This document shows, in pieces, positions 1 through 64,000 of a stretch of 64,000 bases of DNA. The notes under the pieces were generated by a model that had not been told where the DNA came from, searched no databases, and saw only the letters and a program-made list of their open reading frames with translations. The stretch is from a methane-oxidizing endosymbiont of Gigantopelta aegis. GTDB taxonomy: Bacteria; Pseudomonadota; Gammaproteobacteria; Methylococcales; Methylomonadaceae. The translations under genes were made by a program, and so were the position numbers. Positions within the stretch are counted from its first letter, which is position 1; each line of letters opens with the position of its first letter. The DNA is taken from NCBI RefSeq assembly GCF_016097405.1, contig NZ_JAEHGD010000001.1, positions 642,345 to 706,344 on the forward strand. Reading direction: 5' to 3'.

Positions 1-567
1 CAGCTGCCCCGGGCGTGGGTTAGCCGGTTTTAGCGCTTTACCCACGACAACAAACATCGAAATTAAATGATCATCCGGCAGATTGATCATTTCCGCAACA
101 TCATCAAAATCAAAACCATCCATTGGACAGGAATCATACCCCATCGCTTTAGCCGCTAACATAATCGTTTGTGCAGCAATACCACATGACCGCATTGCTT
201 CATCGCGCTGAACCTGGGTTTTACCTTGGTAATATTGTTGAATAGCCGGCAAAATATAATCCTGCGCTTCTTTAGGCGCATTCCGCCAATAGCGTTCAGG
301 CTGCTTTTCCCACGCCTTAATATCGGCGCACAACACAATCAATAATGAGGCATCGGTAACTTGTGGCTGATCCCAAGCTGCTGCACGAATTTTTTCTCGC
401 AAAACGTTGTCTTTGACCACAACAAAACGCCAGTGTTGAATATTAAAGGCTGTCGGTGACAGCATCGCTAACGATAATAACTTTCGCGTTTCTTCGTCAC
501 TGATCTGGAACGTTGGGTCATAAATTTTTACCGAACGCCTGTTTTCAATTGCCTGTAATGTATCCAT
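1..567 (-). CDS. Nitroreductase family protein (C-terminus beyond window edge)
   Basis: The reading frame starts at the ATG complementary to 565-567 and runs off the left edge, so only about 189 N-terminal residues are seen. It opens with MDTLQAIENRRSVKIYDP, where the R-R-S-V phosphate-binding signature of FMN-dependent nitroreductases follows a short N-terminal helix. Further on come SPTAFNIQHWRFVVV, a typical FMN-contact stretch (S-P-T-x-x-N-x-Q-x-W), and a C-terminal G-Y-D-S-C-P-M-D-G-F region. Members reduce nitro compounds, quinones or flavins with NAD(P)H in the cytoplasm. It follows fbp by only 3 bp, so it is probably the last or near-last gene of the RuMP transcript. The substrate cannot be told from sequence. 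Confidence 0.85.
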   Translation of the reverse strand, partial: MDTLQAIENRRSVKIYDPTFQISDEETRKLLSLAMLSPTAFNIQHWRFVVVKDNVLREKIRAAAWDQPQVTDASLLIVLCADIKAWEKQPERYWRNAPKEAQDYILPAIQQYYQGKTQVQRDEAMRSCGIAAQTIMLAAKAMGYDSCPMDGFDFDDVAEMINLPDDHLISMFVVVGKALKPANPRPGQL

Positions 568-570
568 AAA

Positions 571-1569
571 TTATTCCTGCTGCTGATGATGATATGAAAC
601 GATACGCGCCACTTCTTTTTTTGAGCCTAATATCAAGGGCACTCGTTGATGAATGCCTTCCGGCTGAATATCCAGGATTCGTTGTCGCCCCGTATGACAC
701 GCACCACCCGCCTGTTCGACAATAAACGCCATGGGGTTAGCCTCATACATCAACCTGAGGCGCCCGGCCTGGTTTGGATTTTTCACATCATAAGGATACA
801 TAAAGACTCCCCCACGGGTCAAAATCCGATAAACCTCAGCCACCAGCGAGGCAATCCAACGCATATTAAAATTCTTATTTCTAGGACCGTCCTCGCCTAA
901 AACACATTCATCCACATATTTCTTGACCGCCGGCTCCCAAAATCGCTGATTCGACATGTTAATAGCAAATTCGCTACACTCTTCAGTAATTTTCATATCC
1001 GGATGGGTCAAATAAAATTCCCCTACAGCCTGATCCAGAGTAAAGCCATTAACCCCTTGTCCGGTTGTCAATACCATAATGGTCGATGGGCCATAGAGCA
1101 CAAAACCAGCGCACACCTGCTGACTACCCTTTTGCAAAAAATCATTTAGCGAAGGCTCTTTTTTACCTTCATAGCGCAAGATTGAGAATATAGTCCCAAC
1201 CGTTAAATTCAAATCAATATTAGATGAACCGTCTAATGGATCAAATAAAGCCAGATACTTTCCACGAGGTGCGTCTTCGGGTAGCCTCACCCAATCTTCA
1301 TTTTCTTCTGAAGCCATACCTGCCAGATGTCCATTCCAGCTTAAGGCATCAATCATGATTTCATTACTAATGATATCCAGTTTTTTTTGTACTTCGCCTT
1401 GTACATTTTCCGTTTCTGCATTACCCAAAATACCGATTAAATCGCCCTGATTGACGCGATACGATATTTTTTTACAAGCTAAAACAATATCATTTAATAA
1501 TAAGCTGAAATCCCCAGAAACACCTCGCAAAGCGCGTTGTTGCTCTAAAATAAATTGCGTCAATGTCAT
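571..1569 (-). CDS. fbp: Fructose-1,6-bisphosphatase class I
   Basis: The enzyme hydrolyses fructose 1,6-bisphosphate to fructose 6-phosphate, regenerating the hexose phosphate that feeds transketolase in the RuMP cycle. The metal-binding motif DPLDGSSN lies at residues 110-117, and the C-terminal R-L-x-L-M-Y-E-x-N-P segment is present. The ATG at 1569 is preferred because an AGGA lies six bases upstream and the resulting 332 residues equal the E. coli Fbp length. Longer starts at 1581 or 1632 are possible, but the latter lies inside a terminator hairpin. It sits downstream of fba in the same direction. Confidence 0.96.
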   Translation of the reverse strand: MTLTQFILEQQRALRGVSGDFSLLLNDIVLACKKISYRVNQGDLIGILGNAETENVQGEVQKKLDIISNEIMIDALSWNGHLAGMASEENEDWVRLPEDAPRGKYLALFDPLDGSSNIDLNLTVGTIFSILRYEGKKEPSLNDFLQKGSQQVCAGFVLYGPSTIMVLTTGQGVNGFTLDQAVGEFYLTHPDMKITEECSEFAINMSNQRFWEPAVKKYVDECVLGEDGPRNKNFNMRWIASLVAEVYRILTRGGVFMYPYDVKNPNQAGRLRLMYEANPMAFIVEQAGGACHTGRQRILDIQPEGIHQRVPLILGSKKEVARIVSYHHQQQE

Positions 1570-1615
1570 TTTTCCTGACATAGTATAAATCCCGAGTTGT
1601 TGATATAGCGCACTC

Positions 1616-1655
1616 AAAAAAGGCCGGCTCAACTTTCGCTGAACCAGCCTTTTTA
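1616..1655 (-). terminator. Rho-independent terminator after fba
   Basis: On the minus strand a 10-bp stem (AGGCTGGTTC with GAGCCGGCCT, using two G-U pairs) is followed by six T. It lies just after the fba stop and before fbp, so it probably reduces read-through from the aldolase gene into fbp. Confidence 0.7.
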
Positions 1656-1678
1656 TTTAAATCGTAAATCTGTTACCG

Positions 1679-2758
1679 TTACAGTAAATTCAAGGCATTC
1701 AAGTCTTCAAATGCTTTTACGATCCGTTTTACCATGTTAACCTGGCCGGCACGTTGCCAAACACGTGGATCATAGTATTTCTTATTCGGCGCATCATCAC
1801 CTGTCGGATTACCAATCTGTCCCTGAAGATAGGCTTCATGCTCCTTATAATAATTCATAACACCTTCCCAAGCAGCCCATTGCGTATCCGTATCAATATT
1901 CATTTTGATAACGCCGTAACTGATCGATTCGGCAATTTCTTCCGGTGAAGAACCTGAACCACCATGGAATACAAAATTCAAGGTATTTTCTGGCACACCA
2001 TATTTTTCAGAGACGAATTTTTGTGAGTCTCGTAAAATAGTCGGTGTCAATTTAACATTACCTGGTTTGTAAACGCCATGAACATTCCCAAAAGATGCGG
2101 CAATGGTAAAACGATGACTCACTTTGCTTAACTCTTCATAGGCGTAAGCGACTTCCTCAGGCTGCGTATATAACATGGATTGATCCATATCGCTGTTATC
2201 AACGCCATCTTCTTCACCACCGGTACAACCTAATTCAATCTCCAACGTCATGTCCATTTTCGACATGCGCTCCAGATATTTTGCGCAGATTTCGATATTT
2301 TCTTCCAAACTTTCTTCTGAAAGATCAATCATATGAGAACTGAATAATGGACGGCCTGTCTGCGCAAAGTGCTTTTCACCCGCATCGAGCAGACCATCAA
2401 TCCATGGCAGCAATTTTTTTGCACAGTGATCAGTATGTAAAATAACCGGCACACCATAATGTTCAGCCAGATTATGAACATGTAATGCAGCAGAAATAGC
2501 ACCTAATACTGAATTACGCTGACCTTCAGCAGGCAATCCTTTACCGGCATAAAAAGCGGCACCCCCGTTTGAACACTGAATAAAAACAGGTGAATTTGCC
2601 TGGGCTGCCGCTTCTAATACCGCATTGATAGTATCTGAGCTGATGATATTGACCGCAGGTAATGCACTCTTATTTTGCTTACAGTATTCGAAAATCTTTT
2701 GTACATCATCACCCGTAACTACACCGGGTTTAACAATTTCAGATAATTTTTGTGTCAT
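1679..2758 (-). CDS. fba: Fructose-bisphosphate aldolase class II
   Basis: This zinc-dependent aldolase condenses or cleaves fructose 1,6-bisphosphate with dihydroxyacetone phosphate and glyceraldehyde 3-phosphate. The catalytic and metal site HTDHCAK is at residues 108-114 (Asp110 and His111 by analogy to E. coli FbaA), and a glycine-rich FHGGSGSS phosphate loop lies near residue 265. Starting at the ATG at 2758 gives 359 residues, the same as E. coli FbaA; a start ten codons earlier lacks a better ribosome site. Its place between tal and fbp fits the cleavage and regeneration branch of the RuMP cycle. Confidence 0.96.
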   Translation of the reverse strand: MTQKLSEIVKPGVVTGDDVQKIFEYCKQNKSALPAVNIISSDTINAVLEAAAQANSPVFIQCSNGGAAFYAGKGLPAEGQRNSVLGAISAALHVHNLAEHYGVPVILHTDHCAKKLLPWIDGLLDAGEKHFAQTGRPLFSSHMIDLSEESLEENIEICAKYLERMSKMDMTLEIELGCTGGEEDGVDNSDMDQSMLYTQPEEVAYAYEELSKVSHRFTIAASFGNVHGVYKPGNVKLTPTILRDSQKFVSEKYGVPENTLNFVFHGGSGSSPEEIAESISYGVIKMNIDTDTQWAAWEGVMNYYKEHEAYLQGQIGNPTGDDAPNKKYYDPRVWQRAGQVNMVKRIVKAFEDLNALNLL

Positions 2759-2855
2759 TTTTTGAAATATCCTGATAGAAATAGCCACACCGTATCATCA
2801 GGATACGATGTGGCATAGGGATCATCTCTTAACAAAGAAAGTGATTTTTGTGGTT

Positions 2856-3842
2856 TTAAGCTTCTATTTCAGCTAATCGGTCAGCCAATAATTTTTCCAG
2901 CGTTTCTAATGCTTTTGAAAACCCTTCAATACCTTCTGATAATTTGTCAGATGCCATACGGTTTTCTTCATGCATTTTATCGAAAGTGGCTTTATCGATT
3001 GACAGCTTTTCAATATCCATAGTAGCTGCTTTAGCTGGATCTAGTTTTCTTTCCAATACGCCTTCAGTTGATTTCAACTCAGCTAATAATGCTGGTGCAA
3101 TTGTCAATAGATCACAGCCGGCTAATTCTGTAATTTCGCCGATATTACGGAAGCTAGCCCCCATAACCTCAGTTTTGTAACCGAATTTTTTGTAGTAGTT
3201 GTAAATCGTAGTCACTGAAACAACACCTGGGTCTTCTGCAGGTGGATATGAATCACGGCCGGTTTCTTTCTTATACCAGTCTAAGATACGACCTACAAAC
3301 GGAGAAATCAGGGTAATACCACCTTCAGCACAGGCAACAGCTTGATGCAAACCGAACAACAATGTCAAGTTACAATGGATGCCTTCTTTTTCCAAGACTT
3401 CGGCAGCTTTAATGCCTTCCCAGGTTGCCGCAATTTTAATCAGAATTCTATCCTTTGAAATGCCTGCTTTTTCATACTGGGCGATGATATCACGACCTTT
3501 TTGAATCGTGCCTTCGGTATCATATGACAATCTCGCATCAACTTCTGTTGAAACACGACCCGGAATAATTTCAAGGATTTTTAAGCCAAAAGAAACAGCC
3601 AATTTTTCAAAGGCTAATGAAGCTACTTCTTCAGCGGATGCGCTCGCACCTAATTCTTCTCTCGCCGATTTCAATGTATCATCAACAATACCTTGATATT
3701 GTGGCATTTGCGCGGCAGCCGTAATCAAAGACGGATTTGTCGTTGCATCACGTGGCTTAAATGTTTCTATTGCTTCAATATCACCTGTATCTGCAACAAC
3801 TACAGTCATTTCACTCAGTTGTTCAAGTAAGTTCTTTGCCAT
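2856..3842 (-). CDS. tal: Transaldolase
   Basis: Transaldolase moves a dihydroxyacetone unit between sugar phosphates in the regeneration part of the RuMP cycle. The DATTNPS signature is at residues 32-38 and the Schiff-base lysine is Lys136 in [12 protein letters not shown]. The 328 residues match the long TalB-type family (E. coli TalB has 317). It ends 97 bp upstream of fba in the same direction, and the KYL-1 repeat-protein gene lies between it and transketolase. A short C-terminal tail (about residues 318-328, rich in Leu, Ala and Glu) extends past the usual family end. Confidence 0.95.
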
Positions 3843-4078
3843 AATATAAATACCTATCTATTATTGTTAAAAATTCATGTCGTTACCGCATGGAACGGCA
3901 ACTGAAATCTATACTTTAAGACCCCACTCTGTAAGCTTTTTGAGATGGAATAAGCTATCCTTAAATGATAACATTTGATTGATTTTACAAAAAAGAAAGC
4001 CGAGTCTAAGAGCGGGTTAAATCCGAAATCTGCGCTTGCCCTTTCATTGGCAAGTAAAGGAAATCTTGTTGAATATAA

Positions 4079-4112
4079 CATCCCCCAGGATAAGCTGCTC
4101 TCTGGGGGGATA
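4079..4112. terminator. Hairpin after KYL-1 gene
   Basis: A C5/G6 stem (TCCCCCAG with CTGGGGGGA) lies 27 bp past the KYL-1 stop codon. The T-rich tract is better on the plus side (TATTATTTTT) than on the minus side (GTTATATTC), so it is a plausible but not ideal terminator for the minus-strand gene. The rest of the 296-bp gap before tal shows only AT-rich leader sequence. Confidence 0.5.
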
Positions 4113-4138
4113 TTATTTTTATTTGTAACTGCCTAAGC

Positions 4139-4852
4139 TTAGCCTTTCTTTTTGCGCAGGTATTTCTCAACACCCGTTGCATTTTCTTCAGCCAACTTAC
4201 GTGTACGAACAACCTGCTTTGCCAGATATTTTGCAACACCTGTTGTCGGCAAAGATTGTTGTTTTTTCGCTAAATATTTAGAAACACGGGTTTCTTTAGG
4301 TTGCTTTTTAGCTAAATATCTTTCAACACGAGTTACACCTTCTGCGGCTTCAGTGCTCGCTCTAGGCGCTGGTCTTGAAGCTCGCGCACGAGGTGCTGAT
4401 GAAGGCGTTGATGGCGCACCTGCTTTTTTTCGATAAAAAAAGAAACCTGCAACAGCCAATGCCACAACAGCAATCAGCATCGTTTGATCTGAGCTTTCTT
4501 CTTTTGTCGCTACTGTACTTGTCGAATCTGATGAAGACTCTACAGAAGATGAAGAAGAAGTCGATCGTGTAGAAACGGATTCTATTTTATCGGCTTTATG
4601 TTTATATCCTGGATCTTGATAAACCACTTTAGGCTTAAAAGCCGCTGCTGGATAATTCGGGTCAGGTTCTGTTTGACCTGAAGAAAATGATGATGCTGTT
4701 GACTCAGAATGTTTATAATCCGAATCACTATATAAAACCTTAGGTTGAAAATCCGCTGCGGGATATTCATCTGATGTTGCCTGAGCCATTAAAGGACTCA
4801 CTAACAACATAGCTGCTAATGTGCCTTTTGTAAGAAATAAGTTTTTCACCAT
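4139..4852 (-). CDS. KYL-1: membrane-anchored protein with T[RG]VxKYLAKK repeats
   Basis: I do not recognise a named family. Visible order: signal peptide (about residues 1-26, hydrophobic core then M-A-Q-A-T); two copies of a motif near Y-P-A-A-x-F-x-P-K-V-x-Y-x-D-x-x-Y-K-H (about residues 30-50 and 67-88); a Ser/Thr-rich linker; one membrane helix (MLIAVVALAVAGFFFYRKK, about 128-146); then a basic tail with four repeats: TRVERYLAKK, TRVSKYLAKK, TGVAKYLAKQ and TGVEKYLRKK. Topology would put the N-part in the periplasm and the KYL repeats in the cytoplasm. The ATG at 4852 is chosen because AGGT lies four bases upstream; a GTG two codons earlier overlaps that site. It lies between tkt and tal, so it is probably co-expressed with RuMP enzymes. 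Function is unknown; a scaffold or enzyme-tethering role is inference. Confidence 0.85.
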   Translation of the reverse strand: MVKNLFLTKGTLAAMLLVSPLMAQATSDEYPAADFQPKVLYSDSDYKHSESTASSFSSGQTEPDPNYPAAAFKPKVVYQDPGYKHKADKIESVSTRSTSSSSSVESSSDSTSTVATKEESSDQTMLIAVVALAVAGFFFYRKKAGAPSTPSSAPRARASRPAPRASTEAAEGVTRVERYLAKKQPKETRVSKYLAKKQQSLPTTGVAKYLAKQVVRTRKLAEENATGVEKYLRKKKG

Positions 4853-4952
4853 ATTCACCTATATGTTGTTAACGAGAGACTACTAACACTTCAGGTATTA
4901 ATAGTCTCGCCGCTAATGGAATGCGTTAATACGTTTTTGTATTTGCTGTCAT

Positions 4953-6938
4953 TTATAAAACATCTTTCACATGTTTTACCACATTCTCAACGGTAAAGCC
5001 AAAATGTTCCATAACAACCGCACCTGGTGCAGATTCACCAAAGGTATCAATACCTACGACACCACCATCTAAACCAACATACTTATACCAGTAATCAGTC
5101 ACACCGGCTTCAACCGCAACACGCTTAACACCTGGAATTAAAATACTATCTTTATAAGCTTGATCCTGACGATCAAAAACACTCGTTGATGGCATAGAAA
5201 CAACACGTGCATTAACACCATCGGAAGCTAACGCCTCTTTTGCTTTAATAGCCAAATTGACCTCAGAGCCAGTGGCAATAATAATCACATCTGGTGTGCC
5301 ATTCGCTTCAGAAATCACATAAGCACCTTTACGAATAGCCGCAATTTGCTCATCGGTTCTTTCAATAAAAGGAACGCCCTGACGTGTCAATACCAAGCTA
5401 GTAGGACCAGTCATACGCTCAACCGCCATAACCCAGGAAACAGCTGTTTCAGTCGTATCTGCAGGACGCCAGACATCCATATTTGGAATCAAACGCATTG
5501 CTGCTGTGTTTTCAATAGGTTGATGCGTTGGACCATCTTCACCCTGACCAATGGAATCATGTGTCAATACAGCAATTGTGCGGATTTTCATCAATGCCGC
5601 CATCCGTAATGCACTTTTCGCATAATCGGAGAACATATGGAATGTACCGCCATAAGGCAGTAAACCACCATGTAAAGCCATTCCATTCATAATGGCGAAC
5701 ATACCAAACTCACGCACACCATAAGAGATGTAGTTACCTGGTTTTTTCCCATCAACATGTGTGAAGCTATCACAACTTGTCAAATTAGAGCCTGTCAAGT
5801 CAGCCGAGCCACCGATGAACTCAGGCAATGTCGGTGCTAATGCGGCAATGCATTTTTGTGATGCTTGACGTGTCGCCAAGCTCTCTTTCTTAGCATTCAT
5901 ATCGGCAATCAAGTTCGCCGCAGCCTGTTCCCAATCATTCGGAAGATCACCTGCCATACGACGTTTGAATTCTGCCGCTAACTCAGGATACTCTTTTTCA
6001 TAGGCAGCGAATTTTTCATTCCACTCACCTTCAACCTTAGCGCCTTTAACCGTTGCATCCCAACCTTCATAAACATCTTCAGGGATTTCAAAAGGCTCGT
6101 ACTCCCAGCCTAACTCTTTGCGCGTCAGCGCAACTTCTTCTTCACCTAAAGCCGCACCATGACAGTCATGGCTACCTGATTTGTTAGGTGATCCAAACCC
6201 AATAATCGTTTTACAACAAATCAGTGATGGCTTATCGGTTACTTTTTTGGATTCTTCGATAGCCGCGTTGATTGCTTCAGGGTCATGTCCATCGACAGAC
6301 ACAACATGCCAGTTATAGGCTTCGAAGCGTTTGACAGTATCATCTGTATACCAAGCATCGATATGTCCATCAATAGAAATATTGTTATCATCCCAAAATG
6401 CAATCAGTTTTCCCAATCCCCAGGTTCCGGCCAAAGAACAGGCTTCATGTGAAATACCTTCCATTAAACATCCATCGCCCATGAATACATAGGTGTAATG
6501 ATCGACGATTTCATGCCCTGGTTTGTTGAATTGATGTGCCATCAACTTTTCAGCCATCGCGAAACCAACGCCATTTGCAATCCCTTGACCTAAAGGACCT
6601 GTAGTCGTTTCAATACCAGGCGCATAGCCATATTCAGGATGACCGGCACATTGCGAGTGCAACTGACGGAATGATTTCAACTGATCCATTGGCAGGTCGT
6701 AGCCCGTCAAATGCAACAATGAATAAAGTAACATCGAGCCATGACCGTTTGACAAAATAAACCGATCACGATCTGCCCATTTTGGATCTTTCGGATTATG
6801 TTTTAAGTGATCATTCCATAAAACTTCAGCAATATCCGCCATTCCCATAGGTGCGCCAGGGTGGCCTGATTTTGCTTTTTGAACTGCATCCATGGTTAAA
6901 GCACGGATTGCATTTGCTAATTTACGACGCGAAGCCAT
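4953..6938 (-). CDS. tkt: Transketolase
   Basis: Thiamine-diphosphate enzyme transferring two-carbon ketol units, needed to regenerate ribulose 5-phosphate as formaldehyde acceptor. The ThDP/Mg motif begins with GDG at residues 154-156 and ends with NN at 185-186. The N-terminal [11 protein letters not shown] loop, S-N-G-H-G-S and the pyrimidine-domain G-V-R-E-F-G-M segment are present. Length is 661 residues against 663 in E. coli TktA. AGGAG sits nine bases before the ATG. It is downstream of phi (117 bp) and upstream of KYL-1 (100 bp), all in one direction. Confidence 0.97.
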
Positions 6939-7055
6939 ACGGTTCTACTCCTATATATTTTTTTGCAAACAGCAATGCTGTTTGTTTTTATAAATTTGAT
7001 AAATCAAGCGCAGGCGGCCGCCGATGCATGTTCAATGCACCGACAGCCATACTAA

Positions 7056-7601
7056 TCATTCCATATTAGCGTGTCTTTCTCTCATTTTTTCTTCCGGGAT
7101 ACCTTTTTCCCAGATCATATGCGCTACGATAGCCTCAAGAAAACACAGTGTTGAGAGTTCAAAAACTGTTCCCATTGGCATGCCTTTGACTTTTTCGTAA
7201 AGCTCCTCTTTCCCAATCTGGAAAACAGCATCGGCTAAATCGCCTATTGTTGATTCTTTTCTTGAGCAAATCAAAACGACTTTAGCGCCCACTGACTTAG
7301 CTTTCTTGGCAAATGATATCAGTTGCTCTGTCTCACCTGAACCTGAAATCACAATTAACAGATCACCGGCTTGAATACTTGGCGTAACAATTTCACCAAC
7401 CATATAGACAGTGTATCCGCTATGCATCAAACGCATACCCAGAAAATTCCCGACTAATTTTGAACGCCCAGCGCCAGAAATAAAAATCCGGTTGGCTTCA
7501 TCGAACATCTTCACTAACTTGTCATGATAAGACTCATCAGTTGCATCCAGAATTTCAGAAATTTTATTAATAACTAATTTTTGATTCTCTTTTTGCCACA
7601 T
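7056..7601 (-). CDS. hxlB: 6-phospho-3-hexuloisomerase (SIS domain)
   Basis: This isomerase turns hexulose 6-phosphate into fructose 6-phosphate, the second step of formaldehyde fixation. The 181-residue protein is a single SIS domain with the sugar-phosphate loop ISGAGRSK at residues 41-48 and the ISGSGETEQ loop at 85-93, both characteristic of the PHI family. Its start lies three bases after the hps stop, so the two genes should be translationally coupled. This is the only phi copy in the window although hps occurs twice. Often called phi or rmpB in methylotrophs. Confidence 0.96.
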   Translation of the reverse strand: MWQKENQKLVINKISEILDATDESYHDKLVKMFDEANRIFISGAGRSKLVGNFLGMRLMHSGYTVYMVGEIVTPSIQAGDLLIVISGSGETEQLISFAKKAKSVGAKVVLICSRKESTIGDLADAVFQIGKEELYEKVKGMPMGTVFELSTLCFLEAIVAHMIWEKGIPEEKMRERHANME

Positions 7602-7604
7602 CGC

Positions 7605-8252
7605 TTACACTCCTGCAGCATCAACCAATTCACGAATTTCACGCGCAGACTCAGCTGGAGAAGGTGCACCATAAATAGCCGCACCAACAACGATGATATC
7701 AGCGCCTGCTTCAACAACTTGTTGAACTGTGGCTTGTTTGATACCGCCCGCAACTGAAATACGAACATCCAGACCTAAACTGGCAATAGTTTGTAAATCA
7801 CCAAATGGGGTTTGGCCAGCCGCCTGTGCATCTAATCCAGTATGAACACCGACAATCTGTGCGCCTGCCGCCGCGCCTTCTCTTGCACATTCTGCAATAT
7901 CAGGCACATTGATCAAGTCAATCTGAACTTCTGCATTATGTGCTTTCGCCGCTTTGATAACACCACTAATAGTCGCCATACCAGAAACGCCCAGTACCGT
8001 ACAAATATCAGCGCCTGCTGCATAGAAAGGTGTTGCTTCGTATTCACCCGCATCCATCGTTTTTAAGTCAACTAATAACAGATGCTCTGGAAAACGTGCT
8101 CTTAATTCTTCAACCAGCTTAATACCATTGTATTTAATGCAAGGCGTACCAATTTCGAATATATCGACATAAGGTGCAACTTGTTCAGCCAAGGCGACCG
8201 TTGCATCAAAATCCAGTGAATCTAAAGCCATTTGAATTAATGGTGTTGCCAT
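7605..8252 (-). CDS. hxlA: 3-hexulose-6-phosphate synthase (copy 1)
   Basis: Aldol-condenses formaldehyde with ribulose 5-phosphate, the entry reaction of the RuMP cycle. The 215-residue barrel belongs to the orotidine-decarboxylase suprafamily: the D-x-K-x-x-D active-site signature is Asp62, Lys64, Asp67 in LLVDLKTMDAG. Phosphate-binding glycine loops V-A-G-G-I and V-V-G-A-A-I are near the C-terminus. A strong promoter (8307-8340) lies about 55 bases upstream. A second copy at 10045-10691 is almost identical at base level, while flanks differ within about 15 bases of each end, which points to gene conversion. Confidence 0.97.
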   Translation of the reverse strand: MATPLIQMALDSLDFDATVALAEQVAPYVDIFEIGTPCIKYNGIKLVEELRARFPEHLLLVDLKTMDAGEYEATPFYAAGADICTVLGVSGMATISGVIKAAKAHNAEVQIDLINVPDIAECAREGAAAGAQIVGVHTGLDAQAAGQTPFGDLQTIASLGLDVRISVAGGIKQATVQQVVEAGADIIVVGAAIYGAPSPAESAREIRELVDAAGV

Positions 8253-8561
8253 ATTATATGCTCCGTTAAGTTATAAATTTTTGTTTCAGACTTATTTCGA
8301 TGGGGAACTTTAAAACAGAAAAGGTCAAAATGTCAATTTTATCAAACTAATGTTTTAGTTGATGAAATGGCTAATTTTGAACATCTTTTTGCTTTTTGTC
8401 GCATTTTAATGTCGTTTTTAGACACACCCCATTCTCATAATCTTATCTTCTAGTTATTATGTGTTTCAACAACCTCATTCCCTGTTGCAAAACACCAACA
8501 GTTTTATCATTTTGCCGTTCTCTCCATACTACAAACATCACCTTTTTAACAGATGTAAAAC
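8253..8561. other. Gene-free region upstream of hps copy 1
   Basis: About 310 bp of AT-rich sequence between the hps start and the KYL-2 stop codon. It holds the hps promoter (8307-8340). I see no ORF or terminator hairpin in the rest. Confidence 0.6.
8307..8340 (-). promoter_or_regulatory. Promoter of hps copy 1
   Basis: On the minus strand AAATTGACATT (perfect -35 TTGACA at 8336-8331) is followed, 15-17 bases on, by CTGTTTTAAAGTT. The same block arrangement precedes hps copy 2 at 10749-10782, with the in-between bases different, so the two blocks are conserved elements rather than part of the duplicated gene body. The downstream element departs from TATAAT, so an extended or regulated -10 is possible. 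Confidence 0.65.
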
Positions 8562-9918
8562 TTAAGCAGCCTTCTTTTTATTTAAATATTTTTCCACACC
8601 CGTAAGGTTATCGTATTTTTAACAGCATCTTCCGCAGCCTTTTTCGCTAAATACGCCTCAACCCTAGAAGCCTTGTTTGACTCTTGAGGTGCATTTTCAG
8701 CTTTTTGGCCAGATATTGTTCAACTTTAGTGCTTCCATTCACATTATCATTTTCAACATCTGCATTTTCAGAGGTCACTTCATGCACCTGCGAAACACTT
8801 TTATCTTTTCTGGCCTGGCTTTTCAAGATAGACAGCTTTAACAGATACTTCGAAACACTACTTATTTTTGAGCGCTGTTTTCCCAGCGTTTCTTTCCGGA
8901 CCAGATACTTATCAACTCCGGTATTGTGCTCTTCAGCCGGTTTTGATAACGACCGCATAACAACATATTTTTCTACTCGAGTCAGTAGTGGTTTAGGCAA
9001 ACTTGCTTTCTTCAACAGATATTTATCAACCCCTGTTCTACCCTCAGTGCTCGACAGCGTTCTTTTTTCGCTATATATTTAGTAACACCTGTCGCAACAT
9101 GTTTTTTCTCAGACTCGGCCCGCGCTAAATATTTAGCAACGCCGGTTGCCGATGGATCAAACACTGGCTCATCCTGTGGAACATCTTCAACTTTTTAGGC
9201 TGCTTTGCCACTTCAGCCTCAGCAAGCCTGTATTTTTCTACCAAAGCTTCTGCAGCCTGTTTTTTTAAGGCTATTTCCTTTTGCCATAAAAAATAGCCTA
9301 CTCGTGTTTCAGGTATTCTCGCTTTAGCCTCTTTATCCTTTTTACGCAAATACAATGCAACGCCTGTCGGAATATTTTTGGTTTCAAACTTTGCTTAACA
9401 ACGTATTGCTCAACCCGGCTAACCCCTGGCTTTTCCTTTTTTAAAACACTCTGCTTCATAATGTATTTAGAAACACGCGTTGTAGTGGGCTTATCCGATA
9501 AAATACGCTTTGCCACATATTTTGCCACCCCGTTGCAGGGTTATGGGGATGCTTTTTAAATATTTTTCGACTCGGGTTACCGCAGATTTGCTTTCAAGGT
9601 ACTTTTCCACACCCGTTCTACACGATACCTCTTCTACTGCTTCAGATTCTTGACTGCCTACTGCATTGTCATCAAAAGATAATTTTGGCAACACCCCAAT
9701 CAAGCCTTTTATAAAACTATTTTTTTTTTCACCTGTAACTCCTTTGTCTTTTCCACATTCTCGAACACCACTAAATCAATACATTGCCCATCCGTTGTAT
9801 CAATTTCAGCCAACCTTATCGACCCGGTTATGTTAGAACAATTATGACAGAAGTTGCGCACTTCATGCGCTCGCTTATCCCCTTGAATTCCGGACAGCCT
9901 GGATATAACGCCTGTCAA
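8562..9918 (-). pseudogene. KYL-2: long KYL-repeat protein, frame broken at eight homopolymers
   Basis: I do not recognise a named family. Fragments in all three minus frames carry the same short repeat as KYL-1. Adding one base at each of eight runs (T-runs at 9710-9719, 9553-9557, 9375-9379, 9192-9196, 9063-9068, 8702-8706, 8616-8620 and the C-run at 9528-9531) gives one frame of exactly 455 codons from a TTG at 9918 to TAA at 8562-8564. The N-terminal 100 residues have no repeat, no signal peptide, and a C-H-N-C pair; then follow about 16 repeats, for example TGVEKYLESK, TRVEKYLKSI, TRVSKYIMKQ, TGVTKYIAKK, TGVDKYLLKK, TGVDKYLVRK, TKVEQYLAKK and SRVEAYLAKK, ending TGVEKYLNKK. Linkers of 8-25 residues are polar or charged. 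It lies between the two hps genes. Either a decayed gene or an intact gene with sequencing errors; the exact start is uncertain. Confidence 0.75.
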
Positions 9919-9946
9919 AATTATTCTTTGAAAAAATCTACCTCAG

Positions 9947-9977
9947 AAAAAAGGGCGAAATAAATTTCGCCCTTTTC
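9947..9977. terminator. Bidirectional terminator after hps copy 2
   Basis: Perfect stem GGGCGAAA / TTTCGCCC (9953-9960 with 9965-9972) flanked by A6 on one side and T4 on the other; in the minus direction T6 follows the stem. It separates hps copy 2 from KYL-2, so KYL-2 probably has its own promoter or depends on read-through. Confidence 0.85.
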
Positions 9978-10044
9978 GTCCCACTAACCTATAGTCTGTG
10001 CCACACAGACTCAAGCCATTTATATCAATGCGAATATGCAACAA

Positions 10045-10691
10045 TTATACTGCCGCTGCATCAACCAATTCACGAATTTCACGCGCAGACTCAGCTGGAG
10101 ACGGTGCACCATAAATAGCCGCACCAACAACGATGATATCAGCGCCTGCTTCAACAACTTGTTGAACTGTGGCTTGTTTGATACCGCCCGCAACTGAAAT
10201 ACGAACATCCAGACCTAAACTGGCAATAGTTTGTAAATCACCAAATGGGGTTTGGCCAGCCGCCTGTGCATCTAATCCAGTATGAACACCGACAATCTGT
10301 GCGCCTGCCGCCGCGCCTTCTCTTGCACATTCTGCAATATCAGGCACATTGATCAAGTCAATCTGAACTTCTGCATTATGTGCTTTCGCCGCTTTGATAA
10401 CACCACTAATAGTCGCCATACCAGAAACGCCCAGTACCGTACAAATATCAGCGCCTGCTGCATAGAAAGGTGTTGCTTCGTATTCACCCGCATCCATCGT
10501 TTTAAGTCAACTAATAACAGATGCTCTGGAAAACGTGCTCTTAATTCTTCAACCAGCTTAATACCATTGTATTTAATGCAAGGCGTACCAATTTCGAATA
10601 TATCGACATAAGGTGCAACCTGTTCAGCCAAGGCGACCGTTGCATCAAAATCCAGTGAATCTAAAGCCATTTGAATTAATGGTGTTGCCAT
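10045..10691 (-). pseudogene. hxlA: 3-hexulose-6-phosphate synthase copy 2 (single-base frameshift)
   Basis: Nearly identical to copy 1 over the whole coding region, but the run after codon 63 has four T on the plus strand (around 10500-10503) instead of five, so the frame breaks just at the catalytic Lys64-Asp67 segment, giving fragments of 112 and 150 codons. Restoring one T gives a 215-residue protein differing from copy 1 chiefly at the C-terminus (DAAAV against DAAGV). It has its own matched promoter but no phi gene behind it. Because the difference is one base in a homopolymer inside a near-perfect duplicate, a sequencing or polishing error is as likely as true inactivation. Confidence 0.8.
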
Positions 10692-11039
10692 ATTATATGC
10701 TCCGTTTGTTACAGTTATTGTTTAGACATCATGCTTAACTAGCTGCAAACTCTAAAACAGTTCGTAGCGCAATGTCAATTTACAAGCCTGATCTTTTTGC
10801 CAGATCTGTCGTCTTAGCCTGCATTGTACAGCCCAAAGACTTGTTAAATATGGAGTTTTTCGCAAACATCTTGAACTGAAGAAAAAAACCCATGTTGTTA
10901 ATTTTAAGGCATACTTTTGAATTCATCATCTCAAGCCGGTCTATTTTCTCATACTTTTCAGCAATGAGTGATGGTACCATTCAACAAACACCCAAAAATT
11001 AATATAAAACTATCATATTTTCTAATCACCGAAAACCCT
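10692..11039. other. Divergent intergenic region hps copy 2 / HAD phosphatase
   Basis: About 350 bp between divergent genes. It contains the hps copy 2 promoter (10749-10782). No convincing gene is visible, and no clear promoter for the plus-strand HAD gene was recognised. Confidence 0.6.
10749..10782 (-). promoter_or_regulatory. Promoter of hps copy 2
   Basis: Minus strand AAATTGACATT (-35 TTGACA at 10778-10773), 10-base variable part, then CTGTTTTAGAGTT. Both blocks match those upstream of hps copy 1 at the same spacing and at nearly the same distance (about 60 bases) from the start codon. Confidence 0.65.
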
Positions 11040-11864
11040 ATGACTCCTTTTTCTGATATTAAAGGTCTAATTATTGATATGGACGGGGTGCTATGGCATG
11101 GCTCACACCCTCTCCCAGGTCTTAATGACTTTTTTAATACCTTACGCCAACAAGCCATGCCTTTTGTTCTGGCTACCAACAATGCCAGCCTCACAGCGGC
11201 TCAATATATTGCAAAACTGGCATCCTTCAACATCCCAGTCACAGAACAAGAGATTCTGACCTCTGGCATCGCTACTGCCTGTTATCTGGCCGAACATCAC
11301 CCCCCCGAATTGACACCTGTTTACGCTATCGGTGAAAGCGGCCTGCTAGAGCCTTTAGTTGAGCAAGGATTTATCCTGACTGGCGTGGACGATATTCGCT
11401 CTGAAGTCAATAACACCGGGCCTGATATTGTCGTTTCCGGGCTCGATAGAACATTGACCTGGCAAAAATTATCAACAGCGACACTCAATATCCGTGCTGG
11501 CGCGTATTTTTATGGCACGAATGGCGACACATCCCTGCCCACTGAAAAAGGCATTACCATTGGCAATGGCTCCATTTTGCAAGCTCTGGAGTCTGCTAGC
11601 GGCCAAAAACCCACTATCATCGGCAAACCAAAACCCATCATGTACCAACAAGCCATGAAAATATTGGGCACCAGCCCGGAACAAACCCTGGCAATCGGCG
11701 ACCGCTTGGATACCGACATTCTAGGCGCCGTCAATGCCGGAATTCGCAGCATTCTGGTTTTATCCGGCATTTCCAGCGAAAAAGATTTACAATCTGTCAG
11801 CTATTCACCCACACTCATCATGCAAGATATTCGTGAAATAACGCTGGCCATTAAAAACCTGTAA
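11040..11864 (+). CDS. HAD-superfamily class IIA phosphatase (NagD-like)
   Basis: The ATG at 11040 begins MTPFSDIKGL and gives 274 residues; an earlier in-frame ATG at 10968 would add 24 unlikely residues. HAD motif I is DMDGVLWHG at residues 13-21, with nucleophile Asp13; motif III is the lysine in IIGKPKP; motif IV is IGDRLDTDILGA. These and the length fit the NagD / 4-nitrophenylphosphatase / phosphoglycolate phosphatase IIA group. It is 16 bp upstream of dhaK, so a triose-phosphate or related substrate is possible, but that is inference from position. Confidence 0.88.
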   Translation: MTPFSDIKGLIIDMDGVLWHGSHPLPGLNDFFNTLRQQAMPFVLATNNASLTAAQYIAKLASFNIPVTEQEILTSGIATACYLAEHHPPELTPVYAIGESGLLEPLVEQGFILTGVDDIRSEVNNTGPDIVVSGLDRTLTWQKLSTATLNIRAGAYFYGTNGDTSLPTEKGITIGNGSILQALESASGQKPTIIGKPKPIMYQQAMKILGTSPEQTLAIGDRLDTDILGAVNAGIRSILVLSGISSEKDLQSVSYSPTLIMQDIREITLAIKNL

Positions 11865-11880
11865 CCTGAGGAGAATCCGC

Positions 11881-12870
11881 ATGAAGAAATTCATCAACGA
11901 CACCGAAACCCTGCTCGATGAAAGTATTGTCGGCTTCGCCAAAGCCCATACCGACATTGTTCAACTTCATACAGAACCCACGTTTATCCGCCGCAACAGC
12001 GATACAAAAGCGGGCAAAGTTGTCATCATTTCGGGGGGTGGTTCCGGGCACGAACCGTTACATACAGGATTTGTCGGCCAAGGCATGCTTGATGCGGCCT
12101 GTCCCGGGCAAATTTTCACGTCCCCTACACCGGATCAGATGCTGGCTGCAGCTGAAGCCACCGAAAATGGAGGCGGGGTATTATTTATCGTTAAAAATTA
12201 CGCCGGCGATGTGATGAATTTTGAAATTGCTGCCGAAATGCTCGACGTCTCGAATGAAAGTGTATTGGTCGATGATGATGTTTCACTACCTAAAGACCAC
12301 AGCACAGGCCGACGCGGCGTTGCCGGCACCTTAATCGTCGAAAAAATTGTCGGCGCAGCCGCCGAACAAGGCTATGACCTGGCCGCATGTAAAGCATTAG
12401 GCGATAAAGTAGTCAAAGCTACTGCATCGATGGGCGTCGCTTTGAGCAGTTGCACCGTCCCAGCATTGGGAAAACCTACCTTTGACCTGGCCGACGATGA
12501 AATGGAAATGGGCGTCGGCATCCACGGCGAACGCGGTCGCGAAACACTTAAACTGGCTCCTGCCTCGGAAATCGTGAAGCATCTGACTCAAGCGATTGAC
12601 GAAGATCTAGTTCCCGAAAAAGGCCAGCGCATTTTATTGCATGTAAATGGTTTTGGCGCAACGCCGCTGCTGGAATTGCATTTAATGTATGACCTGGCAG
12701 CACAACATTATGAACAACAAGGCATCGAAATATACCGTTCCCTGGTTGGTACCTTCACCACATCACTAGATATGGCAGGCTGTTCGATAACCGTCACCCT
12801 GCTGGATGATGAAATGCTGTCATTATGGGATGCCCCCGTCAACACAGCCGCATTACGCTGGAAAATCTAA
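11881..12870 (+). CDS. dhaK: Dihydroxyacetone kinase subunit DhaK
   Basis: DhaK binds dihydroxyacetone through a histidine: here His215 in MGVGIHGERGRE, equivalent to His218 of E. coli DhaK. The N-terminal glycine loop ISGGGSGHEP is at residues 50-59. Length 329 residues, the usual size for the stand-alone K subunit. AGGAG precedes the ATG. The partner dhaL lies immediately downstream but on the other strand, which is unusual because dhaK and dhaL are normally in one operon. No phosphotransferase subunit dhaM is present, so the phosphoryl donor is unknown. Converts free dihydroxyacetone to the phosphate, joining the sugar-phosphate pool of the RuMP cycle. Confidence 0.94.
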   Translation: MKKFINDTETLLDESIVGFAKAHTDIVQLHTEPTFIRRNSDTKAGKVVIISGGGSGHEPLHTGFVGQGMLDAACPGQIFTSPTPDQMLAAAEATENGGGVLFIVKNYAGDVMNFEIAAEMLDVSNESVLVDDDVSLPKDHSTGRRGVAGTLIVEKIVGAAAEQGYDLAACKALGDKVVKATASMGVALSSCTVPALGKPTFDLADDEMEMGVGIHGERGRETLKLAPASEIVKHLTQAIDEDLVPEKGQRILLHVNGFGATPLLELHLMYDLAAQHYEQQGIEIYRSLVGTFTTSLDMAGCSITVTLLDDEMLSLWDAPVNTAALRWKI

Positions 12871-12884
12871 TCCCACCCAAAAAA

Positions 12885-12914
12885 TGGCAAGCGTCCATAG
12901 CGCGGCGCTTGCCA
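12885..12914. terminator. Bidirectional terminator between dhaK and dhaL
   Basis: Perfect 9-bp stem TGGCAAGCG / CGCTTGCCA with a 12-base loop between the two convergent stops. A-rich flanking on the left gives T-rich ends on the minus transcript. Confidence 0.7.
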
Positions 12915-12930
12915 CATCATTGGTCACACA

Positions 12931-13566
12931 TTACAAATGTTTTTCAATCACTTCGCTGACAGCCTTTATCATCAATTGCGCCGTCTGAGCGCCGGCGTCG
13001 ATATGGCCTTTGCTACGCTCACCTAAAAATGATGCACGCCCTTTCGTCGCAATCATATCGCGTGTTGCCTCTACGCCTTGTTCAGCAACCGCATTAATTT
13101 CGGCCAACACTGTTTTTAAGTCCTGCTGCTGAGCGACGCCTTTCTGTAACGTTTGTGCTACCGGCACTAACACATCGAGCATGGTTTTTTCCCCAACATC
13201 CGCTCTGCCCCGCTTCTTGATCGACTCGACCCCGGCCATAAAAGCCTCGGCAAACACAGCCGCATCAACATCTTTACCCTTGGCTGTTTTCGCCATCGTC
13301 ACTAGAAAACTGCCATATAAAGAGCCTGATGCACCACCAATAGTGGACATGACGATCATGCCTATTTTCTGCCAAGCCGATGGCCAATCAAGACCGACTA
13401 ATTCATCCTGTTTCTTGCGCAGCGCCTCAAACCCCCGCTGCAAATTATAGACATGATCGCCATCACCGATTTCCTGATCCAACGCCGTTACCTGCTCGGC
13501 ATTATCATTGATAATCTGTTCCATTGCCGCAATCATTTCGGGCAAAAGAGAGGTTTCTATACTCAT
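12931..13566 (-). CDS. dhaL: Dihydroxyacetone kinase subunit DhaL
   Basis: The L subunit carries the nucleotide: the Mg-ADP site motif is visible as EIGDGDH near residue 35, followed by a GASGSLYGS loop near 85 that matches the family's G-x-S-G motif. Starting at ATG 13566, with AGGAG ten bases upstream, gives 211 residues, the typical DhaL length. An ORF start 24 codons further up reads through the ribosome site and is not used. Convergent with dhaK; no dhaM or dhaR nearby. Confidence 0.93.
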   Translation of the reverse strand: MSIETSLLPEMIAAMEQIINDNAEQVTALDQEIGDGDHVYNLQRGFEALRKKQDELVGLDWPSAWQKIGMIVMSTIGGASGSLYGSFLVTMAKTAKGKDVDAAVFAEAFMAGVESIKKRGRADVGEKTMLDVLVPVAQTLQKGVAQQQDLKTVLAEINAVAEQGVEATRDMIATKGRASFLGERSKGHIDAGAQTAQLMIKAVSEVIEKHL

Positions 13567-13621
13567 TATTGCTGACTCCTGAAAAAATAGTTTACCCAGC
13601 ATACTACACGCTACAAGGCTC

Positions 13622-13681
13622 TGGATGAAAAGGTGCAATATCTTTTTTAAGAAAGCCTTGTCCTTCAGGACGAGGTGCTGG
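13622..13681. repeat. Palindromic mobile repeat family 1, partial copy (a)
   Basis: Shares TGGATGAAAA-GTGCA, CTTGTCCTTCAGGACGAGG and the end GGTGCTGG with the full copy at 22822-22917. The left inverted arm is missing and no target duplication is seen, so this is a truncated copy. Confidence 0.75.
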
Positions 13682-13764
13682 GTTTACCTGGCAAAGCTGA
13701 ACTGAGAATACTCTACCTGCTTTCATACTGTCCAGCCCAATATTGCCAGTTATAGGCGCAAATG

Positions 13765-13794
13765 ATTGTAACCCGTAACGATATAGGTTACAAT
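13765..13794 (+). promoter_or_regulatory. higBA promoter with overlapping operator
   Basis: A perfect 9-bp inverted repeat ATTGTAACC (13765-13773) / GGTTACAAT (13786-13794) spans a promoter made of TTGTAA (13766-13771), a 17-bp spacer and TACAAT (13789-13794). A repressor bound here would block both -35 and -10, as expected for autoregulation by HigA. Transcription would start near 13801, at the higB start codon itself. Confidence 0.7.
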
Positions 13795-13800
13795 TGACAT

Positions 13801-14079
13801 ATGATACAGAGCTTTAAGCACAAGGGGCTGGAGTTATTTTTCAAAACAGGGAGAAAATCCGGCATTCAAGCCAAGCATTCTAAACGGATTCGACTCATTC
13901 TCGGCCGCCTGAATGCTGCCATATCACCTGACGACATGAACTTACCGGGCCTGTATCTACATCAGCTCTCAGGCAAACGTTCTCAATACTGGTCCGTGAG
14001 AGTTAGCGGCAGATGGCGCATTACATTTCGTTTTAATGGGAGCCATGCCGAAGTTGTTGATTATGAGGACTATCACTGA
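13801..14079 (+). CDS. higB: HigB-family toxin (RelE superfamily mRNA interferase)
   Basis: Ninety-two residues beginning MIQSFKHKGLELFFKTG, the usual N-terminus of the plasmid-maintenance killer / HigB group, with the conserved basic region YWSVRVSGRWRITFRF near residues 64-79, where the Arg residues correspond to the catalytic part of the RelE fold. Such toxins cleave mRNA on the ribosome. The toxin-first order followed by an XRE antitoxin is diagnostic of higBA. There is no ribosome-binding site, and the promoter places the transcript start at or next to the ATG, so the message may be leaderless. Confidence 0.92.
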   Translation: MIQSFKHKGLELFFKTGRKSGIQAKHSKRIRLILGRLNAAISPDDMNLPGLYLHQLSGKRSQYWSVRVSGRWRITFRFNGSHAEVVDYEDYH

Positions 14080-14088
14080 GGTTACACC

Positions 14089-14376
14089 ATGTTAATGCAT
14101 AATCCGCCACACCCAGGCGAAGTATTAAAAGAACTTTGTATTGAGCCTCTTGGCCTAACTGTTACCGATGCTGCAAAGGCTCTAGGCGTCAGTCGCAAGA
14201 CCTTATCGGCGATTCTTAATGGTAAATCTGGTATCAGCCCAGAAATGGCTGTGCGCTTATCCATTGCATTCAATACATCATCTGAGAGCTGGTTAAACCA
14301 ACAAACACAATATGACTTATGGCAAGCAGAGCAGCACCGTAAAAAACTTCATGTTCAGCAGCTGTCTACAGTATAA
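14089..14376 (+). CDS. higA: HigA-family antitoxin (XRE helix-turn-helix)
   Basis: Ninety-five residues starting nine bases after higB, with GAGGTT upstream of the ATG. The N-terminal H-P-G-E-V-L-K-E motif and a helix-turn-helix around residues 24-55 ([20 protein letters not shown]) are typical of HigA. It should neutralise HigB and repress the operon through the inverted repeat at 13765-13794. Confidence 0.93.
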
Positions 14377-14418
14377 AGCGTATAACAATTCACTGCATGA
14401 GTGTGCTAATCTGCACCT

Positions 14419-15321
14419 ATGAACACAAATCCAATCGACATCGATGTTTTATGCGTTGGCCACGCCTGCTATGATTTAATTTTTCAAGTTGATCACCACC
14501 CGGCAGCCGATGAAAAAATTTTTGCCAAGCAGCATCACGCCTGTGGTGGCGGCCCTGCAGCCAATGGCGCCGTCGCGGTCTCTCGCTTAGGCTTCAATGC
14601 CGCCTTTGCAGGCTTTTTGGGAACTGATTTATATGGTGACCGTCACCTGTCTGAATTTCAACAGGAGAATATTAACACCACACTGTTAATCCGCGGCCAC
14701 CAGCCCACCCCCGTTTCTGTCATTCTAGTCAAACCTGACGGCACACGCGCCCTGGTGAATTACAAAGGTAAAACCCGCTCCCTGCCCCAGCATAGCCTGG
14801 ACTTTACTGCGCTTAATTTTAAAACCGTTTTGTTTGACGGACACGAACCTGACATTTCAGTTGAATTGGCAAAATACTGCACGCTGCAACAGATTCCGAT
14901 GGTGCTGGATGCAGGCTCTGTTCACAAAGGCACTCTGGCCTTAATGGACAAGGTTGACTATCTGGTCTGCTCAGAAAAATTTGCCCGTCAATTTGCCGAT
15001 ACGCCCGAAACAGCCCTGTCGCTATTGGCTGAAAAAGCACCGGTCGTCGTGATTACCTTGGGCGAAAAAGGCTTGATCTGGAAAACAGCGACACAACAGG
15101 GCCAGCTTCGGGCATTCAACATTACAGCCATCGACACAACAGGGGCCGGCGATGCCTTTCATGGTGCATTCAGTGCCGCCATCGCCGAGAGTATGAGTCT
15201 GGACGATGCCTTACACTATGCCAGTGCAACCGGCGCATTATGCTGTACAAAAATCGGTGCCAGAACCGGCCTTCCTGACCATAATGAACTGACTCAATTT
15301 CTGAACAAGCACCGTTTGTAG
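14419..15321 (+). CDS. PfkB/ribokinase-family carbohydrate kinase
   Basis: Three hundred residues with both PfkB signatures: the N-terminal glycine motif GGGPAANGAVAVSRLG (about residues 42-57) and the C-terminal DTTGAGDAFHGAF (about 237-249) with catalytic Asp. The family phosphorylates sugars, sugar acids or nucleosides with ATP. Its position directly before the Entner-Doudoroff operon suggests a hexose or sugar-acid substrate, but zwf has its own promoter, so the link is weak. Substrate specificity cannot be assigned. Confidence 0.9.
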   Translation: MNTNPIDIDVLCVGHACYDLIFQVDHHPAADEKIFAKQHHACGGGPAANGAVAVSRLGFNAAFAGFLGTDLYGDRHLSEFQQENINTTLLIRGHQPTPVSVILVKPDGTRALVNYKGKTRSLPQHSLDFTALNFKTVLFDGHEPDISVELAKYCTLQQIPMVLDAGSVHKGTLALMDKVDYLVCSEKFARQFADTPETALSLLAEKAPVVVITLGEKGLIWKTATQQGQLRAFNITAIDTTGAGDAFHGAFSAAIAESMSLDDALHYASATGALCCTKIGARTGLPDHNELTQFLNKHRL

Positions 15322-15334
15322 CACCGTGACCAAC

Positions 15335-15363
15335 TTGTGACGAAGGATACCGACCTATATAAT
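15335..15363 (+). promoter_or_regulatory. Promoter of the zwf-pgl-edd-eda operon
   Basis: TTGTGA (15335-15340), 17-bp spacer, TATAAT (15358-15363), a near-consensus sigma-70 promoter 35 bp before the zwf start. Confidence 0.75.
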
Positions 15364-15397
15364 GGCCTGTTTTTTATGGCCACGAATTTGACTAAAT

Positions 15398-16867
15398 ATG
15401 GTATCGAACACAACCTATAAACCGTGTGACCTGGTTATTTATGGCGGCCTGGGCGACCTTGCTACCCGTAAATTGATTATCTCCCTATTTCGGCTGGAAA
15501 AAGCCGGCCTGCTCGAAAACGATAGCACCATTATCGCTGTCGACCGGTATGACAAAACCCGCGACGACTTTATCGCCATCGCCCATGACAGCCTAAAAAA
15601 ATTCTTGAATGACGACATTGAGCCCGCTTTGTGGGAAAAATTTCAACAACGCCTGAACTACCTGCAAATGGACCTGACGCAAATGCAGGATTATGGCAAG
15701 CTGAAACCCCTGCTCTCGCCCGAAACTCATGTCCTGATAAATTATCTGGCGGTTTCACCGGTACTGTTCAAATCTATTTGCCATGGCTTGCAACAGGCCG
15801 GTGTTTTAAATGATGAAGCGCGTATCGTCATGGAAAAACCGATTGGCCATGACTTGAAATCCTGTATCGAAATCAATGACGCGGTCTCCGAAGTTTTTCA
15901 TGAAGAACAAATCTTTCGAATCGACCATTATCTAGGCAAGGAGACCGTGCTTAATCTGCTAGCGTTACGCTTTGCCAATTCCATTTTCACCACTAACTGG
16001 GATCATAACAGTATTGACCATATTCAGATTACTGTTGCTGAAGCTGTGGGAATTGAGGGCCGCTGGGACTATTTCGACCATACCGGACAGTTACGTGACA
16101 TGCTGCAAAACCATTTATTGCAGATTCTAACCTTTGTAACCATGGAGCCCCCGGTAAACTTGGAAGCCTCTAGCATTCGCAGCGAGAAAATCAAAGTATT
16201 AAAAGCCCTGCGCCCCATTACACCTCATAATGTTGAACAGGTCACTGTTCGCGGTCAATACGCTGCAGGGTTTCAACAAGCCACACCGGTACCAGGTTAC
16301 CTTGAAGAAGAAGGCGCCAACCCGGACAGTGACACTGAAACCTTTGTCGCACTCAGGGTCGACATTGATAACTGGCGTTGGGCAGGCGTCCCGGTCTATT
16401 TACGCACCGGCAAACGGATGAATTACAAACGCACCGAAATTGTTATCAATTTCAAACAACTGCCACATAATATTTTTAAAGACAGCTATAAAAACCTACC
16501 CGCTAACAAGCTGATTATTCATTTACAACCTAACGAAGGTATCGACATTGAAATCCTTAACAAAGTACCGGGCATCGATGGCGATATCAAGTTACAGAAA
16601 ACCAAACTGGATCTAAGTTTTTCCGAGGCCTTTAAACAAAACCGCCTGTTTGGTGGTTATGAAAAACTAATTCTTGAAGCCCTGCGCGGTAACCCGACAT
16701 TATTCCTCAGCCGGGAAGAAATCGAACAAGCCTGGGCCTGGGTCGATTCGATTCAAACCGCCTGGAAAACACAATCACTTCATCCAACCCAATATCCGGC
16801 CGGCACTTGGGGTCCTATCACATCAGACAGCTTATTGGCGCGTGACGGCCGCGCCTGGGAAGCATGA
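15398..16867 (+). CDS. zwf: Glucose-6-phosphate 1-dehydrogenase
   Basis: Oxidises glucose 6-phosphate to 6-phosphogluconolactone with NAD(P)+. The nucleotide-binding loop GGLGDLATRKL is at residues 16-26, the substrate and catalytic signature RIDHYLGKE is at about residues 174-182, and an E-K-P-I-G-H-D-L motif precedes it. Length 489 residues, normal for the family. First gene of a tight operon (pgl starts 10 bp later). In RuMP organisms this enzyme feeds both the Entner-Doudoroff cleavage route and dissimilatory formaldehyde oxidation; no gnd is in the window. Confidence 0.97.
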   Translation: MVSNTTYKPCDLVIYGGLGDLATRKLIISLFRLEKAGLLENDSTIIAVDRYDKTRDDFIAIAHDSLKKFLNDDIEPALWEKFQQRLNYLQMDLTQMQDYGKLKPLLSPETHVLINYLAVSPVLFKSICHGLQQAGVLNDEARIVMEKPIGHDLKSCIEINDAVSEVFHEEQIFRIDHYLGKETVLNLLALRFANSIFTTNWDHNSIDHIQITVAEAVGIEGRWDYFDHTGQLRDMLQNHLLQILTFVTMEPPVNLEASSIRSEKIKVLKALRPITPHNVEQVTVRGQYAAGFQQATPVPGYLEEEGANPDSDTETFVALRVDIDNWRWAGVPVYLRTGKRMNYKRTEIVINFKQLPHNIFKDSYKNLPANKLIIHLQPNEGIDIEILNKVPGIDGDIKLQKTKLDLSFSEAFKQNRLFGGYEKLILEALRGNPTLFLSREEIEQAWAWVDSIQTAWKTQSLHPTQYPAGTWGPITSDSLLARDGRAWEA

Positions 16868-16877
16868 GGTAAATACA

Positions 16878-17588
16878 ATGGTTACACAATTTCTCTTTAA
16901 AACCCGCGATGAACTGTTCTCCAGCCTGGCACTGGCGTGTCAACGCCATCTCGATAACGCTTTAACCCAACAGCAATCGGCCAGTCTACTGGTTTCTGGT
17001 GGCAGTACACCGGCACCGTTATACCAAATCCTGTCTGAAGCCGATCTGGACTGGAAAAATATCCATATCGCTTTAGTCGATGAACGCTGGGTCGATAGTG
17101 ATCACCCCGCCAGTAACGAAGCCCTGATCAAAAAAACATTATTGATTAACCGTGCCGCTCAAGCCCCTTTCACGCCGATGAAAACTGCGGCCACAACCGC
17201 TATCGAAGGTCAACCTGAAACAGAACAGCATTATCGTCAACTGCCTAAACCCTTTACCGTAACGATTCTCGGCATGGGCAGCGACGGCCACACCGCTTCA
17301 TTGTTCCCCCACGCCGAAGGCCTGGATCGAGCCTTATCGCCGGATTACACTCAACTGACCGCCGCCATTATGGCGCAACAAAGTGAAGTCACCGGCGACA
17401 ACACCGAACGCTTGAGCTTGTCATTACACGGTCTGTTACAATCCAAACGGCTGATTATTTTATTAACGGGCGAAGAAAAGCTGGCCGTTTTCAAACAGGC
17501 TTTAAAACCGGGCCCTGTGGAAGATATGCCGATCCGCGCTATTTTGCGTCAATCCACTGTCCCGGTTGAGCTGTACTGGGCACCTTAA
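16878..17588 (+). CDS. pgl: 6-phosphogluconolactonase (DevB type)
   Basis: Hydrolyses 6-phosphogluconolactone to 6-phosphogluconate. The 236-residue protein belongs to the glucosamine-6-phosphate isomerase / 6-phosphogluconolactonase fold: LLVSGGSTPAPLY near residues 34-46, VDERWVDSDHPASN near 65-78, and LGMGSDGHTASLFP near 131-144. The ATG at 16878 with GAGGT seven bases upstream is chosen; an upstream in-frame start at 16674 lies deep inside zwf. Confidence 0.95.
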   Translation: MVTQFLFKTRDELFSSLALACQRHLDNALTQQQSASLLVSGGSTPAPLYQILSEADLDWKNIHIALVDERWVDSDHPASNEALIKKTLLINRAAQAPFTPMKTAATTAIEGQPETEQHYRQLPKPFTVTILGMGSDGHTASLFPHAEGLDRALSPDYTQLTAAIMAQQSEVTGDNTERLSLSLHGLLQSKRLIILLTGEEKLAVFKQALKPGPVEDMPIRAILRQSTVPVELYWAP

Positions 17589-17645
17589 ATCAAGCGACAC
17601 CCCAACTTTTTGCGTATTGCCATAGACAGCAACTGGAGAAAAAAC

Positions 17646-19466
17646 ATGCACCCAACCATAGAACAAGTCACACAGGACATCATTGAACGAAGTCATAAGG
17701 AACGTAATGCTTACCTGAAATACATTGACGCACAGGCTGAAAAAGCGCCGGTTCGCTCACATATGCAATGCGCCAACCTAGCTCATGCCTTTGCAGCTTG
17801 CCCCATCGCAGAAAAACAGGACCTGGCCGAAACACCTAAACCCAATATCGCTATCGTTTCTTCTTATAATGATATGCTTTCGGCGCATCAACCCTATAAA
17901 GACGCGCCCGACATCATCAAAGAAGCTATTCGTGAAGCCGGTGGCGTCGCCCAGTTTGCCGCCGGTGTTCCCGCCATGTGTGATGGCGTTACTCAGGGGC
18001 AACCCGGCATGGAACTGTCCTTGTTCAGTCGCGATTTGATTGCCATGGCAACCGCTATCGGCATGAGCCATAACACATTCGATGGTGCTTTATATTTAGG
18101 TGTCTGTGACAAAATCGTGCCCGGTTTGCTGATTGGCGCACTGAGCTTTGGCCATTTACCCGCCGTATTCGTCCCTGCCGGCCCCATGCCTTCAGGTATT
18201 AGCAATAAAGAAAAAGCCCGCGCCCGTCAGGCCTATGCCGTTGGCAAAATCAGCCGCAAGGAGCTCCTCGAAAAAGAAGCCGCGTCTTATCATTCCGCTG
18301 GCACATGCACCTTCTACGGCACCGCTAACAGCAACCAAATGATGATGGAAATCATGGGCCTGCATCTTCCCGGCAGCTCTTTCGTCAACCCTTACACGCC
18401 GTTACGCGACGAACTCACCCGTCAAGCCGCCCGTCAGGTGTTGAAATTTACTGCAATGGGAGACGATTACCGCCCCATTGCGCGTATGGTTGACGAAAAA
18501 GCACTGGTCAACGCCATCATCGGCCTACTCGCCACAGGAGGCTCGACTAACCATACCATGCACCTGATCGCCATTGGCCGCGCGTCCGGTATTACGTTGA
18601 ACTGGGATGATTTTGACCGCTTATCCAAAGTTATTCCTCAATTGACCAAAATCTATCCAAACGGCGCCGCTGATGTGAATCATTTCCACCAGGCAGGCGG
18701 CATGGGTGTACTCATCGCCGAATTGTTAAAACACGGGCTACTACATAAAGACATTCTCACCGTCGCCGACGAAAAAGGCATGGACAGTTATACCAAAGAA
18801 CCGGTGTTAACCGGCGTAAAACTAACCTGGAAACCGTGCCCTGAACAATCGCGTAACCCGGATGTATTAAGCAGCGTGGAAAAACCTTTTGCACCGATGG
18901 GCGGTCTGCATGTCATGACCGGCAATTTGGGACGCGGCGTTTCCAAGGTATCCGCCGTCGCAGAGGAACATCAGATCATTGAAGCCCCAGCCGTCGTCTT
19001 TGACGACCAGGAAGATTTTTTGGCCGCCTTCAAACGCGGTGAACTGGAAAAAGACTTTGTCGCTGTCATCCGCTTTCAAGGGCCGCGCGCCAATGGCATG
19101 CCGGAGCTGCACAAACTGACCCCGCCACTGGGCGTTCTGCAAGACAAAGGCTTTAACGTCGCATTGGTGACCGATGGCCGCATGTCCGGTGCATCAGGCA
19201 AGGTTCCTTCGGTTATTCACCTGTGTCCTGAATGCGAAATGGGTGGCCCGCTGGCAAAAGTTTTAGAGGGTGATATCATTGCCCTGAATCTTCAAACCGG
19301 CGATATTAATGTCCTGGTTGACGAGGATGAATTCAATGCGCGCACACCGATACCGAATCGCGCCAATAATCACCATTATGGCATGGGGCGGGAAATGTTC
19401 GGCCATTTCAGACTAGGCGCATCAACCGCCGAAACCGGCGCATCCAATTTGTTCCCAGTCGATTAA
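17646..19466 (+). CDS. edd: Phosphogluconate dehydratase
   Basis: First committed step of the Entner-Doudoroff route: 6-phosphogluconate to 2-keto-3-deoxy-6-phosphogluconate. Family IlvD/Edd, with an iron-sulphur cluster; cysteines are seen in [26 protein letters not shown] and [14 protein letters not shown]. The C-terminal [15 protein letters not shown] signature is present. Length 606 residues from the ATG at 17646 (E. coli Edd 603), which has GGAGA eight bases upstream. Confidence 0.97.
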
Positions 19467-19505
19467 GCCACCTACATTTATTAAACATTTAACGGAAAAA
19501 AAACT

Positions 19506-20132
19506 ATGCCAACGATCCAAGACATCATGAACACTTCGCCGGTTATTCCGGTCATGGTTATCAATAAACTGGAACATGCCGTTCCTTTAGCGCACGCCCT
19601 GGTTGAAGGCGGCCTGAAGGTGTTGGAGATCACTCTACGCACACCTGTTGCACTAGATGCCATTCGCCAAATCAAGTCGGAAGTCACCGATGCCATCGTT
19701 GGCGCAGGAACGATTATCAATATCGATACGTTAAACCAGGCCATTGACGCCGGCTCTGAATTTTTAGTCAGCCCTGGCGTCACTAATAGCCTCATCAACC
19801 ATGCTATCAACACCGGCGTGCCGATTTTGCCCGGCGTCGCGACCCCTAGCGAAGCCATGAAGCTAATGGAGAAAGGCTTGACCGCAATGAAGTTTTTCCC
19901 GGCGGAAGCGGCAGGTGGCGTACCGATGCTAAAATCCATCGGCGGTCCGTTACCGCAAATCACCTTCTGCCCGACAGGCGGTGTCAATCCGGAAAACGCC
20001 AAACAATACCTGGCGTTAAAAAATGTCGCTTGCGTCGGTGGTTCTTGGATGGCACCAGCCGACCTGGTCGATGCCGAAAACTGGGATGAAATCCGCCGAC
20101 GCGCCACACAAGCCGCGATGATCTCCCGCTAA
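19506..20132 (+). CDS. eda: KDPG aldolase
   Basis: Cleaves 2-keto-3-deoxy-6-phosphogluconate into pyruvate and glyceraldehyde 3-phosphate. The Schiff-base lysine is Lys129 in LTAMKFFPAEAAGG, with Glu41 and Arg45 in LEITLRTP as the conserved active-site pair. 208 residues, family-typical. Last gene of the operon; a strong terminator starts 11 bp after the stop. Confidence 0.97.
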   Translation: MPTIQDIMNTSPVIPVMVINKLEHAVPLAHALVEGGLKVLEITLRTPVALDAIRQIKSEVTDAIVGAGTIINIDTLNQAIDAGSEFLVSPGVTNSLINHAINTGVPILPGVATPSEAMKLMEKGLTAMKFFPAEAAGGVPMLKSIGGPLPQITFCPTGGVNPENAKQYLALKNVACVGGSWMAPADLVDAENWDEIRRRATQAAMISR

Positions 20133-20142
20133 CTATTCCGAT

Positions 20143-20280
20143 TCAATGGGTTTGTTTTCCAACAAACCCATTGTACTTTTGATCCGCATCCGCTTGAAAC
20201 GGTTTAAAATCGGAGCCGTCGTATTCGTAATACTCGCCATATTTGACTGCTCTTTTCAAACCATTATCCTTATCAATCAT
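20143..20280 (-). CDS. Possible small protein or gene remnant
   Basis: I do not recognise it. The 45-codon frame reads as a plausible acidic, aromatic-rich protein tail (KYGEYYEYDGSDFKPF, then DADQKYNGFVGKQTH) and ends inside the eda terminator stem. Adding one A to the GAATAATG just upstream would extend it in frame through SVLIRAKALADGLE, so it may be the 3' end of a longer, broken gene. No good ribosome site. Coding status is uncertain. Confidence 0.3.
   Translation of the reverse strand: MIDKDNGLKRAVKYGEYYEYDGSDFKPFQADADQKYNGFVGKQTH
20144..20173. terminator. Terminator of the Entner-Doudoroff operon
   Basis: Perfect 13-bp stem CAATGGGTTTGTT / AACAAACCCATTG with a four-base loop, followed by TACTTTTGAT on the plus strand. 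Confidence 0.85.
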
Positions 20281-20510
20281 TATTCCAAACCATCAGCCAA
20301 CGCCTTTGCCCGAATTAACACTGAAAAAGTGCTGTTCCCGGTACGTTATAAATAGTGGGAGAACAAGGGAGAGATGTGACTGAAAAATAGAAATAATAGC
20401 TTAAATGCCTTCTTCAACCTACAGGTTATCCACACTATCGCTTTTGTTAAATTCTGTCTACAGTTCGGGATATTTTTCGAGGGCTGATGAAATATTCAGG
20501 CTAATTCAAC

Positions 20511-20539
20511 AAATGGCGCAACAATTTGCTGCGCCATTT
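20511..20539. terminator. Terminator of the TonB-dependent receptor gene
   Basis: Perfect 10-bp stem AAATGGCGCA / TGCGCCATTT about 14 bp past the stop codon of the minus-strand receptor gene. Confidence 0.75.
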
Positions 20540-20552
20540 GGAGTCCAACTAC

Positions 20553-22613
20553 TTACCAGCTATAGCTTAAAGTGGCATAAACATTGCGACCTGGAGAGAA
20601 TACCCGGCCGTTGGCGCGATTGAACAATGTATAACCCCCTAAATGGTTTTGATAACGTTTATCCGTAATGTTTTCAACTCCTGTTCCAATCACCAAACCT
20701 TTCACTGGCTCATAACTAGCCCGCACATTCATCAACATATAACCGGCTGTTTTCAATTCATTATTGTAAGCAGCTACATCACCTTGCCTAGCGACAAAAA
20801 CCCCTTCAACAGAACTCATCCAGCCAGCATTCTGATAAGTTAACTGGGTACGCCCATTCAATGGCGAAATACGATATAAATCATCATCACCCGTCGGCGC
20901 ATTGACCCGCTGCCCCCGAACATAATTCAAACCAGCGTCAATACGCCAATTATCATCAAGACTATAACCCGCATCCAAGTCAACACCAAAAAACTGAGCA
21001 TCAATATTACTAAATTTAAGCACATTAGCATCAATAGCTAAAGCATCGGCAGCAATATTAACCTCTGTTGAAGGAAGACCTTGGATATAATCATCGACAT
21101 AATGATAAAAAACCCGCGGCGAGAAATAGGCTCTCTCAGTATGCCAATCCACTCCTAACTCAAACTGATAAGCCGTTTCATGATCCAGATTCAGGTTTCC
21201 AACATAAACATTACCATCCGCCAAGCCTCCCGTAGCCGAAGAAACTGACCAGTTATACAGCTCTTGATAACTAGGTGCGCGGTTCTTACGTGCGAAACCA
21301 ATTTCTACGTCCAAATTTTCGCTCATGGCATAACGTAATACAGACACCAAATCAACATCTGTAAATTCTTTATTGCGGTCAGCCACATTGAATGCATTTG
21401 CCAATGCCAAACGATTTACCAACAAACCTCCCATCATATTATTTGTTGAAACCTGTCCAGAACTTGACCAGGTATGAGTAAATCTGGCACCCAACTCCAA
21501 ACTAAGGTCCCGCGCCACTTCTCCATCCCATTCGGCGAAGAAGCTATATCTGTCACGTTCCACATTGGAAAAACCAGTGGTTTGAAACGCCATCATCCCA
21601 TTCAACATACTGCCCGAGACATCCGCGTCATGATTGGACTGGTCTCCATTGATACCGAGCGTCAAATCACCCGACATAAAGGGCATGGTAAAGGCAATAT
21701 CCAACCCACCCGCTTCAACAGTCGTCCGATTAGCCATAAGCATGGAACCAGTCCGCAAGGTATAATTATCCATCCAATGACGCATTTTTTGATAATACAA
21801 CCCTGCCTTCAAATTATAACCATCGCCTAAATCCCAGCTATAACGCGCATCATACAAACCACCCCTAACATAAACAACATCCATCGGCAATGCTGGTGTT
21901 CCTGATGCCCCAGTATCAATATTGTTATAGTTGATTTCTGCTTCATGACCCTCTCGACGATAAGCATAGCCAGTCGAAAAACTGTTCCTGTCATATTGCG
22001 TTGGTTTTTGCCGTAGGTCGCCGTCTATTTTGTAATCATGCCCTTTTTCTTCGATACCACTCAAATAAACCTTATGGTTTTTATTGGCCACGGCCCCCAT
22101 CAGGACGCCCACCTTTCCCTCCTGAACAGAACTGTAACCCATTGAAGCCAACCCGCTAAATTCAATATTATCATCTTCAGCAAAGCGACCTTTCTGATAT
22201 TCAACTTTCATTGCTCCACCTATTGTGTCTATTCCACTACTGACGGGAGCAATCCCTCTATGTACTTTTAATGACTTTACTAAAGGCGCGGGCACATGAC
22301 TCAATGGTGGATCCATGCTATTCGGACCAACTTCCTTAAAGTTCGCACCGCCTACATTTATATTGATTCGTGGACCATACATACCACGATATGAAGCAAT
22401 CCCCGTCAAAGGCCCATTACGGTTGACCGCTGCTCCGGGAACCCGCTCCAACAAGGATGCCGTGTCTTTCAATACCGATGAGTCTGGCGCCGTTGAGAAT
22501 GTCCCCGGCCGCTCATAAACCCCTTCCACTACAATCGTAGGCAATTGTTGCTCTTCTGCATAAGACATAGCTGGAACAGCCAGCAAGCTAGCAATGGCAA
22601 ATTTAAGTTTCAT
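20553..22613 (-). CDS. TonB-dependent outer-membrane receptor, possibly metal (copper) type
   Basis: 686 residues: signal peptide of about 19 residues (MKLKFAIASLLAVPAMSYA), a TonB-box-like stretch LPTIVVEG, a plug domain with the R-G-M-Y-G-P and V-G-P-N-S-M-D-P-P-L-S segment, and a beta-barrel ending in Y-A-T-L-S-Y-S-W, whose terminal aromatic fits outer-membrane assembly. The M-D-P-P motif and Met-rich loops resemble the OprC/NosA copper-receptor group; this is tentative. Single-gene transcript with its own terminator. Its ligand could matter, as methanotrophs need much copper, but vitamin B12 or siderophore uptake is not excluded. Confidence 0.88.
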   Translation of the reverse strand: MKLKFAIASLLAVPAMSYAEEQQLPTIVVEGVYERPGTFSTAPDSSVLKDTASLLERVPGAAVNRNGPLTGIASYRGMYGPRININVGGANFKEVGPNSMDPPLSHVPAPLVKSLKVHRGIAPVSSGIDTIGGAMKVEYQKGRFAEDDNIEFSGLASMGYSSVQEGKVGVLMGAVANKNHKVYLSGIEEKGHDYKIDGDLRQKPTQYDRNSFSTGYAYRREGHEAEINYNNIDTGASGTPALPMDVVYVRGGLYDARYSWDLGDGYNLKAGLYYQKMRHWMDNYTLRTGSMLMANRTTVEAGGLDIAFTMPFMSGDLTLGINGDQSNHDADVSGSMLNGMMAFQTTGFSNVERDRYSFFAEWDGEVARDLSLELGARFTHTWSSSGQVSTNNMMGGLLVNRLALANAFNVADRNKEFTDVDLVSVLRYAMSENLDVEIGFARKNRAPSYQELYNWSVSSATGGLADGNVYVGNLNLDHETAYQFELGVDWHTERAYFSPRVFYHYVDDYIQGLPSTEVNIAADALAIDANVLKFSNIDAQFFGVDLDAGYSLDDNWRIDAGLNYVRGQRVNAPTGDDDLYRISPLNGRTQLTYQNAGWMSSVEGVFVARQGDVAAYNNELKTAGYMLMNVRASYEPVKGLVIGTGVENITDKRYQNHLGGYTLFNRANGRVFSPGRNVYATLSYSW

Positions 22614-22821
22614 AGAATGTGTTTCCCCTCAAAAACAGATTAATAAACCATTAATAATGCACTTTTTATGCCTACTTATTTTTTGTTTTAAAATCATAAG
22701 GTTGTAAAAATAACCAGTTAAAATTTAATTAAACTATGTTATTTAACACATTTTTACTGTGTGATATGACCTATTTTTCATTTTTCTAGCCACTCCCTGA
22801 CTGCCATAAAACACAAACCTT

Positions 22822-22917
22822 ATAAATCCAGCACCTTGTCATTGATGGAGGGGGGATGAAAATGTGCACTATTTTCTTAAAGAAAACCTTGTCCTTCAGG
22901 ACGAGGTGCTGGATAAA
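22822..22917. repeat. Palindromic mobile repeat family 1, full copy (b)
   Basis: Inverted ends CCAGCACCTTGTC / GACGAGGTGCTGG (one mismatch), an inner palindrome GTCCTTCAGGAC and a 5-bp direct duplication ATAAA (22822-22826 and 22913-22917). Element core about 86 bp, no coding capacity. Related copies at 13622, 26817 and 41827. Confidence 0.85.
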
Positions 22918-22921
22918 CACA

Positions 22922-22975
22922 AAAAAACCGCTCCCTGTCATGCGCTATTTGCACACAAAAGGAAAGCGGTTTTTT
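22922..22975. terminator. Terminator of the rpsF-rplI operon
   Basis: Perfect 11-bp arms AAAAAACCGCT / AGCGGTTTTTT around a 32-base loop, 84 bp past the rplI stop. Confidence 0.7.
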
Positions 22976-23058
22976 GTTATACCTTCAGCCCGTTTTAACA
23001 GATTTTGCTGTCGCTTAACCCATTCTACAGAGCATTGCTAAAGCTTGGCGTTAACGTA

Positions 23059-23505
23059 TCATTCAGCTTCTACTTTAACAGGCACTTTGACGATAACATC
23101 GGTATGCAAGTTAATATCGATTTCGTATTCGCCCACATGACGAATAACACCCTCTGGCATACGGACTTCGCTTTTTTCAACGAGCGAGCCAGCCGCTGTG
23201 ATCGCTTCGGCAATATCATGCGTACCGATAGAACCGAACAGCTTACCCTCTTCACCCGCCTTATGCGCTAAGACGATTGTCAGTTGACTAATCGCATCCG
23301 CACGTTTTTGAGCTGCCGCCAATTTTTCAGCCGCCGCTTTTTCAAGCTCGGCACGACGTGCTTCAAACTCCTTGATTTTTTCAGCCGTTGCTGCAACAGC
23401 TTTTCCTTGCGGAATCAGGTAATTTCTAGCATAACCTGCTTTAACTGTAACTTTATCACCCAGATCGCCCAGGTTTGCTATCTTTTCCAGAAGAATAACT
23501 TCCAT
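23059..23505 (-). CDS. rplI: 50S ribosomal protein L9
   Basis: 148 residues beginning [19 protein letters not shown], the L9 signature with the conserved G[16 protein letters not shown] stretch at residues 21-34, then the long connecting helix rich in Ala, Glu and Lys (about 40-75) and the C-terminal domain. Binds 23S rRNA. Last gene of the classic rpsF-rpsR-(DUF2232)-rplI order. Confidence 0.97.
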
Positions 23506-23549
23506 CGTTCAATACCTCATTTTTATCGACACTGTCGAAAACAAGAATC

Positions 23550-24461
23550 TTATCGATTCCCTTGATTTGAAATTTTATTGCGTAAGTCCAGCCAGGTATC
23601 ACCCACCCCAAATAACGCCACTGCAATAGCGACTTGAGGAACCAAAAACAAGGTGACGTATAAAAATGGCACTAAAAAACGTGCCTGTTTCATTCTGGCA
23701 AAAGCCTCATGTATTGCTGCTGTGCCTGTAATGGTATACAGCACAAACAACAATACCACCAGATTCCAGCATATTTCGGCGACTGTACCGGATAACAATA
23801 CCGCCATCAGTAAAATAACAATTGTCGCTATTGCCAATGGCTTATGTGTTCTCAATGACAAAAACTCTGTTCTAAAACCACCTGGATTATAGAGTAACGC
23901 TTGCCACCAACGCCCCAGAAAAAGGCCGAACAACATGCTATACACCATACCGGCCGCAATCGCACCTGTCATAATATGCGATAAAACCTTAATCTGGTTT
24001 TGTACTTGCTCTAATGGAATGTCTGCGCCACTGTCAAGCATCGGTTGCAATAAATGCGTCAACACCGAATGCCACAACTGAACAGGCTCAGGATAAATCA
24101 AATAGAACCCAAGCACACCCAACATACCCAATGCAACGGCAATCTCTACCGCAACCGCCAAATGCCTGCCTTCACGCAACACGATTGAGATCAACCAGAC
24201 TGGCAACCAAAGAATCAGCCCATACATCAGTACAAACTGAAAATTGCCAAACTTGATATAGCCCAAAACAGCAGTTGCCAGACAGGAAATGATTAAAATC
24301 GTCAATCCATCAATCGCGCCACGCCTTAACGTAACTAATGCAACCGTGGCTGAACTTACAACACTAACCGGCGGAATAAACAACGAGATAAATGCCAGCG
24401 TCGAAGCCACAACCATGGCTTGAATGCGCCCTTGCATAATATAACTGGCAAGAAATCTCAT
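23550..24461 (-). CDS. DUF2232 membrane protein
   Basis: 303 residues with about eight hydrophobic helices, no obvious enzymatic motif, starting MRFLASYIMQGRIQAMVV. A DUF2232 (YybS-like) integral membrane protein is often found between rpsR and rplI in gammaproteobacteria, and position and topology agree. Function unknown. Confidence 0.8.
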   Translation of the reverse strand: MRFLASYIMQGRIQAMVVASTLAFISLFIPPVSVVSSATVALVTLRRGAIDGLTILIISCLATAVLGYIKFGNFQFVLMYGLILWLPVWLISIVLREGRHLAVAVEIAVALGMLGVLGFYLIYPEPVQLWHSVLTHLLQPMLDSGADIPLEQVQNQIKVLSHIMTGAIAAGMVYSMLFGLFLGRWWQALLYNPGGFRTEFLSLRTHKPLAIATIVILLMAVLLSGTVAEICWNLVVLLFVLYTITGTAAIHEAFARMKQARFLVPFLYVTLFLVPQVAIAVALFGVGDTWLDLRNKISNQGNR

Positions 24462-24480
24462 GTCTTTTCCGTATTAACGC

Positions 24481-24708
24481 TTATTTATGGGCGTCGCAAA
24501 AAGGCAATAACGCAATATAGCGTGCGCGTTTAATTGCTGTCGCTAATTGGCGTTGATATTTCGCACTGGTTCCGGTAATCCGGCTCGGGACGATCTTTCC
24601 GGTTTCAGTGATATATTCGCTTAACAAATCTAAATCTTTGTAGTCGATAACAGGGGCATCTTCACTGCCGAAACGGCAGGTTCTTTTACGTCTCATATTA
24701 CGTGCCAT
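24481..24708 (-). CDS. rpsR: 30S ribosomal protein S18
   Basis: 75 residues with the S18 core: I-D-Y-K-D near residue 20, [15 protein letters not shown]-x-A-I-K-R-A-R at about 42-63, and A-L-L-P-F near the end. Pairs with S6 in the small subunit, whose gene lies just upstream. Confidence 0.97.
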
Positions 24709-24741
24709 AATTTTTCTCTAAGTCCAGTATATTAGGGTGGG

Positions 24742-25161
24742 TTATTCTGCAGCAGGCGCAGGTTCAGATGATTCTTCAGCCGCTGGCGCCGCTTTTTCCT
24801 CGACGACAGCTGTATCTTCGGCCTTGGCTGCCTGAGCTTTGTTTTCAGCTTTAACAATTGCAGATGGCTCTGTGATCGCTTCTTTTTGAGCAATCGTCAG
24901 ACTGCGCAGTACAGCATCGTTAAAACGAAAACCACTTTCCAGCTCGTCAAGTGTAGCTTGATCACATTCAATATTCATCAACACATAATGTGCTTTGTGA
25001 ATTTTTTTGATGGGATACGCCAACTGACGACGTCCCCAGTCTTCCAGGCGATGTATTTTCCCACCGGCTTCGGTAATAGTCGTTTTATAACGCTCGACCA
25101 TAGCAGGCACCTGAGCACTTTGGTCAGGATGGACTAAAAAGACAATTTCATAATGTCGCAT
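24742..25161 (-). CDS. rpsF: 30S ribosomal protein S6
   Basis: Starts at ATG 25161, with AAAGGAG five bases upstream (an ORF start 18 codons earlier is not supported). Core [15 protein letters not shown] and [12 protein letters not shown] typify S6. The 139-residue protein has an Ala/Glu-rich acidic C-terminal tail of about 40 residues (ending SSEPAPAAE), longer than the E. coli pattern; such tails vary between species. Confidence 0.96.
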
Positions 25162-25369
25162 ATTTTCTCCTTTCGGGGTTTGGCCTCCCGCTGTTGAAAG
25201 ACAACGGTGAAGCAAGGATAGAATATCAGCGTTACAGCCAATATCCCATAAAACCGGCCATTATACTGTCATTAGACACTACATCACAATAATTTAATGA
25301 CTGACTATGGTGACAGGCTGCTTTTGGTGAGAAATTAAGAACGCATCCTGCATTGCAAAAGAGGCAAAT

Positions 25370-26743
25370 TCAAGCAAACAAACTCAGCATACCTTGACTG
25401 ACCATCGCCCGGCCTGCTTCAATTTCATCCATGACGGCGGCGGCCGAATCTGCTACAGCCTCATGTGGCGAATTCGAATCTGCAGCATTCTTGTTGTCGT
25501 CCTGACCGGTTTGCTGTTCGAATCCGTGAGAGGACTGTTTTTGCTCTGATTGCTGTTGGGATACATTCACATCAACCAAATTTAATTGTTGAGCGGCCAA
25601 CATTTCTCTCAGCCGAGGCAATGCTGCCTCGATAGATTCCCGGACTAATGGATTATGTGCCTGAAAGGAAACACTAGTCTGATCCTTATCGACATCAATA
25701 TGAATACTGACAGGCCCTAAATGACGCGGGTTCAGATTGATTTCTGCGGACGGAATCGCTTTTTGGTGCAACCAGACAATTTTTTCGGCAAATTCTTGCC
25801 CCCATTGGGGATGAGTGATTGCAGTTTGCACGACAGGCAGACTGTTTCGCGTATCCTGAGTCGGAACCACGGCACGCTGTAAATGTGCCAAACTTGAGAG
25901 TACCGCCTTATTATCTATTCCTTTCTGTCTATTTTTTATCTTTTGCTCCACACTGAGTTCATCAATCATGGTTTCACTTGGATTGGCATTCAGACTGGCA
26001 TTTTGTTTTATTTCATCTGAAAACAGCGCTTGATTCTTGTCTAGCACTAACTGCTCTGATCGTGTCAAATCGTCAGCGACTTGCAGTTTTATATCCTCAT
26101 CCCGCGCCGGTGCAGTCGCTGTATCCATCAAGACAGTCTGTTGCCTGGAATTTTGCTGCTGCAATAACGACTGCACCGCATCTTGCATTTGTGTCAGTTC
26201 CGTTTTAGCCGCTGAAGATGCCAATGCCTTTTGGAATGGATCGTTTTCAAGCGTTTGCTGCAACTCGGCGACTGTAGTTTGTACGGTTTGAATGGGGTTA
26301 TTGAGATAAGAGGAAGGCTGTAATTGTCCTGTAGCCTGTAATTCATCAGCAACTTGCTGCCCTTCAACTGTCGGTAACTGTTCAGGATTTATCGCATTGC
26401 CATCTGTATTTTGTACCTGATTGGCCAAAGGCTCAGACTGCTGAATGGCCTCTAGTCGCCCCATAATATCCGACAAGGCTGTCAGCGTTTGCTCAAGATT
26501 GATATTGCCATCAGACGGCAAAAAATTGCCTGTATTTGCAAAAAAACCAGCTTCGCTTACGCCTGAATCCGGCAAAAAATCTTTATTTGTCGAAACAGCA
26601 TCCTGCAATCGTTGGAGCTCTGCCATTAAAGCTTCAGAAAATGACGACGGTAACGTGCCATCTGCCGCCAGCGTTTGCTGCAGATTTTCCAGGCTATCAA
26701 AACCGGGAAACAAGGAAAGAATATCAGTGGCTTCTATATTCAT
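25370..26743 (-). CDS. fliK: Flagellar hook-length control protein FliK
   Basis: 457 residues from ATG 26743 (GGAGA seven bases upstream). The N-terminal two thirds are Gln/Ser/Asn-rich and unstructured-looking, as expected for the ruler part. The C-terminal Flg_hook domain (about residues 325-420) has the conserved A-E-I-N-L-N-P-R-H-L-G-P-V-S-I segment. FliK measures hook length and switches the export apparatus. It is the last gene of a fliF-G-H-I-J-K order on the minus strand. Intact, although fliF upstream is destroyed. Confidence 0.93.
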   Translation of the reverse strand: MNIEATDILSLFPGFDSLENLQQTLAADGTLPSSFSEALMAELQRLQDAVSTNKDFLPDSGVSEAGFFANTGNFLPSDGNINLEQTLTALSDIMGRLEAIQQSEPLANQVQNTDGNAINPEQLPTVEGQQVADELQATGQLQPSSYLNNPIQTVQTTVAELQQTLENDPFQKALASSAAKTELTQMQDAVQSLLQQQNSRQQTVLMDTATAPARDEDIKLQVADDLTRSEQLVLDKNQALFSDEIKQNASLNANPSETMIDELSVEQKIKNRQKGIDNKAVLSSLAHLQRAVVPTQDTRNSLPVVQTAITHPQWGQEFAEKIVWLHQKAIPSAEINLNPRHLGPVSIHIDVDKDQTSVSFQAHNPLVRESIEAALPRLREMLAAQQLNLVDVNVSQQQSEQKQSSHGFEQQTGQDDNKNAADSNSPHEAVADSAAAVMDEIEAGRAMVSQGMLSLFA

Positions 26744-26816
26744 AAGGTTTCTCCAACACAATGGCCTGTTTCAGGCGTAGTTTATCTACCCTTTTACTAA
26801 GCAGTTCCTGTGCCAG

Positions 26817-26884
26817 ATTTATCCAGCACCTCGTCATTGATGACAGGGATGAAAATGTGCCATCAGTATGAGGTGCTGGATTTA
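26817..26884. repeat. Palindromic mobile repeat family 1, copy (c), overlapping the fliJ 3' end
   Basis: Ends CCAGCACCTCGTC / GAGGTGCTGG with the inner block GATGAAAATGTGC and a 5-bp duplication ATTTA (26817-26821 and 26880-26884). It differs from the ATAAA duplications of copies b and d, as expected for real target-site duplications. It supplies the last codons and stop of fliJ. Confidence 0.88.
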
Positions 26885-27312
26885 TTGCCACATCGGGCAG
26901 AACGATTATCTTGCTCGTTTTGTTCAATTTTTTCAGCGTACTTCAAAACCTCCGCTAAGGCTTTTTCATCCAGCTTTTTCAGGCTTTCGGTTTTTTGGTG
27001 TTGCCGCTGCCACTGCTGCTGCTGTTGCATCACCGCCTGTTTTTTTTGCTGTATGATGTTTTTTTGGTCGTTAATAGCTTGATCAAGTTTGGCCAAAAAA
27101 ATACGATACTCAGCAAATTGCTGGCTGGAAAGGTTTTGGCCGCCTTGTGATAAATCACGCTGTTCATAGTCACGTCGGTATTGCTTAAGACTCTCCAGCT
27201 TCACCACCGCATTGTTATAGTGTTGCTGGCAAACACCAAGCTTTTCCAAAGCCTGTTTTTCCTGGCGTTGGTAAAGCTCAATAACCACTCTGAGTCGCTG
27301 TGTTTTTTTCAT
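26863..27312 (-). CDS. fliJ: Flagellar export chaperone FliJ (3' end altered by repeat insertion)
   Basis: 149 residues, almost entirely predicted coiled coil, Gln/Lys/Glu-rich (residues about 15-135), matching the FliJ stalk protein that links the FliI ATPase to the export gate. It begins MKKTQRLRVVIELYQRQE and is 18 bp after fliI. The last residues (S-S-T-S-Y) are encoded by the inserted repeat c; removing repeat and duplication would give an ending of S-G-T-G-T-A then stop, so the change is minor and the protein may still work. Confidence 0.9.
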   Translation of the reverse strand: MKKTQRLRVVIELYQRQEKQALEKLGVCQQHYNNAVVKLESLKQYRRDYEQRDLSQGGQNLSSQQFAEYRIFLAKLDQAINDQKNIIQQKKQAVMQQQQQWQRQHQKTESLKKLDEKALAEVLKYAEKIEQNEQDNRSARCGNKSSTSY

Positions 27313-27330
27313 TATGTCTTATCCTGAATC

Positions 27331-28677
27331 CTACTCATCGATCAGCTGACTCAACTCTGTCAAGCTTCGGCTGATGTCTACGGCTTCATTCATATCTTGT
27401 TGCAAAAATGCCAGAATTTCATTGTTTTTAGCAATGGCATAATCAATTCTTGGATCTGATCCCGGTTGATAAGCTCCAACACTAATCAAATCTTTATTTT
27501 GCTGATAAATGGAATAGAGTTGTTTTAATTTCCGGGCTTTTTGCTGATGATCCGGTTCGACAATATCGGCCATGACTCGACTAATCGAGGCTTCAATATC
27601 GATTGCTGGATAATGTCCAGATTCGGCCAATTCACGTGACAATACAATGTGCCCATCAAGCACACCGCGCGCCGCATCGGCTATCGGATCATTGGTGTCA
27701 TCACCTTCTGCCAAAACCGTATAGAATGCCGTAATTGACCCGCCCTCTTCGTCTGCATTGCCAGCACGCTCAACCAATTGTGGTAACTTTGCGAAAACCG
27801 ACGGTGGATAGCCTTTTGTCGCGGGCGGTTCATCAATGGCCAATGCAATTTCCCGATACGCTTGAGCATAGCGAGTCAAAGAGTCCATCAGCAATAAAAC
27901 ATCCAGCCCCTGATCGCGGAAATATTCTGCAATACTGGTCGCCAGCAATGCCCCATGAACCCGCATCAAGGGTGAGTCATCGGCTGGCGATGCGACAACA
28001 ACAGCTCGATGCAAACCTTCTTCACCCAATATTTTAAGCACAAACTCGTTGACTTCCCGACCCCGCTCACCGATCAGTCCCACCACGACCACATCAGCCG
28101 AGGTAAAACGCGTCATCATGCCTAATAAAATACTTTTACCCACTCCGGTTCCTGCAAACAAGCCCATTCTTTGCCCACGCCCGACGCTGAACAGAGCATT
28201 GATGGGGCGCACACCGACATCCAATAATTCACGAATGGGTTTTCGACTTAATGGATTGATCGGCTTACCGGATAGCGGGACTTGATCATCGACCAACAAA
28301 GGGCCCTTAGCATCGAGAGGCTGTCCTGCACCATTCAACACCCGACCTAACAGACCAAAACCCACTTTTGCTAAACTGTTGGTGCCTAACGGAATCACTC
28401 GACAGCCTGGCTCCAAACCATGCGTAGAACCTGTTGGCATCAAAAACAATCGCTCACCGGCAAAGCCAACCACTTCCGCCCCAATCCGACTGCCATCTTT
28501 TGCTTCGACCAGACACAGTGACCCAATCGGTGCACGACACCCCTCAGCCTCCAAGGTCAAGCCGACCATACGACACAATCGCCCTTCGACAATCAATTCC
28601 GGCGCTTCCTTTAAGCGTTCGGCATAAGGCTCGAGTCGCTCCAGCCAGACTTCGCTACGATCGGCCGCCGGAATCAT
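27331..28677 (-). CDS. fliI: Flagellum-specific ATP synthase FliI
   Basis: 448-residue F1-type ATPase energising flagellar type III export. P-loop GLFAGTGVGKS at about residues 173-183, Walker B-region L-L-M-D-S-L-T-R near 257-264, and the R-G-V-L-D-G-H-I-V-L-S-R-x-L-A segment near 345. The start overlaps the fliH stop by four bases (ATGA), so it is translationally coupled. Confidence 0.97.
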   Translation of the reverse strand: MIPAADRSEVWLERLEPYAERLKEAPELIVEGRLCRMVGLTLEAEGCRAPIGSLCLVEAKDGSRIGAEVVGFAGERLFLMPTGSTHGLEPGCRVIPLGTNSLAKVGFGLLGRVLNGAGQPLDAKGPLLVDDQVPLSGKPINPLSRKPIRELLDVGVRPINALFSVGRGQRMGLFAGTGVGKSILLGMMTRFTSADVVVVGLIGERGREVNEFVLKILGEEGLHRAVVVASPADDSPLMRVHGALLATSIAEYFRDQGLDVLLLMDSLTRYAQAYREIALAIDEPPATKGYPPSVFAKLPQLVERAGNADEEGGSITAFYTVLAEGDDTNDPIADAARGVLDGHIVLSRELAESGHYPAIDIEASISRVMADIVEPDHQQKARKLKQLYSIYQQNKDLISVGAYQPGSDPRIDYAIAKNNEILAFLQQDMNEAVDISRSLTELSQLIDE

Positions 28678-29402
28678 GGCACTTTATCGTCCTGCCGCTG
28701 GCCACCCAACATTTTAGCCACAATAGCCGCCAGTCTGTTTTCAACACTGGCGTCTACATGCGAAGCGCCGCTTTCTACAATACAGCCACCGCGTGTCAAC
28801 AACGGATCTTCTTCTATGCGCCATTGGGCTGATTCTGTATCCAGTTTCAAGGCATCAATGACCAAGGCTGCATCCTCGGGATGTAATTTCAGGACCAAAT
28901 TCTGGTTTGCCACTGGCAAGGCTTTTATCGCTTCTTTGACAACGGCCACAATTTGACCGCTATCGGTTTTAATTTCCCGCCGAATCAACTGGGTTGCAAT
29001 ACCAATTACCAAGTCAAGCAAGGCTTTTTCGACCCGTTCATCCAACTGCTTAAAAGGTTCATTCAAAGACTCCATCAACCGATTAAAATCCGATATTTGT
29101 TGCTTGAGCACCTTGGATTTTTCTTCATACCCTTGTTTTTGGCCTTCTTCATAGCCTTGTTTGAAACCCTCTTCCTGCCCTTGTTTGAAGCCTTGTTCAT
29201 GACCTTGCTTGAAACCTTCTTGTCGACCTTGTTCAAAAGCTTCCTTGTAAGCCTGCTGCTGCATGTTTTCGATTTCTTCAACCGTCAATACCGGCGCTTT
29301 TTCCTGCTCCGATACCTTTGCCGAAAAATTTTCCAGATCACGCCAGGTATCGACATTTTTGATTTCATCGTCAGGAAAACGAACGCGATTAGACAAGCTC
29401 AT
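28674..29402 (-). CDS. fliH: Flagellar assembly protein FliH
   Basis: Negative regulator of FliI in the export apparatus. The central part has tandem G-x-x-x-G-type repeats (G-F-K-Q-G-x-E-x units, about residues 56-97), the hallmark of FliH helix-helix pairing, followed by the V/A-ATPase E-subunit-like C-terminal domain (about 110-240). The ATG at 29402 gives 242 residues; a GTG at 29417 is an alternative and has a better-spaced GGAG. The start overlaps fliG. Confidence 0.92.
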   Translation of the reverse strand: MSLSNRVRFPDDEIKNVDTWRDLENFSAKVSEQEKAPVLTVEEIENMQQQAYKEAFEQGRQEGFKQGHEQGFKQGQEEGFKQGYEEGQKQGYEEKSKVLKQQISDFNRLMESLNEPFKQLDERVEKALLDLVIGIATQLIRREIKTDSGQIVAVVKEAIKALPVANQNLVLKLHPEDAALVIDALKLDTESAQWRIEEDPLLTRGGCIVESGASHVDASVENRLAAIVAKMLGGQRQDDKVP

Positions 29403-30408
29403 CACCTCCGCCAGCACCTAGTGTGATCTCCCCGGCATCGGCCAGTTTCTTAGCAATGGCCAAAATATCTTTTTGCGCCGCCTCGACTTCACTCAAACGG
29501 GTTGGTGGTGCAGCTTCTAGGTCATCGCGTAACATTTCTGCCGCTCGCTTAGACATATTGCTAAATATTTTTTCTTTTAACTCATCATCGACGCCACGTA
29601 ATGCCAATAAGAGCTGATCGGTTGATACCTCACGCAGCAAAGTTTGAATACCTCGATCATCAACGGCCGCCAAATCTTCAAAGACAAACATTTTGTCCTG
29701 GATTTGTTGTCCAAGTTCAGGGTCACTTTCGTTGATTGACTCCATCAATTCCTCACTGATAGAGCCTTCGACAAAATTCAATATATTTGCCGCCGCATCA
29801 ATCCCGCCAACAGAAGACGATTTGACGCTATCACTACCGGTCAATTGTTTTTCCATCATTTCATCCAGTTCTTTCAAGGCGGCCGGCTGCACCCCTTCAA
29901 GCGTTGCAATCCGCATCAAAATATCCGAACGCATATTTTCCGGCAGTAAAGCTAATACTTCAGCCGCTTGGTCGGCATCAAGCAAAGACAAAATAATGGC
30001 AATAATCTGCGGATGCTCCAAGCGTATCAAGTCGGCAATCGAGCGTGAATCCATCCATTTAAGCTGTTCAATCCCTTTACTGTTCGCGCCCAGCAGAATG
30101 CGGTCGATAATACTGCCGGCTTTATCTGCGCCTAAGGCATTGGTCAACATATTGCGGATATATTCATCCGAATCCAAGCCTAAACCGGTTTCATCCTTGA
30201 TTTCGGTAATGAATCGTTCAAGCACGGCATCGACCATTTCCGGACGAATCCCTTCCAGTCTCGCCATCGTCGAGCCGATGTTTTGAACCTCCTTTGGTCC
30301 CATATTCTTCAATACACTGGCCGCTCTATCCTGGCCTACGGCCAACAGCAACAGCGCCGCCTGCTCAGGCTTGGTCAATTCCAACTCGGTGCTTTGCTCC
30401 TCAGCCAT
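29389..30408 (-). CDS. fliG: Flagellar motor switch protein FliG
   Basis: 339 residues forming the rotor part of the switch complex. The N-terminal FliF-binding domain starts with K-P-E-Q-A-A-L-L-L-L-A-V-G; the middle E-H-P-Q-I-I-A-I-I-L-S motif lies near residues 130-140; the C-terminal charged torque ridge D-D-E-L-K-E-K-I-F-x-N-M-S-x-R-A near 280. Overlaps fliF and fliH. Intact, but its partner fliF is broken. Confidence 0.97.
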   Translation of the reverse strand: MAEEQSTELELTKPEQAALLLLAVGQDRAASVLKNMGPKEVQNIGSTMARLEGIRPEMVDAVLERFITEIKDETGLGLDSDEYIRNMLTNALGADKAGSIIDRILLGANSKGIEQLKWMDSRSIADLIRLEHPQIIAIILSLLDADQAAEVLALLPENMRSDILMRIATLEGVQPAALKELDEMMEKQLTGSDSVKSSSVGGIDAAANILNFVEGSISEELMESINESDPELGQQIQDKMFVFEDLAAVDDRGIQTLLREVSTDQLLLALRGVDDELKEKIFSNMSKRAAEMLRDDLEAAPPTRLSEVEAAQKDILAIAKKLADAGEITLGAGGGDELV

Positions 30409-30834
30409 CTTCTTTCACCCACCCCTTCAAGACTTGCGCTACCAGCTGCGGATCTTCGTCTATCAACTTCTGTACATATTCCAGCCGTTTTTCATAACTT
30501 TGCGGCGCTTCCAACAGCAACAGGTCTTCAGCGCCGGCGGCCATTGCCAATTGTTCATCTTGAATAGCCTCTACAGGCACCGCGACCGGCTTACCGTTTT
30601 CATCGAATTTGACCACGCCGCCTATCGCTTCGGCTTCCTCACGCACACGCGCTAATTCCGCCGCCAGCACATCATCTTCATGCCGCGCAATCAATCCACG
30701 CATCACCGGGCGCAACACCCCTAAAACCAGGAACAAGACAACTGCAACGGCGGCTAATTGTTTAAGCGCATCGGCAAACCAGGGCTGCTCCCAAATCGCC
30801 AATTCAGGCAGTGGCGCCAAATCATCCAATGTAT
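30401..30834 (-). pseudogene. fliF: fliF C-terminal piece (MS-ring protein)
   Basis: About 144 codons containing the C-terminal membrane helix (QLAAVAVVLFLVLGVLRPVM) and the FliG-binding tail. An IS3-family element cuts the gene here. Deleting the element and one copy of the 4-bp duplication GTAT joins this frame to the 32498-33112 piece without a shift, reading V-A-F-N-T-L-D-D-L-A-P-L-P. Confidence 0.93.
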
Positions 30835-32497
30835 CCCCCTATGTCAACATACCTGTCGCCTAGGAAATTTTAAATCAGGAGACAAAAATGAGCGTATTTA
30901 GCCAAGAATTTAAAGTACAATCAGTAGAAAAAGCATTATCCAGAAGACCAGAACAATCGCTAAAGCAAATTGCAGTTACTTTAGGTGTGGGTTACTCCAC
31001 ACTTCAAAAATGGATTCGGTTAGCTAAGAAAAATCAACTCGAAAAAACAGAGTCAAACATGTCAAAAGAAAAAAGCCCTCAAGATTGGAATACAGTAGAA
31101 CGTTTTGAAGCCATTGTTCATTGTCATCATCTCACCGATGATCAGGCTAGCGCCTATTGTCGTGAACAAGGCATCTACTTACATCATCTAAATACCTGGA
31201 AAGCGGAATTTTTGTCAGAATCTAAATCAACAGAATCCGTATATAAACAGGCGCAAACAAAACTCAAACAAGAAAACAAGCGTTTGCATAAGGAGCTAAA
31301 CCGCAAAGAGAAAGCGTTATCAGAAACAGCGGCTTTACTGGTGTTATCAAAAAGTGCCAAGCGATCTGGGGGAAAAGGCGGCCGATTAATCGCCTACTCA
31401 GATCGCCAACACTACAGCGCACTCATTGATGAAGCCGTTGACAATGGAGCGCGGCAGAAATTAGCCTGTGAACTGGTGGGTATATCAGCTCGAACCTATC
31501 AGCGTTGGAACCGGGGAGAAGGACTCTCAGAAGACCTACGCTGCACAATACAGCGCCTGTGCACAATCAATTATCCGAGGCCATCAAGCAAGAAATCATC
31601 ACCGTGATTAATAAACCGGAATACAGCGCTTTAACGCCGCATCAAATCGTTCCGAGGTTATTGGATTTGGGCTGCTATCTCGCATCAGAATCAACCTTTT
31701 ATCGTGTCATGAAAGCCCACAACCAGCTTAAGCACAGAGCTAAAGGAGCCGCAGGTCAGCATAATAAACCGCAGTCACTCAAAGCCACACAGGCCAATCA
31801 AATCTACTCGTGGGATATTACATTTATTAAGCCCCGTCAAAGGGCAGTATTTTTACCTCTACATGGTGATGGACATCTATAGTCGGAAAATCGTAGGCTG
31901 GCAAGTTCATGATGCCGAATCAAGCGCACACGCTGCTGATTTGATCGAAGATATCGCTCGCCGGGAAAACATCGACAAGCAATTGGTGATACATTCTGAC
32001 AACGGCAGTCCGATGAAAGGCGCAACATTAAGGGCCAAATTGGTCGATTTAGACATTGCCACGTCGTTCAGCAGACCTCGTGTCAGTAATGATAATCCTT
32101 ATTCAGAATCGTTATTTAAAACAGTCAAATATCATCATACCTTTCCAGAAAACCCTTTTTAAAACATTAAGCGAAGCCAGGAACTGGGTTGAAGCTTTCG
32201 TTTGTTAGTTCAACAATGAACATCAACACAGTGCGCTCAAGTTTGTAACACCCAACCAACGCCATAACGGCTTAGACAGCGCCGTACTCGAAAAAAAGAA
32301 AACGAGTCATCGAGCAAGCAAAAAGAGACAATCCAGAGCGATGGAATGGACGACAAACACGAAATTTAACGCCCATTGGCCATGTTTATCTTAATCCGGA
32401 TAAGGAAAATTTCAACACAACAGAATGTCAAGCAGCTTAATAAAATTCATTTCGTAAATTATTGCAAAAAATGCGACAGGTTGGTTGACATTTAGCG
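30835..32497 (+). mobile_element. IS3-family insertion sequence, copy A (in fliF)
   Basis: 1663 bp, inside fliF, flanked by a 4-bp duplication GTAT (30831-30834 and 32498-32501). Near-terminal inverted repeats read TGTCAACATACCTGTCGC on the left and TGTCAACCAACCTGTCGC inward from the right. Nearly identical to copy B at 47829-49496. Confidence 0.92.
30888..32440 (+). pseudogene. IS3-family transposase OrfA/OrfB, copy A
   Basis: OrfA begins [19 protein letters not shown] with a helix-turn-helix (LKQIAVTLGVGYSTLQKWI) and a coiled-coil; OrfB carries the rve/DDE integrase core (W-D-I-T, Y-S-R-K-I-V-G-W, H-S-D-N-G-S-P). The normal IS3 frameshift between OrfA and OrfB is followed by extra breaks relative to copy B: a missing base in ACGACTGC, two missing bases in TTACGTATTT, shorter A-runs, and a TGG to TAG change near 32207. 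As written it cannot make full transposase. Confidence 0.85.
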
Positions 32498-33112
32498 GTA
32501 TTGAAGGCGACATTGCTCACCGTTACCTTGTCGCCCCGACTCGCATCATAACCCACAGCTTGCTTGACCAATTCTTCCAGTTGTCGCAAATCTTCTGCCG
32601 AATAAGGCCTTGAGCTAATTTCTCCCTCATCCAACACGACTTTTTTATTATCTACCACCACGGCAATGGATAGTTTTTTAACCACGCCGGTTGATAAACG
32701 AGTGTGGGTAATCGTTTTATCTAACTCATAATTACGAGTAGCACTTTTACGAATTGATTTTGGCGTTGTTGTATTGTTTTGTGCCTCCGCACCACTCGCT
32801 ACCTCCGGTGCCACACCTGTCGGTGGCGGCTGATTAGACAGGGCACCAGGCACCCCTTGCACCGCAGACTGCGTATTTTCCTCTTCCTGAGTTTGCTCAC
32901 TGCGAATCGCCGGCAAATCAGGATTGAACATCTCCTGGGTTTTTTCGGTTATGGAGAAATCCACATCCGCTGACACCTGGGTTCTTAAGCCATCGCGCCC
33001 GACAATCGGAATCAAAATATTTTGAATCCGGTCCATCAGATGTTCTTCAACCTGTTGTTTGTATTCAAACTGTTTCGTCGTCAAAAACAGATTGTCGCCA
33101 GTGTTTTTACTA
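32498..33112 (-). pseudogene. fliF: fliF middle piece (MS-ring protein)
   Basis: About 205 codons covering the periplasmic second half of FliF, with K-Q-F-E-Y-K-Q-Q-V-E at the start and the conserved N-Y-E-L-D-K-T-I-T-H-T segment. It is separated from its C-terminus by IS3 copy A and cut at the other end by IS5 copy A; beyond the IS5 lies a porin gene, so the N-terminal half of FliF is absent. The MS ring cannot be made from this locus. Confidence 0.92.
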
Positions 33113-33963
33113 GGGGCTGTTGCCGTTTTGAAAATCCCCTTGAAATTCAATAACTCCGCCACATAGATTGTTTATTTTGACTCAAAAACAAGCAAACTAT
33201 GCCGCGACAACTGCTTACGGATGAACTTTGGGAGAAACTGAAGATAATTATGTTGAAAATGGGAATTTATGACAAACCTTGTCTTCGAAAAACAGTCGAA
33301 GGTATTTTTTATCGCTTGCGAGTAGGTTGTCCCTGGAGAGATTTACCCACGGCTTTTGGTAATTGGAATGCGGTATATAAACGATTCAATGACTGGTCTC
33401 GTAAAGAAAAACTGATGGGTATTTTTAACGCCCTGGTTGTTGACCCAGACCTGGAATGGGAATTTATTGATGGGAGTATTGTGAAAGCACATCAGCATAG
33501 TAGTGGTGCGGCCTGTGAACAAGAAACAGCGATAGGGAAATCTGTCGCCGGGAACACCAGTAAAATTCATATGGCCGTTGATGCCTGTGGTCTTCCTATT
33601 CATTTCTCAGTGACAGGCGGCGAAGTTCATGACTGTAAAGAAGCACCGAAATTAGTTGCAGAGCTCCCAAAAGGTGACTATATAGTTGCTGACAGAGGCT
33701 ATGACAGTGAAGCATTACGTCTTCAAATTAAAGACAAAGGGGCTGTTCCTGTTATCCCAAGAAAAAAGAATTCAACTCAGGGAAATGATGAAATGGATTG
33801 GTGTCTCTACAAATATCGCCATCTCGTTGAAAATGTGTTTGCAAGACTTAAGCATTTCAGAGCGATCGCCACGCGATATGACAAACTCAAACGAAATTTT
33901 GAAGGCTCTATCGCTCTGGCTTGCGCCTTTTTATGGTTACCTATGTGAAATGGCAACAGCCCC
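33113..33963 (+). mobile_element. IS5-family insertion sequence, copy A
   Basis: 851 bp with inverted ends GGGGCTGTTGCC and TA on both sides (33111-33112 and 33964-33965). Three complete copies and one fragment occur in this window. It joins a fliF fragment to an unrelated porin fragment, so the junction arose by recombination or deletion rather than simple insertion. Confidence 0.92.
33199..33948 (+). CDS. IS5-family (IS427-like) transposase
   Basis: 249 residues, apparently the intact version: [19 protein letters not shown], a DUF4096-like N-terminal domain with C-P-W-R-D-L-P, then DDE residues in [20 protein letters not shown] and the C-terminal [12 protein letters not shown] motif. TA target duplication and these motifs fit the IS427 group. 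Confidence 0.92.
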   Translation: MPRQLLTDELWEKLKIIMLKMGIYDKPCLRKTVEGIFYRLRVGCPWRDLPTAFGNWNAVYKRFNDWSRKEKLMGIFNALVVDPDLEWEFIDGSIVKAHQHSSGAACEQETAIGKSVAGNTSKIHMAVDACGLPIHFSVTGGEVHDCKEAPKLVAELPKGDYIVADRGYDSEALRLQIKDKGAVPVIPRKKNSTQGNDEMDWCLYKYRHLVENVFARLKHFRAIATRYDKLKRNFEGSIALACAFLWLPM

Positions 33964-33965
33964 TA

Positions 33966-35021
33966 ATTATTGAGAAAAAATTTTCCGAAGAAGACTATTT
34001 ACAACTGGATATTCAATTTGCCAATGGCCCGGGCGTTGATGCGCCGTTACAAGGGGGTGCGATGGTCAATAATGATGTAATGGAAGACCCCGCCCATCAT
34101 AACGAACCATATATCGCCAAAGCTTTTTATGAACATCATTGGCACTTTTTTGATCAATTTGAACTGATCCTGGATATTGGTAAATTTGGTGTCAATGATT
34201 TTTTTGATGTCGGTAAAGACGTATCCGACCAAACCTCACAGTTTCTTAACCAAGCCATCAATAACAATGGTGCCTTTGATTACGTGCAAGATTTAGAAGG
34301 TCACGGCTATACCTATGGGGCGCGCTTTGGACTGGGCAATGATTCAGTCATGCTGGATGTGGCCTTCTTTTCATCTGATTCCTATTTACAAAACATCAGC
34401 AAAAAGAATTCCGTCGTCGTCGGTTTGACCTGGACACCAGAATGGTATCCGGGCATTAAAAGTGTTTATCAAATATATGGCTTCAGTAATTTTGGTGAAT
34501 ATGCCCGTTTTGATAATCAAGGCCGTTTAATCAGCAAAGATGTCAGTAAAATTGGAACTGAAGATAATGCCGATGATTTAAGTAAAACTGGTTTTGGCAT
34601 CAGTATCAATCATTCATTTCCTTCCGGTATCAATGTATTTGGTAAATATGGCCGACAGGATGATGACCGCGATGTCCGTCATTATCAGGATATGGACGAA
34701 ACTTATATGGTTGGTTTTGATATTCATGGTGAAAACTGGAACCGAGAAAATGATGTTTTCGGCATTGCCTTTGAAATTGATCGGTTGACAGGCAACCACC
34801 GTAAAGCACAAGAACGAGGTTATGAAGGCTTTTTTAGTCGCACAGGCGGGATTGGAAAAGGGAATTATGCCGATGAACGCGTGCTCGAGGTCTATTATAA
34901 ATATGCCTTCAATAACTACGTGCATATCAGCGCCGATTATCAATGGATCAATAATTTTTATTACAGCAAGTTGATTGGTGATGTACACTTTTTAGCCGGT
35001 CGTTTGAATGTTACTTTCTAA
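33966..35021 (+). pseudogene. Carbohydrate-selective porin (OprB-like), N-terminus removed
   Basis: About 351 codons of an outer-membrane porin: F-E-L-I-L-D-I-G-K-F-G-V-N-D-F-F-D-V and Q-F-L-N-Q-A-I-N-N-N match the OprB pattern, with alternating beta strands and a final Phe. The signal peptide and first strands are missing because the frame starts inside IS5 copy A. It is followed at 10 bp by cbtA, suggesting the porin once belonged to a cobalt or cobamide-related operon; the upstream control region is lost. Confidence 0.8.
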
Positions 35022-35031
35022 AAGGGTTACT

Positions 35032-35724
35032 ATGTTTTTTAAAAATATTGTCCTGGCGGCCTTTATCACCGCCATTGTCGCCAGTATCGCTTACAGCGCC
35101 TATCAAGAAGTGGCCGTCACGCCGATTATATTAGCGGCGGAAGAATTTGAAGTGCCCGAAGTGACTGGCAGCGAAACAGAAGAAACCTGGTCGCCGGAAA
35201 ACGGCCTCGAACGCCGTCTGTTTACCTTTTCAGCCGATTTTCTGACCGCTTTTTCCTTTAGCCTGATGCTGATCAGCGCCATGGCAACTCAACGCAAGCT
35301 GACGCTGTTGCAGGGTTTAGGCTGGGGCATTGCCGGTTATCTGTGTTTTTTCGTAGCTCCGGCCTTAGGTCTGCCGCCGGAAATCCCCGGCATAGAAACA
35401 TCATCCTTGGTCGGCCGACAACTGTGGTGGCTGATTGCCGTGATCTTCACCGCCGCAGGACTCTGGCTTGTTGTGTTTGCAAAAATTCCGCTTAAAACAG
35501 TCGGTATTGTGATATTGATTGCGCCTCATCTTTTGGGCGCACCGAACCCGGAGACCCATGCCTTTGCCAATCCTGACCCGGTCGCTGTGGCCCAATTAAC
35601 CGAACTGTGGCATCAATTCATCTTGCAAACCAGTATTGCTAATGCCTTGTTATGGCTTATAATTGGCGAAATCGGTGCCGTATTTACGCGCAAATGGATT
35701 TTGTCACTTGATCAACACACATAA
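35032..35724 (+). CDS. cbtA: CbtA-type cobalt transporter subunit
   Basis: 230 residues from ATG 35032 with five or six membrane helices; conserved F-F-V-A-P-A-L-G-L-P-P-E-I-P-G and A-P-H-L-L-G-A-P-N-P stretches are typical of CbtA. An alternative start at 35008 overlaps the porin. CbtA and CbtB are membrane proteins predicted to take up cobalt, commonly under B12 control; no B12 riboswitch is seen because the upstream region has been replaced by an IS. cbtB follows at 12 bp. Confidence 0.9.
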   Translation: MFFKNIVLAAFITAIVASIAYSAYQEVAVTPIILAAEEFEVPEVTGSETEETWSPENGLERRLFTFSADFLTAFSFSLMLISAMATQRKLTLLQGLGWGIAGYLCFFVAPALGLPPEIPGIETSSLVGRQLWWLIAVIFTAAGLWLVVFAKIPLKTVGIVILIAPHLLGAPNPETHAFANPDPVAVAQLTELWHQFILQTSIANALLWLIIGEIGAVFTRKWILSLDQHT

Positions 35725-35736
35725 ACAGGTTTTATT

Positions 35737-35907
35737 ATGACGCAACAAACACTCGAACAAACGTCGCTGTCGGCCAAGTCGATCCAGCTTTTAGCCGCGG
35801 CATTACTGGGCTTTTCCATCTTTGCTATCACTGCCCTCTCCCCCATCGAGGTTATCCACAATGCCACTCACGATACCCGCCACAGCGCAGGGTTTCCTTG
35901 CCATTAA
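35737..35907 (+). CDS. cbtB: CbtB-type cobalt transporter subunit
   Basis: 56 residues, too short for ordinary ORF cut-offs. One membrane helix (SIQLLAAALLGFSIFAITAL) followed by the diagnostic histidine-rich C-terminus H-N-A-T-H-D-T-R-H-S-A-G-F-P-C-H, the metal-binding signature of CbtB. It begins 12 bp after cbtA. Confidence 0.92.
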   Translation: MTQQTLEQTSLSAKSIQLLAAALLGFSIFAITALSPIEVIHNATHDTRHSAGFPCH

Positions 35908-35986
35908 GCTTATAGACATGTGGGATGGGAACGGCTGTAGGATGCAGAGCAAAGAACAACGCAAGGTGTAGTTGCCAAGAGCGACG

Positions 35987-36035
35987 GCTAAAAACCCATC
36001 AAAATGAGCAATCTGGATGATGGGTTTTTATAGCC
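35987..36035. terminator. Bidirectional terminator between cbtB and gmk
   Basis: Stem GGCTAAAAACCCATC / GATGGGTTTTTATAGCC between convergent genes, with the T/A run inside the stem serving both directions. Confidence 0.85.
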
Positions 36036-36040
36036 AAGTT

Positions 36041-37021
<981 letters not shown>

Positions 37022-37201
37022 CTATGACAAAGGCGTCACTTGATAAAGGTTCCGAATTAACCAGGCATTGACCGGCTCAGGCTTGCCCAGAAAAAATCCC
37101 TGTCCAAATTCAATACCCGTTTCGCGTAGGAAAATGAGTGTTTTTTCATCTTCGATAAATTCTGCCACACTCTGCATGGACAGGCCCGCCGCCAGCGTAT
37201 G
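37022..37201 (-). pseudogene. C-terminal piece of the EAL-domain gene
   Basis: Sixty codons including A-A-G-L-S-M-Q-S-V-A-E-F-I-E-D and G-I-E-F-G-Q-G-F-F-L-G-K-P-E-P, the last conserved part of EAL domains. Separated from the rest (38328-40121) by an IS630 element at a TA site. Removing the element plus one TA joins the pieces in frame as L-F-K-L-I-H-T-L-A-A-G-L. Confidence 0.93.
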
Positions 37202-37203
37202 TA

Positions 37204-38327
37204 TACTCTTCGCAAATGAGAATTTAGCATAAAAAGATGACGTAATGGAGTGAAATATATAAAATAAGGCCATGTCGAATTACACCCTTCCAGAGACTGA
37301 ATTAGCCGATTTGCGCGAAGCCATGGTGAGCTTCGAGAAAAACGTGATGCAGACCGAGTTAAAGCCATCATTCTTTTAGGTTCAGGCTGGTCAGCAACAA
37401 ACGTTGCCGAAGCACTTCTCATTGACCGCAATACAATCCGTACCTACTATCGAAAATATAAGAAAGGTGGTCTTGCTAAACTCCTACAAACTCAGCATGT
37501 TGGAAGTGCCAGTTTCTTATCGGTTTCAGAAGCGACCGAGTTGGATGAATATCTGCAGAAAAATCTTCACTTAACCGCTAAATCGGTTGCAGCTTACATT
37601 AAAGAGCGTTGGCAGGTTCGCTATAGTGAACGCGGTGTGACAGCCTTGCTGCATCGCTTGGGTTATGTCTATAAAAAGCCCAAGCTGATACCCGGCAAAG
37701 CTAATGCAAAAGCCCAACTGGAGTTCCTTGAGAAATATCAACAACTAAAGGAAGACAAGCAGCCCGAAGACTTGATATTGTTCATGGATGGTGTTCATCC
37801 ACAACATAATCCTGTAATGGCTTGTGGTTGGATTAAGCGTGGTGTGGAATTCACGATTCAGAGTAATACCGGGCGTCAACGTCTCAATGTCAACGGTGCA
37901 GTCAATATCGATTCTCTGGATACTGTCTGCCGCTTCTATGACACCATCAATGGCGAGGCAACGATTGATCTTTGTAAGGCGATTGAAGAACGTTACCCGA
38001 AGGCTGGGACTATTTACATCATTTGCGATAATGCACGCTACTACCGATCAAAGGCTGTCAGACAATTTCTTGAAATGTCGCGAATTGAATTAGTGTTTTT
38101 ACCGCCGTATGCGCCGAATCTTAATTTGATTGAACGGTACTGGCGATATTTCAAGAAAGAAATCTTATATGACCAGTATTATGAAACATTCAAAGAATTC
38201 AAAATAGCCTGCGAGACATTCTTTTCTGAGCCAGAAAAGCATGTCGACAATTTGCGCTCACTTTTAACTGAGAATTTTCAAATTATCGGTGCATGATGGT
38301 TTGCTCTATTTTCATGTGCGGAGAGTA
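37204..38327 (+). mobile_element. IS630-family insertion sequence, copy A (in the EAL gene)
   Basis: 1124 bp with imperfect inverted ends (TACTCTTCGCAAATGAGAAT and TACTCTCCGCACATGAAAAT) and TA duplications at 37202-37203 and 38328-38329, as expected for IS630/Tc1-type transposition. Confidence 0.93.
37272..38296 (+). pseudogene. IS630-family transposase with one frameshift
   Basis: MSNYTLPETELADLREA, then a frame break at GCCATGG that one extra C repairs, then helix-turn-helix (W-S-A-T-N-V-A-E-A-L-L-I-D-R-N-T-I), winged-helix region, and DDE catalytic segments F-M-D-G-V-H-P, Y-I-I-C-D-N-A-R and P-Y-A-P-N-L-N-L-I-E-R-Y-W. The frameshift may be real, programmed, or a sequencing error. Confidence 0.88.
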
Positions 38328-40121
38328 TATTAGCTTGAACAAACGTTGAATAGCAGAGCTATTACCAATCATACATGTCAGGCTGCCATCTATTTTCAGG
38401 AAATTTGCCGCACCGGCCTCAGCCAGTTCCACCACTGTTTTCAGGGAAGAGAAACCAGTACCGAAGTCGTCAATGGCAAATGTCACCCCAGTCTCCTGAT
38501 GCAAACCGATCACCTGTTCGACACTGTTCAACATGGTTTGCTCGGTGAGTTCAATCACTAAGGTGATGTTTTTTAAAGGCCCCTGAATCATATCTTTTAA
38601 GTGTTGCTGATACGCCGGGCTGTTTAATGAGGCTGGGGAGCAGTTAATGAACAACGGCTGATTCAGCTGTTCCAGTGCATCAGCATAGCGCGCGATGGTG
38701 TTGAGTATCAGAGTGTCAAAACGTTCGATCAAATTCAGTTCGATCAGTTTATCGATAAACAGGCCGGCACTTAAAATACCGTCATCCGTATTCAGCCTGC
38801 CCAGCGCTTCAAATGCGGCGATATTACTGTTCTGGGTATTGAGTAATGGTTGTAGGTGAATATCGAGTTGATCCTGTTCCAGTAATTGATGCAAATTGAC
38901 ACTCATGGCCACCTGGGCTTTGATCCAGACATTAATCGGCTCAAGCGATGCTTCATCATCAAGCAACTGGTTTTCCTTGAGCGTATGACCATGCAAATAG
39001 CGTATCAACTGACGGATAGTGGTGCGATCCACCAGCTTGAGGTGGGTTAAATTGATGGTATGCCGGGTCAATTCAATCCCCTGTTTTGCCAGCGCGTCAC
39101 TGATAGGCTGTAGCAGCGACAAGGTTTCATCCGCAGTCAAGCCCAGAGTCAACACATAGAAATCCCCCATCAATCCTCGGGTGTAAGCCAAATGAGAGCG
39201 GTTTTTCTCCAGGCTGTTCTGTAGCTGTTTATCTACCTGTTCCAGCAACGCATCACCGACGTCTTCACCTTTAAGCTGATTGATCTGGTTCAGATTACGT
39301 ACATTAAATAGCGTTAGATAGGCTTGTTTATGAATATAGCCCAGATTTTCCATAAAATTGAGAAACAAACTCATGCGGTCGGTTTCGTAATTAAAATACA
39401 ACGTGGCCAGCAGAGCGCTAAGTTGTTTTACCCCGGCGACCAGATCGGTATAGAGCAGATAGGCTTGCTCATAGTGCTTTTGTAGCAATTTGACATACAA
39501 CAGTGCGGCTTGGCGCATAATGTTTTTGTGGGCATCATGCACTTCTGTACAGGCTAAAGGATCCAAACAAACGATCAATGTTTCCGGATAATTTAAGGCC
39601 TCGATAAAGTGAATATTATTATTGGCGATATGTTTAAACGCATCCAGATCATTTTCTGTCAGCGCTTTTCTTAACGTTCTGAACCAGCGATCATAAATTT
39701 GCAGTAGATATTGTTTTTCCGGTTTCGCCAGCACTGGAAACAGATCATTTGCCTGCGCCAATGTATGCAGGTAGCGCCGGGCAATAATGTTTTTACTATG
39801 CTCAAATGCCCGATCTATCTGTTCAAACGCATCCAGAGGACTATCATAATCCGCCTTGAAATACGCTAACATGATTTTTTTGAGCGCGTTAATCTCGCCT
39901 AATAGCAACGCATAGGGCAGTTTAAGCTCTAGTGCTGTCTGGGCAATATCCTCAGCGGCTTGAGCAGTTTGCTCAGGTTGAAGCACGACTTTAAGAAAAG
40001 CACGCACCATGGTATCAACGGATACAAGCTGCTCGGAAGTTAATGAATCGGGTAAGTGTTTCTGACGAAAAGCACGAAGTGCTTCAATGAAATGATCGAT
40101 TTGAATGTCTGTCAAGTGCAT
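38328..40121 (-). pseudogene. Degenerate-GGDEF/EAL cyclic-di-GMP phosphodiesterase, N-terminal part
   Basis: 598 codons: an N-terminal helical sensor-like region (about residues 1-240), a GGDEF-like domain without the catalytic signature (about 240-370), then an EAL domain with F-E-A-L-G-R, I-N-C-S-P, E-L-T-E and I-D-D-F-G-T-G-F-S-S-L followed by L-K-I-D-G. These keep the metal and catalytic residues of active phosphodiesterases. The gene is split by IS630; with 37022-37201 the native product would be 657 residues. Loss of a c-di-GMP hydrolase fits the loss of flagellar and pilus genes nearby. Confidence 0.88.
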
Positions 40122-40296
40122 AACCTGCTATTGCCTTCGGCAATAAAAACTTATTTGTCGAGTTTACTGTAATTCTAATCTGTTTTTTAGTATTGACTAA
40201 AAACATTTTATCCTGCTTGAGCGCATTGTGCATAAACTCCCACAGAACCCATAAAAAATCAAGCTGTTAATTCCTCAGCGATCATTTCTGCCTGCT

Positions 40297-40641
40297 TTAG
40301 TACAGCCTCAGACTGCTCCGGCCTTTCACCGCCTGATCGCGGTCATAGATTACCAAGCCCACCCTATCGATATGCTCGATTAACTGACGGTTTTTGATGT
40401 CATGATAATTTTGTAGGTCGATCAAAAATGGAATATCGCTATCATCCAGCGTCAATAAAATATCTGCAATCATAAAACGATCCACATTTTCACCCAGCAC
40501 TGCCAAATCAATATCGCTGCGTTCATGATTTGTGCCTTTTGCGCGTGAACCGTACAATTTCACTTGTTGAATGCCCGGATAGTTGGAAAATATCCGCCTA
40601 AGGGTTTGCAATGTTCGGTCATCAAGGCCAATCGTTTTCAT
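40297..40641 (-). CDS. mntA: MntA-type antitoxin nucleotidyltransferase
   Basis: 114 residues with the minimal nucleotidyltransferase motif G-S-(x10)-D-I-D at about residues 31-45 (LYGSRAKGTNHERSDIDLA). In HepT/MntA systems this enzyme adds AMP to a tyrosine of the HEPN toxin. The start overlaps the stop of the HEPN gene by four bases. Intact despite lying among broken genes. Confidence 0.9.
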   Translation of the reverse strand: MKTIGLDDRTLQTLRRIFSNYPGIQQVKLYGSRAKGTNHERSDIDLAVLGENVDRFMIADILLTLDDSDIPFLIDLQNYHDIKNRQLIEHIDRVGLVIYDRDQAVKGRSSLRLY

Positions 40642-41057
40642 GCGTTGTGAATGTCATCAAGCAAGGAAAGATACCATTCATCCAGTAATGAGAGATAGCT
40701 ATCACGAATGGACTGGATGATTATTTCAAATTTGGCAAAATCGTAGGTATGGCTCATCAGGTTCCGGTCACCGATCATCTTTAACCAGATGTCGGGATTC
40801 TCTATATATTTGGCATTAAACGCCTGTCGGATAACCGCTTTCGGCGATATTTTATCCAACACTATGCCATCGCTTTCCATTCTATCTTTAAGCACCTTCC
40901 AGGCAAGTTCAAAGGTATATTCAAAGCGTTGAATAATCCCTTCTTTTTCAAGTTGGCTAAGCTGAGCCGGGTCTTTTTCAATCGCTTCACGCAATAACAG
41001 GAAAGCACGCTGAAAATTGGCAAAGCGCTGTTGCCAACGGATTTCTGGGGCATTCAT
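40638..41057 (-). CDS. hepT: HepT-type toxin (HEPN, HI0074 family)
   Basis: 139 residues, all-helical HEPN fold of the HI0074 / nucleotidyltransferase-substrate-binding family. The RNase motif R-x4-H-x-Y is seen as RNLMSHTY at about residues 97-104, with the tyrosine that MntA-type partners adenylylate. First gene of the pair, no visible ribosome site stronger than AGAGGATCA upstream. Normally the pair stabilises mobile or genomic islands. Confidence 0.9.
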   Translation of the reverse strand: MNAPEIRWQQRFANFQRAFLLLREAIEKDPAQLSQLEKEGIIQRFEYTFELAWKVLKDRMESDGIVLDKISPKAVIRQAFNAKYIENPDIWLKMIGDRNLMSHTYDFAKFEIIIQSIRDSYLSLLDEWYLSLLDDIHNA

Positions 41058-41204
41058 AGTTTGATCCTCTGTAAATTATCGCGAACTAAGACCTTAGCAA
41101 ACGTTACTGGAAATTATTCGATATTCTGAATCTGTTTGTAGAATACAAAAACAAAATACCAGTAAATACAATATGCTATTTTTATCTCTGTACATGACAA
41201 AAAT

Positions 41205-42374
41205 TCACTCTACCCCAGAGCAGTCGATATTCGCCCTATTTAGCGGTACAGGGCAAAGCAGCGAAATGATTTTCTTAATCCGTTTTCTTGACTGCCCCAA
41301 GGCATTAAACATCTCAGACCGAATGCAATCCAGCCCATACCTGAATATACTTTGCGTCCGACGTTGATGCGTTTTGGTTTTTATCGGCAAGACACAGTCA
41401 TGTTTCCATTCACCGACTCTATGCGACCAGCAAAAGGCAATGACAGGCAATACCAATAGTTTTTTTATCCGCTGCTAGCCTATCACGCGCGTGTCTTCAA
41501 GCTTAAAACCTCGCCCCTTCAGGCAGCCGAACAACGCTTCGATTTCCCAACGCAAGCCATAGACTTTACCGGCCTCTTGGTTTAAATGGTGAATCGCTAA
41601 AATTAACAGCTCTCCATCTGCCAAACGAAGTCCACTCAGATAAACAGAGCAACTCCCCAAGCATCTTGGGTCAGAGATATTCAAGGCATCTCCAGGTTTA
41701 AGTGTTCGAAACAAATCACCCACCGAGACACTTTCGCCACGGCTATTTTCACTGAGACTATTGTTACGAATACGGATATAAAAGGAAATCTTCTGGTCTA
41801 TCAGCCAGCCTATCCACGCCTCCCTAATAAATCCAGCACCTCGTCATTAAGGGCAAGGTTTTTTTGAGGTGCTGGATAAATTCACGATCGGCTAAAAGCC
41901 CCTTGATTCGATGCTGGCCAAATCGACTGATAAAACGCTTCATCAGAGCAATGCGCTCTCGTGTGTTTGAATTGCCACGTTTGTTTAAAGGCAGCCAATA
42001 GACAGGAATGGCCGCACCTCGGTAAACAATCGCCAGTACCCGTAGATTAATATTCGTTTTGCCCCATTTCCAGTTCGTTCTATCCAGCGACAGATAATAA
42101 TCGTTTTCGATGAAACTAAAAAGCTTCATGATAAAACCGGCTACCTCATTATAATCCAGCCAATGATGGCTAAAAAATCGCTGTATTCGTCGATAGCGAG
42201 AAGAGATCAGTGCCTGACTGGGAAAAAATACGGCCAGCTGGCCAGGTTGACTGTACCCACTGCCATTAAAGCGACTAACATGCCAACGAAACAATCCATT
42301 CTTGCCTTGTTCCAATGAAAGTGCTCATTTAACATAGTCGTTAGTTCGTTGATTTGTAATTGGCCTTTATTCAT
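41205..42374 (-). pseudogene. IS4-family transposase, broken by frameshifts and a repeat
   Basis: Fragments read MNKGQLQINELTTMLNEHF, then after a frameshift S-R-Y-R-R-I-Q-R-F-F, L-S-L-D-R-T-N-W-K-W-G (first DDE Asp), L-L-A-D-R-E-F-I (second Asp), then a palindromic repeat insertion, then L-R-W-E-I-E-A-L-F-G-C-L-K-G-R-G-F (Y/W-R-E box) and a stop before the tail. Excising the repeat with its duplication gives A-D-R-E-F-I-R-E-A-W-I-G-W-L, restoring that frame. Confidence 0.85.
41827..41880. repeat. Palindromic mobile repeat family 1, short copy (d)
   Basis: Core of 44 bp, ends CCAGCACCTCGTC / GAGGTGCTGG, with 5-bp duplication ATAAA (41827-41831 and 41876-41880), inserted inside an IS4 transposase gene. 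The host interruption proves insertion into a pre-existing sequence. Confidence 0.9.
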
Positions 42375-42607
42375 GTTCGCGAAAACAAAAATAGAGCATT
42401 TAATTACATTTCAACGAGCTATGCTAACTTTCTGTATTTTTTGTCATGTACAGGGATTTTTACTTTAACAAAAAAATCGTTTCGAGGGGAAAACGGGGTA
42501 TGTTGAACCGGTTTTTAAAATGAATTTATTTATCACATTCAATGTATACCAGCTAACCCATCGATTGCGCTCCAGAACTGAATGACGATAACGAACAAGA
42601 CACTGTA

Positions 42608-43458
42608 GGGGCTGTTGCCATTTCACATAGGTAACCATAAAAAGGCGCAAGCCAGAGCGATAGAGCCTTCAAAATTTCGTTTGAGTTTGTCATATCGCGT
42701 GGCGATCGCTCTGAAATGCTTAAGTCTTGCAAACACATTTTCAACGAGATGGCGATATTTGTAGAGACACCAATCCATTTCATCATTTCCCCGAGTTGAA
42801 TTCTTTTTTCTTGGGATAACAGGAACAGCCCCTTTGTCTTTAATTTGAAGACGTAATGCTTCACTGTCATAGCCTCTGTCAGCAACTATATAGTCACCTT
42901 TTGGGAGCTCTGCAACTAATTTCGGTGCTTCTTTACAGTCATGAACTTCGCCGCCTGTCACTGAGAAATGAATAGGAAGACCACAGGCATCAACGGCCAT
43001 ATGAATTTTACTGGTGTTCCCGGCGACAGATTTCCTATCGCTGTTTCTTGTTCACAGGCCGCACCACTACTATGCTGATGTGCTTTCACAATACTCCCAT
43101 CAATAAATTCCCATTCCAGGTCTGGATCAACAACCAAGGCGTTAAAAATACCCATCAGTTTTTCTTTACGAGACCAGTCATTGAATCGTTTATATACCGC
43201 ATTCCAATTACCAAAAGCCGTGGGTAAATCTCTCCAGGGACAACCTACTCGCAAGCGATAAAAAATACCTTCGACTGTTTTTCGAAGACAAGGTTTGTCA
43301 TAAATTCCCATTTTCAACATAATTATCTTCAGTTTCTCCCAAAGTTCATCCGTAAGCATTTGTCGGGGCATAGTTTGCTTGTTTTTGAGTCAAAATAAAC
43401 AATCTATGTGGCGGAGTTATTGAATTTCAAGGGGGATTTTCAAAACGGCAACAGCCCC
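42608..43458 (-). mobile_element. IS5-family insertion sequence, copy B
   Basis: 851 bp in minus orientation with GGGGCTGTTGCC ends and TA at 42606-42607 and 43459-43460. The right flank is an IS630 fragment, the left flank is not, so the element lies at a rearrangement boundary. Confidence 0.92.
42623..43371 (-). pseudogene. IS5-family transposase, copy B (one-base frameshift)
   Basis: Same protein as copy A but GATAGGGAAATC has lost one G (43030 region), splitting the gene into 137- and 125-codon frames. Otherwise nearly identical. Confidence 0.88.
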
Positions 43459-43460
43459 TA

Positions 43461-43698
43461 GTGTTTTTACCGCCGTATGCGCCGAATCTTAATTTGATTG
43501 AACGGTACTGGCGATATTTCAAGAAAGAAATCTTATATGACCAGTATTATGAAACATTCAAAAGAATTCAAAATAGCCTGCGAGACATTCTTTTCTGAGC
43601 CAGAAAAGCATGTCGACAATTTGCGCTCACTTTTAACTGAGAATTTTCAAATTATCGGTGCATGATGGTTTGCTCTATTTTCATGTGCGGAGAGTATA
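43461..43698 (+). mobile_element. IS630-family 3' fragment, copy B
   Basis: Last 238 bp of the IS630 element of 37204-38327, from the third catalytic region (PPYAPNLNLIERYW) to the end GCGGAGAGTA, with one extra A in a run. The right end abuts an IS5 fragment at a TA. Confidence 0.9.
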
Positions 43699-43977
43699 GT
43701 TGCTGACAGAGGCTATGACAGTGAAGCATTACGTCTTCAAATTAAAGACAAAGGGGCTGTTCCTGTTATCCCAAGAAAAAAAAGAATTCAACTCGGGGAA
43801 ATGATGAAATGGATTGGTGTCTCTACAAATATCGCCATCTCGTTGAAAATGTGTTTGCAAGACTTAAGCATTTCAGAGCGATCGCCACGCGATATGACAA
43901 ACTCAAACGAAATTTTGAAGGCTCTATCGCTCTGGCTTGCGCCTTTTTATGGTTACCTATGTGAAATGGCAACAGCC
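43699..43977 (+). mobile_element. IS5-family 3' fragment, copy D
   Basis: Last third of the IS5 element (from V-A-D-R-G-Y-D on), ending GGCAACAGCC with TA beyond. Its 5' part has been lost; IS630 copy B had inserted into it at a TA. Its A-run before GAATTC has eight A against five or six in other copies. Confidence 0.88.
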
Positions 43978-44038
43978 TAGATAAAAAAGAATTTATGTTC
44001 TATTCTTTTATTTCGTTCATAATTTACAATTGTAAATA
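43977..44038 (-). pseudogene. 3' end of the small secreted protein gene
   Basis: Continuation of 45489-45874 after removal of IS4 copy B and one ACCATCCCCC: the frame reads G-G-W-L-F-T-I-V-N-Y-E-R-N-K-R-I-E-H-K and stops at a TAG formed with the edge of IS5 fragment D. The original C-terminus may therefore have been longer. Confidence 0.6.
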
Positions 44039-44048
44039 ACCATCCCCC

Positions 44049-45478
44049 CATAAGCGCCAACTTAAGCCATTAAATCATTGATTACGTGTTGAAAAATAAA
44101 GGTGTGGCCACCACATAGAGTCTTTGCCGACAAAAGTGAAAACCCTATGAAAAAGCAGCCACCTCACATAGATACTCGTTTTGAACAATTTGTGCAAGAA
44201 CTTCCAGAAGATTATCAACAACAAGCCTATGAATTTAAAGCCTTCACGCGTGCGCGCAAGATCCGTTCGCCCTTACAACTGTTACAGTTGGTGATGCTCT
44301 ACTGTGGTCTGGATTTCTCCTTGCGGAGTTGCGCCGGCGAGGTGGCTCACTTACAGGGCTCACTTAAGTGATACGGCGGTAAAAAGACTGGCGGCCTGCG
44401 TTCCTTGGGTAAAATCCTTGCTATCGGGCGTATTTGGGTTGCATCAGGTGGTTGACAGTGGTTCATTAAGCTTCGTTATTATTGATGGCTCGACCGTGCA
44501 GGAACCCGGTGCGACAGAAACCACGTATCGGCTACATATCGCGATAGATTTGATTTCACTGACATTGCGCCAGGTTGAAGTCAGTACGGACAAGATTGGC
44601 GAAAGCCTTGACCATTATGTGCTGGAATCGGGCGATGTCGTGTTGATTGATCGTGGCTACAATCAACCGAAGTCGTTGGTGCCTTTTATTGACCGAGGTG
44701 GCGATATTGTGCTGCGCTATAACGCACACAGCATGAATTTATACGAGCTTGACGAGCACGGCAAAATGATAAAAATTGACTGGGAAACGAAATTACAACG
44801 TCTCGGGAAACAAGCGGGGGCTATTCCGGTTTATTTGTGCCATGATACTAAACGAATCGCCTGCACGGTACATGCGGTTCCGTTACCTGCCGAAAAAGCG
44901 GCGCAAGCCCGGCGTAAAGCGAAACTCAGAGCGCAGAACAAAGGACGTACAGCCCAGGAAAAAACGCTCTATCTCAGTGAATGGGTCTTAATTTTAACGT
45001 CCGTGCCGGTCGAGTTGCTCAGCACCGAAACGGCTGCCGCGCTCTATCGTGTACGCTGGCAGGTGGAATTGGTGATCAAACGGCTGAAAAGCCTGTTGGC
45101 GATCAATCAATTACGTGCCCGTAAAGACAGTCAATTGGCCGAATTGTATTTACAGGGCAAACTTCTGTATGCGGTGGTTACGGAAAAGATCGCGCAGCGG
45201 TGTTTTACCAAGGCCTTGACGAAATGGATGGGCCGCGTGCATTGACACCCTGGCGTTTGTATAAAACGATTGCTGAGGACATTAAATCAGGATTGAACGC
45301 CTGTTTTCCGAAGCAAGAACGCTTTCAGCGTGATTATTTGAAAAGCGTTAGCGAACGCCCGAGAAAACGTTCGTTGCAGAGTCTACCTGAACCGATTTTG
45401 GGAATGATTCGACAATGCAGAGAGCTGGGCGTAAGTCGTGTTTAATCAAGTGGTTGGGGGCTTAAGTTGGCGCTTATG
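44049..45478 (+). mobile_element. IS4-family insertion sequence, copy B (distinct from A)
   Basis: 1430 bp with inverted ends CATAAGCGCCAACTTAAGCC and a perfect 10-bp target duplication ACCATCCCCC (44039-44048 and 45479-45488). Inserted into a small secreted-protein gene. Confidence 0.95.
44147..45445 (+). pseudogene. IS4-family transposase with two frameshifts
   Basis: Frame 1 begins MKKQPPHIDTRFEQFVQEL and breaks near 44360; frame 2 carries the DDE core (V-I-I-D-G-S-T, V-L-I-D-R-G-Y-N and Y-R-V-R-W-Q-V-E-L-V-I-K-R-L-K-S-L); a second break near 45220 leads to the C-terminal G-P-R-A-L-T-P-W-R-L-Y-K. Likely inactive as written. Confidence 0.88.
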
Positions 45479-45488
45479 ACCATCCCCC

Positions 45489-45874
45489 TGCTCCCGCTGC
45501 TTGGCAATTTCCAGCCGCTTCAACTGCTTCAGCACATGATTCAGCATTATTCAAAACCGCCTCAAGAGAACTATCTATAGCTACTGAACTTTCCCATCTT
45601 ATCACCGCACTACCAGAATTTGAGGTACTCGTATTACAAGAACTAGTATTACTTCCTGTGCTAGTACAAGATGACGAGTTACTGATCACATTGCCGATTT
45701 CGGCAACACTACATACGAATATCAAAGACCCATTGGGTGTATTATTAGTACTACCGCCAGATCCACCCGTCCCAGCACCTGGGGTAGATGGGAATTCAAA
45801 CGCCATTACATTACAAGAAAAAAAACTAACGCCATTGCACCTATGTTTCTTATACCACAATATTTTTTAGCCAT
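45489..45874 (-). pseudogene. Small secreted Ser/Thr/Asn/Gly-rich protein, split by IS4
   Basis: Not recognised. ATG at 45874 with GGAG seven bases upstream gives MAKKYCGIRNIGAMALVFF; one extra T in the T8 run then joins it to S-C-N-V-M-A-F-E-F-P-S-T-P, i.e. a signal peptide followed by a glycine-rich linker and a domain of about 110 residues with five cysteines. The gene is interrupted by IS4 copy B after G-A-G-G-W; the remainder is at 43977-44038. Extracytoplasmic, function unknown. Confidence 0.6.
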
Positions 45875-46161
45875 CGGAAGTCTCCACGTTACTTACTGAA
45901 TAAACAGAAATTTAAATTAACACCATCAACCACTTACTTGAGTCACTCAACAATCACAAGCTCGTAATCCCTAATTAAATAAACTCTCTGTAGCTGTAAA
46001 ATATATTCTCTGCCTATCACTCATAATCTTCAATACGTATGACTACTTACCAAGACCTCGTTTCATGATGACATAGCTCATAACTCAGTCTCGCAAAGCC
46101 AATTTTTTATAAACGAGCATATCTAAGCGTTTAAACTAATGAAAAACATAAGATATCATTA

Positions 46162-47011
46162 GGGGCTGTTGCCGTTTTGAAAATCCCCCTTGAAATTCAA
46201 TAACTCCGCCACATAGATTGTTTATTTTGACTCAAAAACAAGCAAACTATGCCGCGACAACTGCTTACGGATGAACTTTGGGAGAAACTGAAGATAATTA
46301 TGTTGAAAATGGGAATTTATGACAAACCTTGTCTTCGAAAAACAGTCGAAGGTATTTTTTATCGCTTGCGAGTAGGTTGTCCCTGGAGAGATTTACCCAC
46401 GGCTTTTGGTAATTGGAATGCGGTATATAAACGATTCAATGACTGGTCTCGTAAAGAAAAACTGATGGGTATTTTTAACGCCCTGGTTGTTGACCCAGAC
46501 CTGGAATGGGAATTTATTGATGGGAGTATTGTGAAAGCACATCAGCATAGTAGTGGTGCGGCCTGTGAACAAGAAACAGCGATAGGGAAATCTGTCGCCG
46601 GGAACACCAGTAAAATTCATATGGCCGTTGATGCCTGTGGTCTTCCTATTCATTTCTCAGTGACAGGCGGCGAAGTTCATGACTGTAAAGAAGCACCGAA
46701 ATTAGTTGCAGAGCTCCCAAAAGGTGACTATATAGTTGCTGACAGAGGCTATGACAGTGAAGCATTACGTCTTCAAATTAAAGACAAAGGGGCTGTTCCT
46801 GTTATCCCAAGAAAAAGAATTCAACTCGGGGAAATGATGAAATGGATTGGTGTCTCTACAAATATCGCCATCTCGTTGAAAATGTGTTTGCAAGACTTAA
46901 GCATTTCAGAGCGATCGCCACGCGATATGACAAACTCAAACGAAATTTTGAAGGCTCTATCGCTCTGGCTTGCGCCTTTTATGGTTACCTATGTGAAATG
47001 GCAACAGCCCC
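46162..47011 (+). mobile_element. IS5-family insertion sequence, copy C
   Basis: 850 bp with GGGGCTGTTGCC ends and TA at 46160-46161 and 47012-47013, directly upstream of hsdM. The 287 bp on its left (45875-46161) is AT-rich and shows no gene. Confidence 0.92.
46249..46996 (+). pseudogene. IS5-family transposase, copy C (frameshifted)
   Basis: Identical to copy A up to V-I-P-R-K, where the A-run is one base shorter (five A), and a T-run near 46977 is also one shorter. The frame then continues through the IS end into hsdM as a spurious 548-codon fusion that should not be read as a real protein. Confidence 0.88.
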
Positions 47012-47040
47012 TAAACAAAAAGACACAAAAACGGACTTAT

Positions 47041-47828
47041 ATGACACAGCAAAAACTGACATTATCCAAACTCGAAACTCTGCTACTCAAAGCCTGCGAC
47101 ATTCTTCGCGGCAAAATGGATGCTTCTGAATACAAAGAATACATTTTCGGCATGTTGTTCTTAAAACGTATGTCCGACCAGTTTGATCATGAGCAGCAGG
47201 CGCTCAGAGAGGAATATGCTAAAAGCGGGCTGGATGAAGCCGTCATTGCCATGCAACTTGCCAAACCCAATAAATACAGTTTTTATGTGCCAGAACGCGC
47301 TCACTGGAATACATTGCGCCATCTGAAATCCGATGTCGGATCTAATCTGAACAAGGCGCTGGCGGCGTTGGAAGAGGCTAACCTCAAGCGCGGTATGGAA
47401 GATGTGCTCAAGCATATCAACTTCAACCGTAAAGTAGGCAAAAAGCCCATGTCCGATGAAACCTTGGTGGAGTTTATTCAGCACTTTGATGACATCCCTT
47501 TGGCCAATGGCGATTTTGAGTTTCCTGACCTGTTGGGTTCAGCCTATGAATATCTGATCAAATACTTTGCCGACAGCGCCGGTAAAAAAGGCGGCGAGTT
47601 CTACACGCCCAGCGAAGTGGTGCGCCTGCTGGTGGAAATTATCGAACCGGCAGAAGGCATGGAAGTGTATGATCCAACGTGTGGCTCAGGCGGCATGCTC
47701 ATTCAAAGCCAACAATATGTCGAGGAAACAGGTGGCAGTTCCCGTAACCTGCATTTAAGAGGGCAGGAAGATAATGGCGGCACCTGGTCTATCTGCAAAA
47801 TGAACATGATCCTGCACGGCATCAGTGG
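47041..47828 (+). pseudogene. hsdM: Type I restriction-modification methyltransferase HsdM, truncated
   Basis: About 262 N-terminal codons: HsdM_N helices ([17 protein letters not shown]), [15 protein letters not shown], then AdoMet motif [12 protein letters not shown] near residue 213. IS3 copy B cuts it just before the catalytic N-P-P-F motif. No hsdS or hsdR is near, so no working restriction system is encoded here. Confidence 0.92.
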
Positions 47829-49496
47829 CCCCCTATGTCAACATACCTGTCGCCTAGGAAATTTTAAATCAGGAGACAAAAATGAGCGTATTTAGCCAAG
47901 AATTTAAAGTACAATCAGTAGAAAAAGCATTATCCAGAAGACCAGAACAATCGCTAAAGCAAATTGCAGTTACTTTAGGTGTGGGTTACTCCACACTTCA
48001 AAAATGGATTCGGTTAGCTAAGAAAAATCAACTCGAAAAAACAGAGTCAAACATGTCAAAAGAAAAAGCCCTCAAGATTGGAATACAGTAGAACGTTTTG
48101 AAGCCATTGTTCATTGTCATCATCTCACCGATGATCAGGCTAGCGCCTATTGTCGTGAACAAGGCATCTACTTACATCATCTAAATACCTGGAAAGCGGA
48201 ATTTTTGTCAGAATCTAAATCAACAGAATCCGTATATAAACAGGCGCAAACAAAACTCAAACAAGAAAACAAGCGTTTGCATAAGGAGCTAAACCGCAAA
48301 GAGAAAGCGTTATCAGAAACAGCGGCTTTACTGGTGTTATCAAAAAAGTGCCAAGCGATCTGGGGGAAAAGGCGGCCGATTAATCGCCTACTCAGATCGC
48401 CAACACTACAGCGCACTCATTGATGAAGCCGTTGACAATGGAGCGCGGCAGAAATTAGCCTGTGAACTGGTGGGTATATCAGCTCGAACCTATCAGCGTT
48501 GGAACCGGGGAGAAGGACTCTCAGAAGACCTACGACTGCACAATACAGCGCCTGTGCACAATCAATTATCCGAGGCCATCAAGCAAGAAATCATCACCGT
48601 GATTAATAAACCGGAATACAGCGCTTTAACGCCGCATCAAATCGTTCCGAGGTTATTGGATTTGGGCTGCTATCTCGCATCAGAATCAACCTTTTATCGT
48701 GTCATGAAAGCCCACAACCAGCTTAAGCACAGAGCTAAAGGAGCCGCAGGTCAGCATAATAAACCGCAGTCACTCAAAGCCACACAGGCCAATCAAATCT
48801 ACTCGTGGGATATTACGTATTTATTAAGCCCCGTCAAAGGGCAGTATTTTTACCTCTACATGGTGATGGACATCTATAGTCGGAAAATCGTAGGCTGGCA
48901 AGTTCATGATGCCGAATCAAGCGCACACGCTGCTGATTTGATCGAAGATATCGCTCGCCGGGAAAACATCGACAAAAAGCAATTGGTGATACATTCTGAC
49001 AACGGCAGTCCGATGAAAGGCGCAACATTAAGGGCCAAATTGGTCGATTTAGACATTGCCACGTCGTTCAGCAGACCTCGTGTCAGTAATGATAATCCTT
49101 ATTCAGAATCGTTATTTAAAACAGTCAAATATCATCATACCTTTCCAGAAAACCCTTTTTAAAACATTAAGCGAAGCCAGGAACTGGGTTGAAGCTTTCG
49201 TTTGTTGGTTCAACAATGAACATCAACACAGTGCGCTCAAGTTTGTAACACCCAACCAACGCCATAACGGCTTAGACAGCGCCGTACTCGAAAAAAGAAA
49301 ACGAGTCATCGAGCAAGCAAAAAGAGACAATCCAGAGCGATGGAATGGACGACAAACACGAAATTTAACGCCCATTGGCCATGTTTATCTTAATCCGGAT
49401 AAGGAAAATTTCAACACAACAGAATGTCAAGCAGCTTAATAAAATTCATTTCGTAAATTATTGCAAAAAATGCGACAGGTTGGTTGACATTTAGCG
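47829..49496 (+). mobile_element. IS3-family insertion sequence, copy B (hsdM/pilQ junction)
   Basis: 1668 bp, nearly identical to copy A. The flanks are hsdM (ending CAGTGG) and pilQ (TGTTCC) with no target duplication, so two formerly distant IS3 copies probably recombined here. Confidence 0.92.
47882..49439 (+). pseudogene. IS3-family transposase OrfA/OrfB, copy B
   Basis: Same organisation as copy A. OrfA breaks at a five-A run (copy A has six) and resumes to L-S-K-K-C-Q-A-I-W-G-K, the usual OrfA end; OrfB has T-Y-L-L-S-P-V-K-G-Q-Y-F-Y-L and K-K-Q-L-V-I-H-S-D-N-G, which are better preserved than in copy A, then breaks at a T5/A4 site (49160). Combining the two copies suggests the intact parental sequence. 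Confidence 0.85.
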
Positions 49497-51092
49497 TGTT
49501 CCGCCACCGCCTACGGCAAAGTTTTTACCAGAACCCACAATAGCCTGTTTAGCCACACCAAATTTCACCCCTAAATTACGGGCAAATTCGGTAGTCGCCA
49601 CAACGATACGCGATTCGATCATCACCTGCCTGACGGGAATATCCAATTGCGCAATCATTTTATGAATTTCTTCTAATTGTTTTGCCGTATCCCGGATAAT
49701 CAGTGTATTGGTACGCGAATCAACTGTCGATGTGCCACGAGGTGATAACAAACCTTGTTGTTGATTTCGTGTAGTTTGTCGATTGGTGGTTGAGGTTGAT
49801 GTTCTTGGCGTTAAAAAGCCGCCACCCGTTCCTGATATTGAAGAAGACGTCGACTGTGAACGAACCACATTTCGGCCCGATAATAAGGCTTGAATTTCTT
49901 CTGCCTTAGCATATTGAATCGGGATATATTCTGTTCTTAACGGCTCTAACTTTTCAACGACTTTCTTGGCTGCTAGTTCTTCCTCTTCCATTTTAGTGAT
50001 CTCTGAAGCCGGCGCAACGAAGATCACATTACCGCTTTGCCGTTTAGCCAGACCTTTAGACTTTAAGACTAAGGCTAACGCTTGATCCCACGGAACATCA
50101 TTCAGGCGCAATGTCACATTCCCTTTGACTGAATCGGACGCAATAATATTCAAATTAGTAAAGTCAGCGAGTATCTGCAAGACAGAACGCACCTCAATAT
50201 CCTGAAAATTTAAGGTTAATTTCTTGCCGGTAAATGGAAATTTACTCTTGACTCTGGACAGCTTTTCCGCCTCGCTTAATGGTCTGAATTCAACGGTCAA
50301 CATACCTTCAGACTGAAAAGACGAATATTCAAAGTTACCATCGACCGGCTTGATGTTAATACTGACACCGTTACCCCGTTGCTTGGCGATAATACTGCGC
50401 ACCGGCGTCGCAAAGTCCATCACATCATATTGCTTGGCTAAATTTGCGGGCAAGCGGGTATTAAGAAAATTCAAGACGACTTTGTCGCCGCGCTCTTTAA
50501 TATCGACGATGGTATTTGGATTGGATAGTTTCAACAATAAACGGCCCTCGCCTTTTGGCCCGCGCCTGAAATCCAGAGCTGTAATTTCCTGCCGAGGCAC
50601 CAATTTACTGATGACATCCTGCTTCTGCTGTTTCCTGATGTTTTTTTCTTTCAAGGCAACAGATTTAGCCGCATCCAATGTCAGAAAGAATTTCCCACTC
50701 ATTTGTTGCGCCTTATAGGCGACTAAACTATTTAAATTGACGATAACACGCGTTCTTCCTCCAGCCTCAATGACATAGACATTGTTAACAGCGCCCTGTT
50801 TGACTGGAAAACTTTTCTTGGCTAAATGGCTTTTAACACCATCAAAATCTAGCGCAATCCGTGCTGGGTTATCGGTTTCAAAAATCTTAGGTTTTCCCAC
50901 CTCACCCTGTAATCCAAGCACTATTTGAACCCGGTTGCCTGCTAGGGTTGAGAACTGCAGGTTTTCAATCGCCTTTTCCGTTTCAGCCATACTGTTCGAC
51001 GCCTGCAAACAGAGTGCCAGCGCCAATAAAATGCCGCTCACGTTAATCATGACGGACAATCCCCATTGCTGTTTATTTTGTTTCGTATACAT
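49497..51092 (-). pseudogene. pilQ: Type IV pilus secretin PilQ, C-terminal barrel removed
   Basis: 532 codons: signal sequence, two AMIN domains (about residues 40-260), an STN-type domain (K-L-T-L-N-F-Q-D-I-E-V-R-S-V-L-Q-I-L, about 305-360) and an N1 secretin domain ending at G-V-K-F-G-V-A-K-Q. The conserved secretin barrel that forms the outer-membrane pore is lost beyond IS3 copy B. A pilus cannot cross the outer membrane with this product. Confidence 0.95.
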
Positions 51093-51107
51093 CTGCCAAC
51101 CCTTGAA

Positions 51108-51665
51108 TTATTCTGCCAACGCTATAGTAACTTGCTGTTCACGCCAATAGCCCGGTTTTTTATCCGGTACAATCTCGGTCAATTCAATTTTATCCTCTTG
51201 AATGCGGACAATTTTGCCGTAATTGGTTCCCATGTGATTGCCTTCTTTAACCCGATGAATCGTACCATCAGCGGCTTTTATCAAAGCCCATAGCGTATGA
51301 TCCATTTTGACGGTACCGACCATACGCAACGAATCTAAGGTATAAAATTCCAATTCCTCTTTACGCCGAGTGATATCGGGCCGAATGCCACTGCCGATGC
51401 CAATTTCAAAATCTTCCGCCTCGGCGACTTTATCAATTGGTCTGAAAGGATCACGCAAACCTTCAGGATTAAATAAAAAGGGTTCAACCGCTTTGATCTC
51501 AGGCAAAGGCTCTATCGCACTTTTTGGCCTAGCCTTTACTTCAGCAATATAGCGCTCAAGATCGTCAAAGTCATTTTGAGCACACCCTGTCAGCGCAATC
51601 AGCATAACCCAATAGCACAGAGAAAAAGATTTTTGTGGACGCATCAGCCTCATTTCAGCTTTCAT
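51108..51665 (-). CDS. pilP: Type IV pilus lipoprotein PilP
   Basis: 185 residues with a lipoprotein signal ending L-I-A-L-T-G-C near residue 28 and the conserved E-P-F-L-F-N-P-E-G-L-R-D-P-F segment at about 61-74, then the beta-sandwich domain that binds PilQ. The start overlaps the pilO stop (ATGA). Confidence 0.95.
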   Translation of the reverse strand: MKAEMRLMRPQKSFSLCYWVMLIALTGCAQNDFDDLERYIAEVKARPKSAIEPLPEIKAVEPFLFNPEGLRDPFRPIDKVAEAEDFEIGIGSGIRPDITRRKEELEFYTLDSLRMVGTVKMDHTLWALIKAADGTIHRVKEGNHMGTNYGKIVRIQEDKIELTEIVPDKKPGYWREQQVTIALAE

Positions 51666-52273
51666 CGTCTTTTCCTCCTCTTTTTGGCAGGTTTTTTACT
51701 CGACTGCACGCCTTCGTTGTAAGTTTTAACGACTGCTCTCATAGTTAGCTTTTTACCTTTATTCGGTAAGATAACAACATTATGGACCGTCACAATCCGT
51801 GGCAATGAGGCCAACCCACTAATAAAAAGCCCTAACTCTTCATAGTTTCCGAGCACTTCAATATGAATAGGGAGTTCAGAATAAAAATCTTTCCTGATTT
51901 CGCCGCTAGGTTTAAACAATTTGAATTCCAGACCGCTCGCTAACCCGGTTTGAGAAATATCGACCAGCAAATTAGCCACCTCCGCTTTTGTTGGCATTTG
52001 CTTGATCATTTCGCCTAACGAGTCTTCTATTTGCGCGAGCTGTTCACGATAATCTTGTAGATTGACGGCTTTTTTCTGTTTAATTTCAAACGCAGTTTTC
52101 AGAGTTTTTTCTTTTGCTGTTAGCTGCTCAAGCTCGGCCAACTGATCGGTTGTAATATAGGAATAACTGGCGAATACAACGGCTGCACAGATAATCACAA
52201 CCGTAGCAATTTTTACAGGAAGCGGCCAAGTTCCTGCCGCTTCAAAATCCCAGTCGACTTCAGACAGATTCAT
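51662..52273 (-). CDS. pilO: Type IV pilus inner-membrane protein PilO
   Basis: 203 residues: short cytoplasmic N-terminus beginning MNLSEVDWDFEAAGTWP, one membrane helix (IATVVIICAAVVFASYSYI), a coiled coil with Q-M-P-T-K-A-E-V-A-N-L-L, and a ferredoxin-like periplasmic domain. Partners PilN in the alignment complex. The basic C-terminal tail (S-S-K-K-P-A-K-K-R-R-K-R-R) is unusual in strength. Confidence 0.95.
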   Translation of the reverse strand: MNLSEVDWDFEAAGTWPLPVKIATVVIICAAVVFASYSYITTDQLAELEQLTAKEKTLKTAFEIKQKKAVNLQDYREQLAQIEDSLGEMIKQMPTKAEVANLLVDISQTGLASGLEFKLFKPSGEIRKDFYSELPIHIEVLGNYEELGLFISGLASLPRIVTVHNVVILPNKGKKLTMRAVVKTYNEGVQSSKKPAKKRRKRR

Positions 52274-52842
52274 AACTTGCCTCCCGTCTGTGCTTTAGCC
52301 TGCTTTTTCCCCTGAATGGCTGTCATGGTAAAATCGTTCAACGCTTTTGTTCTCGCGCCTTTGCCTTTAATAAAATTTAATTTAGGCGTATGCATCCAGG
52401 AGGAGTGTTCTATTGCACGCATAAACGCCGATACTCGCGCATTTGATTGCGCCTTGCCAGCAAAAAACAGCTTCTTCCCTTTCTGCTCAAATTTAGTCAA
52501 ATAAATGCCATCCGGGGTAATCCTAGGCAGTTCATCGAATAAATGAACGACTTCGGGACGACTTTCCTGCAATTTCTGAATTAATTCGATTTTTGTCAGC
52601 AACTTTTCTTTCTTTGTTTCAATATCTTTAATTTCCTTAATTTTCCGATTCAGAACATTGATTTCAGTTTGCAAGCGTTGATTACGTTGCGCCTGATATT
52701 CCTTTTTGCCTTCAATATGCATATAAATTGCAAACAAGACCGTGCAAGTCAATGCAACAGCAAGCCCTATTGCGACTAAAAAATCCTGCTGTTGCTGTTT
52801 ACGCCGTTGTTCGCGCCAGGGTAATAAATTAATTCTGGCCAT
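52270..52842 (-). CDS. pilN: Type IV pilus inner-membrane protein PilN
   Basis: 190 residues beginning MARINLLPWREQRRKQQQ, the PilM-binding I-N-L-L-P-W-R-E motif, followed by one membrane helix (about residues 20-42), coiled coil, and a periplasmic ferredoxin-like fold. Overlaps pilO and abuts pilM. Confidence 0.97.
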   Translation of the reverse strand: MARINLLPWREQRRKQQQQDFLVAIGLAVALTCTVLFAIYMHIEGKKEYQAQRNQRLQTEINVLNRKIKEIKDIETKKEKLLTKIELIQKLQESRPEVVHLFDELPRITPDGIYLTKFEQKGKKLFFAGKAQSNARVSAFMRAIEHSSWMHTPKLNFIKGKGARTKALNDFTMTAIQGKKQAKAQTGGKL

Positions 52843-53903
52843 CAGTCAAAACTCCTCAACGCCAGTCCGCAAGCAATCATCATGGCAGGTGTATCATTGC
52901 TCAGTGCTTGCGGTTTAACCTTATTGGAAAGTGCCATATTGATAAAGGGGTTCGCAATGTAAGTTGGCATGCTGAGTTCCTGCTCTATCAACGCATCAAT
53001 GCCGGCAATTGAGGCACAGCCACCAGCGAGGACAATACTGTCAACCGAGCGACTGGCGCTAGATGAAACAAAAAACTGCATGGAACGAGCGATTTGCTGA
53101 ACAATCGCCCGACGAAAAGGCTCAAGAACATCAGTTTGATAATTGTCCGGCAGCCCACCATGTTTTTTTGCCAAGCCGGCCTCTTCATAAGACAGTCCAT
53201 AACGTCGCTGGATTTCTTCCGTGAGCTGCCTGCCGCCAAAGCCTTGCTCTCGGGTATAAATCGTTCGCCCTTCAAATAGAACATTGAGTGTTGTTGTGGT
53301 CGCACCAATATCGACGACAGCAACGGTTTCATTTTCAGTCGCCTCGGGAAACTGGTCTTCCACCAAGGTAAACGCATTCTCCATTGCAAAGGCTTCAACA
53401 TCGACTATTGCTGGCTTTAAGCCAGCAATAGTCAAGGCTTCAACGCGGTCTTGTACGTTTTCCTGTCGGCAGGCAGCAAGTAATACATCTTGCATTTCAG
53501 GATTTGTTTCATTGATGCCTTGAACCTCAAAATCCAGATTAACTTCATCTAATGAATAAGGAATATACTGGTCGGCCGCCATCATGATTTCTTCTTCCAT
53601 TTCATCTTCGCTCAAATCACTTGGCATTTGGATGATTTTGGTCATCACCGACGAGCCCGATACGGCAACACAGGCTTGTTTGTTTCGTGTTCCCGACTGT
53701 TTTACTGCTGTCTTGATCGCATTGCCGATAACTTCGGTATTAGTGATATTTTTATCGACAATTGCATCCTGAGGTAACGGTGCAACAGCATAACTTTCGA
53801 CCTTATATTTAATCCCTGTTTTGCTGAGTTCTAATAGCTTAACAGCCGCTGTACTTATATCGATACCCAGAACAACAGACTGATTTTTTCTAAACCAGTT
53901 CAT
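52842..53903 (-). CDS. pilM: Type IV pilus assembly protein PilM
   Basis: 353-residue actin-like ATPase: V-L-G-I-D-I-S-T-A-A-V-K near the N-terminus (phosphate 1), V-V-D-I-G-A-T-T-T (phosphate 2, near 196) and I-V-L-A-G-G-C-A-S-I-A-G (adenosine motif, near 287). Cytoplasmic ring partner of PilN. First gene of the minus-strand pilMNOPQ operon. Confidence 0.97.
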   Translation of the reverse strand: MNWFRKNQSVVLGIDISTAAVKLLELSKTGIKYKVESYAVAPLPQDAIVDKNITNTEVIGNAIKTAVKQSGTRNKQACVAVSGSSVMTKIIQMPSDLSEDEMEEEIMMAADQYIPYSLDEVNLDFEVQGINETNPEMQDVLLAACRQENVQDRVEALTIAGLKPAIVDVEAFAMENAFTLVEDQFPEATENETVAVVDIGATTTTLNVLFEGRTIYTREQGFGGRQLTEEIQRRYGLSYEEAGLAKKHGGLPDNYQTDVLEPFRRAIVQQIARSMQFFVSSSASRSVDSIVLAGGCASIAGIDALIEQELSMPTYIANPFINMALSNKVKPQALSNDTPAMMIACGLALRSFD

Positions 53904-54218
53904 GAAAAAGCCCTTGTAAGATACTGTGTGGTCTTGCTATTTATTTTCGACATCATATAAAAGTCTTTTAAAAAGCTGTTTGAGGCAAGTATAGACGCGA
54001 TTTATTTTTTTCCCAGAAAAATAGCTGTCTAAATCCTATTTTGCCAACTGGCTAACAAGAATATTGAGTTTCTAGGAGGTTGTCGGGTTTAGGAATTCGT
54101 GACGAGACGAGTGGGAAATCAAGGACAGTTTTTCGATCTTTTGAGGCGCATAGTAGTGCTACGCAACGAAAAAGATCGGAAAAATGGACTGATTTCCCAC
54201 TGTCGCAGTAGAATTTTC
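53904..54218. other. Gap upstream of pilM
   Basis: About 315 bp. The half next to pilM is an AT-rich leader that should hold the pil operon promoter; the other half is the 168-bp palindromic element 2a. No gene seen. Confidence 0.6.
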
Positions 54219-54239
54219 CTAAATCCGACAACCTCCTAG
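54072..54239. repeat. Palindromic mobile element family 2, copy (a), 168 bp
   Basis: Inverted ends CTAGGAGGTTGTCGG and 24 bp in total with one mismatch, an inner inverted repeat GTGGGAAATC / GATTTCCCAC, and a central hairpin (GATCTTTT / AAAAAGATC). It overlaps the 3' end of thpR, giving that gene its last residues (G-G-C-R-I) and stop. Copy b at 61946-62113 has exactly the same length. Confidence 0.88.
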
Positions 54240-54746
54240 GCTTAAAGGCCAACGTTGCACGACCTGATAATGCACGCCATCCTCCAGACTTATGGATTCA
54301 ACCAGGCAAAAATCCTGCGCACGCCAACACACAGGTTCAAAATCAAGTTGTACTGTTTTTCGCACCTTTCGCGCTAATGTCACATGCGGGCGATAGCGCC
54401 TGGATTCTGTCCGAATCCCCGCTGCCTCAGCTCTAACGTTGATAGCATCGACTAACGCCAAAACTGAAGGTGGCGGTTCGGCAATCAAACATAAAATGCG
54501 CGGCTTGCGCCAAAAACTCAAGCGATCAAATGTCAAACTGACAGCTTGAGTCTGAATACCTGTACACAACTGCCGCAGCAAGCGTTCTGAATCGGTATCC
54601 ACTTGTCCCAGAAAACTGAGGGTGACATGAAGATTTGATGACCTGACGAGCTTCATATCTTTGTCAGGCAATCGCCGACAAATCTGGACAATTTGCCGAC
54701 GTACGCCATCATCAGGCCATAATGCAAAAAAAAGTCGTTTCATCAT
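54219..54746 (-). CDS. thpR: RNA 2',3'-cyclic phosphodiesterase (2H family)
   Basis: 175 residues with the two H-x-T-x motifs of 2H phosphoesterases, H-V-T-L-S-F-L-G near residue 45 and H-V-T-L-A-R near 128. The family opens 2',3'-cyclic phosphate ends and was first known as 2'-5' RNA ligase. Starts MMKRLFFALWPDD. The last residues come from element 2a; without it the end would read S-L-E-T-Q-Y-S-C. Confidence 0.92.
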   Translation of the reverse strand: MMKRLFFALWPDDGVRRQIVQICRRLPDKDMKLVRSSNLHVTLSFLGQVDTDSERLLRQLCTGIQTQAVSLTFDRLSFWRKPRILCLIAEPPPSVLALVDAINVRAEAAGIRTESRRYRPHVTLARKVRKTVQLDFEPVCWRAQDFCLVESISLEDGVHYQVVQRWPLSLGGCRI

Positions 54747-54750
54747 ACAA

Positions 54751-54786
54751 AAAAGCTGTATTCCAACTAATCAGAATACAGCTTTT
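54751..54786. terminator. Bidirectional terminator between mtkB and thpR
   Basis: Perfect 13-bp stem AAAAGCTGTATTC / GAATACAGCTTTT with T4 inside and more T beyond. A second weaker hairpin (AAGACTC / GAGTCTT) lies at about 54850-54872, nearer mtkB. Confidence 0.85.
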
Positions 54787-54899
54787 CCCGGCTTAAAAAT
54801 AGAGATTCACACATTGCGCGCTTACAGACAGCTTACGCAAAGCAATGCACAAGACTCATAAAAACGAGTCTTATGCACTATCTCTCGTGACTGTTACTC

Positions 54900-55790
54900 T
54901 CAGCCCAGCTTTGCCAGCACTTTGGCAACGGTTTCACCCATCGCCGAAGGCGTTGGTGCAATCGTCACACCCAACTCGGTCAATCTTTCAACTTTTTCAG
55001 CCGCCGATTCACCGGATGATGAAATAATCGCACCCGCGTGCCCCATACGGCGACCTTTTGGCGCAGTTAATCCAGCAATATAGGCAACCAACGGTTTGGT
55101 CATATTTTCTTTAAAGAAAATACCGGCTTCGACTTCCTGGGGACCACCAATTTCGCCAATCATGACGACTACTTTCGTGTCAGGATCCTGCTCAAATTTT
55201 TCCAGAATATCCCGATGCGAGCTACCATTGATGGGGTCACCGCCAATACCCACTGAGGTTGAAATACCAATATTTAAGGCTTTCATCTGATCGGCCGCTT
55301 CATAACCCAGTGTTCCCGACCGCCCTACAATACCAACATTTCCGGGCTTGTAAATATGTCCTGGCATAATGCCCAACATGGATTTCCCAGGACTAATGGT
55401 ACCTGCACAGTTTGGCCCAGTCAGCATCATGCGCTCATCTTCAGAAAAACGACGCAGGAAGTTTTTTACCGTCATCATGTCTTGTGTCGGAATACCATCG
55501 GTAATCGCGACACAATATTTGATACCGGCATCGGCCGCTTCCATAATGGAGTCTGCCGCAAAAGCAGGTGGCACGAAAATGATACTGGCTTCGGCACCCA
55601 CCTGTTCAACAGCTTCTTTTACCGTATTAAAAACAGGCTTTCCTAAGTGTTTTTGCCCGCCTTTGCCAGGTGTCACGCCACCGACCACATTTGAGCCGTA
55701 ATCAATCATATCCTGAGCATGAAAGGTTCCGATCTTACCGGTAAATCCTTGTACGATTATGCGCGTATTTTCATCAATTAAAATTGCCAT
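54900..55790 (-). CDS. mtkB: Malate-CoA ligase (malate thiokinase) alpha subunit
   Basis: 296 residues of the succinyl-CoA synthetase alpha family: G-F-T-G-K-I-G-T-F-H CoA loop near residue 16, G-P-N-C-A-G-T-I near 123, phospho-histidine His251 in MGHAGAIISSSGES. Sequence alone does not separate sucD from mtkB; the direct link to malyl-CoA lyase and the nearby serine-glyoxylate aminotransferase favours the serine-cycle enzyme, which makes malyl-CoA from malate with ATP. Confidence 0.88.
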   Translation of the reverse strand: MAILIDENTRIIVQGFTGKIGTFHAQDMIDYGSNVVGGVTPGKGGQKHLGKPVFNTVKEAVEQVGAEASIIFVPPAFAADSIMEAADAGIKYCVAITDGIPTQDMMTVKNFLRRFSEDERMMLTGPNCAGTISPGKSMLGIMPGHIYKPGNVGIVGRSGTLGYEAADQMKALNIGISTSVGIGGDPINGSSHRDILEKFEQDPDTKVVVMIGEIGGPQEVEAGIFFKENMTKPLVAYIAGLTAPKGRRMGHAGAIISSSGESAAEKVERLTELGVTIAPTPSAMGETVAKVLAKLG

Positions 55791-55800
55791 TGTGCTCCTC

Positions 55801-56982
55801 TCAGCCTTGTTTTGCTACGACTTCATTACGTGCCTGTACGGCTTTTTCTGCCGCTTCCGCCAATGTATCTGCGGTAATAATCGGCAACCCGCTGTCGGCG
55901 ATAATTTTACGTCCTTCTTCCACATTCGTGCCTGACAAGCGCACAACTAAAGGGATTTGCATATTTAATTTCTTAACTGCCTGTACCACGCCTTCGGCGA
56001 TCCAGTCACAACGGTTAATACCGGCAAAGATATTAACCAGCATAGACTTGACATTTTCATCCTGCAATACCATGCGGAAAGCTTTCTCGGTACGCTCAGG
56101 TGAAGCGCCGCCGCCGACATCCAGAAAGTTTGCCGGCTCCCCTCCCGCCAGTTTAATCATATCCATCGTCGCCATCGCCAACCCTGCACCATTGATCATG
56201 CAACCGATATCGCCATCTAAGCCTACATAGCTCAAACCACGGTCAGCTGCCGCCATTTCGCGGGGGTCTTCTTGGGTTTTATCACGCAATTCAGAAATTT
56301 TTTGCTGCCTGAACAGAGCGTTGTCATCAAATCCCATTTTGGCATCCAATGCGATCAATTCACCACTGCCCGTAATTACTAATGGATTGATTTCCAGCAT
56401 ATTGGCATCCAAATCACGCATGGCGCGATAACAGCCTTTGATAGTTTTTACCGCATGACTGATTTGCTTTGGCTCAATACCTAATGCAAACGCCATTTTA
56501 CGCGCCTGAAAATCACGCAACCCCACCGCCGGTTCAATATGGATTTTTTTAATCGCTTCTGGCCGATTTTCGGCCAGTTCTTCGATTTCCATGCCTCCTT
56601 CGGCCGAACCTACCATGACGATGCGCTCATGTTCGCGATCGACCAGCAAGCTGAAATACAATTCACGTGCAATATCGGTTCCGGCTTCAACGTACAAACG
56701 CAGACAGACTTTGCCGGCAGGGCCGGTCTGGTGCGTCACCAAGCGTTTGCCGAGCAAGTCTTCGGCCGCTTGTCTGACTTCATCGTCAGACCTGCAAATC
56801 TTGATGCCGCCCGCTTTACCCCGTGCACCGGAATGAATCTGCGCCTTGACCACCCAGACATCACCGCCAATTTCCCGAGCGCGTTGTACCGCATCTTCAG
56901 GACTGTACGCCAAGCCGCCTTCAGCTATTTTGACACCATATTCTGATAAAAGCTGCTTCGCCTGATACTCATGAATATCCAT
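55801..56982 (-). CDS. mtkA: Malate-CoA ligase (malate thiokinase) beta subunit
   Basis: 393 residues: ATP-grasp domain ([12 protein letters not shown] start; [17 protein letters not shown] near 42-60; E-I-N-P-L-V-I-T near 197) and C-terminal CoA-ligase domain ([14 protein letters not shown]). It lies 10 bp upstream of the alpha gene, as expected for subunits made together. Assigned to malate rather than succinate by context. Confidence 0.88.
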
Positions 56983-57010
56983 CGCTTCCTCTGACTATTT
57001 GAAAAATTGA

Positions 57011-57061
57011 CCCATTGAACAAGCCAGCCCACGCTATTACGGTGGCGGCCTGTTCAATGGG
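57011..57061 (-). terminator. Strong hairpin between mcl and mtkA
   Basis: 15-bp arms CCCATTGAACAAGCC / GGCCTGTTCAATGGG (one wobble) 17 bp past the mcl stop, followed in the minus direction by CAATTTTTCAA. It could attenuate transcription from mcl into mtkAB or stabilise the mcl message. Confidence 0.7.
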
Positions 57062-57077
57062 ATTAAAAAAGGGGGAG

Positions 57078-58031
57078 TTACTTTGTTTTTGCCGCAATAG
57101 TTTCCGCTGCCCTGACAATATTATTCGCCATTTTTTCTGAGGCCGCATCAATCAGCCTCCCATCCAGCGATGCCGCACCTTTACCTTGCGCAGCGGCTTC
57201 TTTTAAAGCTTCGAGAATACGGCGCGCTTTTTCCACTTCTTCAGCAGGCGGCGTAAACACTTCATTGGCCAATTCGATTTGAGACGGATGAATGGCCCAT
57301 TTTCCTTCACAGCCTAAAGCTGCCGCGCGTTTAGCCGCCAGTTTATAACCTTCGGGGTCTTTAATATCACCAAAAGGCCCATCGATAGGCCGCAGCCCGT
57401 AAGCTCTGCAAGCGACAATCATACGGCTCAGGGCAAAATGCCATTGATCGCCTGGGTAATCTGGGTTCAATCCACCGATATTGACGGTTCTGGCACGATT
57501 ACTCGCCGCATAATCGGCCACCCCAAAATGCAGCGCCTCCAGGCGACCGCCTAAAGCCCCTTGTTTGGCAATATCTTCCACATTCGCCATGCCTAAAGCC
57601 GTTTCTATCAAACATTCAATGCCGATACGATTTTTCAGCCCTTGCTGCATTTCCAGCTGGTTGACCATTGCCTCAACCATATACACGTCAGCATACACAC
57701 CAACCTTTGGAATTAAAATCGTTTTCAGTTTTTCGCCGCATTGTTCTATCAAATCCACGACATCCCTAACCATATATTGCGTATCCAAACCATTGATACG
57801 CACCGATACGGTAATACCATGACCTTCCCAATCTAGGTCATTGATCGCTTCAATTACATTTTTACGCGCCGTAAGTTTATCATCTGGCGCAACAGCATCT
57901 TCAAGATCAAGGAAGATAAAGTCCACGCCACTTTTCAGTGCTTTTTCAAACATGCCAGGGTTCGACCCGGGAACCGCTAATTCGCACCGTTGTACGCGCT
58001 GAGCATTGGCTTCAAATAATGTATGACTCAT
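57078..58031 (-). CDS. mcl: Malyl-CoA lyase
   Basis: 317-residue HpcH/HpaI-type (citrate lyase beta-like) aldolase splitting malyl-CoA into glyoxylate and acetyl-CoA. Visible: V-D-F-I-F-L-D-L-E-D-A-V-A-P near residues 36-49, G-I-E-C-L-I-E-T-A-L-G (metal Glu) near 142, and H-F-G-V-A-D-Y-A-A-S (metal Asp) near 170. Starts MSHTLFEANAQRVQRCEL. First gene of the minus-strand mcl-mtkA-mtkB set; divergent from the DUF1538 operon across 241 bp. Confidence 0.93.
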   Translation of the reverse strand: MSHTLFEANAQRVQRCELAVPGSNPGMFEKALKSGVDFIFLDLEDAVAPDDKLTARKNVIEAINDLDWEGHGITVSVRINGLDTQYMVRDVVDLIEQCGEKLKTILIPKVGVYADVYMVEAMVNQLEMQQGLKNRIGIECLIETALGMANVEDIAKQGALGGRLEALHFGVADYAASNRARTVNIGGLNPDYPGDQWHFALSRMIVACRAYGLRPIDGPFGDIKDPEGYKLAAKRAAALGCEGKWAIHPSQIELANEVFTPPAEEVEKARRILEALKEAAAQGKGAASLDGRLIDAASEKMANNIVRAAETIAAKTK

Positions 58032-58272
58032 TTATACCTTCCTAATATCTTGTTAAATTCCAACGTTCTATATTTGTGGAGACGGCTAAAATGCCAGCCC
58101 GACCCGAAAATTGTCAAATCCACCATTTTACTTTGTAATACCTTAATGTCAATCGAGATGCTTTTGGCCAATTTTAAAAATCAAATCAAAACAAGCATCT
58201 AGCTATTTTAGACAGCCTTCTTCAATTGCTTTAGAATCATGATCAGACGGTAAAAATTACTGCGGAACCATA

Positions 58273-58983
58273 ATGACTTTCAGCAACAGCCGCTTTGTTA
58301 AACAACTCTTCAGCAGCTTAAGGGATTTAACCCCCATCCTGCTCACTGTCTTCCTATTCCAGCTGTTTGTCATTCAACAACCCTTGCCAGAACTGAGTCG
58401 GCTAGTTATTGGCACATTACACACCATTGTCGGCCTTACTTTATTTACCTTAGGCTTGGAATTAGGTCTGTTTCCACTCGGTGAAGAAATGGCCTATGCC
58501 TTTGCCCGCAAAGGCAGCTTATTTTGGCTACTGATGTTTGCTTTCTGTTTAGGGTTTGGCACCACGATTGCCGAACCCGCATTGATAGCGGTCTCCGAAA
58601 AAGCGGCCCAGGCAGCCCACTCCTCCGACATCGCTCGCTATGCATTAGGCTTGCGCACCACTGTCGCTATCTCTGTCGGTTTTGCCATAGTCTTGGGCGT
58701 TATCCGCATTCTGCGCGGCTGGCCTTTACAGCATTTAATTTTGACCGGCTACGGGCTAGTGCTGGCCATCACGCCGTTTGCCCCAGCCGATATTATCGGT
58801 ATCGCTTATGATTCTGGCGGCGTCACGACCTCAACGATTACCGTCCCACTCGTCACAGCACTCGGCATCGGCCTGGCAAATTCAATCAAGGGCCGTAACC
58901 CGATGATTGACGGCTTTGGCCTGATTGCTCTAGCATCACTCATGCCCATCATTTTCGTTCTGCTTTATGGCATCTTACAATGA
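58273..58983 (+). CDS. DUF1538 membrane protein, first subunit
   Basis: 236 residues, about six helices, one DUF1538 domain. Conserved signatures: [22 protein letters not shown] and [14 protein letters not shown]. The second gene repeats the same plan. Pairs of DUF1538 proteins have been reported as two-component cation/proton antiporters (UmpAB); whether that applies here is unknown. First of four genes overlapping by four bases each. Confidence 0.88.
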
Positions 58984-59753
58984 CCGTTTTTCTGATCTGG
59001 CTACATGATTTCCTACATACATTAGCCACTACCAGTCGCGACATTGCTCCTATCGCCGTGTTATTCATTTTTTTTCAGCTCGTCATTATTCGAAAACCGT
59101 TAGCTAATCCCGGCAAAATTTTATGGGGTTTTATTTTGGTTTTATTGGGCATTGCCTTTTTCCTTAAAGGACTGCAACTAGCGCTATTTCCATTAGGCGA
59201 GATGATGGCCCAACAACTCACATCACATAGTTTTTTAAACGTTTCACCTCACCAGATGGACTGGTCTCATTATGGCTGGATTTATGCTTTTGCGGCCTGC
59301 ATTGGCTTTGCCACTACCCTGGCCGAACCCTCACTGCTGGCTATCGCTCTTAAAGCCGAAGATATTTCCGGCGGCGCAATTAAATCAACCGCTTTACGAC
59401 TCACCGTATCTATCGGCGTCGCTGCAGGCATTACCCTAGGCGTCTGGCGCATTATTACCGGCCTGGATTTATACTATTTTATTCTCGTCGGTTATTTAAT
59501 CGTTATGGTACAAACTTTTTTTGCGCCCAAATTGATTATTGGGCTAGCCTATGATTCCGGAGGCGTCACCACATCTACCGTTACCGTCCCCTTGGTGACT
59601 GCCCTAGGTCTTGGACTTGCCAACACCGTCCCCGACCGCAACCCATTATTGGATGGCTTTGGTTTAATTGCCTTTGCCAGCCTTTTTCCCATCATTGCCG
59701 TATTGGCTTATGCACAAATTGCCAGCTGGCTGGCCCGACACCGGAGAACATGA
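58980..59753 (+). CDS. DUF1538 membrane protein, second subunit
   Basis: 257 residues with the same architecture: [23 protein letters not shown] and [20 protein letters not shown]. The start overlaps the previous stop (ATGA). The two homologous halves likely form one pseudo-symmetric transporter in the inner membrane. Confidence 0.88.
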
Positions 59754-60103
59754 TGCATTTTAAATTGATTATCGCATTTGTCGATGACGACAAAACGGAT
59801 CTAGTCTTAAAAACTGCCCGTAAACATGGCGCAAAAGGCGCAACCGTGATTACCAGCGCGCGCGGCGAAGGCCTGAAACAAAATAAAACATTCTTTGGTT
59901 TGATGCTGGAAGCACAGCGTGATGTCGCCATGATTCTGGTTGAAGAACACCTAAGCCGCAGCATTCTGGAGAAAATCGCGCGTGCCGCTGAGTTTGAAGC
60001 CAAACCCGGCTCCGGTATCGCCATTCAGATTGATGTCGAAGACGCTATCGGCGTCATGGGCCAAGTCGAACAATTGACCCACGAACTGGAGGACGAAATA
60101 TGA
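59750..60103 (+). CDS. PII-like signalling protein
   Basis: 117 residues resembling the PII (GlnB) fold: beta strand F-K-L-I-I-A-F-V-D, then a T-loop region (S-A-R-G-E-G-L-K-Q-N-K-T-F-F-G) shorter than in GlnB and lacking the uridylylated Tyr51 context, then V-E-E-H-L-S and G-S-G-I-A-I-Q-I-D-V-E-D-A-I-G-V. PII-like proteins sense nucleotides and often gate a transporter encoded beside them. Coupled by ATGA overlaps to both neighbours. Confidence 0.85.
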   Translation: MMHFKLIIAFVDDDKTDLVLKTARKHGAKGATVITSARGEGLKQNKTFFGLMLEAQRDVAMILVEEHLSRSILEKIARAAEFEAKPGSGIAIQIDVEDAIGVMGQVEQLTHELEDEI

Positions 60104-60504
60104 AAACTATCCTGCGCGTTAAAGATGTGATGAAAACAACATGCTGCACAATTGATGGCACGGCGACTATTCATGAAGCTCTCCTAGCCATGCGCGACAA
60201 CAAAACCTCGGTTTTAGTGGTCAACAAACGCCATGTCGATGACGAGTTCGGCATGATCACCTCAACCGACATCGCGCGTCATGTCCTGTCGAAAGACCGA
60301 TCCCCGCTCCGGGTCAATGTTTATGAAATCATGGCCTGCCCGGTGATCACCGTCTCACCGGATATGGAAATCAAACTCTGTTCGCGCCTGTTCGATCGCT
60401 ACAATCTGGTTAGAGCACCCGTCATTGATAGAAATGGCAAACTAGTCGGCACCATAAGTCCAAACGCCTTGGTTTTACAGGGACTTTATCAAATCTATTG
60501 CTGA
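60100..60504 (+). CDS. CBS-domain protein (two CBS motifs)
   Basis: 134 residues, a single Bateman module: V-K-D-V-M-K-T-T-C-C-T-I-D-G, D-E-F-G-M-I-T-S-T-D-I-A-R-H-V, then V-Y-E-I-M-A-C-P-V-I-T-V and L-V-G-T-I-S-P. CBS pairs bind adenosine nucleotides. With the PII-like protein it probably reports energy or nucleotide state to the DUF1538 transporter. Last gene; a terminator follows at 60564. Confidence 0.9.
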   Translation: MKTILRVKDVMKTTCCTIDGTATIHEALLAMRDNKTSVLVVNKRHVDDEFGMITSTDIARHVLSKDRSPLRVNVYEIMACPVITVSPDMEIKLCSRLFDRYNLVRAPVIDRNGKLVGTISPNALVLQGLYQIYC

Positions 60505-60563
60505 CGTATTCGGATGCTGAACTTGCCGACACCCTGTAAATATGGCACTATTAAAGGATTTTG

Positions 60564-60589
60564 AAAGCCTTTCTATCCAGAAAGGCTTT
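60564..60589 (+). terminator. Terminator of the DUF1538-PII-CBS operon
   Basis: Perfect 10-bp stem AAAGCCTTTC / GAAAGGCTTT, six-base loop, followed by ATCGTTTG. Confidence 0.75.
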
Positions 60590-60688
60590 ATCGTTTGTAA
60601 CGATGCCTGACGCCGTCCGATAATTCAAGCTACTCGGCTGCTGTCGCATCTATACTGGTTTTAATTCTTAACTTACAGAGGCATATCA

Positions 60689-61855
60689 ATGGCTGGTCGC
60701 AATCATCTTTTTATCCCAGGCCCAACAAACACACCCCATTCTGTACTCAGTGCCATGCACGTCCCAATGGAAGATCACCGCTCCCCGATCTTTCCAAAGC
60801 TGCTAACCCCCGTTCTGGAAGATTTAAAAAAAATCTTTCGTACCGAAAAAGGCCGTGCGCTAATCTTCCCTGCAACCGGCACAGCGGGCTGGGAAATCGC
60901 CCTGACAAATACCTTAAGCCCTGGCGATAAAGTTTTGATTTACCGTTTTGGGCAGTTCAGTCATTTGTGGATGGAAATGGCTAAACGCTTAGATTTGGAT
61001 GTTGAAGTCCATGAAATTGAATGGGGCAAAGGCATTCCGCTCGACCATCTGGAACAACGCCTGAAAGAAGACACTAATCATGAAATCAAAGCCTTTTTAG
61101 CCACGCATAATGAAACGGCAACCGGCGTCACCAGTGATATCGCCGGCGTTCGTAAAGCTCTGGACAACGCCAATCATCCGGCGCTGTTGTTTGTTGATGG
61201 CGTCAGCTCTATCGCCAGCATCGAATTCCGCATGGACGACTGGGGCGTGGACGGCGCGATCAGCGGCTCACAAAAAGGCTTTATGCTACCTGCTGGTCTT
61301 GCCATTGTCGCATTCAGCCAAAAAGCTATTGACGCCACCGAAACCGCACAGTGCAAACGCGGCTTTTTGGATTTAAAAGACATGATCAATGCCAATGACA
61401 CTGGCTACACCCCCTACACACCATCGACACCGATGATTCACGGTCTCCGTAAAGCGCTGGACCTGTTACTAGAAGAAGGCATGGACAATGTTTATGCACG
61501 CCATGCACGTTTGGCTGAAGGTACACGCCAAGCCATTAAAGCTTGGGGCTTGTCGCTATGTGCACAACCGGGCTGGGAGTCAGACACCGTTTCTGCCATC
61601 GTCGTCCCTGAAGACAAAGATGCCCGCGACGTCATCGCAACAGCCTTCCATAAATACAATATTTCCTTGGGCGCAGGCTTGACTGAACTGGCTGGCAAGG
61701 TGTTTCGTATTGGCCATATCGGCGACATGAATGATGTCTCCATGCTAGGCTGTATTGCCGGCGTGGAAATGGCCATGCTCGATCACGGTTTTGATATAAA
61801 ACCGGGCAGCGGTGTCGCTGCAGCGATTGAATACTACCGTTCAACCGCGGCTTAA
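60689..61855 (+). CDS. sga: Serine-glyoxylate aminotransferase
   Basis: 388 residues, class V PLP enzyme that transfers the serine amino group to glyoxylate, giving hydroxypyruvate and glycine in the serine cycle. PLP-lysine Lys196 in SGSQKGFMLP, Asp170 in L-F-V-D-G-V-S-S-I, P-A-T-G-T-A-G-W near 61-68. Starts MAGRNHLFIPGPTNTPH, with AGAGG upstream. It lies near mcl-mtkAB but in the opposite direction. Glyoxylate made by malyl-CoA lyase is its substrate. Confidence 0.95.
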   Translation: MAGRNHLFIPGPTNTPHSVLSAMHVPMEDHRSPIFPKLLTPVLEDLKKIFRTEKGRALIFPATGTAGWEIALTNTLSPGDKVLIYRFGQFSHLWMEMAKRLDLDVEVHEIEWGKGIPLDHLEQRLKEDTNHEIKAFLATHNETATGVTSDIAGVRKALDNANHPALLFVDGVSSIASIEFRMDDWGVDGAISGSQKGFMLPAGLAIVAFSQKAIDATETAQCKRGFLDLKDMINANDTGYTPYTPSTPMIHGLRKALDLLLEEGMDNVYARHARLAEGTRQAIKAWGLSLCAQPGWESDTVSAIVVPEDKDARDVIATAFHKYNISLGAGLTELAGKVFRIGHIGDMNDVSMLGCIAGVEMAMLDHGFDIKPGSGVAAAIEYYRSTAA

Positions 61856-61863
61856 AAATGACT

Positions 61864-61896
61864 CAGGCAGCGCTTAATTTTATAAAGCGCTGCCTG
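61864..61896 (+). terminator. Terminator of sga
   Basis: Perfect 12-bp stem CAGGCAGCGCTT / AAGCGCTGCCTG with a nine-base loop, followed by TTTATA. Confidence 0.85.
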
Positions 61897-61945
61897 TTTA
61901 TACCCTCCCTAATTCAATCTCTCTTAGCTGTCGACTTAAACTATC

Positions 61946-62113
61946 CTAGAAGACTGTCGGGCTTAGGGATTCGTAACGAGACGAGTGAAAAATCGAGGAC
62001 AGTTTTTCGCTCTTTTGAGGCGCATAGCGGTGCTACACAACGAAAAAGATCGGAAAAATGGACCGATTTCCCACTGTCGCAGTAGATTTTTCTTAAATCC
62101 GACAACCTCCTAG
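61946..62113. repeat. Palindromic mobile element family 2, copy (b), 168 bp
   Basis: Same length and plan as copy a at 54072-54239, about 90 percent alike by eye; ends CTAGAAGACTGTCGG and CCGACAACCTCCTAG, so the left end has drifted. Not coding. No transposase with matching ends is in the window. Confidence 0.88.
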
Positions 62114-62183
62114 TCATTATTGTTGGCAAAGCTGGGCTAACGCGCGTTAAAATAAGCGGTTTTTCTCTCGTTGAGGAACAACT

Positions 62184-62612
62184 GTGGAAAATTTCACGCC
62201 TGTTTCTGCCTTCTTAGGTGGCTGCCTAATTGGCTTAAGTGCAATTTTGTTATTACTTTATAACGGCCGCACAGCTGGCATCAGCGGCATTATGAATGGC
62301 ATTTTTTTATCGCCTGGACATGAACAACGCTGGCGCCTCACCTTTTTGATCGGCCTGATTCTCGGCGCAGTTATTTTTCAGCAGATCGTGCCAGATTTCA
62401 TTCAATTTCGCAGCGACTACCCGCTTGCCCTAGTCGCCATTGGCGGTTTTCTGGTTGGTGTTGGTACCCGTTTAAGCAGCGGCTGCACCAGTGGCCATGG
62501 TATTTGCGGCATTGCCAACCTGTCGCGCCGCTCTATTATCGCGACACTATGCTTTATGGCCAGTGGTTTTATCACAGTTTTTATCATCAAACATGTGTTG
62601 TATTTAATATGA
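62184..62612 (+). CDS. YeeE/YedE-family membrane protein, first half
   Basis: 142 residues with four or five helices and the sulphur-transport signature S-S-G-C-T-S-G-H-G-I-C-G-I-A-N-L-S near residues 97-113. Proteins of this kind (PmpA-like) work with a partner to move thiosulphate or sulphur species across the inner membrane. The second half follows with an ATGA overlap. Role in this organism is not established. Confidence 0.88.
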   Translation: MENFTPVSAFLGGCLIGLSAILLLLYNGRTAGISGIMNGIFLSPGHEQRWRLTFLIGLILGAVIFQQIVPDFIQFRSDYPLALVAIGGFLVGVGTRLSSGCTSGHGICGIANLSRRSIIATLCFMASGFITVFIIKHVLYLI

Positions 62613-63022
62613 ACAAACTCTTGGTTGCCTTGATTTCTGGCATCATTTTTGGCTTAGGCCTATCGTTATCGCAGATGGTTGACCCCAACAAAGTCTTGGG
62701 CTTTTTGGATATTGCAGGTGACTGGAACCCGAGCCTGGCTTTTGTCATGGCGGGTGCACTAGCGGTCGCCATGCCAGGCTTTTACTGGATAAAAAAACGC
62801 CAGCGTCCAATTTTTGAAGACGGTTTTCATCTATCGCATAAAAAACAGATTGATAAACCACTTGTTTTAGGCGCGATTATTTTCGGTATTGGCTGGGGTT
62901 TGAGCGGCTATTGTCCAGGCCCTGCCGTCGCAGGCATCGGCTTTGGCAACGGGGAAGCACTCGTCATGGTACTGGCCATTTATGCCGGTTTTTTTGCCGA
63001 GCGTTTTATCGCTAAAAAATAA
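62609..63022 (+). CDS. YeeE/YedE-family membrane protein, second half
   Basis: 137 residues from ATG 62609 (an ORF start at 62504 lies inside the first gene). G-L-G-L-S-L-S-Q-M-V-D-P-N-K-V near the start and G-I-G-W-G-L-S-G-Y-C-P-G-P-A near residue 100 are the PmpB-type signatures with the conserved Cys. Forms a pair with the preceding gene. Its stop overlaps the xseA start (TAATG). Confidence 0.88.
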   Translation: MNKLLVALISGIIFGLGLSLSQMVDPNKVLGFLDIAGDWNPSLAFVMAGALAVAMPGFYWIKKRQRPIFEDGFHLSHKKQIDKPLVLGAIIFGIGWGLSGYCPGPAVAGIGFGNGEALVMVLAIYAGFFAERFIAKK

Positions 63023-64000
63023 TGCCAACACCTCAGCCTGAAAAAATCTATAGCGTCAGCCAGCTCAATCGGGAAACCCGGCTGCTATTAAGTGATCATT
63101 TTTTATCAATCCGAATTGAAGGCGAAATATCCAACCTCAGCCGCCCGGCATCGGGCCATTTGTATTTTTCTTTAAAAGACGATCGCGCTCAAATCCGCTG
63201 CGCCATGTTTCGTCCACATCAACGCGGGCTTCGTTTTAAACCAGAGAATGGTCTACATGTTATCGCTACAGCCCAGGTCAGTCTGTATGAGCCCCGCGGC
63301 GATTATCAGCTCATCATTGAACAAATGGAAGAAGCTGGCAGCGGCGCACTGCAGCGCGCATTTGAACAATTAAAACAAAAACTACTCGCCGAAGGCCTAT
63401 TTGAAACCCACAGGAAACGCCCGATTCCACGCCTGCCAAACCATATCGGCATCATCACATCTCCTTCCGGTGCCGCTATTCAAGATATTTTAAGTGTCTT
63501 GAAACGACGCTTTCCTGCCATTCCAATTACCCTCTACCCTGCTTCGGTACAGGGTGAGATGGCGGCACAGGAAATCGTCCGCGCACTGGCACAGGCCAAT
63601 CAACAAGGTATTGCCGATGTGTTAATTGTCGGCCGTGGGGGTGGCTCACTGGAAGATTTGTGGCCCTTTAACGAAGAAAGCGTCGCCCGCGCCATCGCCG
63701 CCAGTACCATTCCAGTCATTTCTGCCGTAGGCCATGAAACCGATTTTACCATTGCCGATTTTGTCGCCGATTTACGCGCGCCAACGCCTTCGGCCGCTGC
63801 CGAACATGCCGCTCCTGACCAGACCGAATGGCTAAATACATTCAAGGCGTATGAATTAAAATTGCAACAACTCATCGAATACGTGCTGGAACAATCGACG
63901 CAGCAACTGGACTGGTTGTATCGCGCCTTACAACAACAGCATCCCGAACAAAAACTGGCGCATAAAGGCGAACAATTACGCCGCCTGGAAAGCCACCTGC
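63022..64000 (+). CDS. xseA: Exodeoxyribonuclease VII large subunit (C-terminus beyond window)
   Basis: First 326 residues seen. N-terminal OB fold (I-E-G-E-I-S-N-L-S-R-P-A-S-G-H-L-Y-F-S-L-K-D, about 33-54), then the catalytic domain: I-G-I-I-T-S-P-S-G-A-A-I-Q-D, R-G-G-G-S-L-E-D-L-W-P-F-N-E-E and A-V-G-H-E-T-D-F-T-I-A-D-F-V-A-D. It digests single-stranded DNA with XseB. Runs off the right edge. Confidence 0.96.
   Translation, partial: MPTPQPEKIYSVSQLNRETRLLLSDHFLSIRIEGEISNLSRPASGHLYFSLKDDRAQIRCAMFRPHQRGLRFKPENGLHVIATAQVSLYEPRGDYQLIIEQMEEAGSGALQRAFEQLKQKLLAEGLFETHRKRPIPRLPNHIGIITSPSGAAIQDILSVLKRRFPAIPITLYPASVQGEMAAQEIVRALAQANQQGIADVLIVGRGGGSLEDLWPFNEESVARAIAASTIPVISAVGHETDFTIADFVADLRAPTPSAAAEHAAPDQTEWLNTFKAYELKLQQLIEYVLEQSTQQLDWLYRALQQQHPEQKLAHKGEQLRRLESHL

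Follow-up and report, generated by a model that had tools for sequence, protein, structure and literature searches.

Short-motif repeat proteins beside the hexulose-phosphate synthase genes of methanotrophs: candidate docking proteins for Hps

Formaldehyde is toxic, and 3-hexulose-6-phosphate synthase (Hps) is the enzyme that fixes it. How formaldehyde is transferred from periplasmic oxidation to cytoplasmic fixation in methanotrophs is, to our knowledge, an open question. The window analysed here, 64,000 nucleotides from a methane-oxidizing endosymbiont of Gigantopelta aegis, holds a RuMP gene cluster in which two repeat proteins, KYL-1 and KYL-2, are encoded among the pathway enzymes. What do these proteins do there, and if they are scaffolds, as the original prediction proposed, which enzyme do they hold? 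The cluster has the following genes:

1679–2788, minus strand: fba, class II fructose-bisphosphate aldolase (NF006628, 605.9 bits)
2856–3842, minus strand: tal, transaldolase (TIGR00874, 485.4 bits)
4139–4858, minus strand: KYL-1, 239 amino acids, start GTG at 4858 or ATG at 4852
4953–6938, minus strand: tkt, transketolase (TIGR00232, 994.2 bits)
7056–7601, minus strand: phi, 6-phospho-3-hexuloisomerase (TIGR03127, 201.9 bits)
7605–8252, minus strand: hps, intact copy (TIGR03128, 251.5 bits), the proposed client of the KYL motifs
About 8562–9771, minus strand: KYL-2, broken by eight homopolymer indels; the true start may be a GTG near 9731
10045–10691, minus strand: second hps copy, frame broken by one lost A near 10503, intact in the close relative L006

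Architecture of the KYL proteins

The reading frame of KYL-1 is intact in the window, with a dN/dS of 0.175. Sequence reading and a structure model agree with the architecture first proposed for it, namely an N-terminus that looks signal-like by eye, a single membrane helix, directly followed by basic residues, and four copies of the KYL motif. Ahead of the helix are two YPAA-FxPKVxY repeats, which that earlier description did not include. The parts of the protein are:

4724–4765, minus strand: first YPAA-FxPKVxY repeat, YPAADFQPKVLY, approximately residues 32–45, predicted periplasmic; Y32, P33, A34 and P39 invariant in alignment A1
4613–4663, minus strand: second YPAA-FxPKVxY repeat, YPAAAFKPKVVY, approximately residues 66–82; P70, A71, P76 and V78 invariant in alignment A1
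4424–4498, minus strand: predicted membrane helix, residues 121–145 in the model, with the hydrophobic run LIAVVALAVAGFFFY, then RKK
4157–4333, minus strand: four KYL motifs, at 4313–4333, 4271–4291, 4223–4243 and 4157–4177

An LPXTG-anchored surface protein is rejected as the identity of KYL-1, since its match to TIGR01167, confined to residues 123–145, reaches 14.5 bits against a curated cut-off of 15.9.

KYL-2 is a real repeat protein, as had been claimed, but it is not a single open frame in the window, where its motifs are scattered over three frames. In L006 the gene is intact and encodes 404 amino acids. Relative to this homologue, the coding part differs by eight indels that shift the frame: in seven of them a run of A or G is one base shorter, and in the eighth the length of an A run changes by +2. 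The hps copy upstream of KYL-2 has one further run shortening. Sequencing error is a likelier cause of the KYL-2 frame breaks than decay, because the gene is intact in L006, all the frame-changing indels fall in homopolymers and purifying selection is visible (dN/dS of 0.154). The gene ends at about 9771 rather than extending to 9918, and the roughly 16 motifs first claimed become, in the L006 homologue, 13 strict copies or 15 with a looser V..Y pattern. Proteins of the KYL-2 type open with a hydrophobic stretch, modelled as a helix at residues 2–24 (pLDDT of approximately 74).

The KYL motif can be written [TS]-[GSR]-V-x-[KR]-Y-[LIVM]. Strict copies number 4 in KYL-1, 13 in KYL-2 of L006 and 5 in KYL-3, a third KYL protein of the window's own genome; shuffled sequences give means of 0.003, 0.006 and 0.000, respectively, which excludes a chance origin. 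Across 22 aligned KYL-1 sequences, none of the four repeats varies at V or Y, and the same holds for most repeats across 11 KYL-2 sequences. Structure models of the KYL proteins (pLDDT of 53.3 and 50.6, pTM of 0.17 and 0.18) contain no globular fold, with the motifs helical. By the counts, the shuffles and these low-confidence models, a single short motif recurs along each KYL protein on flexible linkers, as in a scaffold.

Searches of Pfam, NCBIfam and PHROGs assign the KYL proteins to no known family, and the original prediction thus escapes the objection that a match to an unrelated family would have raised. In Pfam, KYL-1 has one match, at E 0.076 and under that family's cut-off; KYL-2 of L006, two KYL-3 proteins, one KYL protein from family f10 and one KYL-1 from family f4 have none up to E 0.1. 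A sequence search of the PDB with KYL-2 returned no match, and the Hps/HUMPS catalytic domain is absent from the KYL proteins in the family searches.

K and R are abundant in the motif regions, and the motifs are basic and predicted to be helical. Such a composition would suit repeats that bind nucleic acid or regulate the cluster, but the motifs of KYL-1 come after its membrane helix, the motif is defined by the invariant hydrophobic residues V, Y and L, and no DNA- or RNA-binding family was matched; we regard this reading as highly improbable.

Linkage of KYL to hps

Gene order was compared across families labelled f1–f10, where f1 is the family of the window genome, f4 a second family and f10 a third. 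In f1, the order hps-phi-tkt-KYL1-tal is found in 20 of 20 regions from 17 genera, all chosen from KYL-1 matches, and the single genomes from f3 and f5 have the same order as this family. Of 14 f4 regions, 12 have KYL-1 upstream of hps at a distance of no more than approximately 0.5 kb. All three f10 genomes lack pmoB and have the order hps-KYL-tal-hps-phi, with KYL proteins that have no evident membrane helix. In one genome, G210, no RuMP gene lies closer to KYL-1 than 20 kb. The linkage of KYL to hps outlasts gene rearrangement.

Presence and absence follow the same line. Among 369 genomes sampled across the class, hps above the cut-off and KYL mark the same six; in the phylum sample of 398 genomes, KYL occurs only in the window's own. 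KYL repeats in genomes without hps, which would have told against the original prediction, were found in neither sample. Within the order, 218 genomes have a KYL-1 match, 11 of them without hps above the cut-off (nine f1 drafts, G208 and G237). Outside f1, 32 genomes of the order give no KYL-1 match; 25 of these also lack hps above the cut-off. All the genome counts given here come from related genomes and are not independent events. In the f1 draft G030, hps is cut by the contig end. Seven genomes of the order carry hps and give no match to KYL-1, and hps without visible KYL repeats is found in seven f4 genomes and in f6 (two proteins read); therefore Hps does not need KYL. The KYL proteins are tied to a candidate client enzyme in both genomic position and phyletic distribution.

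The module of YPAA repeats and membrane helix can occur alone. It is present without KYL in two f6 genomes and in G208, which retains only this N-terminal module of KYL-1. In G236, too, the match to KYL-1 is confined to the N-terminal part, and the YPAA protein is short and stops after the membrane helix. A strict tie of this module to pMMO is rejected, as several pmoB-bearing f4 genomes have no match to A1.

The membrane helix of KYL-1, the hydrophobic start of the KYL-2 types and the basic helical character of the motifs would also fit lipid-binding amphipathic helices, with KYL-1 and KYL-2 shaping or coating the intracytoplasmic membrane and the RuMP linkage reflecting shared regulation. 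However, KYL is missing from many f7, f8 and f4 genomes with pmoB, the f10 genomes have KYL without pmoB, and invariant V and Y amid variable surroundings resemble a docking motif. The correlation with Hps would go unexplained, and we consider lipid binding an improbable function.

Hps divergence and a candidate docking patch

Among the pathway enzymes, Hps is the one that differs most between genomes with and without KYL. In f4, Hps identity to the window protein is 75–78% with KYL versus 58–75% without. The corresponding ranges are 58–66% versus 62–64% for Phi and 77–86% versus 81% for Tal, each with few KYL-less rows, and 65–66% (intact rows) versus 66% for Tkt. Across the KYL-less, hps-bearing genomes of the order, Hps is more divergent and Phi, Tal and Tkt are ordinary where seen. 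Identity is not enough to tell the groups apart, since the two Hps of G236, which read K, K, E, K and S at the five sites described below, have 73 and 75% identity.

These comparisons bear on whether KYL serves a different pathway enzyme (Phi, Tkt or Tal) or all of them together. Tal is encoded near KYL in f1 and f10, and almost every locus has phi close by, but neither enzyme shows the f4 difference. As for Tkt, two types, with 65–68% or 79–100% identity to the window protein, stand beside a constant KYL-1 in f1, and no tkt was seen in the 15-kb f10 regions. Another pathway enzyme, or the whole set, appears unlikely as the client; linkage and phyletic distribution point to Hps as a better candidate client than Phi, Tkt or Tal.

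In the Hps tree, three rows are flagged for long end branches (0.34, 0.38 and 0.57; median 0.062), all KYL-less; the remaining rows without KYL sit together on long stems (0.27–0.41). The f10 Hps, which has KYL, likewise sits on a long stem (0.33) and, although from outside the order, nests among the order's KYL-bearing Hps. In the Phi tree, G221, G227 and G247 group with KYL-bearing f4 with moderate support, and f6 Phi falls outside, as does f6 Hps. Holding f4 Hps as one clade is not rejected (p-AU of 0.183 and 0.076), so replacement of Hps is not proven.

At five columns of the Hps alignment, the 54 rows labelled as having KYL differ from the 15 labelled as lacking it: L58 (51/54 versus 2/15), A107 (51/54 versus 3/15), E108 (54/54 versus 1/15), R164 (51/54 versus 1/15) and S198 (51/54 versus 3/15), where six of the 15 KYL-less rows are from f6, with the KYL-1 homologue read in G205 and G222 and the other four labelled by analogy. 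The count leaves out 7 of 76 rows: a fragment, two G247 duplicates, one fused protein, the unlinked G210 copy and the two rows of G236. An f10 genome (G650) has K at position 58 in the hps copy beside phi despite its KYL. By the barrel architecture of the superfamily, L58, A107/E108 and R164 would each fall where a barrel strand begins. As a putative KYL-docking patch, the five columns are only a lead; they could instead be an internal layer that changed together.

The signature extends to fused Hps-Phi proteins of KYL-bearing genomes (21 proteins, one cut by a contig end), in which L58, E108 and R164 are kept in 21/21, A107 in 19/21 and S198 in 16/21, although these proteins come from other loci. 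Its presence there is one of two points in favour of KYL and one Hps clade having spread as a joint operon whose products do not interact physically; the other is the nesting of f10 Hps, consistent with block transfer. Yet the hps link stays while gene order varies among f1, f4 and f10, and Phi of the same clusters does not have the pattern, which makes co-travel alone very unlikely.

KYL motifs outside the RuMP cluster

A degenerate DNA pattern of the motif has 16 sites in the window's own genome, 15 of them within KYL-1, KYL-2 or KYL-3 and the remaining one out of frame with the reading frame that contains it; a reversed control pattern has 3 sites. No RuMP genes were found near KYL-3. Two f10 genomes each encode a large protein that also carries KYL motifs. 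That of G291 has a confirmed Hpt domain and six TSVERYIQQQ-type copies; the similar-looking one of G448 has three by the expression used and five by eye. The motif can therefore work outside RuMP proteins, and its presence in a chemosensory-type Hpt protein argues against Hps as the only partner.

Together with KYL-3, the Hpt protein raises the possibility that a cell-positioning or chemosensory factor is what the motif binds, placing both RuMP clusters and the Hpt protein, with Hps following indirectly. This leaves the tie to the Hps type unexplained, and the own-genome pattern reaches no protein beyond the three KYL proteins; we judge such a factor to be an unlikely primary partner.

A model for Hps docking

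Our preferred reading, to which we give about an even chance, is that the KYL proteins serve as multivalent docking platforms for Hps, with KYL-1 tethering it to the membrane. Each motif would form a short helix on a flexible linker and bind one Hps subunit. With its many motifs, KYL-2 would cross-link Hps dimers into clusters, and the four motifs after the membrane helix of KYL-1 would hold these clusters at the cytoplasmic membrane face, near the entry of formaldehyde. The scaffold idea of the original prediction gains partial support from linkage and phyletic distribution, with Hps as the best candidate client, but an Hps-only partnership is doubtful in light of the Hpt protein. The topology of KYL-1 fits a membrane tether, but tethering is not what the KYL proteins have in common, since no membrane helix is evident in those of f10.

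A more far-reaching version, which we put forward as a rather doubtful extension, is that gammaproteobacterial methanotrophs build a membrane-tethered Hps cluster that channels formaldehyde, in which the YPAA repeats of KYL-1 touch the periplasmic methanol-oxidising side, the KYL motifs hold Hps and KYL-2 condenses many Hps dimers. We know of no such assembly elsewhere for the RuMP pathway. Methylococcus Hps was reportedly particulate, and a membrane-anchored Hps-binding protein encoded in the core cluster would, if real, explain this. The KYL genes of M. capsulatus are, by gene order, presumably MCA3042 and MCA3048; our literature search found no paper naming either.

For methanotroph metabolons or scaffold proteins, the literature search led to PMC5802761, where 'metabolon' is, in the sections available, a company name, and the available sections of PMC8879981 and PMC8527097 make no mention of membrane-bound Hps. 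If docking is correct, formaldehyde channelling becomes testable by single gene deletions, and KYL would be a genetically encoded scaffold for synthetic methylotrophy.

Comparison with known systems

EPYC1, the algal pyrenoid linker for Rubisco, has short helical motifs on disordered linkers, and KYL has the same layout within the pathway that it is proposed to serve. The two have no common sequence family that we found, the enzyme and pathway are different, KYL binding is a proposal, and KYL-1 adds a membrane helix preceded by a repeat part. CsoS2, the alpha-carboxysome scaffold, is a disordered multi-repeat protein whose gene adjoins that of the enzyme it recruits, just as disordered, multi-repeat KYL is encoded beside its proposed client; unlike in the carboxysome, no shell protein is among the identified cluster genes, and the KYL proteins have no Pfam match. 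Closest to home, the fused Hps-Phi of the same genomes is another way to hold RuMP enzymes together, but it is covalent and encoded at other loci, approximately 14–15 kb from KYL-1 in G249 and G230.

KYL proteins in the window's RuMP cluster

The RuMP cluster of the window lies on the minus strand in the order hps (3-hexulose-6-phosphate synthase, broken copy), KYL-2, hps, phi (6-phospho-3-hexuloisomerase), tkt (transketolase), KYL-1, tal (transaldolase), fba (fructose-bisphosphate aldolase) and fbp. KYL-1 and KYL-2 both bear the repeated KYL motif, and KYL-1 also has YPAA repeats and a predicted membrane helix.

Features of the RuMP cluster discussed here
10691–10045, minus strand: hps2, broken copy of hps
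about 9771–8562, minus strand: KYL-2, motifs in three frames
8252–7605, minus strand: hps, intact copy
4858–4139, minus strand: KYL-1, intact frame of 239 residues

The reading frame of KYL-2 is not open in the window, its motifs being spread over three frames. KYL-2 and both hps copies are intact in L006, a contig labelled 'uncultured Methylococcaceae bacterium', and alignment to it reveals nine frame-changing indels, eight of them in KYL-2 and the ninth in hps2, each of which alters the length of a homopolymer. Between the window and L006, dN/dS is 0.154 for KYL-2 (after leaving out indel-affected codons), 0.175 for KYL-1, 0.058 for tal, 0.022 for tkt and 0.007 for hps. The low dN/dS indicates that purifying selection acts on KYL-2 and, together with the homopolymer indels, makes sequencing errors the probable cause of its breaks. 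Silent-site divergence of phi (7056–7601) from its L006 counterpart is high (dS 2.56, versus 0.22–0.32 for KYL-1, KYL-2, tkt, tal and hps), as if an exchange had struck phi alone. At 13801–14376, two small neighbouring frames resemble, by eye, a HigB/HigA-type toxin–antitoxin pair.

The KYL motif

The family-wide repeat core is [TS]-[GSR]-V-x-[KR]-Y-[LIVM], with V and Y invariant in all four KYL-1 repeats (alignment of 22 sequences) and in most KYL-2 repeats (11 sequences). Median motif spacing is 20 residues in families f1, the window's own, and f4, and 17 in f10, a family outside the order. The strict motif occurs 4 times in KYL-1, 13 times in KYL-2 of L006 and 5 times in KYL-3, against shuffle means of 0.003, 0.006 and 0.000. 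The T/S with E, D or A three residues on looks like a helix cap. Predicted structures, from a two-row alignment for KYL-1 and a single sequence for KYL-2, lack a globular fold and show the motifs as helical, at low confidence. Searches of the KYL proteins against Pfam, NCBIfam and PHROGs, and of KYL-2 against PDB sequences, returned no significant match.

KYL-3, from another contig of the same genome (L003:967–1824; contig C3, about 378–379 kb), has 285 residues and a C terminus rich in Cys/His; its relatives in four other f1 genomes have no common neighbours within 14 kb. A 98-residue secreted-looking protein (L002:1474–1770) consists of three YPAA-FQPKVxY repeats that resemble the N-terminal part of KYL-1.

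Gene order and distribution

We take f1, f4 and f6 to be Methylomonadaceae, Methylococcaceae and Methylothermaceae; f7 and f10 are presumably Cycloclasticaceae and Methylophagaceae. In f1, the order hps–phi–tkt–KYL1–tal recurs in 20 of 20 regions (17 genera) chosen from KYL-1 hits, in one of which a contig end truncates hps, and 17 of the 20 also have a KYL-2-type frame. One f1 region (L066) carries a duplicated block, KYL2–hps–phi–tkt–KYL2–hps–phi–tkt–KYL1–tal–fba. The single f3 and f5 genomes share the f1-type order. Of the 14 f4 regions, 12 have KYL-1 no more than about 0.5 kb upstream of hps, with a broken KYL-1 frame in two of these (G203 and G218); G256 has the f1-type order, and in G210 no RuMP gene occurs within 20 kb of KYL-1. 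All three f10 genomes, in none of which pmoB was found, place a KYL protein of 97–187 residues with no evident membrane helix within hps–KYL–tal–hps–phi. The link to hps is common to the f1, f4 and f10 arrangements.

KYL-1 matches (E up to 0.01, some weak) occur in 199 of 201 f1 genomes. Across the order (n = 251), the KYL-1 profile matches 218 genomes, counting matches to the N-terminal part only, and hps exceeds the family cut-off in 214. Of the 33 genomes lacking a KYL-1 match, one is an f1 genome (84% completeness) and 32 belong to other families; 25 of these 32, among them all 18 sampled f7 genomes and both f8 genomes, also lack hps over the cut-off. The remaining seven, all f4, have hps. 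Conversely, nine f1 drafts (in one, G030, a contig end cuts hps), G208 and G237 match KYL-1 with hps not over the cut-off. Some matches are partial: G208 (f2) and the two proteins read from the ten matching f6 genomes keep the YPAA repeats and membrane helix and have no KYL motifs, and the G236 protein stops after the helix. In G216 (f6), KYL-1 is complete, and the contig that carries it resembles that of G202 (f3) and may be a contaminant; the KYL proteins of these two genomes (L146 and L149) are identical.

In the class sample (n = 369), the KYL-2 profile (E up to 1e-4) and hps over the cut-off pick out the same six genomes, which represent about two lineages and are therefore not six independent events. 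The sole match in the phylum sample (n = 398) is the window's own genome. Confinement of KYL to hps genomes, expected if KYL proteins scaffold RuMP enzymes as in the original prediction, holds in the class and phylum samples; in the order sample, the 11 matching genomes named above have no hps over the cut-off.

Hps as candidate client

Hps is 58–70% identical to the window's in the seven f4 genomes with hps and no KYL-1 match, 75–78% in KYL-bearing f4 and 74–77% in f10. G236, at first left out of this comparison, has Hps 73–75% identical and no KYL seen. No such difference between KYL-bearing and KYL-less f4 appears for Phi, Tal or Tkt, compared in three, two and one KYL-less genomes, respectively. 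The Hps tree places 11 KYL-less rows (six f6, five f4) apart from every KYL-bearing row (97/93) and puts four more on a long branch within f4 (placing 87/85). The Phi tree puts G221 and G227 next to Methylococcus-type f4 (84/89), G247 next to G257 (91/76) and f6 outside, like f6 Hps in its own tree. Because a tree that keeps f4 Hps in one group is not rejected (p-AU 0.183; other grouping 0.076), we claim unusual divergence of Hps in KYL-less f4 rather than proven replacement.

We infer that the KYL motifs most likely dock on Hps, with KYL-1 holding it at the membrane and KYL-2 clustering it. Two f10 genomes also have KYL-type motifs (TSVERYIQQQ and similar) within a large protein (L158 from G291 and L159 from G448), which may be a ChpA-like sensor kinase and whose Hpt domain is confirmed in the L158 protein only; this occurrence of the motif disfavours Hps as the only partner. 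KYL is a conserved RuMP-cluster protein family without a library match, for which a scaffold role with Hps as putative client is plausible.

Comparison with Methylococcus capsulatus Bath

The genes named for the RuMP repeat in passages of the genome paper from 2004 (PMC517821), and in those of a 2021 study of Methylococcus genomes (PMC8527097), include no KYL-like protein. In a CRISPRi screen of Methylococcus capsulatus Bath, the part of the account consulted does not single out KYL-1 copies and reports negative fitness for sgRNAs against the RuMP operons MCA3040-45 and MCA3046-50 (PMC13108547), which, by Methylococcus-like gene order, should contain two KYL-1 copies.
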